From Sorangium cellulosum (GTDB lineage Bacteria; Myxococcota_A; Polyangia; Polyangiales; Polyangiaceae), in contig DYPH01000044.1 of NCBI GenBank assembly GCA_020720045.1, positions 1 to 40,639 of the forward strand: DNA of 40,639 nucleotides, in the 5' to 3' direction. Below the pieces are notes generated by a model that had not been told where the DNA came from, searched no databases, and saw only the letters and a list, made by a program, of their open reading frames with translations. Below, one piece after another: positions 1 to 40,639 of this stretch. The number at the start of each line of letters is the position of its first letter. Positions within the stretch are counted from its first letter, which is position 1. A program made the translations under genes and the position numbers.

Positions 1-165
1 CCCGCCAAAAAAGCAGCGACGGCTCCGGCAGCAGCGCCCGCCAAAAAAGCAGCGGCGGCTCCGACCCCGGCGGCCGCAAAAAAAGCGACGGCCCCTGCGA
101 AGAAACCGGTTGCCGCGCCGGCCCCTGCATCTGCCACGAAACCGGCCCCTGCGAAGCCGGTTGCG
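1..165 (+). repeat. Lys/Ala/Pro-coding imperfect tandem repeat
   Basis: An 18-base block (cccgccaaaaaagcagcg) occurs at 1-18 and again exactly at 37-54, a 36-base (12-codon) period. Further degenerate Ala-Lys-Lys and Pro-Ala-Pro units follow to about 165. It lies in frame inside the truncated gene and encodes its basic arm. The array begins at the window edge, so its full copy number is unknown. Confidence 0.7.
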
Positions 166-681
166 AAGCTTTCGTCGGCGCTTTCGAGCGGCGCTTCGAT
201 CGAGTGCGTCGTCGCGGGGGCGCCTTTCGTGCTCCTCGTCGAGCAGGTCGAGCCGCTCACCATCGCCTGGGAAGGGGCCGGCGACGACGGGACCCTCGTC
301 TACGCGCCTGCAGCCCTTGCCGCCGCGCAGAGCTTCACGGAGCTGACCGGCGGCAAGGTCGCCTTCGGCAATGCCAATGATTCTTCTTCGAAAATCATGG
401 GTTCCATGCCACCGTTCTTGCTCTCACGCGCCTTTTTTGCGGCCGTGAAGGAAGCGCCGGTCACTGTCTTCGTGCCGGCCATCGGCGACGTCCAGACTTT
501 CGTCGCGACGGAGACCAACAGCGCCGTCGTGGCGGTCGGTGGCACCAAGCAGACGCTCCCGGTCGTGCGGTTCCAGGCGCTGCGGGTGGCTTTCGATGTC
601 GTTGACGACGCCGAATTCCCACTTGTCCTGAGTCGCCAAGATTGGGGCACGGAGACGTTCGCACTCACGCGAATCGTCTGA
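1..681 (+). CDS. Lys/Ala/Pro-repeat protein, 5'-truncated
   Basis: The frame is open from the first base to a TGA at 679-681, so the start lies outside the window; 226 residues are visible. The first ~55 are a low-complexity Pro-Ala-Lys-Lys tail like the C-terminal arms of histone H1-like proteins. From about residue 60 the sequence becomes an ordinary globular domain with alternating hydrophobic residues, ending near Phe-Pro-Leu-Val and a Trp-Gly-Thr-Glu motif. I do not recognise this domain. No signal peptide or membrane segment is visible in this part. A Lys/Ala/Pro arm in front of a folded domain could be a flexible linker (as in TolA-like or cell-wall-spanning proteins) or a nucleic-acid-binding arm; the missing N-terminus would decide. 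The gene ends about 100 bases before the PP2C phosphatase on the same strand. Confidence 0.75.
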   Translation, partial: PAKKAATAPAAAPAKKAAAAPTPAAAKKATAPAKKPVAAPAPASATKPAPAKPVAKLSSALSSGASIECVVAGAPFVLLVEQVEPLTIAWEGAGDDGTLVYAPAALAAAQSFTELTGGKVAFGNANDSSSKIMGSMPPFLLSRAFFAAVKEAPVTVFVPAIGDVQTFVATETNSAVVAVGGTKQTLPVVRFQALRVAFDVVDDAEFPLVLSRQDWGTETFALTRIV

Positions 682-786
682 CCGGGAAGCGTGCGCGCAC
701 CGATGCGCGTGTAGAATCGGGACGGTGGTTGACAATCCGCCGCCCCTTTGAAACGGTGGACCGTTCTTTTACCGAGGAGAATCTCT

Positions 787-1887
787 TTGCTACGCGCCAT
801 CGCAGCAGGCCTGAGCGACGTCGGGCTCCAGCGGGAGCACAACGAGGACTCCTACGTCGTCCTCGAGGAATGTTCGCTATTCGTCGTTGCCGACGGCATG
901 GGGGGGCATCGCGCTGGCGATGTGGCGTCCCGCATGGCGGCGGAGGCGATCAGTGAGTTCTTCCGAACGACGGCGAGCGACGACGTGACGTGGCCCTTTC
1001 ACTTCGACACCAACCTGTCGGAGGAGGAAAATCGGCTGCTGACCGGCATTCGCGTAGCAAACAAGCAGATTTACGACCGGAGTACCCGCTCCCGCGAACA
1101 TCACAACATGGGGACGACCGTCGTCGGCTGCATGTTTTCCGCCCACAAGCGGAAGATGTACATTGCACACGTTGGCGACAGCCGTTGTTACCGGGTGCGC
1201 GAGGGGGAAATCCGGCAGATGACCCGGGACCACTCGTTCATCAACGACTACATCCTCGCGGTTCCCGACCTCACCGATGAACAGAAGGCGGAGCTGCCGA
1301 AAAACGTCATCACGCGCGCCCTCGGCATGCAGGATCATGTTGTGATCGACCTTTGCGGCGACGAATCGCGCCCGGGAGATACCTACCTGCTCTGTTCGGA
1401 CGGCCTCTCGGGAATGGTCGAAGATTCCGAAATTCGTGAGATTTTGGCCGATCCCCAAGGCGTCCAGGATGCTTGTCGCATTCTGATTGAGCGGGCGAAC
1501 GCCCATGGCGGCGAAGACAACGTCACCGCGGTGCTCATTCGTCTTGAGGAGGTAGATGTCCTCCCGACGGAGATCGATCCGCTCGGGGAGACGGTGGTCG
1601 GTCCGCGCACGCCCCTCGACAAGCGCACCGTTCGCTTCAACACGGCAAGCCTCGCTTCGGTCATCGATCCCGACGGGCCGACCGTGCAAGAGGCGCCGAA
1701 CTCCTTCGCAACGCGCGACACGCTGGTCGACGTCCCTGTCTCGATGATCCCCGATACGGAAGTCGCACCGACCGCCCCCCAGGGGACGCTTGAGCTCGAA
1801 GGGGTTCCGCTGACCGAACCCTCGCCGACGCCGCCTGCCGCTTCGGTGGCCGGTGCAGTTGGCGGAGTAGAGCCGCCGAAGGAATAG
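787..1887 (+). CDS. PP2C-family protein Ser/Thr phosphatase
   Basis: This is a metal-dependent phosphatase of the PPM/Stp1 type, 366 residues, that would remove phosphate from phospho-Ser/Thr proteins. The domain fills about residues 5-245 and shows the family landmarks in order: an Asn-Glu-Asp motif near the N-terminus, DGMGGH, MGTT, HVGDSR, RDHS, TRALG, SDGLSGMV and GGEDNVT. The Asp residues of these motifs form the Mn/Mg centre. A Pro/Thr-rich tail of about 120 residues follows, with no membrane helix, so the enzyme looks cytosolic. I chose the TTG at 787 because a strong ribosome site (GAGGAGA, 774-780) sits six bases upstream and the protein then begins right at the domain. The upstream in-frame TTG at 748 would add 13 unconserved residues. 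Two Ser/Thr kinases in the window are plausible counterparts, but none is adjacent. Confidence 0.93.
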   Translation: MLRAIAAGLSDVGLQREHNEDSYVVLEECSLFVVADGMGGHRAGDVASRMAAEAISEFFRTTASDDVTWPFHFDTNLSEEENRLLTGIRVANKQIYDRSTRSREHHNMGTTVVGCMFSAHKRKMYIAHVGDSRCYRVREGEIRQMTRDHSFINDYILAVPDLTDEQKAELPKNVITRALGMQDHVVIDLCGDESRPGDTYLLCSDGLSGMVEDSEIREILADPQGVQDACRILIERANAHGGEDNVTAVLIRLEEVDVLPTEIDPLGETVVGPRTPLDKRTVRFNTASLASVIDPDGPTVQEAPNSFATRDTLVDVPVSMIPDTEVAPTAPQGTLELEGVPLTEPSPTPPAASVAGAVGGVEPPKE

Positions 1888-1907
1888 GCCTTCCCGCCGT
1901 GTGCAGA

Positions 1908-1946
1908 AAAACGGACGGTCCGCCCGCGAGGCAGACCGTCCGTTTT
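1908..1946 (+). terminator. Rho-independent terminator after PP2C gene
   Basis: A perfect 13-base inverted repeat (1908-1920 with 1934-1946, arm aaaacggacggtc) with a 13-base loop lies 20 bases after the PP2C stop. The arms carry A and T runs, so the 3' side ends in TTTT. It separates the phosphatase from the DedA gene. Confidence 0.85.
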
Positions 1947-2003
1947 CTTGCGGAGGCGCGGAATCTTGGTCGGCGCCCACCGATTTTGGTTTAAGGGCGC
2001 GCC

Positions 2004-2657
2004 ATGCACGAACTGTTCGCATTTCTGAAGAAGCTTGTGTCGCCAGAAGGGCTCCAGGGCCTTTGTGACGCGCACGGGACGACCATGTACGGGATCTTGT
2101 TTGCGATTATCTTCGCGGAAACGGGTCTCGTCGTGCTTCCGTTTCTGCCCGGCGATTCGCTGCTTTTCACGGCCGGCTTCGTCGCGAGCGTCGGCAAGTT
2201 GAACGTGTGGCTTCTCGGCCTGCTGCTTATCGTTGCGGCGATCACGGGGGACACCGTCAATTACCACGTCGGTAAGGCGATCGGTCCGCGCGTGATGAGC
2301 AGCGAATCTTCGGCGCTTTTTAACAAGAAGCATCTCGAGAAGACCCAGAAATTCTTCGAAAAATACGGCGGAAAGACGATCATCCTCGCGCGTTTTGTAC
2401 CGATCGTGCGCACGTTTGCTCCGTTTGTTGCGGGGGCTGGCGCGATGAACTACGGCCAGTTTATTCTCTACAACGTCGTCGGTGCGGTCGCCTGGGTGTC
2501 GTTGATGATGGGCGCCGGCGTCTTCCTCGGTGGCCTGCCGATCGTGCAGAAGCACTTCGAGAAGGTCGTGATCCTGATCGTGCTTGTATCGGTGCTCCCG
2601 ATGGTCCTCGAGTGGCTGAAAGCCCGCAAAGAGGGCAAAGAAGAGGCGAAAGCCTGA
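2004..2657 (+). CDS. DedA-family (SNARE-associated/VTT) membrane protein
   Basis: 217 residues, matching the usual DedA length. Family hallmarks seen: a hydrophobic entry helix followed by an acidic Phe-Ala-Glu-Thr-Gly stretch and Leu-Pro-Gly-Asp-Ser-Leu, then Gly-Asp-Thr-Val-Asn-Tyr-His-Val-Gly-Lys, then a Phe-Phe-Glu-Lys-Tyr-Gly-Gly-Lys block and the conserved Ala-Arg-Phe-Val-Pro-Ile-Val-Arg-Thr. The remainder is two or more hydrophobic helices and a basic tail. DedA proteins are inner-membrane proteins linked to membrane-potential homeostasis and, for some members, flipping of phosphatidylethanolamine or undecaprenyl-phosphate. Which lipid this one handles cannot be read from the sequence. 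It is flanked by terminator-like hairpins on both sides and looks like a single-gene unit. Confidence 0.93.
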   Translation: MHELFAFLKKLVSPEGLQGLCDAHGTTMYGILFAIIFAETGLVVLPFLPGDSLLFTAGFVASVGKLNVWLLGLLLIVAAITGDTVNYHVGKAIGPRVMSSESSALFNKKHLEKTQKFFEKYGGKTIILARFVPIVRTFAPFVAGAGAMNYGQFILYNVVGAVAWVSLMMGAGVFLGGLPIVQKHFEKVVILIVLVSVLPMVLEWLKARKEGKEEAKA

Positions 2658-2694
2658 CGCCCGCCGTTGCTCGATGACCAAACGGTGACCAACG

Positions 2695-2723
2695 GGCCCT
2701 CTTCGGAGGGCTCGTCGCTTTTT
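2695..2723 (+). terminator. Probable terminator after dedA-family gene
   Basis: A 7-base stem (2695-2701 with 2706-2712, one G-T pair) closes a TTCG tetraloop, and a run of five T begins seven bases downstream. The T tract is further from the stem than in a classical terminator, hence moderate confidence. Confidence 0.55.
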
Positions 2724-2771
2724 GTCTAGGAACATCTCGAAATTCCGAAGAATCTGGTGGGAAGCCTGATT

Positions 2772-3833
2772 ATGCCACAACGTCCGATCGCCGCTTCGTT
2801 CCTTTCGTTTCTCGTCGGCACGGCGAGTTCCGCGTGCACGCCGTCGGTGTCGGCACCACCGAAACCGGTTGAAATCGCGGCCGTTTCGCCCGTAACCGCG
2901 TCGACGTCGACGACGGAGCCGAAGGTCGCCCTTTCGAAGGAGCTCCTGTGTGAGCAGCTGAAAGGGGCCCGTGAGAAGGCGATGGCGACGTGGAAAGTCG
3001 GCGGCGAAGATGCACCGATGCTGTTTGCGAGCGATGCCGTCGAAACTTGCGAGGCGGTCGGCGATGGGGTCGTCGGATTTAGCGTCGATTCGTTCAAGAA
3101 AGCTTCCAACAACGACGAAGTCGTCCCCAACCTTTACCTCGTGAATATTCGCGGGGATGGAACGCAAACGAAGTTACTTGCGGGCGCGCTCCCCTCTCAC
3201 TGTTTTGGTGCGAGCGTCGATCACTTTTCCCCCCAGAAAATGACGAGCGGCGCGACGTGGCTCGCCCTTCAGGTTGGCCTCGGCTGTGCCGACGGTGAGT
3301 CGTTCACCTATTCGCATCTCATTCGCATCGATGGAAAGCGCTTTGAAGAGCTCGCCGACGAGCAAAAGGTCGCCGGTGACTACGACGACTTCGACGGTGA
3401 CGGCTACATCGATGGACGCGCACACTACGGATTTTCTGGCGATTATCCGGTATGTAGAGGGCTCAATCCCACCGTCGACTGGGCCGAATGGCTCCCGCGC
3501 CATGGCCTAAAGAATGGGACGTTCTCCGAGAACGACGACGCCGTCCGCGGCGAGATGGCAAAACGATGCCCGGCCATGCCAGTGAAGTCGATCATCGTCA
3601 AAGACGACGTCGGAACCACTCTTCACAATTTTGCTTGCGCCCGCCTTCGCGGAACCCCGAAAGCAACATTGGACGGAATTGTTCGTGACTTGTGCAAGGG
3701 CATCTCTCAAGTATGCACCTGCAAAGACAAACCCAGTTGTTGCGCGGAACAATTGATTTGTCGAAGTGAGCTCTGCGCGGCGACTCCGCTGGCGAAGCGT
3801 ATCGTCGCGACGACACCTCCGTTCACGCTCTGA
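2772..3833 (+). CDS. predicted lipoprotein with DxDxDG loop
   Basis: 353 residues, function not recognised. The ATG at 2772 gives a signal peptide ending in a lipobox-like Ala-Ser-Ser-Ala-Cys with Cys22 as the lipidation site; the GTG at 2757 would add five unhelpful residues. The mature part has a low-complexity Pro/Thr linker, then a globular region. Its most specific feature is a Tyr-Asp-Asp-Phe-Asp-Gly-Asp-Gly-Tyr-Ile-Asp-Gly stretch near residue 205, a DxDxDG calcium-loop pattern as in EF-hand-like or thrombospondin type 3 loops. The C-terminal ~40 residues are Cys-rich (Cys-Thr-Cys, Cys-Cys, then two more Cys), suggesting disulphides in an exported domain. It is likely periplasmic or surface, anchored by lipid. 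Base composition resembles the neighbours. Confidence 0.8.
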   Translation: MPQRPIAASFLSFLVGTASSACTPSVSAPPKPVEIAAVSPVTASTSTTEPKVALSKELLCEQLKGAREKAMATWKVGGEDAPMLFASDAVETCEAVGDGVVGFSVDSFKKASNNDEVVPNLYLVNIRGDGTQTKLLAGALPSHCFGASVDHFSPQKMTSGATWLALQVGLGCADGESFTYSHLIRIDGKRFEELADEQKVAGDYDDFDGDGYIDGRAHYGFSGDYPVCRGLNPTVDWAEWLPRHGLKNGTFSENDDAVRGEMAKRCPAMPVKSIIVKDDVGTTLHNFACARLRGTPKATLDGIVRDLCKGISQVCTCKDKPSCCAEQLICRSELCAATPLAKRIVATTPPFTL

Positions 3834-3896
3834 AAAAAAACGCCGACGCCGCGAAAAAGTGCGCAACAAACGCGCCGAATGGACGACGGAGGCCCT

Positions 3897-4592
3897 ATGC
3901 CGATTTCGTCTCTGCTCCGCCGTCTCACGCTCCTCCTTCCGATCCTCGCCGGCACCGCAACCACCGGCGTCGCCCTCGCCCAGCCGGTTCCGCTCCGCGG
4001 TTCCAAGCGCCCGGAAGCGCCGCCGGTTGCCCCTGTTGCGCCGACGAAGCCGCTGCCGGCGTCGGGCTGCGAAGGGGTTCCGTCGACGGGGCGGGTCGCC
4101 TGGCAGGCCTTCGTGAGCCGCCCCGTCTACAAGCTCGGCCTCGCGCTCCAGCCGCAGAGCGACCCGTGCGCACCGAAGTTCTCCGTCGACGAAGGGAAGA
4201 CCGGCTACGTCGCCACATTCATGCCGTTTTGGCCGACCTACCTGCCGAGGACGCCGAACGACGCAGGATTAATGTTGAATTTGATGCGTGCCCCGAAGAC
4301 CAACGTCGGCGCGCCGGGGACGATCCTGGTGGAGAGCGCAAGCGGGACGCGCGCCCAGGAAGGTATCCAGACCTTCACCGTCCCCCCGGCGGGCGTCGTC
4401 GGCGGAAAGGTCGCTCCGGGGACCAAGATCGCCGCCGCGTTTGACCTCCGTGTGACGTTCACGCCCACCGGAAAACCGCCCGTCACGACCTACTGGCGCC
4501 TCACCTCCAGCGCTGTGCTCGCGACGTCTCCCCGCGACGATAGCTCCTTCGACACCAAGCTCCTTTTCTGCGGCATGCGCCCCTGCACGTGA
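3897..4592 (+). CDS. exported protein of unknown function
   Basis: 231 residues with an N-terminal signal peptide: a Leu-Leu-Arg-Arg basic region, a hydrophobic core and a likely cleavage after Ala-Leu-Ala near residue 29. There is no lipobox Cys, so it should be soluble in the periplasm or secreted. I chose the ATG at 3897 because GGAG lies five bases upstream; the ATG at 3879 would place the signal core too far in. After a Pro/Ala linker the protein reads as a beta-rich domain with few cysteines (a Cys-Gly-Met-Arg-Pro-Cys ending). I recognise no family. It follows the preceding lipoprotein by about 60 bases on the same strand. Confidence 0.75.
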   Translation: MPISSLLRRLTLLLPILAGTATTGVALAQPVPLRGSKRPEAPPVAPVAPTKPLPASGCEGVPSTGRVAWQAFVSRPVYKLGLALQPQSDPCAPKFSVDEGKTGYVATFMPFWPTYLPRTPNDAGLMLNLMRAPKTNVGAPGTILVESASGTRAQEGIQTFTVPPAGVVGGKVAPGTKIAAAFDLRVTFTPTGKPPVTTYWRLTSSAVLATSPRDDSSFDTKLLFCGMRPCT

Positions 4593-4667
4593 CCGCTCAC
4601 CGCCGAAACGCGACCGTTCGCGCAGAGCTCACGCGCGACGGCCGCATCGGCAGGTAGCGTTTCCGCC

Positions 4668-5963
4668 ATGAGAGTCTTGCCACCGGCGGCATTGCGTGCA
4701 CTCTGCACCTTTGCTGCCTTTTCTTTCGTGCGCGTTGCCACGCCCGCCTGGTGTGGGCGCGATGCCGAAGCGTGGTACGCGGGAAATCCCGAAGTAACCC
4801 ATGGTCTTGCCGCGGAAGTCCTCGCCTTCGAAGACGACGACTCGCGCATCCGCCGCGAGGCCCCAAAAGATCGCTACACCGGCGAATGGGCGCTCGTGAC
4901 CCACCAGATGGCAGCGCTCGGCCTTGGTCAGCTCATCGTTGCAAACCCCGCCGATCGCCCCCGCTACGCAGCACCGTTGCGCGCCGCCGCGCTTCGAAGT
5001 TTTCTGCCGGAAATGCGAGACTTTGGGACCGAGGCCTGGGACGGCGAAGACGCGCTTTCGAGCCTCTCCTCCAGCCACGGCCACGCCTACCTCGCCTATG
5101 CGGCGCTCGCCGTCGGGATGGCACGCTGGCTCGATCCGAACGGCTTCCCCGCCGACGTGGCCCGTGACCATGATGCATTGATTGCCGCCTATGAACGGCG
5201 CCTGCTTGCTGCCCCCGATGCGATCATTGAGACCTACCCGGGGCAGGCATTTCCGACCGACATCGCGGCGGTCGCTGCGGCGATCGCGATGCACAGTCGC
5301 GCCACCGGTGCCGACCATCGAAGGGTCCTTCTTCACTGGGCTTCTGGCGTTCGAAAGGCGCAGATCGATCCGGCGAGTGGCTTCGTTCATCAGCGCCTTC
5401 AAACGAACGGTCAACCCTTAGATGTCCCGCGGGGATCGGGGACGGGCCTTGCCGCCTACTATGCCGGTTTCGTCGACGGGCCCCTCGCCCGCGAACTGAC
5501 CGACGCCCTCGCCCGCGAAGAGCGGACGTTTGCCGGCTTCGGCGCGATCGGCGAGTTCGTCCCGCTTCCGGCGAATTCGCCCCTCGCCAAGCGCCCCTAC
5601 GGCCACGGCGATATCGACTCGGGTCCGGTAATCTTTGGCGTCTCCGTTGCTGCCACCGGCTTTTCCCTCGCCCCGCTGCGTAGCGGCTTTCACGACGGAA
5701 CAGGCCGCAATCACGACGCTTTTATACGTGTATTCCGCACAACTTCCCTCTTCGGCATGCCAGCGACGCTCGGAACCGGCGGAGCGACCCGCTTCCGGAG
5801 CGGCGGCCCGATCGGCAACGCGCTCCTCTTCGCGATGCTCGCACATTCATGTATCTTACACCGATGCATCTTGCACGCTTGCGGGCCCCGCTCGGTGTGC
5901 TCGTCGCCTACGTCGTCGCGAGCGCGGTGTTTACCGTCGTCGCCGGTCACGAAGGGCTTCTGA
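4668..5963 (+). CDS. hypothetical protein, possible alpha/alpha-barrel; doubtful 3' end
   Basis: The open frame encodes 431 residues. A short N-terminal hydrophobic stretch may be a signal or anchor. The body is alpha-helical and alternates with aromatic/Gly loops (Ser-Ser-Ser-His-Gly-His-Ala-Tyr-Leu-Ala-Tyr, Thr-Tyr-Pro-Gly-Gln-Ala-Phe-Pro-Thr-Asp, Val-Pro-Arg-Gly-Ser-Gly-Thr-Gly, Gly-His-Gly-Asp-Ile-Asp-Ser-Gly-Pro). This pattern recalls (alpha/alpha)6 toroid proteins such as the linalool dehydratase/isomerase superfamily. That is a fold-level impression only. After about residue 393 the frame becomes Cys/Ser-rich and unlike the rest, and it runs 115 bases into the next gene. Either the overlap is real or the true end is shifted by an indel. 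Confidence 0.6.
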   Translation: MRVLPPAALRALCTFAAFSFVRVATPAWCGRDAEAWYAGNPEVTHGLAAEVLAFEDDDSRIRREAPKDRYTGEWALVTHQMAALGLGQLIVANPADRPRYAAPLRAAALRSFLPEMRDFGTEAWDGEDALSSLSSSHGHAYLAYAALAVGMARWLDPNGFPADVARDHDALIAAYERRLLAAPDAIIETYPGQAFPTDIAAVAAAIAMHSRATGADHRRVLLHWASGVRKAQIDPASGFVHQRLQTNGQPLDVPRGSGTGLAAYYAGFVDGPLARELTDALAREERTFAGFGAIGEFVPLPANSPLAKRPYGHGDIDSGPVIFGVSVAATGFSLAPLRSGFHDGTGRNHDAFIRVFRTTSLFGMPATLGTGGATRFRSGGPIGNALLFAMLAHSCILHRCILHACGPRSVCSSPTSSRARCLPSSPVTKGF

Positions 5964-6115
5964 GCCCCTTCGGAGCCTTCCACCCGCTGACGCTGGCGCT
6001 CGGCCTTGCGGTGTTGGCGTTGCGGCTTTTCGTGTTCTTTCTTGGCGTCCCGTGGGTCGTGTGGCGGCTGCTTGCCCCCGTCGCGACGCCGGAAGCGAAG
6101 GGCGAAGAACCGTAG
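5849..6115 (+). CDS. small two-helix membrane protein
   Basis: 88 residues (83 if the ATG at 5864 is used), with two hydrophobic helices separated by a short Pro/Gly loop: one after Leu-Arg-Ala-Pro, the other ending in Val-Val-Trp-Arg-Leu-Leu. The tail is short and charged. Neither start has a clear ribosome site, and the gene begins inside the upstream frame. It could be an independent small membrane protein translated by coupling, or the displaced C-terminal membrane segment of the upstream protein if there is a frameshift near 5840. No family recognised. Confidence 0.6.
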   Translation: MYLTPMHLARLRAPLGVLVAYVVASAVFTVVAGHEGLLSPFGAFHPLTLALGLAVLALRLFVFFLGVPWVVWRLLAPVATPEAKGEEP

Positions 6116-6166
6116 GTCTCGCGTTTCGCGCTTGCCAGTCGTCGGCTTCCGCGAGAGGTTGCGTCG

Positions 6167-6667
6167 ATGGGCATTCGTGCAAAGATCTCGGCAGGTTGGA
6201 CTGTGGGGGCCGCGGTTCTTCTCGCCTGCGCGGAGCCGGTCCAACCGGCCGCCGCTCCATCGGCGGCGCTCGCCGATCCCCCGAGTGCTGGCGTCCCCGC
6301 CAGCGCCAGCGCCGAGCCGACGACGGCGGGCCCACGTCCCGCTTCCGCGATCCCCGTCGAAGCTAGTGCGACACCGCAAAAGACCGCCGACCCAAAGACG
6401 GATGCCAATGCGGCGATTGAGGCGCTCCAGCCGCTCCTCATGACCTGCTTTGAGAGCGAGTTTGCTACGAATCGCAACGCTTCGGGAACGCTCACTTTTC
6501 TCGTCTCTGTCGGCCCGAAGGGGGCGGTGACGGCCGCGGAAGCGACGAAGACGACGCTCGCGCCGACGACGGTCGCCTGCATGAAGAAGCAGATTCGCAG
6601 CGCCGCCTTCCCCGCCCGCGGCTTTCCGTGGACGTTCTCCAACGGCTACACGTTCGGCGGGCGGTAG
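6167..6667 (+). CDS. AgmX/TonB-C-like small lipoprotein
   Basis: 166 residues. The signal peptide ends in Val-Leu-Leu-Ala-Cys with Cys21 as the probable lipidated residue, followed by a ~60-residue Ala/Pro/Ser linker. The C-terminal ~90 residues have the layout of the AgmX/PglI C-terminal domain of myxobacteria (related to TonB-type modules): a conserved Cys-Phe-Glu start, a beta hairpin Gly-Thr-Leu-Thr-Phe-Leu-Val-Ser-Val-Gly-Pro-Lys-Gly, a Val-Ala-Cys-Met-Lys-Lys helix and a closing Phe-Pro-Ala strand. Such domains are envelope adaptor modules, associated with gliding and TonB-like systems in some members. The two Cys of the domain are spaced as a likely disulphide. The exact partner is unknown; no ExbB/ExbD lies nearby. 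Confidence 0.78.
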   Translation: MGIRAKISAGWTVGAAVLLACAEPVQPAAAPSAALADPPSAGVPASASAEPTTAGPRPASAIPVEASATPQKTADPKTDANAAIEALQPLLMTCFESEFATNRNASGTLTFLVSVGPKGAVTAAEATKTTLAPTTVACMKKQIRSAAFPARGFPWTFSNGYTFGGR

Positions 6668-6714
6668 TCGGGCGGGACCTTCCAACGGAGCGTCTCCGCG
6701 AGTAGAAGCGCCCC

Positions 6715-8451
6715 ATGAGCGCTGCGCCCCCGAACTCGGAAGCTGAGACGACCTACACCGCCGATGGCGACCACCCCGGTGGCGCCGAGCTTGCGGCGAT
6801 TCGGGCCGCCAAGGAGGCGTGGTCGAAGGGGCCGGTCGCCAAGAGCCAGGCGAAAATCCCGCCGCGGAAAGGGCGTTTCACCACCTGGAGCGACCTCGAC
6901 GTCCCCGATGTGCTCACGCCGGCCGATTCTCATGCAAAATACATGGAATCCCTCGGCCTCCCCGGCGAGTACCCGTTTACGCGTGGCGTCCAGCCGACGA
7001 TGTACCGCTCGCGCCTCTGGACGATGCGCATGTTCGCCGGTTTCGGTACCCCCGAGCAGACGAACGAACGCTTTAAGTACCTGCTTTCTCAGGGGCAAAC
7101 CGGTCTCTCGACCGCTTTCGATTTCCCGACGCTGATGGGGTACGACTCCGACTCCCCGCGGTCGCTCGGCGAGGTCGGCATGTGCGGCGTCGCCGTCGAC
7201 ACCCTCCGGGACATGGAAGTCCTCTTCGACGGCATCCCTCTCGACAAGGTCACCACGTCGATGACGATCAACGGGCCGGCGATCGTCCTGCTCGCCTTTT
7301 ACATCGCCCTCGCCGACGTCCGCGGCATCCCGCGGGACAAGATCGGCGGCACCGTGCAGAACGATTGCCTCAAGGAATTCATCGCCCAACACGCGTGGCT
7401 CGTGCCGCCGCGGCCGGCCATGCGGATCGTCACCGACATGATCGAATTCTGCACGACGGAGGTCCCCAAGTGGAACACCGTCTCGATCAGCGGCTACCAC
7501 ATCCGCGAAGCGGGGGCGACGGCGGCCCAGGAGCTCGCCTTCACGCTCGCCGACGGCCTCGGCTACGTGCAGTGGGGTGTCGAGCGCGGCCTCGACGTCG
7601 ACGCGTTCGCGCCGCGGCTCTCCTTCTTCCTCGATGTGCACAACGATTTCTTCGAGGAGATCGCGAAGTTCCGCGCGGCGCGCCGCCTGTGGGCCAAGCT
7701 CGTGAAGACCCGCTTCGGCGCGAAGAACCCGGAGAGCATGAAGCTCCGGACCCACGCGCAGACGGCCGGCGTCTCCCTCACCGCCCAGCAGCCCTACAAC
7801 AACGTCGTCCGCGTCGCCCTCCAGGCGATGGCGGCGGTCCTCGGCGGCACCCAGAGCCTCCACACGAACAGCCTCGACGAAACCTACGCGCTCCCGACGG
7901 AGGACTCGGTCACGATCGCCCTCCGCACGCAGCAAATCATCGCGGAAGAGACCGGCGTCGCAAACACCGTCGACCCGCTCGCCGGCAGCTATTTCGTCGA
8001 ATGGATGACCGACAAAATGGAGGCAGAGGCGCTCGAAATCATTGAGCGCATCGACAGCATGGGCGGCATCGTCGAGGCGGTCGAAAAGGGCTACCCCCAG
8101 CGGGAAATCGCCGCGAGCGCCTACCGGTTCCAGCGCCAACTCGAGGCCGGCGAGCGGGTCATGGTCGGCGTAAACGCCTACGAGAGCGAGTCGAATACTT
8201 CAATCATTCCCCTGCTTCGCATCGACGAAGAAGTCCAGAAGACCCAGGTCGCCAACCTGAAGAAGGTCAAGGAGTCTCGGGACGCCGCCCGCGTTGCGAC
8301 CTGCCTGGAGGCGGTCCGCGCCGCCGCCGCCGACGGGACGAACCTGATGCCGCCGATCATCGACGCGGCGAAGGCTTACTGCACCCAGCAGGAGATTTGC
8401 GACGTCCTCCGCGGCGTCTTCGGCACTTACACCGACCCCGCCGAATTCTGA
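6715..8451 (+). CDS. icmA: isobutyryl-CoA mutase large subunit (B12-dependent)
   Basis: 578 residues of the methylmalonyl-CoA mutase large-subunit family, covering the TIM-barrel and substrate channel but lacking the C-terminal B12-binding domain (no DxHxxG). A separate small subunit must therefore be supplied from elsewhere. The CoA-binding block Pro-Thr-Met-Tyr...Leu-Trp-Thr-Met-Arg and the Ser-Gly-Tyr-His catalytic region are intact. The sequence aligns without gaps to the Propionibacterium mutase as I recall it, with a constant offset of 18: Tyr89 becomes Phe107, Arg207 becomes Gln225, and His244 is kept as His262. Phe plus Gln is the known isobutyryl-CoA mutase pair, while methylmalonyl-CoA mutase needs Tyr plus Arg. 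I infer interconversion of isobutyryl-CoA and n-butyryl-CoA, linking valine/branched acyl-CoA to butyryl-CoA metabolism. Acceptance of related branched acyl-CoAs is possible. Confidence 0.85.
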
Positions 8452-8457
8452 GAGAAC

Positions 8458-9060
8458 TCAGCGAGTTTCGAGCATGTGCAGGGCACGCCGGAGGTTCTCT
8501 CGGGCGCGCTCTTCCACGTTTGTTTGGAAGGTCTCCGTGAAGTAGATCGCCGGTCGCGCGAGCAGCGCTTCGAGGAACCGACCTCGCGCCTCGCGGAAGA
8601 GATCCTCGGGGACGTGGATGTATTCTTCACGGATATCACGTTCGTAGGCGAGGTAGCGCTCGGGGGCGGCGCCGAGGATGGCGAGGTCGCAATCGAGGGC
8701 GAATTGCCCGTCGCTCGTGAGGTCGCTCGCGCGGAGGCGACCGTGGGCCGCGGTGGCACGCACGATGGTGGCCGCCTCAGAAATAATTGAATTCTCAAGC
8801 TTTCCCGCTGCCATCCTCTCGAGGAGCTGGGCGCTCGCTTCTTCGTTGGAGAGCGGTCCCGCGGCCACTTCGTAGACGGCGTCGTGAAAAAGGAGTGCGA
8901 CGCGGACGACCGCCGGCGACGCGAGGAGGCGCTGCTCAGCGAGGCGATCGGCGGCGGCGAGGACCTCGTCGAGGTGGCGCTCGTCGTGGTAGCGGCGCCA
9001 CGGCTCCCGGTAGCGGGGGCGGATTTCGTCCACAAAGTGCTGCCAAAGCTCAGAATTCAT
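8458..9060 (-). CDS. HD-superfamily metal-dependent phosphohydrolase
   Basis: 200 residues from the ATG at 9060. The first third shows Tyr-His-Asp-Glu-Arg-His-Leu (the YHxxxH pattern), then Phe-His-Asp-Ala-Val-Tyr (the HD doublet), then Asn-Glu-Glu-Ala-Ser-Ala. This is the arrangement of a family of small predicted HD phosphohydrolases (COG4339-like). The rest is helical, with an Asp-Cys-Asp-Leu-Ala-Ile-Leu-Gly segment giving a further metal-ligand Asp. Substrate unknown. A longer frame exists upstream, but its extra residues are Arg/Gly-rich and overlap the preceding gene. The ATG at 9060 overlaps the stop of that gene as ATGA, a classic coupling arrangement. It converges on the mutase gene with six bases between stops. 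Confidence 0.87.
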   Translation of the reverse strand: MNSELWQHFVDEIRPRYREPWRRYHDERHLDEVLAAADRLAEQRLLASPAVVRVALLFHDAVYEVAAGPLSNEEASAQLLERMAAGKLENSIISEAATIVRATAAHGRLRASDLTSDGQFALDCDLAILGAAPERYLAYERDIREEYIHVPEDLFREARGRFLEALLARPAIYFTETFQTNVEERARENLRRALHMLETR

Positions 9061-9569
9061 CGGTATTCGCCTCCGTGACGCGCGTCGCGGAGCGCCACCA
9101 GGGCGGCAGCGAGCGCAGCTTTGAACGCCTCGTAGCGACGAAGCGCCGCCCGTCGCTGCAGAACCACGAAGACGACCCCGACGGCGAAGGCGATCCCAGC
9201 CCCACCGAGGGCGAGCCCCGTCCACCCCGCCCCGCGCGCACTCCCTGCGCCGGCGACCGCCGCCGCAGCAATCATGGCGACGAGCGCCCCCTCGGAGGCC
9301 CGTGGGAGGCCGACCGTCGCCCAGCGGAGCTCCAGGTGGAGCTGTGCGATATTGCCGTAAATTTCAAATCTTGCGCCCGTCTCGTCACGGAGAACAAACG
9401 CCTGTCCCCCTCCGTAGTTCGGCGAAGTGAGTGTATACCGCATTGTTCGTGCGACCGCGGCGACCGCATCAAACAGGGGCGGCGCGTCGTCGGGGGCGAG
9501 AGGGATCGCATCGACGTCGGAGCGGGTCGCCGGTGCGATCGGCACCGCCGCCGAGTCCTGCGGGCCCAT
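9057..9569 (-). CDS. two-helix membrane protein B, function unknown
   Basis: 170 residues from the ATG at 9569; one codon earlier is a TTG. Residues 1-90 form a soluble domain with beta-strand character and a Gly-Gly-Gly-Gln-Ala-Phe-Val-Leu hairpin. Two adjacent hydrophobic helices follow (an Ala-rich one, then one ending in Val-Val-Phe-Val-Val-Leu-Gln-Arg-Arg) and a charged C-terminal helix. Its start overlaps the stop of the upstream gene by one base (TGATG), and its stop overlaps the HD hydrolase start (ATGA). The layout matches that of the preceding protein, suggesting a duplicated or paired membrane family. I recognise no named family. Confidence 0.75.
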   Translation of the reverse strand: MGPQDSAAVPIAPATRSDVDAIPLAPDDAPPLFDAVAAVARTMRYTLTSPNYGGGQAFVLRDETGARFEIYGNIAQLHLELRWATVGLPRASEGALVAMIAAAAVAGAGSARGAGWTGLALGGAGIAFAVGVVFVVLQRRAALRRYEAFKAALAAALVALRDARHGGEYR

Positions 9570-10075
9570 CAAGAACCTTCCCCGCCGCGAAAGGCGCCGC
9601 CGCGGGCCGCTTGGTAGGGGGCCAGCGCCGCGAAATACCGCTCGGCGACGCGGGCGAGGAGCGCCTCATGGCGCTTCCGGGCGACGACCCGCGCCACCGG
9701 AATTCCGAGGAGGGGCGAAAAGGCAAGAGCGAGCGCAGGTACCGAAAAAAGCTGCAGATTCTCCGAGACTAGAAACGCTGCGAGCCCCAAACTGACGACG
9801 AAAACGACCGTCACATAGGCGCGCGGAAGGTCCCGTTCGAGGACGAGCGTCGTGACGTTCTCATGATGGCGCACGTGCATCGTCCGCGAACCGAGCACGC
9901 GACGGCGCTCAATGGAGAAGCCGGCGCGCGCGCTCCCCGCACCCGGGAAACCGCTCGCGGCGAGCGCCTCCGCGAGCGCAAAATCGCGCGCCTCTTCGGG
10001 GGCCGGGAGCGTTTCGAGGGTGGTCGTCACGTGCACCCACCTGGTGGTGCCGGTTGCGAGATCGGTGGAGGCCAC
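9569..10075 (-). CDS. two-helix membrane protein A, function unknown
   Basis: 168 residues from a GTG at 10075. The N-terminal ~85 residues are a soluble domain ending in a His-Val-Arg-His-His-Glu-Asn segment. Two hydrophobic helices follow (starting at Tyr-Val-Thr-Val-Val-Phe and at Leu-Phe-Ser-Val-Pro-Ala), then a basic C-terminal helix rich in Ala and Arg. The architecture equals that of the next gene, although side-by-side identity looks low. It begins about 65 bases after the hemG stop on the same strand and is coupled to the next gene by TGATG, so the four genes may form one transcript. GTG is the first start in the frame, and a later GTG is possible. Confidence 0.72.
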   Translation of the reverse strand: MASTDLATGTTRWVHVTTTLETLPAPEEARDFALAEALAASGFPGAGSARAGFSIERRRVLGSRTMHVRHHENVTTLVLERDLPRAYVTVVFVVSLGLAAFLVSENLQLFSVPALALAFSPLLGIPVARVVARKRHEALLARVAERYFAALAPYQAARGGAFRGGEGS

Positions 10076-10110
10076 GCGCCGACGATAGCTGCATTTTCAG
10101 AAGAAAACTT

Positions 10111-10154
10111 GCAGCGTCAGCCGGCGAGGATCGCAGCGTCAGCCGGCGAGGATC
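10111..10154. repeat. 22-base perfect tandem duplication at the hemG 3' end
   Basis: Positions 10111-10132 and 10133-10154 are identical 22-base units placed head to tail (each begins gcagcgtcagccgg). The hemG stop (TGA, complement of 10139-10141) lies in the unit nearest the gene, so the second unit repeats the last codons and the stop downstream without altering the protein. Confidence 0.9.
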
Positions 10155-11575
10155 TGGGCGGCGACGGTGTTCGCTTGGCGGACGCAATCGGGGATGCCAG
10201 CACCGTCGTAGCCGTTCCCGGCGACGTGAAGCCCCGGGTGCTTTCCGAGGGCGCTCCGAAGTGCCTTCACGCGCTCAAGGTGGCCCGGGCGCGGGTTTGG
10301 GCTGGCGTCTTTGAAGCGGTAGACGCGTGAGAAGATCGGCTCGCCGGAAATCCCAAGAAGCGTGCGGAGTTCCGCGAGACCGGTGCTCGCGAGTACGTCG
10401 TCGCTCTCATCGACGAGGGCGCCGTTGCCCTTGCCGCCGAGGAACGCGCGCATCAGCACCGTCCCTTCCGGGGCGCGTCCGGCCCACTTGCTGGAAACCC
10501 AAGTCCCCGCAAGAATGCCGCGACCTTCCCGTTTGGGAATGATGAACCCGGTCCCTTGGAGGGAGTGAGCTACTGCGCTCCGAGGGAAGGCAAAAAAGGC
10601 GGTCGCCGCGCTCCCAAATTGGAACTGTTCCCAGGGGAGCGTCGCATCGATCGCGTCAAGAAGCGGCTTTGAAGACCAAGACGGACCGGTGAAGACGACG
10701 TGGTCGGCCGGGAAGCTCTCGCCGGCGTCGGTGGAGACGGTCCAGCGCGGTTTGTTCTGTGAATCCGAGTCAGTAGAACGGGCTACCGCGACAGCGCGCG
10801 CCCCCCTCCGGACGGCGGTTTTCGTGAGGGAGGCGGCGAGTGTATCGACGAGCTGACGGATGCCACCGCGGAGGGAGTGGAAGGCGCTCGGCTTTTTTCC
10901 CGCGAGCATCTTTCGGCGCTTCATCGCGGCACGTACGAGTGAACTATTCTTCTCGTCGGCCAGAAACTGGGGGAATGCGGTCTTTAGGGAGATCTCGTAG
11001 GCGTCCCCGGCGAAGATTCCTCCGAGCAGCGGTGCGACGAGCGTCTCCGTCGGTTCAATGCCGATTCTTCGCTCCAAGAACTCGCCGACGCTCACGTCGT
11101 CGCCCCACTTCCCCTTCGGAACGAGGGGCTCAAGGAGCATCCGCGCCTTCGCCTTCCAAGAGAAGAGATCGGTCGTCAGGAGCGAGCGGACCCTCGTCGG
11201 GATCCCGAGCGCAAGCCCCTCCGGCATCGGGCGGAGCTCCCCCTGGTGGACGAGGAACACACCGCGGTTCGCCTCGGTCGTTTCGATCAGAGCGTCGCCG
11301 AGGCCGAGTTCTCGGCAGAGGGCGGTCGCCTCCGGCTTCGCGATGACCCAGGAGTCAGGGCCATGGTCGACGATGAAGCCTCCGAATTTACTTGGGATTA
11401 CTTCCCCGCGGAGATTCCCACCCAGCACGTCGGACGCTTCCAGGAGAGTCACCTCGACCGCTTTGGCCGTCGACTCTTGGAGCTTGCGGGCGAGGGCGAG
11501 GCCGGTGATCCCACCGCCGATAATGACGACGCGCGTGGGCGCGGCGGTAAAAGAAGACGCGATTTCAGCGCTCAT
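10139..11575 (-). CDS. hemG: protoporphyrinogen oxidase (oxygen-dependent, HemG/HemY type)
   Basis: 478 residues, the normal length for the FAD-containing oxidase that converts protoporphyrinogen IX to protoporphyrin IX (or the coproporphyrinogen equivalent) by six-electron oxidation with O2. A Rossmann FAD-binding motif Gly-Gly-Gly-Ile-Thr-Gly-Leu sits near residues 20-27 after a short Ser/Ala leader. Family blocks follow: Leu-Glu-Ala-Ser-Asp-Val-Leu-Gly-Gly, Asp-His-Gly-Pro-Asp-Ser-Trp, Pro-Leu-Leu-Gly-Gly-Ile-Phe-Ala-Gly-Asp, Leu-Arg-Gly-Gly-Ile-Arg-Gln-Leu, and the C-terminal FAD block Leu-His-Val-Ala-Gly-Asn-Gly-Tyr-Asp-Gly-Ala-Gly-Ile-Pro-Asp. Enzymes of this type are membrane-associated. 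It is the third haem gene in the window but is separated from hemE-hemH by a NADAR gene and an oppositely oriented lipoprotein gene. A 169-base divergent intergenic region on its 5' side must hold its promoter. Confidence 0.95.
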   Translation of the reverse strand: MSAEIASSFTAAPTRVVIIGGGITGLALARKLQESTAKAVEVTLLEASDVLGGNLRGEVIPSKFGGFIVDHGPDSWVIAKPEATALCRELGLGDALIETTEANRGVFLVHQGELRPMPEGLALGIPTRVRSLLTTDLFSWKAKARMLLEPLVPKGKWGDDVSVGEFLERRIGIEPTETLVAPLLGGIFAGDAYEISLKTAFPQFLADEKNSSLVRAAMKRRKMLAGKKPSAFHSLRGGIRQLVDTLAASLTKTAVRRGARAVAVARSTDSDSQNKPRWTVSTDAGESFPADHVVFTGPSWSSKPLLDAIDATLPWEQFQFGSAATAFFAFPRSAVAHSLQGTGFIIPKREGRGILAGTWVSSKWAGRAPEGTVLMRAFLGGKGNGALVDESDDVLASTGLAELRTLLGISGEPIFSRVYRFKDASPNPRPGHLERVKALRSALGKHPGLHVAGNGYDGAGIPDCVRQANTVAAQILAG

Positions 11576-11743
11576 GATTGCCGTCTGTAGTCACGTTCCA
11601 GGCGAGTTCCCAGTCGGAAATTCCAAGAAAATGCGTGCGCGTATGCTGCGCGGGAAGCGCATTTTTCGCAGCGGCGTTCTCGTGGCAATTCGCGGCCGGC
11701 TATCGGGAATTGTCCTCGTCCTGCGTTCGCGATACTGCAAGCC

Positions 11744-13018
11744 ATGACCTTCCGCCCCCTCCGTCCCCTCGCGCCCGCCGTGGCGCTGCTCCTCCTTTCC
11801 AGCGCCTGCGACAAGAAGGACGCGCCGACCGCCACGAGCGCCTCCTCGACCGCTGCCGCAGCGACCGCGAGCGCCGCAAAGAGCGCCCCGCCGGCGTCCG
11901 CGTCGGCAGCTCCGTCGGCGAAAAAGCCGGGGGATGGGAAGGCGACGGCGACGGCCGAAGGGAAAGTGACCGTCGAAAAACGTGCAGGGTACAATAAAAT
12001 GCTGGCCGAAGGGCGCAAGCTCGCCGGCGAGAAGAAGTGGGTCGAAGCGACGAAGGCCTTTGAAGCGGCCCTCACCGCAAATCCCGGCGATCCGCGGGCC
12101 CTCGCCGAACTTGGCTACGCCGCCTACCACGCCAACGACCTGAGCAAAGCGACCGCGACGAACGCAAAGGCCCTTGAAGCGGCGACGGATCCGCAATTGA
12201 AGGCGCAAGTTCTCTTCAATGAGGGCATGGTTGCCGAGAAGCAGAACAACAAAGAACTCGCTAAGAAGAGCTACGAAGCGTCGCTCAAGCTGCGACCAAA
12301 TACGACCGTCGAAAAGCGGCTCACCGATCTCGGCGGCGCGCTCGTCCGTACGTGCGACAAGAGCTATCCGACGATCGATGCACTCTGCACCTGTCTCAAG
12401 ACGAACGAGAAGGACTCGATCATGAGCATCGGCGCCAGTTCGTTCGCCTGCACGGAGAAACCGCAGACGGTTCCGGGCCTTACCGTTCTCCGTTGGGGCG
12501 GCGGCGGCGACGCCGACGAGTCCGGCGAGCACCCCTGGCTCCTGCTCGCCAAGGCGGCCGACGGTTGGCGGAACGTCGCCGAACTCGGCTCGGACTACTC
12601 GCCGGGCGCCTTTGGTGTAAACAACGAGGCGAGCGTCGACAGCGTGACGTCGAGGACGATCGACGGGCATACTGTCGCGGAGATCACCTGGTCCCAGCAC
12701 GATTACGACGCGAATATGGCCGGTCTCGAAGCAGAGACCTACGACACGAAGAACGTCACGATTTGCGTCCTCGGGCCGGTGCCGAAGTGCCCGGTCACGA
12801 TCCCCGTCGAAGAGACGTCGGCGATCATCTATCCGCTGGAGCCGGAAGACGACGAAGCGAAGAAAGAAATCGCTGAGCTGAAGAAGGAAAATCCGGAAAA
12901 GTCGGAAACAAAAACGGCAACGTACGCGATTGACGGCACCGGCCTTGTGACCGTCAAGGAGACGAAAGGGAGCCGCCCGTTCCTCGCGCCGCTGGTGAAG
13001 GGCGTCAAGCTTTGGTGA
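11744..13018 (+). CDS. TPR-containing lipoprotein
   Basis: 424 residues. The signal peptide ends in Leu-Ser-Ser-Ala-Cys with Asp at +2, followed by a ~60-residue Ser/Ala/Thr/Pro linker. Residues from about 80 to 190 form roughly three tetratricopeptide-type helix pairs (Ala-Thr-Lys-Ala-Phe-Glu-Ala-Ala-Leu, Ala-Leu-Ala-Glu-Leu-Gly-Tyr-Ala-Ala-Tyr, Ala-Lys-Lys-Ser-Tyr-Glu-Ala-Ser-Leu-Lys-Leu-Arg-Pro). The C-terminal half is a different, mostly beta domain with several Cys and an acidic segment near residue 365; I do not recognise it. It should act as an envelope-anchored protein-interaction factor. The 3' end overlaps the convergent NADAR gene by 14 bases. Confidence 0.85.
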   Translation: MTFRPLRPLAPAVALLLLSSACDKKDAPTATSASSTAAAATASAAKSAPPASASAAPSAKKPGDGKATATAEGKVTVEKRAGYNKMLAEGRKLAGEKKWVEATKAFEAALTANPGDPRALAELGYAAYHANDLSKATATNAKALEAATDPQLKAQVLFNEGMVAEKQNNKELAKKSYEASLKLRPNTTVEKRLTDLGGALVRTCDKSYPTIDALCTCLKTNEKDSIMSIGASSFACTEKPQTVPGLTVLRWGGGGDADESGEHPWLLLAKAADGWRNVAELGSDYSPGAFGVNNEASVDSVTSRTIDGHTVAEITWSQHDYDANMAGLEAETYDTKNVTICVLGPVPKCPVTIPVEETSAIIYPLEPEDDEAKKEIAELKKENPEKSETKTATYAIDGTGLVTVKETKGSRPFLAPLVKGVKLW

Positions 13019-13514
13019 CCGGAAGCTGGGATTGAAGCTCGGCGCGGACGCGAACAAGCGCCTCGCCGAGCCAGTTCTTTCCCCGCCAGGAACTCCGGTC
13101 GAGGGCCACCTCGGAAGGGGCTCGCCCGATCCCCCAGCGGCGATCAAAGGGGCTCGCTTCAGCGATCTCTCGCGCTCCGGTCGCCAGGAGCAGGGCACGC
13201 AACTCGTTGTTTTGCTTGTATTTTTCGAGGTTTCCGCGAAAGACAACCTCGCGGGCGACCTCCTGCCAGCGGGCGTCGTCGAAGGGGACCACGGCGCGGC
13301 CGAGCGCCTTCTGCGCCTTCGGCGTGGTCGCAACGAGGATCTGGGCGAGCCGAAGGTCGTCCCCAAAAAGGCGCGCCTTCTCCGCTATCATGTACCGCTC
13401 GACGCAGCCGTACGTGATCCCGTCGACGGAGAACGGGCAGGGGAACCAGTTCGACGGCCAGCCGTGCCCGAATAGAAAAACCGCCTTATTTTCGAGGATT
13501 TGTGCCGCGCTCAT
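13005..13514 (-). CDS. NADAR-family N-glycosidase (YbiA-like)
   Basis: 169 residues, close to the family's usual size. The NADAR signature is clear: Phe-Gly-His-Gly-Trp-Pro-Ser-Asn-Trp-Phe-Pro-Cys-Pro-Phe, then Gly-Cys-Val-Glu-Arg-Tyr-Met-Ile-Ala-Glu-Lys-Ala, Gln-Lys-Ala-Leu-Gly-Arg, Trp-Gln-Glu-Val-Ala, Lys-Tyr-Lys-Gln-Asn-Asn-Glu-Leu, and Glu-Ala-Ser-Pro-Phe-Asp-Arg-Arg-Trp-Gly-Ile-Gly. Members hydrolyse N-glycosidic bonds: E. coli YbiA acts on reactive riboflavin-pathway intermediates, and others remove ADP-ribose from guanine in DNA opposite DarT-type toxins. No DarT or riboflavin gene is visible here, so the substrate is open. It starts at ATG 13514, downstream of hemH on the same strand but after a terminator, and overlaps the convergent lipoprotein gene by 14 bases. 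Confidence 0.93.
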   Translation of the reverse strand: MSAAQILENKAVFLFGHGWPSNWFPCPFSVDGITYGCVERYMIAEKARLFGDDLRLAQILVATTPKAQKALGRAVVPFDDARWQEVAREVVFRGNLEKYKQNNELRALLLATGAREIAEASPFDRRWGIGRAPSEVALDRSSWRGKNWLGEALVRVRAELQSQLPVTKA

Positions 13515-13548
13515 AAAAAAGTACTTACCACTTTTTCATGCCAAGGCA

Positions 13549-13579
13549 AAAAGAAAGAGCCCCGTGGACTCTTTCTTTT
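13549..13579 (-). terminator. terminator between hemH and the NADAR gene
   Basis: An 11-base inverted repeat (13549-13559 with 13569-13579, arm aaaagaaagag) encloses a 9-base loop. Read on the minus strand, the 3' arm ends in a run of five T. It lies just after the hemH stop and before the NADAR start, so it should end the hemE-hemH transcript. Confidence 0.75.
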
Positions 13580-13587
13580 CGGCGCGC

Positions 13588-14508
13588 CTAGAGGAGCTTG
13601 CGGACTTCCTCTTCGAGGGCGTCGACGAAGTCATCGTCGGCGTTCAAGGAGGCGGTCCGCGCGAAGCGGAGGCCAAGCCCCTCGGCTTGGTGCTTCGCTT
13701 CGTGGTCGAGGTCAAAAAGCACCTCAACGTGGTCGGCGAGGAAGCCGATGGAGGCGATGAGGACGCCCGTCTTTCCGGCGTCGCGGGCCGCCGTCATGCC
13801 CTCAAGGAGCGTCGGACCGAGCCATACCATCGGGCGTCCGCCGGGGCCGGTCGACATCCCCTGGGATTGGAAGCAGATCGCGGCGTCGACGTCGGGGTAG
13901 GTGGCACCGACCTCTTCAAGGACCAGCGCGCAGGCGGCGCGGAACTCGGTCTCGTAGGCGTCCCCTTGATCAATCAGGAATTTTGGCAAGGAGTGGGCCG
14001 ACAGAATCAGCCGCGTTCCGGCGCGCTCATCGTCAGACAGCGGTTTGAGCGCGTCGACGATGCGACGCGCAAACGCCCGATTGAGCGTGCGATTCTGCCC
14101 CCAATCGGAAGCCCCCGTGACCTTCGCCGAAAGGCCTAGATCAGAAACCGCCTTCGTCACGTGGTCGACGTAAATCGACGCCGAATGCTGGGCCAGCGGA
14201 AGAACAACAATGTTTGAGATCTCACCGACGCTCTTCTGGAGGTCGGCGAGAACGTCGTTCGGGTAGGGCTTCCACAGGCGCCCGGCGATGCGCACCGGAA
14301 GCCCAAGTCGTGCTTCCAACTTGGCCGCCGCCGCCCGAGAGAGATCATTGAGCGGCGACCGCCCTCCGATCGCCTGGTAGCGGCTCGTGACTTCGTGGAG
14401 AAGCTCGGCGCTTGGCGGCTGCCCGCGACGAATATTTGCTAGGAATCCCGGGAGTTCGTCGAGGGACTCAACGGTGCCGTGGGCGGGGAGGAGAACGACG
14501 GTAGCCAT
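13588..14508 (-). CDS. hemH: ferrochelatase
   Basis: 306 residues, similar to the compact bacterial ferrochelatases. The enzyme inserts Fe2+ into protoporphyrin IX (or coproporphyrin III in the coproporphyrin branch). Expected landmarks are present: Leu-Pro-Ala-His-Gly at the N-terminus, Pro-Leu-Ala-Gln-His-Ser-Ala near residue 104, the metal-site Ser-Ala-His-Ser-Leu-Pro with His172, Phe-Gln-Ser-Gln-Gly near 213, and Gly-Phe-Leu-Ala-Asp-His-Val-Glu-Val-Leu-Phe-Asp-Leu-Asp with Glu262 as the second metal-site acid. It has no membrane helix or C-terminal Fe-S extension. The start is 30 bases after the hemE stop on the same strand, so the two are almost certainly co-transcribed. Which porphyrin it uses cannot be decided here; an adjacent chlorite-dismutase-like HemQ is absent and HemG is present. 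Confidence 0.95.
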   Translation of the reverse strand: MATVVLLPAHGTVESLDELPGFLANIRRGQPPSAELLHEVTSRYQAIGGRSPLNDLSRAAAAKLEARLGLPVRIAGRLWKPYPNDVLADLQKSVGEISNIVVLPLAQHSASIYVDHVTKAVSDLGLSAKVTGASDWGQNRTLNRAFARRIVDALKPLSDDERAGTRLILSAHSLPKFLIDQGDAYETEFRAACALVLEEVGATYPDVDAAICFQSQGMSTGPGGRPMVWLGPTLLEGMTAARDAGKTGVLIASIGFLADHVEVLFDLDHEAKHQAEGLGLRFARTASLNADDDFVDALEEEVRKLL

Positions 14509-14538
14509 AGGACCTCTTCCGATGCCGGCAGGCGACCT

Positions 14539-15561
14539 TCAGGAGCGCGCCGAATACGCTTTCACCGTCTCGACGACCGCGCGGACGGTGTCGACCGGCG
14601 TGCCGGGGAGGATCCCGTGGCCGAGGTTGAAGATGTGTCCCGGACGACCTGCAGCCTCGTCAAGCACCCGTTTTGCATGGGAAATTGCGATTTCCTTCGG
14701 CGCGAAGAGCACCGTCGGATCGAGGTTCCCTTGGACGCCGCGATCGTGGCCGATCTGCTCCCACCCCCAGGCGAGCGGAGTCCGCCAGTCGAGGCCGAGG
14801 ACCGTTCCGCCCGCTTCGCGCTGCTGCTTGAGGAGCAACGCGGTGCCGGTGCCGAAGTGGAGCACCGGCACGCCGGTCGCCTCAACGCTCTTCAAGATGT
14901 GTGAAACGTGGGGCGCTACGAATTCAACGTAGTCGCGCGGCGAAAGCTGGCCCACCCACGAATCGAAGAGCTGGACGGCATCGGCGCCCGCTTCAATCTG
15001 CGCATGGAGGTATTTGCGTACGACCTCGGCGAGCTTCGCCATGAGCGCGTGCCAGAGGTCCGGATCGCCGTACATGATGCGCTTCATTTGATCGTAATGG
15101 GCACTCTTCCCGCCTTCAATCAAGTAACTGGCGAGCGTGAAGGGGGCACCGGCGAAACCGATCAGCGGAACGTTGAGTTCCTTCTTCAAAAGGCGAATCG
15201 CTTCGAGAACGTACCCGAGTTCCTCCGGCTCAATCACGCGAAGCGCGTCGACTTGTGCACGGGTGCGGACCGGCGAATGGACGACGGGGCCCTCCCCTTT
15301 CTCAAAGGAAAACGGGGCTCCCATCGGCTCCAGCGGAAGGAGAATGTCGGCAAAAAGAATCGCCGCGTCCATCTGAAACGCGCGGATCGGCTGAAGGGTA
15401 ACTTCGCAGGCGAGCTCGGGCGTCTTGCAGAGCTCGATGAGCGTCCGCTTTTCGCGGAGGGCCCGGTATTCGGGCATGTATCGCCCCGCCTGGCGCATCA
15501 TCCAGACCGGAGTGCGTTCGGTCGTTTCGCGTCGGCAGGCCCGGAGGAAGAGGTCGTTCAT
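14539..15561 (-). CDS. hemE: uroporphyrinogen III decarboxylase
   Basis: 340 residues from the ATG at 15561, the standard HemE length. It removes the four acetate carboxyls of uroporphyrinogen III to give coproporphyrinogen III, in the cytoplasm and without cofactor. Signature motifs: Arg-Gln-Ala-Gly-Arg-Tyr-Met-Pro-Glu-Tyr-Arg (from Arg23), Phe-Ala-Asp-Ile-Leu with the catalytic Asp72, Gly-Phe-Ala-Gly-Ala-Pro-Phe-Thr-Leu-Ala-Ser-Tyr, Phe-Asp-Ser-Trp-Val-Gly, Gly-Asn-Leu-Asp-Pro and a final Phe-Asn-Leu-Gly-His-Gly-Ile. The frame continues upstream for 108 codons, but that part is antisense-like Arg/Pro/Leu sequence overlapping the lipoprotein gene, so the internal ATG is the right start. It leads into hemH 30 bases downstream. 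Confidence 0.96.
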   Translation of the reverse strand: MNDLFLRACRRETTERTPVWMMRQAGRYMPEYRALREKRTLIELCKTPELACEVTLQPIRAFQMDAAILFADILLPLEPMGAPFSFEKGEGPVVHSPVRTRAQVDALRVIEPEELGYVLEAIRLLKKELNVPLIGFAGAPFTLASYLIEGGKSAHYDQMKRIMYGDPDLWHALMAKLAEVVRKYLHAQIEAGADAVQLFDSWVGQLSPRDYVEFVAPHVSHILKSVEATGVPVLHFGTGTALLLKQQREAGGTVLGLDWRTPLAWGWEQIGHDRGVQGNLDPTVLFAPKEIAISHAKRVLDEAAGRPGHIFNLGHGILPGTPVDTVRAVVETVKAYSARS

Positions 15562-15644
15562 GCGACGGGCGGTCCTAGCACCATCGCGTCGGGGCGTCTT
15601 CGTGGCCGTTGCTGCCGGAACACGAATCGCGGCAGGCGTCTCAC

Positions 15645-16116
15645 TTAGTAGAATTTGCAGGAGCACGCCTGCGCGGGGACGAACCACCCATTTTGCTGGT
15701 TCGAGCGGACGCAGTCGCTGCACAGGTAGTGGCGGTCGCCACGGTCGACGTTGGGATCGCAGGCGGTCGCCTCTTGGGCGACGTCGCAATAGCTCGCTTT
15801 GCCGGTGTTGCAGCCGACCTCGGTGCCGTACCCCTGCCCGTTGGAGCCGTTGCCGTAGTAGAAGATGGTCGACGAACAGGCCCATTTGTAGCCGGGCACC
15901 GGCCCAGCGTCGACGGGGCCAGCGTCCTTCGGTCCGGCGTCGGGGCGCGCGACAACGCCGCCGCCATCAGCGGTCGGTGCTCCCGTGTCGGCGGTCGGTG
16001 CCGCGTCGCGAACGACGACGCCGCCGTCGCTTTCGACCACCCGTGAAGTCGCCCCCGCAGGCGGTAACGGCAAAGAGCCCAAGAGCACCGAGCGCCAAGA
16101 ACAACGAAGGTTTCAT
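15645..16116 (-). CDS. small Cys-rich lipoprotein, apparent frameshift
   Basis: The natural start is the ATG at 16116, which overlaps the stop of the upstream Fe-S gene by one base (TGATG). It encodes a clean signal peptide ending in Val-Thr-Ala-Cys. Just after the Cys a run of five C (16052-16056, G on the coding strand) throws the frame into an Arg-rich run. Removing one base joins the signal peptide to the other open frame (stop at 15645), giving a 156-residue lipoprotein. That second frame is a Thr/Asp/Gly/Ala/Pro linker and a Cys-rich domain of about 80 residues with six or more Cys (Trp-Ala-Cys, Val-Gly-Cys, Tyr-Cys, Ala-Cys, Leu-Cys-Ser-Asp-Cys, Ala-Cys-Ser-Cys). Either the base is a homopolymer error or the gene is inactivated. 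The function of the Cys-rich domain is unknown. Confidence 0.75.
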
Positions 16117-18263
16117 CAGGTCTTCTGGTTGTAGTTCGTGTTCTCGAGGAGGATTACGTTCGTCTTGCTGCGGCTCTCGCCAACGGACGTAATGTAGACC
16201 GCCGGCTGGTCTTGCACGGGGCAGACCTTCTCACAAGCGCCGCAGCCGATGCAAAGCGACGGATCCACGTGGGGGCGCTGAAGCTTGACCTTCTTCATGG
16301 CGGGCGCTTCGCCGGCGGCACCAAAGGTCTTTTCACGGACTTCCGCCTCGACCTCTTCCACCCAGATCGCCTTCGGCGACGTCGGGCAGAACTCTTCGCA
16401 AACAATGCACGGAGTCTGCATCGACCAAGGGAGACAGCGCCCATGATCGTAGAAGGCAGTCCCGATCTTGATCGGCGGCATCCCACGGCCAAGCTTCTGA
16501 TCTTCCGTAATTTTTTGAATCGCGCCCGTCGGGCATACCTGCCCGCAGAGCACGCATGAGTGTTCACAGTAGCCGATGCGCGCAATGAGAATCGGCGTCC
16601 AGAGCCCTTCGATACCGCCTTCAAAAAATGCCGGGTGAAGGGCATTGTTCGGGCAAACTTTCATGCATTCCGCGCAACGGATGCATCGTTCGAGGAAGCC
16701 CCGTTCTTCGACGGCCCCCGGCGGGCGAACGAGCTTCGCGTGGTAGTTGGCGTCGAGGCTGTCGGCGATGCGGAGCGCGGGGATCGCGGCGGCTCCCGCG
16801 GCGGCGGTCGCCAAGAGGGTGCGGCGCTGGAGGTCCGGCTTCTGGATCGAGCTCTTCCGATTCGGCAAAAACCGGAACTTGATCACGTCCTCGGGGCAGG
16901 CGGTCTCGCAATTGAGACACATGTGGCATTCGTCTTGGCGCCACTTGACGCCCCCTTGCGGGCTATCGGCCCCTTGGCAGTTCACCAAGCAGAGGTTGCA
17001 GTCGGTGCACTTCGCATGGTCCTTCTCCATTCCAAACAGCGCGAACCGGGCGAAAACGCCGAGGAACGAACCGAGTGGACAGAGCACGCGGCACCAGAAT
17101 CGCGGAATGAAGCGATTCATGAAGAGTACAGCGATCAGCAAGAAGAGAATGAACCACGTCTGGTGGAAGTAGAATTGATGGCTCTGCCAGACGGTCGTCG
17201 CGAGGAAATCCTGGCTCTTGTCGGCAACCGTCTGCACGGGGCGAACAGGGACGTTTGCCACTTCAGAGAGGCCGCGTCCAAGGGCGTATTGAAGCGCCGG
17301 GATGACACCGAGACCGATCGCGCGGACAGCGATACAGATCGGATCAAACAGGCCACCAATCGCGCTCCCGGCGAGACTCGCCAAGAGAAACGCGTACATC
17401 AAATAGTATTTTACGCGCTGGTAACCGTGAGTCTTGTTCGCCTCGACGCGGGAACCGCCGCGCCCGTAGTTGGACGGCCAGATCCAGGCGAAGAAATGGT
17501 GCATCGTCCCAAAGGGGCAAATCCACCCACAAAACACGCGCCCGAAGATCAGCGTCAATGCCAGTAGACCGACACTCCAAAGCAGTCCCCGGTAAACGGT
17601 GTGCGTCGAGAAGACAGTCATCGTGGCGACAAACGGGTCGGCCAGGAGGAATGCTTCGACGGGATACGGAAGGCGGATCGCCTCCCCCTGATTGGCCGCA
17701 AAACTTCCGCGGAAGCCGGTCTTCAGGAGGAAAAACATAAACAGGCCGAAGAAGAAGACCTGCGAGAAGCGCCGTACCCAAACGAGGGTCTGAATGCTCT
17801 TTCGCGCCGGAATTCCCGAGCCGGGCCGCTTCGGATCGATCTTCTTCGGCTTCGCTTTCGGCGCCCCGGCAACGGGGACGGCTCCGGCAGGAACTGCTGC
17901 AAAATCGGCATGTTCATCGAGGCCGAGCGCCGCGTTCATTGAGGCGGTCGCCGCCCGCTCGGCGAGCGCCATCGCAGCCGGGTCGCGACGCACCGGGGGA
18001 GGCTCGAGCGCCGGGGGTTGGGTCGGCGCGAGGGTCGGCGTCGCCACGTCGAGCGCTTCGACGGCACCGACACGACCGGTCACCCACGGGATAGGGCGCG
18101 CGTGGGCGTCGCTGTGGCGATGGTCGTGGGCGTTCGCTTCAATCGCAGCAACGTCAAGAAGCGTCGATGCGTGCCCGTGAGTAGAGTCTGCCTTCTTCGT
18201 CGAGGAAGAGGCGCGGGCGAGGCCGAGAGAGGACGGGGGAATCACTTGCGGGCGCACGATCAA
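16116..18263 (-). CDS. NapH/NapG-like membrane polyferredoxin
   Basis: 715 residues from a TTG that overlaps the previous stop. Residues 1-150 are a His- and Pro/Ala-rich, likely disordered leader, so the true start may be later. Next comes a NapH/NosR-type membrane domain with several helices and the two CxxxCP motifs Cys-Gly-Trp-Ile-Cys-Pro and Cys-Arg-Val-Leu-Cys-Pro, then two ferredoxin-type C-x2-C-x2-C-x3-C sites. A hydrophobic Ala-rich segment preceded by Arg-Arg follows, resembling a Tat-type signal inside the protein, and then a second ferredoxin block with at least two more canonical sites and two variant ones. This looks like NapH and NapG fused in one chain. Such proteins carry electrons from the quinone pool to periplasmic acceptors. 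The acceptor is unknown; the partner is probably the coupled DUF362 protein. Confidence 0.88.
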   Translation of the reverse strand: MIVRPQVIPPSSLGLARASSSTKKADSTHGHASTLLDVAAIEANAHDHRHSDAHARPIPWVTGRVGAVEALDVATPTLAPTQPPALEPPPVRRDPAAMALAERAATASMNAALGLDEHADFAAVPAGAVPVAGAPKAKPKKIDPKRPGSGIPARKSIQTLVWVRRFSQVFFFGLFMFFLLKTGFRGSFAANQGEAIRLPYPVEAFLLADPFVATMTVFSTHTVYRGLLWSVGLLALTLIFGRVFCGWICPFGTMHHFFAWIWPSNYGRGGSRVEANKTHGYQRVKYYLMYAFLLASLAGSAIGGLFDPICIAVRAIGLGVIPALQYALGRGLSEVANVPVRPVQTVADKSQDFLATTVWQSHQFYFHQTWFILFLLIAVLFMNRFIPRFWCRVLCPLGSFLGVFARFALFGMEKDHAKCTDCNLCLVNCQGADSPQGGVKWRQDECHMCLNCETACPEDVIKFRFLPNRKSSIQKPDLQRRTLLATAAAGAAAIPALRIADSLDANYHAKLVRPPGAVEERGFLERCIRCAECMKVCPNNALHPAFFEGGIEGLWTPILIARIGYCEHSCVLCGQVCPTGAIQKITEDQKLGRGMPPIKIGTAFYDHGRCLPWSMQTPCIVCEEFCPTSPKAIWVEEVEAEVREKTFGAAGEAPAMKKVKLQRPHVDPSLCIGCGACEKVCPVQDQPAVYITSVGESRSKTNVILLENTNYNQKT

Positions 18264-19291
18264 ACCTCACGAACCTTTAGATTTTCCCAATACATCGTGC
18301 CGATGCCGCGCTTGTGCGCCATCGCGAGGTACGGAAGGTTATCGCGGTGTTGCCCAATGAGGGTGCAGCCGAAGGCATCTGCGGCGACTTGGTCAATCGA
18401 CGCAATAATCGTATGCATTTCGCGGGCATCGTCGTAGTTGCCCCCCTGGGGGCCGTTCCGCATCAGGACTCGAATCGCGTCGACGATCGTGAGCGTCGGA
18501 CGCATAAAAGTCGCAAGATCGGCAATTGATGTGTCGATGTTCTGGTGAAGACGGTTCCGTCTTCCGCCAAGCACGCCGTACCAGTTCTTCATCGCCGCGG
18601 TGTACTTCGCGAGGTTGTGGTGCTTGGCGATCGGCACATTGATTACCTTGTCGGCATCGACGAGCGGCGTGAAGATCGGCCACTCATCGAGCACTTCCTG
18701 CTTCATACGCGTCGTCCGGTAGCGATGCTCGGCGGGGAGGATGACCTCGGCGCCGACGTCGTAGGCGGCCGTCCAAATGCCGCTTTTCTGGAAGCAGCGG
18801 TTCGCCTCGTTGCACGATCCATCGGCGACACGGACGAGCTTCGCGCCGGCGTCGTAGGCGAGCTTGACGACAGCGGCGACGACCTCTGGGTTCGTGTTTG
18901 CCGCGTGGAGAGGCGTCCGATCCCAGCCGATGTTCGGTTTTACGACGACGATGTCCCCCCGGCTGATGAAGTGCTTCATGCCGCCGACGGCATCAACCGC
19001 GCGCCGGACAAGCTCTTCCACAACGGGGAACTTCCCCGCTTCGTCAGCCTTCCCTTTGGCAATGGCAAGCTCGGCGAAGTCGGCAGGACCTTCCTTCAAA
19101 CGAAAATCCCGGGTCGTTCCGCTATGCTGGGAGACCGCGGCGCCGATGCCGCCACGGTCCCAAACCGCACGAGAGACCGCGCCAGCGCCAAGCAAGACGC
19201 CACCAGCCCCAGCGAGTCGCACGAGTGCCTCACGGCGCGTCGGTCGCGAAAAATAGGGAGAAACAGGGTTTGTTTCCGGCGCCTTTTCCAT
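18260..19291 (-). CDS. DUF362 domain protein with Tat-like signal
   Basis: 343 residues from the ATG at 19291. The N-terminus carries Thr-Arg-Arg-Glu-Ala-Leu-Val-Arg-Leu followed by a Gly/Ala hydrophobic stretch, a twin-arginine-type export signal, so the protein probably folds in the cytoplasm and is exported. The DUF362 core follows: Asp-Ile-Val-Val-Val-Lys-Pro-Asn-Ile-Gly-Trp, Thr-Asn-Pro-Glu-Val-Val, Ala-Asp-Gly-Ser-Cys, Val-Ile-Asn-Val-Pro-Ile-Ala-Lys-His-His, and Met-Lys-Asn-Trp-Tyr-Gly-Val-Leu-Gly-Gly. The family is often found with or fused to ferredoxin domains, but its reaction is not established. It is the first gene of the minus-strand run, and its stop overlaps the start of the Fe-S membrane protein. 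A longer frame upstream is not credible because it lacks the signal at its start and runs into the divergent gene. Confidence 0.9.
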   Translation of the reverse strand: MEKAPETNPVSPYFSRPTRREALVRLAGAGGVLLGAGAVSRAVWDRGGIGAAVSQHSGTTRDFRLKEGPADFAELAIAKGKADEAGKFPVVEELVRRAVDAVGGMKHFISRGDIVVVKPNIGWDRTPLHAANTNPEVVAAVVKLAYDAGAKLVRVADGSCNEANRCFQKSGIWTAAYDVGAEVILPAEHRYRTTRMKQEVLDEWPIFTPLVDADKVINVPIAKHHNLAKYTAAMKNWYGVLGGRRNRLHQNIDTSIADLATFMRPTLTIVDAIRVLMRNGPQGGNYDDAREMHTIIASIDQVAADAFGCTLIGQHRDNLPYLAMAHKRGIGTMYWENLKVREV

Positions 19292-19376
19292 CGCTGTCGG
19301 GTTTAGCCGGAATGGCGCGGTCCGACAAGGAATCGCAATCCTTCCGTGCAAAGGTACTTCTGGTAACGGAGCCCCG

Positions 19377-20492
19377 GTGTCGACCCGGCCGCGTCCCCCT
19401 GATGGCTCCGTGCGCGCGGGATCGCCCAACAACCGCGGGGATTCCGCGGAAGCGACCGCAGCAAGCGCGTCCTCGCCCGCTAACGCGGATCGAGGAACAC
19501 GTGCGCGGGAATGGGGCCGGTGCTCGGTAAGTGCCCAAATTCTCTCGCTCGTGCGGGATCGGGTCGCTACGTTCGGTCCCGTTGCCGGGGGCGACCTCGC
19601 GTATGTGCCGGTGGGCGGACTGGGCGGCTCCGCGTGGATAGCCGTTGGAAATCCGCTCGTTGCCGAGGCCGACGAGCCGGAAACGACCCGTGCGTTCCGC
19701 GCGGAGGCACGCTGCGCGGGAGCGCGCGCTTCGTTTTTTGGAGTGGAGGGGCGCGAGGGCGCCGCACCAAATTGGAAAGGATTCCAGCCACTTTTGCTTG
19801 GCGACGAGCCGCTCTATCGAACCGCGGAATGGCCGCAGGTGCTCGCATCGCGGGGCGCCCTGCGGTACCAGCTCGCGCGCGGCCGTCGTCGTGGCGTCTC
19901 CGTCGGGCCCGGTACCGCCGACGCAAGACCGCTCCTCGAAGCGGCCGCCCTCCGACGGGGGATGCCCGCGCTCGATTTCGTCGTCCGATGGTCCGAACCG
20001 ACCGACGCCCGAACCTTCGTGGCGAGGAGCGGTGGCGAAGGTGGCACCGTCGTCGGCCTTGCGGTCGTGCGCGAGGTCCCGGCGCTCGGGCGGTGGTTCG
20101 TCGAACACCTCCTCCGAAGCGCCGACGCACCGAACGGGGCGACGGAACTCCTCTTCGACGCCGTGATTCGCGCCGCAGGGTCCGCTGGGGTCGGCGAAGT
20201 ATCGCTCGGGCTCGTCCCCCTTTCGCCGTCGGCGCGGCTGCCGGGACCGCTACGTGCGGCACGGACACTCGGCGGATTCTTTTACGACTTCGATGGTTTG
20301 ACCCAGTTCAAAGCAAAATTCGCTCCCCAGGAGCGCCGCCCCATTTATTACATGCATGATGCAATGGTCTCGCCCGCCGTGGCGCTTGGCGATCTGCTCC
20401 GCGCGTTCGCCGGCGGGTCGCTCCGTCAGTTCGCGCTTCGGACCGCCGTGCACCACGTGCGACGGCTGGAAAGTCTGCGCGCGCCCTCGTGA
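19377..20492 (+). CDS. DUF2156 (MprF-catalytic-like) protein
   Basis: 371 residues if the GTG at 19377 is used. The first ~50 residues are low-complexity, and an in-frame start nearer Gln-Ile-Leu-Ser-Leu-Val-Arg may be correct. The body resembles DUF2156, the tandem-GNAT catalytic domain of phosphatidylglycerol lysyltransferases: an Ala-Trp-Ile-Ala-Val-Gly-Asn-Pro-Leu block, a Leu-Arg-Tyr-Gln-Leu-Ala-Arg-Gly-Arg-Arg-Arg-Gly-Val block, and the typical ending Phe-Asp-Gly-Leu-Thr-Gln-Phe-Lys-Ala-Lys-Phe-Ala-Pro. There is no multi-helix flippase part, so it is a soluble or peripheral enzyme. Aminoacylation of a lipid or another acyl transfer is inferred from family only. It is divergent from the DUF362 gene, with an 85-base gap, and its stop overlaps the next start (GTGA). 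Confidence 0.85.
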   Translation: MSTRPRPPDGSVRAGSPNNRGDSAEATAASASSPANADRGTRAREWGRCSVSAQILSLVRDRVATFGPVAGGDLAYVPVGGLGGSAWIAVGNPLVAEADEPETTRAFRAEARCAGARASFFGVEGREGAAPNWKGFQPLLLGDEPLYRTAEWPQVLASRGALRYQLARGRRRGVSVGPGTADARPLLEAAALRRGMPALDFVVRWSEPTDARTFVARSGGEGGTVVGLAVVREVPALGRWFVEHLLRSADAPNGATELLFDAVIRAAGSAGVGEVSLGLVPLSPSARLPGPLRAARTLGGFFYDFDGLTQFKAKFAPQERRPIYYMHDAMVSPAVALGDLLRAFAGGSLRQFALRTAVHHVRRLESLRAPS

Positions 20493-21154
20493 AACGTGTA
20501 CTTTTGAACGTTTTCACCGTGCAACGCCCCTACGCTCTCCCCCTTCTCACGATCCTCCCGTTTGCCGCCGCGTGTGCGTCGCCCCCCTCGCCGATCGCCC
20601 CCTCGGCGGTCGCCCGTGCGGCGCTCCCAGGCCCGATCGCTCCCTACGCTGAGCTCGTCGGGGAAGACGACCCCGACTTTCCACGAGCCGCCGCAGGCAG
20701 AGCGATGAAGCCGGCGGGGCAAGGGGGAATGACGACGGCCCATGTAATTAGAATTACGCGCGATCTCCCCGTCTACCGGCTGTGGAATGGCCCGGAAAAG
20801 AAGGACAAGGACGGCCACACGAACCGGATCGGCGCCTGGTGGACCTACGTCGCGCCGCGAGGGCCGGTCGCCACCTACCGCCACGATTATGAGACCTGCC
20901 GCGCCTGGAACGACTTTACGTGGGTCGCCCGTTGCACCTTGAAGAAGGGGGCCGTCGTCGCAATCGGACCGGGGCAGTCGGTGTCGGCGGAGGCATGTGG
21001 AGATCCGACGGGAGCGGAGAATTACCCCGCGAATCCAGACGCTTACCAGACCTACATTGACAAGCCTTGGGCGCGCCCCCAGGAGCTCGAGTGCCCGCCG
21101 GAAGCCGAAGACTACCGCGCCGACCCGGACGACATCGCCAAGCCGGCCCGCTAA
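20489..21154 (+). CDS. predicted lipoprotein, coupled to the DUF2156 gene
   Basis: 221 residues starting at a GTG that overlaps the upstream stop (GTGA), which argues for coupling. A basic N-terminus and hydrophobic core end in Ala-Ala-Ala-Cys-Ala, a lipobox. The mature protein has a Pro/Ala linker, then a compact domain containing Val-Tyr-Arg-Leu-Trp-Asn-Gly, Ile-Gly-Ala-Trp-Trp-Thr-Tyr-Val, a paired Cys region and a run Val-Val-Ala-Ile-Gly-Pro-Gly-Gln-Ser-Val. That order vaguely recalls the ART-like effector domains in polymorphic toxins, but I cannot confirm it; a plain envelope lipoprotein is as likely. It converges on the next gene, with stops overlapping by three bases (21152-21154). 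Confidence 0.78.
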   Translation: MKRVLLNVFTVQRPYALPLLTILPFAAACASPPSPIAPSAVARAALPGPIAPYAELVGEDDPDFPRAAAGRAMKPAGQGGMTTAHVIRITRDLPVYRLWNGPEKKDKDGHTNRIGAWWTYVAPRGPVATYRHDYETCRAWNDFTWVARCTLKKGAVVAIGPGQSVSAEACGDPTGAENYPANPDAYQTYIDKPWARPQELECPPEAEDYRADPDDIAKPAR

Positions 21155-21906
21155 AGGGGCGGTCCGCCGGCCCTGGGAACAAACGCCGCCGGCGGGCACG
21201 CTCGATGGAGGGGCGGCGTGAGCACCACTTTTGTCACGGTTCGCGGCACCTTAAAGAACGGTCGGCCGTTGGGGACCGGCGTTTTCGCGGAGGGCGCAGG
21301 CGACGCGACGCGCTCCCCACCGGCGCATTTGATCGGCTCGAAGGCGACCGTAAGCACGCCCTCGTGGACGGAAAATCCAGAGATTTTGCGGCCATCGAGG
21401 GGGACCATCAAGAGGCGAAAATCGGAGTCGGCCTCGGGAACATCGTCGGCGAAGGGGGGGAGCTCTTTGGCCGTTCCGTAGAGCCGTGGTTTTGACTCGC
21501 GGGGAAGCGGCGACGTCGCGAGGCATCCATCAGGCGGGGTCGCATAAACCAGCGAAATTTCATTCGGATCGGCCGCCGGACTCTCTTCGGGCCGTCGCGG
21601 CGGCGGCGGCGGCAGGTAGCTCGCGCACGGCGTGCAGCGGGGGGCCTGGCGAACATGCTTTTCGAAGACCTCCACGCAGGTACACGCCCCCGCCGTCGTG
21701 TAGCTGTAATTGCCGGACGAAACGGCACCGCAGACGGTCAGCCCCGCAGGAATTCCGGCCGCTACGTCTTCTGCGCTCGCCGGGTGGCACGCAACAGGCT
21801 TCGATGGTTCCGACTCAGGTGGTCGAGCGGCTTGCCTGTGGCAGGCGGCAGCGCACAGCGAAACCACCAAAATTCCGAGCGCGAATGCGGCGGATCTTCT
21901 CGGCAT
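21151..21906 (-). CDS. Cys-rich lipoprotein
   Basis: 251 residues from the ATG at 21906, chosen because the signal peptide then runs cleanly into a lipobox (Cys-Ala-Ala-Ala-Cys). After a Pro/Ser linker, residues ~35-95 form a cysteine module: Cys-His-Pro...Thr-Val-Cys...Gly-Ala-Cys-Thr-Cys...Arg-Cys-Thr-Pro-Cys. A proline run follows, then a domain with Asn-Glu-Ile-Ser-Leu-Val-Tyr-Ala-Thr and a Cys-containing C-terminus. I recognise no family. The cysteine module resembles the C-terminus of the neighbouring upstream protein (21915-23288), which is only eight bases away on the same strand, so the two are likely one operon and may work together in the envelope. Confidence 0.78.
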   Translation of the reverse strand: MPRRSAAFALGILVVSLCAAACHRQAARPPESEPSKPVACHPASAEDVAAGIPAGLTVCGAVSSGNYSYTTAGACTCVEVFEKHVRQAPRCTPCASYLPPPPPRRPEESPAADPNEISLVYATPPDGCLATSPLPRESKPRLYGTAKELPPFADDVPEADSDFRLLMVPLDGRKISGFSVHEGVLTVAFEPIKCAGGERVASPAPSAKTPVPNGRPFFKVPRTVTKVVLTPPLHRACPPAAFVPRAGGPPL

Positions 21907-21914
21907 GGGTGACC

Positions 21915-23288
21915 TCAACGGTTCGGGCCCGACGGACAAACGGGGCAAAAGCGCTCAAGGAACGGGTTCGGCGGCGCCTCCCCCGGCGGACGTTCGATGG
22001 TGACTCCGGCGGCGGGCACCGGTTCGGAGCGGCATACGCGCTGGCTGCATCGGCATTTCCCATGCGGATTTGAAGGGATCGCAGGGGAAAGAAGCGCGTA
22101 GCACCCGTCCTCCTCTTCGCAGACCGAGGCCGGGACGACATGGCCAAAGTGGCGGATTTCGGCTTTCTGGCGAGGCGTCGGCGCATGGCACGGCTCTGCG
22201 GGCAGGCAGGCAGGGGTGCGCTCCCCATGACGGTCGACGAAGGCGCCGCTGCACGCCCCGGGCTCCAAGGGAGCATCGCCAAAAATGCGAAAACCGCCGC
22301 GTGCCGGCTCAATTCGCGCCTTCGCCGCGCTGCGTTCGCCACGCGCAAGCTCAAGCGCCCGAACCGCCTCGACGCTCGTAACCGGCGCATCGCCACCAGC
22401 GGCAAGTGCTTGAATCAACTCTTTTTCTGAAAGAATCCACTGAAAGCCAAAGCGATCGTGAAAGAGGAGGACGCCCGATCCGACGGGGCGCTTTTCGTCG
22501 CGAACGAGCGATGCACGCGCCTCCAGTTCCTCACGAAGCGGCGCCACGCAGCCGGTCGCCTTGGCCGCCGCGCACGCGTGGATGAGCGGACGCTCCGCGC
22601 AGGGGACTGGCGACTCCAAGCAACCGCCGGCAAAACGAACGACACGAAACCGAGTTGTTTCCACCACTTCTTGCGGGAACAGGCGCTCCGAAGCTGCCGG
22701 CGGAAGCTCTGCAAGCGGGCGGGTGCCGCGCCGCCAGGTCCCTTCGTCGACGGCGAAGAAATGGCCGACCGGATAGGGGTTTGATGCTCGACGTACGGCG
22801 CCGTCGGCGGCAATTTCCTCCGGGCGGTAGGCCTCGACGCTCGGCACCGGCTGCGCGCCATCGACGAAGAGGGCGCGTCGCCGATCACTTACCGGCAGGC
22901 GCGGGTCTTCGAGGTCGATCCGCGCCATCCATCGGGCGCTCCTACGGCCATAGCCGTCCCCGGAGACCCAAACCCCGCGGGTCACCGCAACAACGGCGCC
23001 CGGCCCCACGGGGAGCACCCGGCGAATTTCCGCGTCGCTCGCGGTCTTCGCAGTAGGCAAACACTGGAGACTCCAACGGTTTTCTTCGAGTTCGTGAACG
23101 AGTGCCTCTCCATCGAGCACCGCGGCCGGATTCGTCGCCACGCAGGGGGTCGCCGGGATCGTCGGCGCGAGTCGGAGCGCCGGCGCCGGCGGGAAGGGAG
23201 TTCGATCCCTGGGAACGACAAGACCGGCTGCCGCCGGCGCACAGGCAGCAGGCGTCGTTACCAGCAGGAAAAAGAGAGCGCGACGCAT
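21915..23288 (-). CDS. Cys-rich exported protein, probable lipoprotein
   Basis: 457 residues from the ATG at 23288; a GTG two codons earlier is weaker. The signal sequence ends in Thr-Pro-Ala-Ala-Cys, consistent with lipidation. The body carries many Cys, a segment with Val-Trp-Val-Ser-Gly-Asp-Gly-Tyr-Gly, Asp-Leu-Glu-Asp-Pro-Arg-Leu-Pro-Val and an Arg-Phe-Gly-Phe-Gln-Trp-Ile-Leu stretch, none of which I can place. The last ~100 residues repeat the cysteine layout of the downstream lipoprotein: Cys-His-Ala...Ser-Val-Cys...Lys-Cys-Arg-Cys...Phe-Cys-Pro-Val-Cys. It faces the divergent lipoprotein gene at 23485 across 197 bases, the likely promoter region. Function unknown. Confidence 0.78.
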   Translation of the reverse strand: MRRALFFLLVTTPAACAPAAAGLVVPRDRTPFPPAPALRLAPTIPATPCVATNPAAVLDGEALVHELEENRWSLQCLPTAKTASDAEIRRVLPVGPGAVVAVTRGVWVSGDGYGRRSARWMARIDLEDPRLPVSDRRRALFVDGAQPVPSVEAYRPEEIAADGAVRRASNPYPVGHFFAVDEGTWRRGTRPLAELPPAASERLFPQEVVETTRFRVVRFAGGCLESPVPCAERPLIHACAAAKATGCVAPLREELEARASLVRDEKRPVGSGVLLFHDRFGFQWILSEKELIQALAAGGDAPVTSVEAVRALELARGERSAAKARIEPARGGFRIFGDAPLEPGACSGAFVDRHGERTPACLPAEPCHAPTPRQKAEIRHFGHVVPASVCEEEDGCYALLSPAIPSNPHGKCRCSQRVCRSEPVPAAGVTIERPPGEAPPNPFLERFCPVCPSGPNR

Positions 23289-23484
23289 CGGCACGCCCAG
23301 AAGCTACGACGAGACGGCGCCTTCCAGGGGAACTGGCACGCCACGTCGGCAAAAACGTGCTGCTCCGAATGCTTGCTTCCCGGCGAGGCTACGTCCATCG
23401 TCGCTTCGTTTATTCCCGGCGCGGGGGCGCTGGGTTGAATTTCCCGGAAACGCGCGCCCCGGCGCCCTTCGCAAGGACCGACCC

Positions 23485-24210
23485 ATGAACACCACCTTTC
23501 TTGCTCTTCGCCGCTCCCTCCCCGTTGTTGCCTGCCTGCTCGCCGTCACCGGCTGCAGCACGATCCAGAGCTCCGATCTCAAGACCTCCGGAATGCAGGC
23601 CGACTTTACCGTCGTCAGCGATGGCTCCACCGCGACGGAAGTCCGCGCGTCGCTCCTTGCGAACACGACGACCTACGTCGATCTCGCGGCAGGAGACAAA
23701 CTCCGATTCTTCGCCGGTACGAGGGAGGCATCGTCGCAAGTCAAGACGAACATCGCTGGAATTATTACCTATTCTTCGACGTTCAGCGGCGTCTCCGCCG
23801 GCCAGGACTTCCGCGTCGCCTTCGAACGCGCGAACGACAAGTCGGCCCCCTCGTCGACGGTCACCCTCCCGCCGGCCGCCGAGATCACCGATCCGCCGGC
23901 GAACGTATCGACGACGCGCAGCTCCGACCTCACCATCCGCTGGAACGCAGGCGACGGCGGCGACCGAATCATGATCGAAGCGGACGGAAGCTGCATTTTT
24001 AGCAAAAAGATCGAAGACTTGCCGAACACGGGTAGCTACGTCCTCCCGGCGGGCAGCCTCGAATCGACCGGCGGAAACAACCCGACGAGCTGCACCGTCA
24101 ACGTCGAAGTCTCCCGCGTCCGCCGCGGCACCGTCGACGCCGCCTACGGCAAAGGCGGAACCTTCAACGCCCTCCAGACGCGCAAGGTCTCGATTTCCTC
24201 GGCCCCGTGA
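23485..24210 (+). CDS. predicted lipoprotein of unknown function
   Basis: 241 residues. The signal peptide ends in Ala-Val-Thr-Gly-Cys-Ser, a good lipobox with Ser at +2, so an outer-membrane lipoprotein is plausible. The mature chain reads as two beta-rich domains: residues ~30-130 (a strand-rich unit with Phe-Arg-Val-Ala-Phe-Glu) and ~135-235, which opens with an Ile-Thr-Asp-Pro-Pro-Ala linker and Leu-Thr-Ile-Arg-Trp-Asn-Ala-Gly-Asp-Gly-Gly-Asp, as in immunoglobulin- or fibronectin-like folds. It contains one Cys pair in the second domain. No enzyme motif is visible. A long hairpin follows it. Confidence 0.82.
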   Translation: MNTTFLALRRSLPVVACLLAVTGCSTIQSSDLKTSGMQADFTVVSDGSTATEVRASLLANTTTYVDLAAGDKLRFFAGTREASSQVKTNIAGIITYSSTFSGVSAGQDFRVAFERANDKSAPSSTVTLPPAAEITDPPANVSTTRSSDLTIRWNAGDGGDRIMIEADGSCIFSKKIEDLPNTGSYVLPAGSLESTGGNNPTSCTVNVEVSRVRRGTVDAAYGKGGTFNALQTRKVSISSAP

Positions 24211-24226
24211 GCGTGCTTTCCGCGCA

Positions 24227-24262
24227 GGCTTGCCCGTTTTTTCCCCGAAAAACAGGCAAGCC
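24227..24262 (+). terminator. long hairpin after the lipoprotein gene, possible terminator
   Basis: GGCTTGCC (24227-24234) pairs with GGCAAGCC (24255-24262). Inside it, after a single C/A mismatch, GTTTTT (24236-24241) pairs with AAAAAC (24248-24253) around a 6-base loop. The T run is inside the stem and not after it, so termination is uncertain; it could also affect RNA stability or the downstream MATE gene, 28 bases away. Confidence 0.4.
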
Positions 24263-24290
24263 GGCCGCGGACCGCTGCTAAGGGACGGCC

Positions 24291-25763
24291 GTGACCGACT
24301 CGGCCAACGATTCACGAGCCCGAATTTTGCGCGGGCCGCTCGCCTGGGAAACGTTCCGCTTTGGCTTCCCGCTCGCCCTCGGGATGGCGCTCCAGACGAC
24401 CTTTAACCTGGTCGATGCGTGGCTCGTGTCCCACCTCGGCGCGGAAGAAGTTTCGGCGGCGGTAGGCGCGATGGGGATTTGCGACCAGCTCACCGCGGTC
24501 GGAACCATCGTCGCCTATGGCGTCTCCACCGCAACGGCCACGCGGCTCTCGCAGGCGGTCGGTCGCCCGGCGGAAACCGAAGAGATTCGCAAACAAAATC
24601 AGGACGATGCCGCACGAACCGCCGGTCAATCCCTGCTGATTATCGGTGTACTCTCCCTGCTTTTCGCCGTCGTCGGTTGGGGCGGCTCCGGGTTCCTCGT
24701 CCGCACGGTGATCGGCGCGAAAGGGGCTGTTGCCGACGTCGCCGAAGCGACGATGCGGATCATGATCGGCGGCAGCTTCAGCATCTTCTTTTTGCTGCAT
24801 CTTACAACGATGCAGCGGGCGCTCGGCGCCTCGAAGACGCCGGTTTCCATGCTGGTGCTTGGGAACGTGATCAACGTTGCCCTCGCTGTCGTCTTCATCT
24901 TTGGCGACACGGAGAGCGCCCCCTACCTCGCTTGGGGGCGCCCGATCGCGCGCCTCCTCCATGTGCCGCGCCTCGGGATGATCGGCGCCGCCTGGGCGAC
25001 GGTCCTCGCCCGTTCGTTGGTTCTATTGCCGACGGTCCTCGTGCTTGTCGCTCGCTGGAAGGACCTCCTCCAGCGAAAGTACCTTGTGCCTATTTCCAAG
25101 GAACTAAGGGTACTTTCGTCGCTCGCGTGGCCGTCGTCGGCCCAGTTTGTCGTGCGGATCGCGGCGATGCTCGTGCTCCACAGCATCGTCGCGCGCAATT
25201 TCACGACGGCGACCGACCAGACGGCGACGGTGGCGATGGGCCTCGTCTTCCGCCCCGATACGATGGTGCTTTTTGTCGCCATGGGGTGGGGCAGCGCCGC
25301 GCAAACCTTCGTCGGCTTTCACGTCGGCGCCGGCGATTTTCCTCGCGCCAAGCGGGCTGCGGGAATGCTGGCCGGCTGGGATGTGCTCACCAACATCGCG
25401 CTCGCCTACGCGTTCGTCCGCTACGGCGGTACGCTTCTCGGTGTATTCTGCAAGGAGCCTGCACCGATCGCCCTCGGAATGCGCTACCTAGTGACAGTAG
25501 CCCCTGCCTACCTCCCGTTGGGGCTCGCCATCGTCCTCGCGAACGGCCTCGCCGGTGCCGGAGAGACCCGCCTCACCTTTTCCCTCGATCTTCTTGTGCT
25601 TCTCCTCGCCGAACTCCCCCTCTGCCTCCTCCTCGGTGCAACGCCCGACGGCCTCTTCCGCGGCCTCGCGCTTGCGAACGGCGTCCTTGGCGCCGTCTAC
25701 CTTGTTGTTTTCCTGCGTGGACGCTGGCTGCCGAGCCACGGCGCGACCCCGGAGGTGGCGTGA
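24291..25763 (+). CDS. MATE-family efflux transporter
   Basis: 490 residues with about twelve hydrophobic helices, the MATE layout. The start is a GTG. N-terminal features match: Phe-Gly-Phe-Pro-Leu-Ala-Leu-Gly-Met, Phe-Asn-Leu-Val-Asp-Ala-Trp-Leu-Val-Ser-His-Leu-Gly-Ala-Glu-Glu-Val-Ser-Ala. Later come Arg-Ala-Leu-Gly-Ala-Ser-Lys-Thr-Pro and Gly-Asn-Val-Ile-Asn-Val-Ala-Leu, and in the second half Gly-Trp-Gly-Ser-Ala-Ala-Gln-Thr-Phe-Val-Gly-Phe-His-Val-Gly-Ala-Gly. MATE pumps export drugs or metabolites against H+ or Na+. No substrate can be read from the sequence. It is translationally coupled (TGATG) to an alpha/beta hydrolase, so the pump may handle something the hydrolase makes or modifies. 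Confidence 0.93.
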   Translation: MTDSANDSRARILRGPLAWETFRFGFPLALGMALQTTFNLVDAWLVSHLGAEEVSAAVGAMGICDQLTAVGTIVAYGVSTATATRLSQAVGRPAETEEIRKQNQDDAARTAGQSLLIIGVLSLLFAVVGWGGSGFLVRTVIGAKGAVADVAEATMRIMIGGSFSIFFLLHLTTMQRALGASKTPVSMLVLGNVINVALAVVFIFGDTESAPYLAWGRPIARLLHVPRLGMIGAAWATVLARSLVLLPTVLVLVARWKDLLQRKYLVPISKELRVLSSLAWPSSAQFVVRIAAMLVLHSIVARNFTTATDQTATVAMGLVFRPDTMVLFVAMGWGSAAQTFVGFHVGAGDFPRAKRAAGMLAGWDVLTNIALAYAFVRYGGTLLGVFCKEPAPIALGMRYLVTVAPAYLPLGLAIVLANGLAGAGETRLTFSLDLLVLLLAELPLCLLLGATPDGLFRGLALANGVLGAVYLVVFLRGRWLPSHGATPEVA

Positions 25764-26584
25764 TGGTGCGCCTCCGTCACGTCGTTCAGGGGGCCGCGCT
25801 TGCTTCCGCCGGCTTCGGTGCGTTGAACGTCCTCGCGCGGACGCGGTACCGGTCTTTTCTGTATCCTGCACCGAAGTTTGATCACGCAAAACTTCCCGAA
25901 AATGCTCGACCTTTGGACCTCCGCGCCGCAGATGGCGTCCGCGTTCGGGCAGCTTTTTTTGATGCGACGTCTCGCGAGAATCCGGCGCCGATGACGCTCG
26001 CCCTGTTTCACGGGAACGGTGAGGCATTGGGTCAGCTCATTCCCCTCGCCGCCTGCTTTGTGCGGCTTGGGGTTTCGGTCGCGCTCCTGGAGTACCGGGG
26101 TTACGGAAAGTCGTTCGGCGAGGCCAAGCCGACGGAGGCTGGCCTCTACGCCGACGCGCGTTGCCTTCTCCATTGGCTCGATAGCCAGGGAATCGGCCCC
26201 ACGCGCATCACCGCCCTCGGAATCTCCCTAGGGACCGGCGTCGCCACGCAGATGGCCCATGAGCATCGCGTAGGGACGCTCGTGCTGGTCACGCCATACA
26301 CGAGCATTCCGGCCATGGTGCGTCGTTTCGCCCCGTTTTTGCCTACAAAATTGCTCGTCGGCGATCGCTACGACACGCTCACGAAGGCCCCGTCCATCGC
26401 CCGGCCGACGCTCGTCATTCACGGGACGGAAGACGAGCTAATCCCCTACAAAATGGGGGCGACGCTCGCAGCGACCTTCCCCCACGCGACACTTCGCACC
26501 GTGCTTCACGGTCACCACAACGATCTCTTCGCCAAAGCGCCCGAGCTTGTGAACGAGATCGTTGCGTTTATGAATCAGAGCTAG
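25763..26584 (+). CDS. alpha/beta hydrolase
   Basis: 273 residues starting at an ATG that overlaps the MATE stop by one base. Fold landmarks: an oxyanion/strand-3 block Phe-His-Gly-Asn-Gly-Glu, then Glu-Tyr-Arg-Gly-Tyr-Gly-Lys-Ser, the nucleophile elbow Gly-Ile-Ser-Leu-Gly-Thr-Gly, the acid in Gly-Thr-Glu-Asp-Glu-Leu-Ile-Pro, and a C-terminal His in Gly-His-His-Asn-Asp-Leu-Phe. This is the BEM46/FrsA-like serine hydrolase type. A short N-terminal hydrophobic stretch (residues 8-25) may be a membrane anchor. Esterase/lipase-like activity is expected, substrate unknown. The same frame is open far upstream, but that stretch is the shadow of the MATE gene. Confidence 0.92.
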   Translation: MVRLRHVVQGAALASAGFGALNVLARTRYRSFLYPAPKFDHAKLPENARPLDLRAADGVRVRAAFFDATSRENPAPMTLALFHGNGEALGQLIPLAACFVRLGVSVALLEYRGYGKSFGEAKPTEAGLYADARCLLHWLDSQGIGPTRITALGISLGTGVATQMAHEHRVGTLVLVTPYTSIPAMVRRFAPFLPTKLLVGDRYDTLTKAPSIARPTLVIHGTEDELIPYKMGATLAATFPHATLRTVLHGHHNDLFAKAPELVNEIVAFMNQS

Positions 26585-26588
26585 CGGC

Positions 26589-28208
26589 TCACCCGCCGTG
26601 GCCTGGCCCGAGAATCAAAGGCCGCTTGGCGGCAACATCAAACGCGTGGACGTGGGGCGGATGGTGGCAGGTCGTACATACGTCTGCCCCCGGGTTTGCG
26701 TTCGGAATTTTTGCACTTTTCGGTGCCGCCGCGTGCTTGGAGCCGGCGCCGTGGCAGTTCTCGCATTGCACGTCCGTGAGCTTCTCAACGTGGGCCACCG
26801 TGCTCCCACCGGGCTTGTCGTAACCGGTCACGTGGCAGCCGACGCAATCGAGGTTATGGGCTTTGTATTGGTCGGAGAGCGTCTTGTATGCGTGGGCGTG
26901 CGCCGTCTTGTCCCAGACCTTCCGCGCGTCTTGATGGCAGGAGGAGCAGACCTCCACACCGACGTAAGAAGCCCCATCCTTTTCCGGCGGTAGCGGCATC
27001 TTGGTCGCGAAGGTACGTAGATTGTCTTCGTCGACCTTCTTGTAATAGGAGAGCATCCGCGCCGCGACGCCTTCGTCTTTGCCTGCATCAGGGCGGACGT
27101 CGCGCATCGCGAAGCGTGAATAGCTCCCCACCGCCGGGATAGGCCCCTTCTCCAAGGCACGCAACTCGCTCTCTTTGCTTGCGAGAGTGTCGCGGAGCGG
27201 AGCGCGCTTCTTGTCAGCATCGGGGCCGTCGGCGAGGTCGGCGATCTTCCCGCGGAGATCCTGAATCTCCTTGGAGAGGTCGACCTTCTTTCGCGCTTCT
27301 CCCGTGTTTGATGCATCGGCAAACAGGTATTTTCCGTCGCGCACGTAGAGGTCAAGGACGCCGACCGTCTGAAGGTGGTTTGCCGTCTCGACAATCAACG
27401 TATCGCCGAGCCGCTCGACGGGGGGCGCTTCCGTGTTCGAGTCCCCTTCTGTGGCTTTCGAGCCGACGACAATCGCGGCAAGCTCGGGGACGTCGTCGGC
27501 GATGCGCTTCGCGGCGCCACGCCCAATAGCGGCAAGAAGTACGAAGGTTTGGGCCCCTTCCCCCTTTGCGGCGGCGAGCTCCTGCTTGACCGTCGCGGCA
27601 AGCTCGTCCGTCCCCGCGTCGGGCGTCGCGGCCGCGGCGCCGAGGATGCCGATCTTGATTCCGCCGACCTCGCGCACCACGTGGCCGACGGCGCCGACCG
27701 CCGCGCCCCCCGCGCCGGCCCCGCCGACGATGGTCGCGCCGCTCGCCTTGCTGAGCGCCTTGAGGTCTGCGGCGCCAAAGGCGAGGTCATTCACGCCGGG
27801 CGCGAAGGCGAGAAGTGCTGGAAGATCCTTGCGATTTCCTGGCTGAAAGGCCTGCGCGATCGCGAGCGCCTTTGCTTTCTCTTGCTCGGCCTTCACCGGG
27901 ACAATCTTCGAGTCCATGTAGAAAAGCGGACCGGCCGCCAGGATCGCCGCGGGGGCGTGAACCGTCCCGCTCCCCGACGCAAGCAGGGCGGCGAAGCGAT
28001 CCATCCCGCCCCGCTGGTCCTTTACGCAACCGCAGGGCTCAAGAGCGGCGGCAAAATCGGAGACCAAATAGAGGCGCGCGGTCGGCGTCGCCGACATCGG
28101 GGCGGTTCCCGCATCGACCTGCTCCTTCGGTCGGCAGCCGTCGCAGGCGACGAACCCGGGGAGCACCGCCGCCGCGAGCAGGCCGCTCGCGAGGAGCGGG
28201 CTCGGCAT
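26589..28208 (-). CDS. tetrahaem cytochrome c with 5'-nucleotidase-like domain
   Basis: 539 residues from the ATG at 28208, which starts a signal peptide leading to Phe-Val-Ala-Cys, a lipobox-like end; an ATG at 28268 is also possible. The N-terminal ~280 residues resemble periplasmic 5'-nucleotidase/calcineurin-like proteins of the subtype with Leu-Glu-Pro-Cys-Gly-Cys followed by Arg-Gly-Gly-Met-Asp-Arg. However, the usual Gly-Asn-His-Glu is replaced by Gly-Val-Asn-Asp, so hydrolase activity is doubtful. After a charged helical linker come four haem c sites: Cys-Ser-Ser-Cys-His, Cys-Val-Gly-Cys-His, Cys-Glu-Asn-Cys-His and Cys-Thr-Thr-Cys-His, in the arrangement of cytochrome c554-type domains. 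It would carry electrons in the periplasm. It converges on the hydrolase gene with four bases between stops. Confidence 0.9.
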   Translation of the reverse strand: MPSPLLASGLLAAAVLPGFVACDGCRPKEQVDAGTAPMSATPTARLYLVSDFAAALEPCGCVKDQRGGMDRFAALLASGSGTVHAPAAILAAGPLFYMDSKIVPVKAEQEKAKALAIAQAFQPGNRKDLPALLAFAPGVNDLAFGAADLKALSKASGATIVGGAGAGGAAVGAVGHVVREVGGIKIGILGAAAATPDAGTDELAATVKQELAAAKGEGAQTFVLLAAIGRGAAKRIADDVPELAAIVVGSKATEGDSNTEAPPVERLGDTLIVETANHLQTVGVLDLYVRDGKYLFADASNTGEARKKVDLSKEIQDLRGKIADLADGPDADKKRAPLRDTLASKESELRALEKGPIPAVGSYSRFAMRDVRPDAGKDEGVAARMLSYYKKVDEDNLRTFATKMPLPPEKDGASYVGVEVCSSCHQDARKVWDKTAHAHAYKTLSDQYKAHNLDCVGCHVTGYDKPGGSTVAHVEKLTDVQCENCHGAGSKHAAAPKSAKIPNANPGADVCTTCHHPPHVHAFDVAAKRPLILGPGHGG

Positions 28209-28435
28209 TCGAGCGAATTTACGAAAGAACGAGCGAAGGGTGCCGGAGGGATTCGACCGCAAAAGCATCGCGCCCGACGCTAGTCGGGTTGCGCCGGAAG
28301 CGGCAGCGCGATCGACATCGGCCGGCCAGCGACGCTCCACTGGCGGTCGATTGTCCGGTCCATCGCGCGTGATCGGAGGTAGACGGGACAGTTCATCCTT
28401 CATGCTTTTTCGAGCGCGCTTCGAGGAGAACTTCT

Positions 28436-30553
28436 TTGGCTAACGACGACGGGAAACAGCTCGGTGGGAAGCGGCTCGGGCCGTTCCTGGTCGATTCCCG
28501 GCTCGCCGTCGGCGGGACGAGTGAGGTCTTCCTTGTGCGCCGCCATGGAGTCACCCCATCGCCGACGCTCGTCCTGAAGCGGCCGCTCTCGTGGCTCCAG
28601 TCCGATGAGAATTTTCGCGAAATGTTCGCGCGGGAAGCGCAGCTCCAGGCGCTCGTCCGCCATAGAAACGTCGTTGAAGTCTTCGAAACAGGACTCCTAC
28701 CCGGCGGGGAGCCGTTTCTCACGCTTGAATTCGTCGACGGCATTGACGGCTATCGACTGCTGAGGCGCCTCCGCCAGGAAGATCGAAAGCTCGCGAGCGG
28801 CGTCGCCGTCCACCTTGTTGCCGAGCTCCTTGAAGCACTTTCCGCGGTGCACACTGCCTGCGATCCTGCGGGACATCCCCTCGGAATCATTCATCGCGAC
28901 GTGAGCCCGTCGAATCTCTACATCGGCGAAGATGGTCGCGTAAAACTTGGTGATTTTGGTCTTGCGTCGACGATGCATCGCGCATCACGACCCGATTCCG
29001 GCGCGACGCTGAAGGGAAAATTCGCGTATGTAGCGCCAGAGCAGGTCGAAGGTATTCCCTTTGATCATCGGGCCGATCTCTTCAGTGCTGCGATTGTTCT
29101 TGCAGAAGCGCTCCTTGGGCAGCAGCTTTTCCGGGGCGCAGGGCAGCTCGCCGTCCTCCTCGCGATCCGCGATTGTGATCTCGCCCCTCTCGACGCGCTC
29201 GAAGGCGTCGTGCCGGGCGGCCTCCTCGGCGCACTGCGCAACGCGCTCGCGAAAGATCCAAACCACCGCTTTCAAGATGGCACCGCTTTTCGCGCGGCGA
29301 TCCTCCCGTTCGCCGTGCCGGCTCCCCAGGCAGCCCGCGCGCTGCGGGCGGAAGTCCTGCGAATTCGGGGCAATCCGACGCGGGCTATGGAACGCGTCTC
29401 GCCCGCGACCATCGTTGGGGCGACCTTCGAGTCGCTGACGGCTGGCGTCGCGCAACCGCCTCCCAAAGCCCCCGCCGAGCTCCCCAGCGGCTTTGGGGTG
29501 CCGGCGGCGCTCGCGCCCGAGGCGACGCGCGCCCCGACCCTCCCGGAAATGCGCGAACCGGCGACAACGACGAGCTACGGAACCGCCGCGAATTTCTTCC
29601 GTTCCCCGGACGGGACGACCCACGGTCCCCTCTCGTTTGCCGAACTTATCGAAGCACTTATCGTCGGTCGCATCGAAGCGACCGACCCCGTCTCGTACCA
29701 AGGGGCCCCCTTCGTCCCCTGCGGCACCATCGATGAGCTTCTCCGTTTCCTGCCTTCGGCGACCGCCACGACGACCGCACTCAGCGGCCCCGATCTCGCG
29801 GCAGGGCGGACAAACCTCACACCGCTCGCGTTGCTTTCCCACCTCGCCGACGGCTGGCGCATGCGGGGCGACGCCGCGCTGATTTGCGAGCGGCCCCTCC
29901 GCGGGGACGACCAGGAGTCGGGGCGGGTCGATCGGAAGGAAGTCTACCTGCGCGAGGGCTTCCTCTACCAGGTCGCTTCGAACGAACCGAGCGAACTTCT
30001 TGGTGAATTCCTTCTCCGCCGCGGCCAGCTCGATGCTCCTGGGCTCGCGCTCGCGAAGGGGCACCTCTCCCGCTACGAGGGGCGTATGGGGGACACGCTC
30101 ATCGCCCTCGGCCTCGTCGACCCGATGACAATCTTCCAGGCGATCCGCGCGCAGGGCCGCTCTCGCCTCGCCGACCTCTTCGGCTGGCCCGAGGGCTCGT
30201 TGCTCGTCGTCCCCGGCGGCGCGAAGGTTCGTCCTGAATTTCCGTTGAAATTGGATATCTTGACGGCGCTGGTCGAAGCAACGTCGACGGTCACCTTCCC
30301 GGTGCCGACGGGACCGTTCCGTGCGGTCGCGAACGTCGATCGTCCCGAGAGCCGACCGACCCCCTCCACGCGCGCGGGCGCCCCCGCCGCGCTTCCTCCG
30401 CTCCTCGAACGCGTCCTCGACGGCCTCCCCCTCGACCGATCCACCGCCTACGACGATGTCCTGCGACACCTCGCCCGCGGCGGCTATTCCGAGCTCGATG
30501 CCCGGCGCGCGCTGCACATTTTGATTGCCGCTGGCCTCGCAACCCGCGTCTGA
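28436..30553 (+). CDS. Ser/Thr kinase with GYF-like and DUF4388-like modules
   Basis: 705 residues from a TTG with GAGGAGAA (28423-28430) five bases upstream. The Hanks-type kinase domain (residues 14-290) has a reduced glycine loop Val-Gly-Gly-Thr-Ser-Glu-Val, Lys48, the catalytic His-Arg-Asp (153-155), Asp-Phe-Gly (173-175) and Ala-Pro-Glu (200-202), so it should be active. After a Pro/Ala linker, residues ~386-440 read as a GYF_2/DUF4339-type module (Asp-Gly-Thr-Thr-His-Gly-Pro-Leu-Ser-Phe-Ala-Glu-Leu). Residues ~500-640 look like the DUF4388/PATAN type (Leu-Gly-Glu-Phe-Leu-Leu-Arg-Arg-Gly-Gln-Leu and a Phe-Gln-Ala-Ile repeat). No membrane helix is seen; it is cytosolic. It converges on the MCE gene with ten bases between stops. 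Confidence 0.92.
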   Translation: MANDDGKQLGGKRLGPFLVDSRLAVGGTSEVFLVRRHGVTPSPTLVLKRPLSWLQSDENFREMFAREAQLQALVRHRNVVEVFETGLLPGGEPFLTLEFVDGIDGYRLLRRLRQEDRKLASGVAVHLVAELLEALSAVHTACDPAGHPLGIIHRDVSPSNLYIGEDGRVKLGDFGLASTMHRASRPDSGATLKGKFAYVAPEQVEGIPFDHRADLFSAAIVLAEALLGQQLFRGAGQLAVLLAIRDCDLAPLDALEGVVPGGLLGALRNALAKDPNHRFQDGTAFRAAILPFAVPAPQAARALRAEVLRIRGNPTRAMERVSPATIVGATFESLTAGVAQPPPKAPAELPSGFGVPAALAPEATRAPTLPEMREPATTTSYGTAANFFRSPDGTTHGPLSFAELIEALIVGRIEATDPVSYQGAPFVPCGTIDELLRFLPSATATTTALSGPDLAAGRTNLTPLALLSHLADGWRMRGDAALICERPLRGDDQESGRVDRKEVYLREGFLYQVASNEPSELLGEFLLRRGQLDAPGLALAKGHLSRYEGRMGDTLIALGLVDPMTIFQAIRAQGRSRLADLFGWPEGSLLVVPGGAKVRPEFPLKLDILTALVEATSTVTFPVPTGPFRAVANVDRPESRPTPSTRAGAPAALPPLLERVLDGLPLDRSTAYDDVLRHLARGGYSELDARRALHILIAAGLATRV

Positions 30554-30563
30554 AGCCGGGGAT

Positions 30564-32066
30564 TCAGCGCCCGCCGCTCGTGAAAGCGCCGCCACTGAAC
30601 GGGAGGACCGCACGGAGGTCTTCGTCGGTAAATTTCAGCTGAAGGCCGAGGAAGTAGTCGCGGCGATCGGCGAGAAACAAATGGTCAACGCCGCCGATCA
30701 ACCAGAGGCGATTGAGAAATTCGTAACCGAGAAAGACGCGGTAACGCCCCTTCGTCGACTCGCCGAACCCGAAGAAGTCTTGCGTAATGGCAAGCCGATT
30801 GTTCAGCAGGTGGATGTCAAGACCGAGGCCGCCGGTCGACTCCTTCACACCAAAGCGCCCCGTCAGGGAAATCCCGCGGCCGACGTTGAGCTTTCGTGCA
30901 TATTGCACAGACACGCGAAACGCGTCGGTCGTCGTCGTCGTCGTCGTCCGGTAGTGGGACGGCTCGTTCGGGTTCGTCGTGTCGACGTCGGTCTGCGTGA
31001 AGTTCGTCTTGCCGCGCGGGTCGTTGATGAGCTCGATGACGTAGTATTTGTCTTCGCGGGGCTGCAGACGCAACTCTACGAAGTTCTTAATTGTTCCGGC
31101 GAGGAAGTTGTAATCCGCACGCAAACCGACGACCGCCTGCACGCGCCCGAGCTGGGAGACGTAGTCGTTGACCCCCTCGGCGACCCCCTGGACTTCGTTG
31201 ATGAGGGCATCGTCCTTCGTGAGCTTCCCGATGGTACCTTCGCCTCGATCGATGCGCCCCGCGACGCTGTCGATGTGCGCAAGGGAAGACTCCAGGCTCG
31301 AAGAGGCGCGGTTGATCCGCTCGACGGTCTGCCGGAGATCGCCCGGTTCCTTCGTCGTAGACTTCGGGTCGTTCTTTGCCATCAAATCGCGGAGATCGCC
31401 GGTGACCGCCCGGACGTTCTCGAGGATTTGAGCGACCTTCGGTTCGCCATCCTTGGTGATGCGATCGACGTTCGTGATCGTCTGCTTGATCGACTCGCGG
31501 TTCTCACGGATCGTCACGTTGAGCGCTTCGGTAGCGTCGGCGAGATTCGCGAGGATTTTCTTCATGTTGTCGCCCCCCTCTTGGGAGCCGACCGACTCGG
31601 CGAGGCGCTCACTGACGATCTTTACGCGATCGGCAATCCGGGCGACGTCGGCCAAAATCTGGTCCGTCGTCGGCGCCTCCACAATCGAGGAAACTTCGTC
31701 CCCTTCTTTCAGGCGACGCTTGTCGTCCGTCCCCGCGGTCAACACGACGACACTCTCGCCGAGCAGCGAGGCGCTCTTCTTCCCGAGGGTCGCGTTGTCA
31801 AAGAGGGCTACGTCTTTTTGAACGTGCACGTCGACGCGGGCGCGTCCATTTTCGAGCTTAATCGCCTCGATGGTTCCGACGGGAATACCGGCGATGGTGA
31901 CCCGCGAATGATTGGCGAGACCGGTCGCGTCCTTGATGTACCCGTGGATCGTGTAGCCGGCGCCGCCTCGAACGCCGCCACCAAGCTGGCGATAGACGAC
32001 GAACCCCGCCCCCGCCGATGCGAGGAAAAAGAGTCCAACTTTGGCCGCTTGGGTCAACTTCGCCAC
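30564..32066 (-). CDS. MlaD/MCE-domain lipid-transport protein with beta-rich C-terminus
   Basis: 500 residues. An N-terminal membrane anchor (residues ~10-27) is followed by one MCE domain (~38-118: Val-Thr-Ile-Ala-Gly-Ile-Pro-Val-Gly-Thr-Ile, then Ser-Leu-Leu-Gly-Glu-Ser-Val-Val-Val-Leu), the substrate-binding subunit type of Mla/Mce lipid transporters. A long helical region (~130-330) has regular Asn/Asp/Ile heptads, as in MCE tube-forming coiled coils. The last ~165 residues are amphipathic beta strands with many aromatic ends (Tyr-Tyr-Val-Ile-Glu-Leu, Phe-Arg-Val-Ser-Val-Gln-Tyr-Ala-Arg, Tyr-Arg-Val-Phe-Leu-Gly-Tyr-Glu-Phe), as in outer-membrane or barrel-like domains. It could bridge from the inner membrane towards the outer membrane. 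No MlaE/MlaF permease or ATPase is in the window. Confidence 0.9.
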   Translation of the reverse strand: MAKLTQAAKVGLFFLASAGAGFVVYRQLGGGVRGGAGYTIHGYIKDATGLANHSRVTIAGIPVGTIEAIKLENGRARVDVHVQKDVALFDNATLGKKSASLLGESVVVLTAGTDDKRRLKEGDEVSSIVEAPTTDQILADVARIADRVKIVSERLAESVGSQEGGDNMKKILANLADATEALNVTIRENRESIKQTITNVDRITKDGEPKVAQILENVRAVTGDLRDLMAKNDPKSTTKEPGDLRQTVERINRASSSLESSLAHIDSVAGRIDRGEGTIGKLTKDDALINEVQGVAEGVNDYVSQLGRVQAVVGLRADYNFLAGTIKNFVELRLQPREDKYYVIELINDPRGKTNFTQTDVDTTNPNEPSHYRTTTTTTTDAFRVSVQYARKLNVGRGISLTGRFGVKESTGGLGLDIHLLNNRLAITQDFFGFGESTKGRYRVFLGYEFLNRLWLIGGVDHLFLADRRDYFLGLQLKFTDEDLRAVLPFSGGAFTSGGR

Positions 32067-32139
32067 GGCGGCAAGCTAGCTCGGATCGACGACGAACGGG
32101 AGCGTGAAGCGCGCTCTTTTCACCGGAAAGAACCGGCGT

Positions 32140-33771
32140 TCACGGTGGGGGCGGACCGGCATCGGCTTCGTCCTCATCTCCAAGGACTTCATCGGCATCT
32201 TCTTCTTTGGTTCCGCCAAGTTCGGAGGGGAGCGTCGGCAAAGGAAGTGCATCGAGTTCCGCGTTCCAGGCGGCCCGGTTCGCCTCGAAGGCCTCGCGCT
32301 CATTGGCGGGGACCGAGCGAATGCCGTCCATCTTTAACGTCGCCGGATCGATGAACTTGTCCCCCTTCTTTACCGCAAAGTGGAGGTGGGGACCGGTCGC
32401 TCGCCCGGTCTGCCCGGCATAGCCGATGAGTTGACGCCCCTCGACGTGCTGCCCGACGTGCACCTTCCCGAAGCGCGAGAGATGGCAGTAGGCGGTAATG
32501 AGCCCGTTCGAATGCTGGATTTGAACCATGTTCCCGCAGGGGCCGCTATCCGCCGCAAATTTAATCGTCCCGGGCGCCACGGCGTAGACCGGCGTGCCGA
32601 CGCTCGCCGCATAGTCGACGCCGTTGTGAGGCTTCACGATATGCAGCACCGGATGCATGCGGTGCGGATTAAAGCGGGACGTAATGTGCGCAAAAGGGAC
32701 CGGAGACCGGTAACCGCCCGTGTAAGGCTGCTGCCCTTTCCCGTCATAGAAACTGCCCCCTCGAGCCGGGCTTCGGTAGTAGCGGAGGGGGGTCGCGTTT
32801 GCCTTCGGGCTCAGGTACTCGATGGCATCAAGATCGGGTTTTCCCGAAGGCTTTCCATCAATTACCGTCTCTATGAAGAGAAGTCTCAGTCGGGAACCGG
32901 GGCGGACTGCAGCCGCGTCGACGTGCCCCTCAAGACCATCCTCAATCCGGTCGAGAAGTGCGTGATCAATCCCCGCTTCCGTCGCCGCCGTCTTGAGGTC
33001 ATCCTTCACGAGGAGTGCCTTCGCGGTGCGGCGCTTTTCCACAACCAGCGTTAGCTTCTCACCAACAAATGCGCCGTCTTTCTCGCGAACTTGCCATACA
33101 TCGCCAGGACTTGTCTCGTACTCAAACGCCTTAACGACGTTACCATCTTTGGTGAGTGCGACGCGAAACTGATCCTTTTCGTGGAGACGATCAAAGCTTC
33201 GAATGCCCTTGAACGCGTCGAGGATTCGCTGCGCCCCTTTTGCGCCAACGCCGGCATGCCGAAGGGCGACAAGGAAGGTTTGGTGGCCCACCTTCTGCTC
33301 GACGACTTTGACCGACTCGTCACTCGCGAGGTCGGCTACGCGGAACCGCGGCGCGTAATTCTCAGGAATTCCGGACGCATCGGCATCACTCCCGCCGTCG
33401 ACGCCGGCCATGGCGGACGCCTCGGCCTGGGTCGCCGTGGGGACGTCGTTTCGAGGACGGCCGCTCCCAAGCATGAGGGCGAGGACGATACCGACGACCG
33501 GTCCGAGCACGACGGCGACGAGGACCGCCGGGCGCCGACCGAGGCGATCGAGGAGCGATTCGCCGTTTGCCGAGGGCGTCGCGTAATCGGAGAGCGGCAC
33601 CGCCGGCGGGACCTCCTCACTCGGTCGCGCCTCTTCGCCTACGGAAGCCGACGTAGCCCCATCAGGGGCCGAAGTTCCGTCGTCCCGCAGCGGCGGTCCG
33701 TCGGCCTCAGCCCCCGAGCCACCTCCGGCAGAGCTCGGGGCGGAGGGGTCAGACGTCCGCTCCTCAGTCAC
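32140..33771 (-). CDS. M23-family peptidoglycan endopeptidase-like protein
   Basis: 543 residues from a GTG. Residues 1-78 are an acidic Ser/Pro/Asp cytoplasmic leader, and one transmembrane helix at ~81-102 puts the rest in the periplasm. Residues 140-350 resemble the N-terminal domain of MepM/NlpD-type proteins (Leu-Val-Val-Glu-Lys-Arg-Arg and Asp-Leu-Lys-Thr-Ala-Ala). The LytM/M23 domain shows the metal ligands: His382 and Asp386 in His-Asn-Gly-Val-Asp, and His462 and His464 in Pro-His-Leu-His-Phe. All are present, so the Zn site looks intact and a D,D-endopeptidase activity is expected. The C-terminal acidic tail is unusual. It precedes the MCE gene on the same strand, with 73 bases between. 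Confidence 0.92.
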   Translation of the reverse strand: MTEERTSDPSAPSSAGGGSGAEADGPPLRDDGTSAPDGATSASVGEEARPSEEVPPAVPLSDYATPSANGESLLDRLGRRPAVLVAVVLGPVVGIVLALMLGSGRPRNDVPTATQAEASAMAGVDGGSDADASGIPENYAPRFRVADLASDESVKVVEQKVGHQTFLVALRHAGVGAKGAQRILDAFKGIRSFDRLHEKDQFRVALTKDGNVVKAFEYETSPGDVWQVREKDGAFVGEKLTLVVEKRRTAKALLVKDDLKTAATEAGIDHALLDRIEDGLEGHVDAAAVRPGSRLRLLFIETVIDGKPSGKPDLDAIEYLSPKANATPLRYYRSPARGGSFYDGKGQQPYTGGYRSPVPFAHITSRFNPHRMHPVLHIVKPHNGVDYAASVGTPVYAVAPGTIKFAADSGPCGNMVQIQHSNGLITAYCHLSRFGKVHVGQHVEGRQLIGYAGQTGRATGPHLHFAVKKGDKFIDPATLKMDGIRSVPANEREAFEANRAAWNAELDALPLPTLPSELGGTKEEDADEVLGDEDEADAGPPPP

Positions 33772-33908
33772 CGCAACGGTTTACCTGGCTGTCGCGCAGA
33801 GGACAACCACGATTGCAGCAGGTCACCTTTGCCGTTGACACCCGAAACCTTTCGTGATTGCGGCGCGGCGGGGGCGACAAGGGCGGCCGCACGTGGCATC
33901 GTCGCGCC

Positions 33909-34637
33909 ATGGACGCAAGGACCCGCGAACGTCTCGTGCACGCCAAGGAGCTCTTTGAGCACGACGATTTCTCCGGCGCCGAGCCGCTCCTCCGAGAAAT
34001 CGTGGAAAAACATGAGGGTCTCGCCGACGTCCACGACATGCTCGGCGTGATCGCCCACGCCCGTGGCGACTTCGCGATCGCGGAAGAGCGGTTTGAGCGA
34101 GCGCTCGCGATCAACCCCAGTTACACAGAAGCGGCATTGAATCTTGCCGTTACCTACAATGAGCGTGGTCGGTACGATCGCGCGAAAGCGCTCTTCGAAA
34201 AGGGGATCGTCGGCAAGCCGCACGGCGCCGGCTTGGAAGGACTCGATCCGTTTGTGCGCGGCAAACTTGCGAATATGCACGCAGATGTCGCGAAGGCCTA
34301 TCGGGACTCGGGGCTCGTGCAAGAGGCGATCGTCGAGCTTGAGAAGGCCATTTTTCTCTGCCCCCAGTTCATCGACTTGCGGACGACGCTCGGTCGCCTG
34401 TGTCGAACGAACGGCGATCATCTTCGGGCGAAGGCCCATTTCGAGGCGGCGCTCGCCGTTCGCCCCTCCTACGTGAAGGCGCACGTCCAGCTTGGGCTGG
34501 TGCTCCAGGATTTGGGCGATGCGGCGGGGGCGCGACGGGCCTTTGAAGATGTGCTCCGGTTTGCCCCCGATCATCCGCAAGCAAAGCTCTATTTGCGGGC
34601 ATTGAAGGAGGGGCTCGCCGACGCAAAGCGCTCTTAG
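33909..34637 (+). CDS. tetratricopeptide-repeat protein
   Basis: 242 residues from the ATG at 33909; an in-frame start 17 codons upstream would add an Arg/Gly stretch. It contains about five TPR helix pairs (Ala-Glu-Pro-Leu-Leu-Arg-Glu-Ile, Ala-Glu-Glu-Arg-Phe-Glu-Arg-Ala-Leu-Ala-Ile-Asn-Pro, Ala-Lys-Ala-Leu-Phe-Glu-Lys-Gly, Ala-Ile-Val-Glu-Leu-Glu-Lys-Ala, and a final pair ending Val-Leu-Arg-Phe-Ala-Pro-Asp-His-Pro-Gln-Ala). No signal peptide, so it is a cytosolic protein-protein interaction scaffold of unknown partner. It is divergent from the M23 gene (137 bases) and overlaps the convergent lipB by four bases. Confidence 0.88.
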   Translation: MDARTRERLVHAKELFEHDDFSGAEPLLREIVEKHEGLADVHDMLGVIAHARGDFAIAEERFERALAINPSYTEAALNLAVTYNERGRYDRAKALFEKGIVGKPHGAGLEGLDPFVRGKLANMHADVAKAYRDSGLVQEAIVELEKAIFLCPQFIDLRTTLGRLCRTNGDHLRAKAHFEAALAVRPSYVKAHVQLGLVLQDLGDAAGARRAFEDVLRFAPDHPQAKLYLRALKEGLADAKRS

Positions 34638-35458
34638 GCCGGGTGGAGCTCCGAGTACTGCTTCGGGGCCGCATACGTTTGCCGGAGGCTCGCCGTCTCG
34701 GCGGCGCTCGCCAGGCGCCCGTCGCCGCCAAAACGGGCGAGAAACGCAGCGAGGACCTTCGCGGCGAGGGGGTCGCTCATCGGCGCATCCCGGTCCTCGG
34801 CGCCCAGCGCTTCGAGAGATGTCACCCCATGATCGGGGATATTACACGGGATAATGTACTGAAAATGCGAGAGGTTCGTTGAGATGTTGAGGGCGAACCC
34901 GTGCATGGTGACCCAGCGCGACAGGCGAACACCGATCGCTCCAAGCTTGGCGATCGGTGCCCCGTGGAGCGACTCGGCGGTGGCGTCTGCCGGATGGGGC
35001 CAGCGACCGGGGCTCGCGGTGTCGACCCAGACGCCGAGCAGCGTTTTGTCGGTGACGTAGCCGGCACCGATGCCGTAGCCCGCCGCAAGCTCAATCATGA
35101 TTTCCGCGAGAATACGTACGTATTTTCGAACGTCTTCCAGCGTCGGCTTCAGATCAAAAATCGGGTACGCAACGAGCTGGCCAGGACCGTGGTAGGTGAC
35201 GTCGCCGCCACGACCGGTCTCGTGGACGTCGACGCCGTGGCTCGCGAGGAACTCCCGGGGGGCGAGGATGTTCGCCTCTTTGGCGCTCCGCCCGAGGGTC
35301 ACTACCGGCTCGTGCTCGAGAAGCAAAAGGGTATCGGGGACTTCCCCCGCCTGCCGCGCTTCCAGAAGGGCTTCCTGGAGGGCGTGGCACTCCGCGTAGC
35401 CGATGCGGCCGAGCCGGTGAACGACGAGGGTACGGCCGTTGAAAGGTCCTGCACTCAT
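34634..35458 (-). CDS. lipB: octanoyl-[acyl carrier protein]-protein octanoyltransferase
   Basis: 274 residues. LipB moves octanoate from acyl-carrier protein to the lipoyl domains of dehydrogenase complexes and GcvH. The family blocks are present: Arg-Gly-Gly-Asp-Val-Thr-Tyr-His-Gly-Pro-Gly-Gln (residues 83-94), catalytic Lys171 in Ala-Lys-Leu-Gly-Ala-Ile-Gly-Val-Arg, Met-His-Gly-Phe-Ala-Leu-Asn, and the catalytic Cys205 in Ile-Ile-Pro-Cys. Length is slightly above the usual ~215-250, owing to an insert around residues 147-166 and a short C-terminal extension. The start ATG overlaps the stop of the HD-GYP regulator (ATGA), so the two are co-translated, an unexpected pairing. No lipA is seen in the window. 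Confidence 0.96.
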   Translation of the reverse strand: MSAGPFNGRTLVVHRLGRIGYAECHALQEALLEARQAGEVPDTLLLLEHEPVVTLGRSAKEANILAPREFLASHGVDVHETGRGGDVTYHGPGQLVAYPIFDLKPTLEDVRKYVRILAEIMIELAAGYGIGAGYVTDKTLLGVWVDTASPGRWPHPADATAESLHGAPIAKLGAIGVRLSRWVTMHGFALNISTNLSHFQYIIPCNIPDHGVTSLEALGAEDRDAPMSDPLAAKVLAAFLARFGGDGRLASAAETASLRQTYAAPKQYSELHPA

Positions 35459-36975
35459 TCAGGAATCTCGCGACCGGCCGCCGCTTCGGCCTCCCGGTAG
35501 TCATCAAGACCGACGACGAAGGCATCGGCGACGTCCGGATCGAACTGGGAGCCGGCGCAGCGCTCGATCTCGCCGACGGCGACCTCGTGGGGCATCGCCT
35601 GTCGGTAGGCGCGGTCGGAGGTCATGGCGTCGTAGGTGTCGGCGACGGAGATGATGCGCGCAATGAGCGGGACGTCATTTCCGGCAAGTCCGAGCGGGTA
35701 TCCGCGCCCATCCCACCGCTCGTGGTGGAGGTAGACGCCGGGGATCAAGGGATTGAGGAACTTGATCGGGTCGAGGATGTCTTTTCCGAAGACGGGGTGC
35801 TTCTTGAAGGCCTCGTACTCATCCTGGGTGAGCTTCCCCGGTTTGTTGAGGTTCATCACGCAGCCGATCTTGCCGACGTCGTGCATGAGCGCGCTTTGAC
35901 GGACAATTTCGACTTCGGCCGGTCCGAGTCCGAGGCGCTTCGCGAGGTAGGCGGCGTAGATGGCGACGCGATCCGAGTGGCCGGCCGTGTACCGGTCCAT
36001 CTTGTCGATCGCCTTTGCGAGCCCTTCGATGGTCTGCTGGAAGGTCGATTGAAGGTCCTCGTAGAGGCGGGCGTTTTCGATGGCGGCGCCGGCCCGCGAC
36101 GCGACGATGGCGAGGAGCTTCCGCTGCCCCTCGTCGAAGCGTTTCGCGCGGCCGAAGCTCGCGACGGCGATGAAGCCGAGCATCCGGTCCTTCATGCGGA
36201 GCGGCACCGCGAGGAGGCTTTCCAGGTCGCGCTCGGGGCGATCGGCGAAGAAGCGGAGCCCCTTCTGGCCGTGCTCAAGAAGGACGGTCGCCTCTTTGAA
36301 ATGCGCTTTAATTGCGGCAGCATCGAGGCGACCGAGCTCGACGCCCTGGTCGTCCCCCTGGCGGATTTCGTCGTTCCCGGCGATGCCGCGCACGCGCACC
36401 TGACGCTGGCGTTCGGTCATGCCCCCCTCGCCGTCGTCGAGGTAGGTGCAGGCGAGGTCGCCGTGGATTTCGTGCATGGCGGTGTCGCCGATGGTTGCGA
36501 CGACCTCTTCCAGCGACAAGCTCGCCTGAATTGCCTCGCTGACCTTGTAGAGACTGAGTGCCTCTTTCAGGCGAAGGTTCTCCGCCGACAAACGCTGCTT
36601 TTCAAGCCCACGCTGGACGACGTGGATCACTTCTTCGACCTTGAAGGGCTTCAGAATGTAGTCGTAAGCGCCCCGCTTCATGGCGTCGATGGCCGTCTCG
36701 ACGGTGCCGAAGCCGGTCATGATGACGGTGAGCGCTTGCGGGGCGTGCTTGCCGACCTGCTCAAGCAGCTCAATGCCGCCCATTTTCGGCATTTTCAAAT
36801 CGGACAAGACGAGGTCGTAACGGTGCTGGGAGAGCTCCGTCATCGCCGCAGTTCCGTCTTCCGCCGTGCGAACGATGTATCCTTCCATCCCGAGAAAATC
36901 TGCGAGGATATCGCGAATGAATTTCTCGTCGTCGACGATGAGGACCCGCGGCCGTTCTTCGGGAGGATTCGACAT
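35455..36975 (-). CDS. response regulator with GAF and HD-GYP domains
   Basis: 506 residues. The receiver domain (~8-122) has the acidic pair Asp15-Asp16, phospho-acceptor Asp59, Met-Thr-Gly near 87 and a Lys-Pro-Phe at ~109, so it looks phosphorylatable. A helical linker with a GAF domain follows (~140-305). The C-terminal HD-GYP domain (~320-490) has His-Ser-Asp-Arg-Val, His-Asp-Val-Gly-Lys-Ile-Gly, His-His-Glu-Arg-Trp-Asp-Gly-Arg-Gly-Tyr-Pro, and Asp-Thr-Tyr-Asp-Ala-Met, all intact. It is thus a likely cyclic-di-GMP phosphodiesterase regulated by phosphorylation and by whatever the GAF domain binds. It heads a two-gene unit with lipB. Its start lies 38 bases from the divergent CPBP gene. 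The cognate kinase is not in the window. Confidence 0.94.
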   Translation of the reverse strand: MSNPPEERPRVLIVDDEKFIRDILADFLGMEGYIVRTAEDGTAAMTELSQHRYDLVLSDLKMPKMGGIELLEQVGKHAPQALTVIMTGFGTVETAIDAMKRGAYDYILKPFKVEEVIHVVQRGLEKQRLSAENLRLKEALSLYKVSEAIQASLSLEEVVATIGDTAMHEIHGDLACTYLDDGEGGMTERQRQVRVRGIAGNDEIRQGDDQGVELGRLDAAAIKAHFKEATVLLEHGQKGLRFFADRPERDLESLLAVPLRMKDRMLGFIAVASFGRAKRFDEGQRKLLAIVASRAGAAIENARLYEDLQSTFQQTIEGLAKAIDKMDRYTAGHSDRVAIYAAYLAKRLGLGPAEVEIVRQSALMHDVGKIGCVMNLNKPGKLTQDEYEAFKKHPVFGKDILDPIKFLNPLIPGVYLHHERWDGRGYPLGLAGNDVPLIARIISVADTYDAMTSDRAYRQAMPHEVAVGEIERCAGSQFDPDVADAFVVGLDDYREAEAAAGREIPE

Positions 36976-37013
36976 GAGCGGCCGGGGAAGCTACCAGAGA
37001 GCCCCGGCTCGGA

Positions 37014-37619
37014 ATGCGGAAAACGTCCATCCCCTTGCGTGCGCCCACGAAGACGGTTCCGCCGGTGGCGGCCGTGCGCAGCGTCGTTGTGATGGCGACC
37101 GTCGGCGTCGCCTTCTGCATCGCGGCGGTTCGCGGGGTGACGCTCGTCGGCCCCCCACGTGGGGCAACCGGCGTGGCCGCGGTCGGCGCGTCGCTCGCCG
37201 CCGTTTCCCTTGCCCTCGCCTTCCGAGTTGCCCGCAGAAAATATCAACTTCTTCAACGTGTTGCTGACGACCTCGCCGCAAGCAGCCCTTCGATCCCCGC
37301 CATCGTCGCGAGCGCTATCGCGGAAGAACTGCTCTTTCGCGGCGCCCTCGGCCCGTGGATCGGTGCGGTGCCGGCGGCGGCCCTTTTCGCGGCGGTCCAT
37401 CGCCTGCGCGGTGGCGGCGGCCTCCTCTGGAGCGGTGCCGCCTTCGTGTTTGCGCTCATCACGAACGCCCTCGCGACGGTCGATCGAAGCCTGCTCGCGG
37501 CGATCCTCTTCCACGCGATTCTCAACGTGCTGCTGGCGCAAATCGCGAAACAGGACGCAGCGGAAGAGGCGCGACAAATACGCGTAAAGGCTTCGCTCGG
37601 CGGGCTTCTTCGACGTTAG
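37014..37619 (+). CDS. CPBP-family intramembrane metalloprotease-like protein
   Basis: 201 residues, with the start uncertain (ATG 37014 or 37092). About five or six hydrophobic helices. The CPBP (CAAX protease/bacteriocin-processing) motifs are visible: Ala-Glu-Glu-Leu-Leu-Phe-Arg-Gly (Glu-Glu and Arg), then Phe-Ala-Ala-Val-His-Arg, then Phe-His-Ala-Ile-Leu-Asn near the C-terminus. All the predicted active-site residues are present. Family members process prenylated or signal-type peptides or act in self-immunity; the substrate here is unknown. It converges on the kinase gene with three bases between stops. Confidence 0.9.
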   Translation: MRKTSIPLRAPTKTVPPVAAVRSVVVMATVGVAFCIAAVRGVTLVGPPRGATGVAAVGASLAAVSLALAFRVARRKYQLLQRVADDLAASSPSIPAIVASAIAEELLFRGALGPWIGAVPAAALFAAVHRLRGGGGLLWSGAAFVFALITNALATVDRSLLAAILFHAILNVLLAQIAKQDAAEEARQIRVKASLGGLLRR

Positions 37620-37622
37620 AAA

Positions 37623-39422
37623 TTAGAGGCGAGCGAGCGTCACGCGGCGATCTTCGAGGGCGCCGGCGACGTCGTCGAGGAGACGTGCAAGCTCGCCAGT
37701 CAGCATCCGCAATGCGGCGAGGAGCCCTTCGAGCTGGCCGGTCGCGTCGACGAGGCGACCGTCGATGGCGTCATTTTTTCGATCGAGCTCTCGGGTGAGA
37801 GCGTCGATCTGAAACGTCAAATCGGCAACGGCCGCATCGAGGCGTTCTTCCTCCGCATACATCGATGCAACATTGCCCCCTTTGGCACGCGTAATCGTGC
37901 ATTCGGCGTCCAAACTCTCGCGCACCGCGCGGAGCTGCCCCCGGTCCCGCGAGAGGGCGTCGATGGCGCCTCCGAGCGACTCGCGGAAGGTCCGCGCCTC
38001 CGTTTCCAAGTCATCGACGGTCGCCTGGGTGTGGCGCACACGAACCGTCGTCCGGTCGACTTGGGGGAGCATCGCTTGCGCGGTGCCGAGCTTCTGCCGG
38101 CACTCGCTCACGCGGGCGGGGGCCATTTCGTCGGCGACGGCGCGCGCGGTCACAACAGCCGCAAGTCGCTCGATTTCTTTGGAAAACGAGAAGTCGGCCC
38201 GCTGAAACTCGGGGCGTGGCGGCGGAAAATCCAACACGTCAACGATGGTGGGCGGCGGCTCCTCGGGCGGCAGCTCGGGCATCGGAAGCAGGGCGCGGCC
38301 GTGTCGCGTTGGCGGCGGCGGCTCTTCGTCGACCGGTACAACTTTGGGAAAATCCTGAAAAATACCTGGCGGCGCGAGCGTCTCTTTGGCGGGCGCTGGG
38401 CGGGAGGCGCTCGCGGCGAGGAACTCGATGAGTGCGTCCTGCACGCGAAAGGCATCGGCGATGCGGACCATCGGGTCGCGGAGGAGACTCTGCATAACAA
38501 GTCGCGCGAGCGGCTCTGGCACGTCTGGCGCGAGCAATTGCAGCGGGATCGGCTCGGAGAGGAGCGGCGCCAACAGGAGCTGACTCTGGCCGCGCCCCTC
38601 CCAGGGGAGGCGTCCGGTGAGCGTCTCGTAGAGCATCACACCGAGGGCAAAGACGTCCGACGCGCCGGTCGCCGGGGCCCCTTCCAGGATTTCCGGGGCG
38701 ATGTAGCCGGGGGTCCCAAAGAGCTGGTCGCCGGTCGTAAGCTTCGGAAGATCTTCGAGTTTTGCGATCCCGAAGTCGGTCAGCTTCACGAGGGGTGAGC
38801 CGGGGACGAGACGGAAGACGTCGGGCTGCCCCTCGGGGGCGGTGCCGTCGTTGCGGAAGGGGTCGAAGGCGACCTCGCCGAGGTCTTCGATGCCGATGAC
38901 CGCTCGCGTGAGGAGGACGTTGTCCGGCTTCAAATCGCGATGAATCACGCCGAGTTCGTGGGCGCGGCCGAGGGCGCTCGCGACCTGGGCGATCATCGCC
39001 GCCCCCTCGCGGATCTCCGGGCGACCGCGACGGAGGCGCGCGTAGAGGGACTCGCCGTCGACGAATTCCATCACGAGCCAGGCGAGCCCGTCGGACTCGC
39101 CAACATCACTGATCTCCACGATGTTTCGGTGATGAATGCGGTTCACGGCGCGCGCTTCCCGGAGGAAACGCTCCCGCTGGGCGACGCTGCCAGCGAGCTC
39201 GGGGCGGAGGACCTTGATGGCGCTCGTCCGGTCGATCAGGACGTGGCGTGCAAGATACACGTAGGCAGTCGCGCCGTAGCCGAGGCGCCGCAAGAGTCGG
39301 TAACGACTCGCAAGAATGCGGCCCACGAAGGGGTCTTTCGGCTCGTGAAGCCGATGGCCGTCATTCGCGCAAAACTGCGCCCCCTCGTCTTGTGCCTCAT
39401 GGCACTGCGGACAAATCGCCAT
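37623..39422 (-). CDS. Ser/Thr kinase with N-terminal zinc-ribbon and coiled-coil tail
   Basis: 599 residues from the ATG at 39422. A short zinc-ribbon-like motif comes first: Cys4, Cys7 and Cys18 with a Cys-Ala-Asn-Asp-Gly ending that lacks the fourth Cys, as in many myxobacterial kinases. The kinase domain (~41-330) has the Gly-Tyr-Gly-Ala loop, Lys70, His-Arg-Asp (161-163), Asp-Phe-Gly (216-218), a Gly-Thr-Pro-Gly-Tyr-Ile-Ala-Pro-Glu activation segment and Arg at the end of the domain. About 35 residues (172-210) are inserted between the catalytic loop and Asp-Phe-Gly, longer than usual. A Pro-rich linker and a coiled coil (~400-599) with no membrane helix follow, so it is cytosolic. Target unknown. 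Confidence 0.93.
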   Translation of the reverse strand: MAICPQCHEAQDEGAQFCANDGHRLHEPKDPFVGRILASRYRLLRRLGYGATAYVYLARHVLIDRTSAIKVLRPELAGSVAQRERFLREARAVNRIHHRNIVEISDVGESDGLAWLVMEFVDGESLYARLRRGRPEIREGAAMIAQVASALGRAHELGVIHRDLKPDNVLLTRAVIGIEDLGEVAFDPFRNDGTAPEGQPDVFRLVPGSPLVKLTDFGIAKLEDLPKLTTGDQLFGTPGYIAPEILEGAPATGASDVFALGVMLYETLTGRLPWEGRGQSQLLLAPLLSEPIPLQLLAPDVPEPLARLVMQSLLRDPMVRIADAFRVQDALIEFLAASASRPAPAKETLAPPGIFQDFPKVVPVDEEPPPPTRHGRALLPMPELPPEEPPPTIVDVLDFPPPRPEFQRADFSFSKEIERLAAVVTARAVADEMAPARVSECRQKLGTAQAMLPQVDRTTVRVRHTQATVDDLETEARTFRESLGGAIDALSRDRGQLRAVRESLDAECTITRAKGGNVASMYAEEERLDAAVADLTFQIDALTRELDRKNDAIDGRLVDATGQLEGLLAALRMLTGELARLLDDVAGALEDRRVTLARL

Positions 39423-39449
39423 CCCGGCGACGCAGAGTACGCTGCGGGG

Positions 39450-39493
39450 GGCCAAAAAGGGACTTTGCGGCAGCCCTTCGCCGGATTTTGGCC
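39450..39493 (-). terminator. nested inverted repeat upstream of the zinc-ribbon kinase gene, possible terminator
   Basis: GGCCAAAA (39450-39457) pairs with TTTTGGCC (39486-39493), and inside it AAGGG (39457-39461) pairs with CCCTT (39474-39478). Read on the minus strand, the inner stem is followed by a T run. It sits between the DUF2752 stop and the kinase start, so it may end the first transcript or form a leader structure for the kinase. Arms are short. Confidence 0.35.
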
Positions 39494-39515
39494 GCTTTCC
39501 TTTAAATTGAAGCCG

Positions 39516-39953
39516 TTAGACCGGCTCGGGGCCGCCGAAGAGGCCGGCAAAACGGGCCAGGTAGACGAGCAGTTGCACGCCCCAGAGGGCGGCGAGCCCC
39601 TTCGCGATGCCAAGGGCGAGCCGATCGCGGCTGATGGCGGAAAAGCCTTGGAAAATGGCTATCTGGAGGCTCCGCGCCGCGAAGAGGCCGATGAGGGCGA
39701 CGATGAAGGGGGCGACGGCGTTGTGCTGGAAGGACTCGGCGAAATGTCCGTGCAAAAACGAGAGGATCGAGCGGGTCGAACCGCAGCCGGGGCACGGCGC
39801 GTGGAGGGTGGTCGCGATCGGGCAGCTCGCCAACGGCGACAGCGGGTAGGCGATCGCGAGGAGATACAAGGCTGCAAGCGCGGCGGCGTCGCGAAGGTGG
39901 AGTCTTGACGGGGGGGCAGTCGCGTGCACAGGGCGAGTAGAGCAGATCGCCAT
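39516..39953 (-). CDS. DUF2752 family small membrane protein
   Basis: 145 residues from the ATG at 39953; the longer upstream frame is Arg/Pro/Ser-rich and lies antisense to the next gene. The DUF2752 signature Cys-Pro-Gly-Cys-Gly-Ser-Thr-Arg is present in the first half, flanked by hydrophobic helices (about three in all). The helices around Leu-Ala-Ser-Cys-Pro also contain a Cys. The function of this family is unknown; it is a small inner-membrane protein widespread in bacteria. The Cys pair might bind metal or form a disulphide. It lies 93 bases upstream of the zinc-ribbon kinase on the same strand. Confidence 0.88.
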   Translation of the reverse strand: MAICSTRPVHATAPPSRLHLRDAAALAALYLLAIAYPLSPLASCPIATTLHAPCPGCGSTRSILSFLHGHFAESFQHNAVAPFIVALIGLFAARSLQIAIFQGFSAISRDRLALGIAKGLAALWGVQLLVYLARFAGLFGGPEPV

Positions 39954-40174
39954 CGATTTTACCGCTTTTGATCGCCGCCGCACGGGTGGCAGAAGCACAA
40001 AAAGGCGTTGATTTTCGTGGATTTGGGACGCCTTGTCCCACTGGAAACTTGGGGCGCGTCTCGGGCGCGTGCAAGTTCGGCCTTCCTGTTTGGGAGGGCT
40101 CCGGTACTCTACGCGGCGTCTTGGGGAACCGCATGCCGACGCGTGACGGACGACCCGCAGTCCAAGGAGCAGAC

Positions 40175-40639
40175 ATGGAAGGCATGCAGAACAACACGAT
40201 TCAGGCTGGCGGTTACGGTCCCCCGGGTGGCGGTGGCTACGGCGGCCCGCCCCCCGGCGGTCCCGGTGGCTTTGGTCCGCCGCCGGGAGGCGCTCCGCCG
40301 GGCGGCTTCGGTCCCCCGCCGGGTGGCGCTCCGCCGGGTGGCTTTGGTCCCCCGCCGGGCGGCTTCGGTCCCCCGCCGGGCGCCCCCGGTGGCTTCGGCC
40401 CGCCGGGCGGCATGCCCCCCGCGGGCGGCTACGGCGCCCCCCCTCCCGGCTTCGGTGCACCGGGCGGCTTCCCCCCGCCGGGCGGTCCGATGATGCCGGG
40501 CGCCGGTGGCGACGTGAACACGACGCTCCCAATCGTTTTGAATGTGGTCGGCATCGTCTTTGGTGGTGGAGGTGCATGCTGCACCCTAGGTGCGACGTCC
40601 CCGGGGTTTATCGCCGCAGTCGTGGGTATCATTTTCGCG
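40175..40639 (+). CDS. Gly/Pro-rich membrane protein, 3'-truncated
   Basis: 155 residues are visible before the window ends. The ATG at 40175 has an excellent ribosome site (AAGGAG, 40164-40169). Residues ~10-115 are a Gly/Pro/Phe/Tyr-rich low-complexity tail, followed by a hydrophobic segment that starts at Leu-Pro-Ile-Val-Leu-Asn and contains Cys-Cys, then a Gly/Ala helix still running at the edge. Similar proteins (DUF4190/DUF4870-like, or small membrane proteins with Pro/Gly arms) are common in Myxococcota. What the rest contains is not known. Confidence 0.8.
   Translation, partial: MEGMQNNTIQAGGYGPPGGGGYGGPPPGGPGGFGPPPGGAPPGGFGPPPGGAPPGGFGPPPGGFGPPPGAPGGFGPPGGMPPAGGYGAPPPGFGAPGGFPPPGGPMMPGAGGDVNTTLPIVLNVVGIVFGGGGACCTLGATSPGFIAAVVGIIFA
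40240..40410 (+). repeat. Gly/Pro-coding tandem repeat
   Basis: Imperfect tandem units coding Pro-Pro-Gly-Gly-Phe-Gly-Pro-Pro-Pro-Gly and Pro-Pro-Gly-Gly-Ala-Pro occur about five times between roughly 40240 and 40410 (for example ggtggctttggtcc and ggcggcttcggtcc blocks). They lie in frame inside the truncated gene and form its disordered arm. Confidence 0.7.

Follow-up and report, generated by a model that had tools for sequence, protein, structure and literature searches.

A tetrahaem cytochrome fused to a UshA-type domain that has lost its metal ligands and carries a conserved Cys-Gly-Cys motif

Introduction

What does a hydrolase fold do when it is joined to a cytochrome? The question is raised by a gene of Sorangium cellulosum on contig DYPH01000044.1 (assembly GCA_020720045.1), the whole 40,639 nucleotides of which are referred to here as the window. 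A preliminary description of this gene, drawn from the sequence alone, had read the product as a tetrahaem cytochrome fused to a possibly inactive 5'-nucleotidase-like domain. It suggested that a phosphoesterase scaffold may have been reused as a binding or docking part for the haem domain, and that a Cys-Gly-Cys motif may itself bind metal or haem. The analysis described below leads us to conclude that the protein probably carries out redox chemistry rather than nucleotide cutting, because its Cys-Gly-Cys sits where relatives carry selenocysteine.

Results

The gene and its surroundings

The gene occupies 26589..28208 on the minus strand, with its ATG at 28208 and its stop at 26589, and encodes 539 residues. 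The reading frame is open upstream of this ATG as far as 28403, and a second in-frame ATG at 28268 is a possible longer start, which would give the signal peptide a basic n-region. From the sequence, residues 1-22 (28143..28208, minus strand) are a signal peptide with a lipobox-like end, FVAC. Cys22, whose column holds Cys in 25/31 aligned relatives, is a probable lipid anchor. The protein contains 12 cysteines, eight of them in haem motifs and the others being Cys22, Cys25, Cys59 and Cys61.

The gene stands alone. On one side of it is a divergently transcribed Ser/Thr kinase gene (28436-30553) that includes a DUF4388-like part, and on the other a convergent gene for an alpha/beta hydrolase (about 25763-26584). 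No match to the gene was obtained among plasmid records, and two contigs of one genome of the same genus (L126 and L127) carry near-identical halves of it.

A c554-like tetrahaem domain

Residues 412-539 (26592..26975, minus strand) form a cytochrome c554-like tetrahaem domain, identified by its match to PF13435 (55.4 bits against a gathering cut-off of 20.8), by AF2 modelling and by VIA-align structure comparison. The four haem motifs, all on the minus strand, are CSSCH at residues 421-425 (26934..26948), CVGCH at 455-459 (26832..26846), CENCH at 482-486 (26751..26765) and CTTCH at 511-515 (26664..26678); four CXXCH motifs did not arise in any of 20000 shuffles of the protein. Folded alone, the domain was modelled with a pLDDT of 95.4. 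Its best structural match was Nitrosomonas c554 (1ft6; Z 12.5, 125 aligned residues, rmsd 2.4), the next being OcwA with a Z of 7.4.

Besides the CXXCH histidines, exactly four histidines (437, 492, 519 and 537) are invariant in 31/31 rows of an alignment of the window protein with the 30 top-ranked loci. In a wider alignment of 70 rows, His437 is found in 70, His492 in 69, His519 in 54 and His537 in 57. Four additional invariant histidines fit four bis-His haems, the most economical expectation from the sequence of the window protein, and such a haem complement would in turn point to a domain for electron transfer rather than catalysis.

A UshA-type domain without its metal site

The fold of the N-terminal part is that of the UshA-type metallophosphatases (residues 42-398; 27015..28085, minus strand). 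The AF2 model of this domain has a mean pLDDT of 86.6 and a pTM of 0.86, and in VIA-align it matched Thermus 5'-nucleotidase (2z1a) with a Z of 26.1 (262 aligned residues, rmsd 3.0), E. coli UshA with a Z of 25.8 and SoxB (2wdd) with a Z of 25.3. A profile built from 46 such N-terminal domains found YfkN at 9e-35 and SoxB at 1e-27. A Pfam search of the window protein returned the cytochrome c554 part only and no metallophosphatase. There was also no match to 5_nucleotid_C (PF02872) among matches up to an E of 5, and the haem domain takes the place of this domain. The two halves of the fusion proposed in the preliminary description are therefore both evident, in the four CXXCH motifs with the c554 fold and in the UshA/SoxB fold matched at a Z of about 26.

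The first point to note about this domain is that Gly-Val-Asn-Asp (residues 138-141; 27786..27797, minus strand) stands where Gly-Asn-His-Glu is expected. To set the register, the 46-domain profile was aligned to structures already solved and to a canonical UshA paralogue encoded in the genome itself. The in-register pairs are GVND/GNHE, AGP94/(A)GD, SDFAAALEP/NDxHxHLEP, LAAIG/LSHLG and VGS/GGH. An intact set of ligands in some other register, considered as a candidate, was ruled out by these alignments, so that the replacement noted in the preliminary description stands. Of seven canonical metal and catalytic positions, the window protein is left with Asp51 alone, the other six being changed.

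This loss is not peculiar to the window protein. In the 31-row and 70-row sets, respectively, the Asn of GNHE is missing from 31/31 and 70/70 rows, the catalytic His is kept in 0/31 and 3/70, the DxH His in 1/31 and 4/70, and the GD Asp in 7/31 and 15/70. On a loose count, no row retains more than four of the seven positions. Some relatives (L074 and L122) retain remnants such as LSHLG...GGHSR, indicating descent from a metal enzyme, and the UshA-like paralogues L003 and L004 of the same genome keep the DxH, GD, GNHE and GHxH motifs. Because the metal and catalytic ligands have been lost across the family, the phosphoesterase site is, as judged by sequence, dead, in line with the inactivity that the preliminary description had thought possible.

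A long helical hairpin, seen in the AF2 secondary structure (residues 302-353; 27150..27305, minus strand), separates the conserved core of one domain from that of the other. Alignment gaps indicate that it is missing in several other phyla.

An invariant Cys-Gly-Cys or Cys-Gly-Sec motif

The first strand is followed immediately by Pro-Cys-Gly-Cys (residues 58-61; 28026..28037, minus strand), no more than ten residues from the missing DxH ligands. This motif is present in 31/31 rows and, as EPCGC at 57-61, is the subtype motif that the preliminary description had picked out. No other element of the domain is as conserved as Cys59-Gly60-Cys61: across the 46 N-terminal domains, these three residues and two glycines are the sole invariant ones. 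The 70-row set used for the ligand counts was selected by PCG[C/U], and invariance of the motif within it is a selection effect. An unselected count gives the same picture, with CG[C/U] in 73/73 complete haem-fused loci, out of 80 loci on genome contigs. The remaining seven comprise two that are cut at the N-terminus (L065 and L105) and five other multihaem proteins (L084, L085, L097, L112 and L100). The preceding Pro is less strict, with EVCGC, EACGU, ETCGU, ENCGC and ESCGC variants. The Cys-Gly-Cys loop is one of the less confidently modelled regions of the AF2 structure (block means of 75 and 68).

In 17/73 haem-fused relatives the Cys61 column is selenocysteine, encoded by an in-frame TGA; the window gene has TGC at this position and is thus of the Cys form. 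In addition, six myxobacterial loci without any CXXCH (L118-L121, L123 and L124) have CG[C/U]. Since these haem-less relatives keep the motif, it is intrinsic to the domain rather than a ligand of the fused haems, contrary to one of the two roles first suggested for it. The top conservation of Cys-Gly-Cys within the domain, together with the exchange of its second Cys with selenocysteine, argues for chemistry at this motif, and it is likely the active site.

The haem-less proteins are encoded at L118:561-1676, L119:520-1635, L120:453-1727, L121:880-2214 (minus strand), L123:529-1650 and L124:564-2000, and three of these six Myxococcota proteins have an in-frame TGA. All fall below the cut-off of the NF041198 model discussed below and give weak matches to NF049981, and they may merit a family of their own. 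L117, which gave no clear reading, was left out of this count; L122 is a haem-fused Sec form.

Membership of a catalogued (seleno)protein family

An existing NCBIfam model describes this architecture, a point beyond the preliminary description. Residues 50-524 of the window protein match positions 30-517 of the 519 in that model, NF041198, "UshA-like (seleno)protein", with both domains collinear (5e-60); the bracketed prefix in the name leaves room for Cys forms. The score of 203.4 bits is below the equivalog cut-off of 275, whereas L066, a Sec form of the same architecture, scores 606 bits. Taken together, the score of L066 and the full-span match of the window protein at 203 bits indicate a fusion already on record, with the window protein as one of its divergent relatives of the Cys form. 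Matches to NF041198 at an E of up to 1e-10, a count which takes in ordinary UshA proteins, were present in 51/59 related genomes, and matches at up to 1e-35 in 74/114 genomes of the phylum. Five proteins of the phylum exceed the cut-off, and all five have one in-frame TGA.

UshA-like selenoproteins have been on record since at least 2008 (PMC2398784). That paper lists them as one of a small number of families lacking a conserved redox motif based on Cys, yet its table gives CxU. We found no functional study of the UshA-like (seleno)protein family in the literature searched.

Distribution of the Sec and Cys forms

Sec and Cys forms span phyla from Myxococcota and Desulfobacterota to Planctomycetota and Poribacteria, and the family is not lineage-specific. 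On a tree of 82 rows, inferred by a quick method with SH-aLRT as its only support, at least four Sec/Cys changes are needed. The window protein falls within a Cys clade of 40 rows to which Sec rows are sister, and a Sec form, L089, is sister to a Cys form, L090.

The selenocysteine factor gene selB was over cut-off in 15/17 Sec-form genomes, the exceptions being those of L072 and L080, and in 8/16 Cys-form genomes, which were chosen by hand from 56. In the genome of the window no selB match was over cut-off, the best reaching 104 of 242 bits. The RNA downstream of the codon folds more strongly in Sec genes (median z -0.74, n=17) than in Cys genes (0.42, n=56), these z-scores being drawn from related genes and hence not independent.

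Two further loci deserve mention. L125 (G024:C212) is a Sec-form (PCGU) relative in the window's own family group, from a genome with selB over cut-off; its reading frame breaks inside the haem domain. L057 lies on a 9.0 Mb record titled Comamonas sp. KCTC 72670 (BNCN01000001.1), and on the tree its gene is the neighbour of that of Myxococcus sp. CA023, with a very short branch; this genome is probably Myxococcus under a wrong name.

Gene context and fused thiol domains

Neighbouring genes were clustered for 75/80 loci. No redox or sulfur partner was recurrent in these clusters, nor were sox genes or genes for metal resistance or transport. The recurrent neighbours were a Ser/Thr kinase in myxobacteria and, in Desulfobulbales-type loci, what we take from their sequences to be a RarA-type ATPase and DHH proteins. 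Single cases were a DsbA gene beside L108 and a small cytochrome-like ORF beside L104.

Five loci (L069, L073, L099, L101 and L107) combine in one ORF the UshA-like CG[C/U] domain, the tetrahaem c554 domain and a DsbA/thioredoxin-like domain with CP[YF]G. They come from Poribacteria, Gemmatimonadota and Latescibacterota and lie in a distant branch. The DsbA-like assignment was checked with Pfam in three of the five, with scores at or below the gathering score.

Separately, L084, L085, L097 and L112, among the other multihaem proteins noted above, carry an AhpC-TSA/TlpA-like thiol domain (active site CPHC) with two c554-type tetrahaem units, an identity checked with Pfam on L085. In L122, a His-rich linker (HDHAGHAHGGHDHAG), a possible metal-binding stretch, lies between the two domains.

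Discussion

A proposed thiol/selenol site in an old metal pocket

The exchange of Sec and Cys, the CxC geometry, the tetrahaem relay and the five fusions to DsbA-like domains together point towards redox chemistry, by a thiol or a selenol, in the former metal pocket. On this reading, a phosphoesterase pocket whose metal site is gone would have been rebuilt around a thiol/selenol pair. Cys59 and Cys61 would be redox-active, either as a dithiol/disulfide or through thiolate attack on a sulfur or selenium substrate bound in the pocket. Electrons would be exchanged between this pair and the four predicted bis-His haems and, in one direction or the other, between the haems and cytochromes of the periplasm or outer membrane. 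We lean towards regarding the window protein as an oxidoreductase of the UshA-like (seleno)protein type, a lipoprotein located in the periplasm. Several observations speak against this reading: the neighbour clusters hold no recurrent redox partner, the window protein scores below the NF041198 cut-off, the Cys-Gly-Cys loop is modelled with lower confidence, His519 and His537 are not universal in the 70-row set, the DsbA-like matches are marginal and confined to a distant branch, and PMC2398784 does not list the family with those having Cys-based redox motifs. The broader proposition, that a whole branch of the calcineurin-like/UshA fold has swapped its hydrolytic binuclear metal centre for a Cys-Gly-Cys or Cys-Gly-Sec redox centre within one and the same pocket, wired to a tetrahaem relay in most of the members identified here, we put forward tentatively, its chances being a little short of even.

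Were this so, the family would amount to a new oxidoreductase class, periplasmic and acting through a thiol or selenol, found in many phyla and in Sec, Cys and haem-less forms. It would provide an example of a hydrolase fold turned electron-transfer enzyme, and a natural comparison of Sec and Cys in one enzyme. The reading of a dead nucleotidase gives way to a testable redox site at Cys59/Cys61, in a Cys form that can be expressed without selenocysteine machinery.

Other roles for the N-terminal domain

Instead of exchanging electrons, the Cys-Gly-Cys/Sec motif may hold a metal, such as Cu, Zn, Ni or a soft metal that is toxic, as a thiolate or selenolate site, with the tetrahaem domain reducing, reporting on or stabilising that metal. 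CxC is a common soft-metal chelate, Sec can ligate metals, as in FdhA and NiFeSe hydrogenase, and the pocket of the fold is a former metal site; the His-rich linker of L122 also fits. However, the N-terminal domain of the window protein has no further conserved Cys or His, and the neighbour clusters lack recurrent metal resistance or transport genes. We consider a metal site unlikely.

It is also doubtful, and rather more so, that the N-terminal domain is a dead scaffold which serves the haem domain solely by docking or binding, be it of a ligand or of a partner. The loss of the metal ligands with retention of the fold is consistent with such a role, and to this extent the idea of a reused scaffold is upheld. 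Passive docking or binding as the main role is not, given the top conservation of Cys-Gly-Cys: it leaves unexplained both an exact Cys-Gly-[Cys/Sec] in every complete haem-fused locus, with its Sec/Cys exchange, and the haem-less versions that keep the motif.

A narrower version of the redox reading would have the pocket bind a sulfur-loaded carrier or small sulfur compound, as in SoxB, making the protein a sulfur-specific dehydrogenase or reductase. Apart from the structural match, the SoxB profile finds the Sec form L066 at 6e-14 and the window protein at 8e-4. On the other hand, 5'-nucleotidases match equally well or better, the SoxB metal ligands are missing, and sox genes did not recur among the neighbour clusters examined. 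This specific form is improbable, and kinship with SoxB suggests only weakly that sulfur compounds are the substrate. Finally, an active nucleotidase or phosphodiesterase with an unusual ligand set, for which the fold alone speaks, can be dismissed as extremely improbable, in view of the six changed positions, the ceiling of four of seven in any member, the ligand motifs retained by L003 and L004 and the missing nucleotide-binding C-terminal domain.

Comparison with known systems

No solved two-domain homologue was among the structure matches listed. The multihaem cytochrome c selenoprotein MccSep (PDB 9wt8 and 9wt9) is a solved, Sec-containing protein to which the haem domain gives a weak match (8.7e-4). 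A phosphoesterase domain is not evident from its listing, the comparison resting on the molecule name only, and no paper on it was found in the literature searched. NF049981, UshA-like (seleno)protein family 2, has a related N-terminal domain and matches some fused relatives weakly, as it does the haem-less ones, but its model has 262 positions and no haem domain. As a home for the window protein it was set aside, not being among the families listed for it.

SoxB, a periplasmic thiosulfohydrolase, is alike in fold. The window protein differs from it in being fused to haem, in lacking the SoxB ligands and in its score against TIGR04486, 17.7 bits of a cut-off of 550. With UshA, 5'-nucleotidase, YfkN and CpdB (COG0737), residues 42-398 share the fold (Z 23.6-26.1) and the motif register, including LEP; in contrast to these enzymes, the window protein is without the metal and catalytic ligands and without 5_nucleotid_C, and has Cys-Gly-Cys added.

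The haem domain shares four haem motifs, its fold and 31% identity over 125 residues with Nitrosomonas cytochrome c554 (PF13435; 1bvb, 1ft6). It is shorter, is fused to another domain and has one conserved His more than c554 has for its distal ligands, haem 2 of c554 being five-coordinate. Closest of all is NF041198 (UshA_like_PCGU), with which the window protein has in common the two-domain span, PCG[C/U] and the four haem motifs, and from which it differs in having Cys for Sec, in its lower score and in belonging to a myxobacterial Cys clade with the long helical hairpin.
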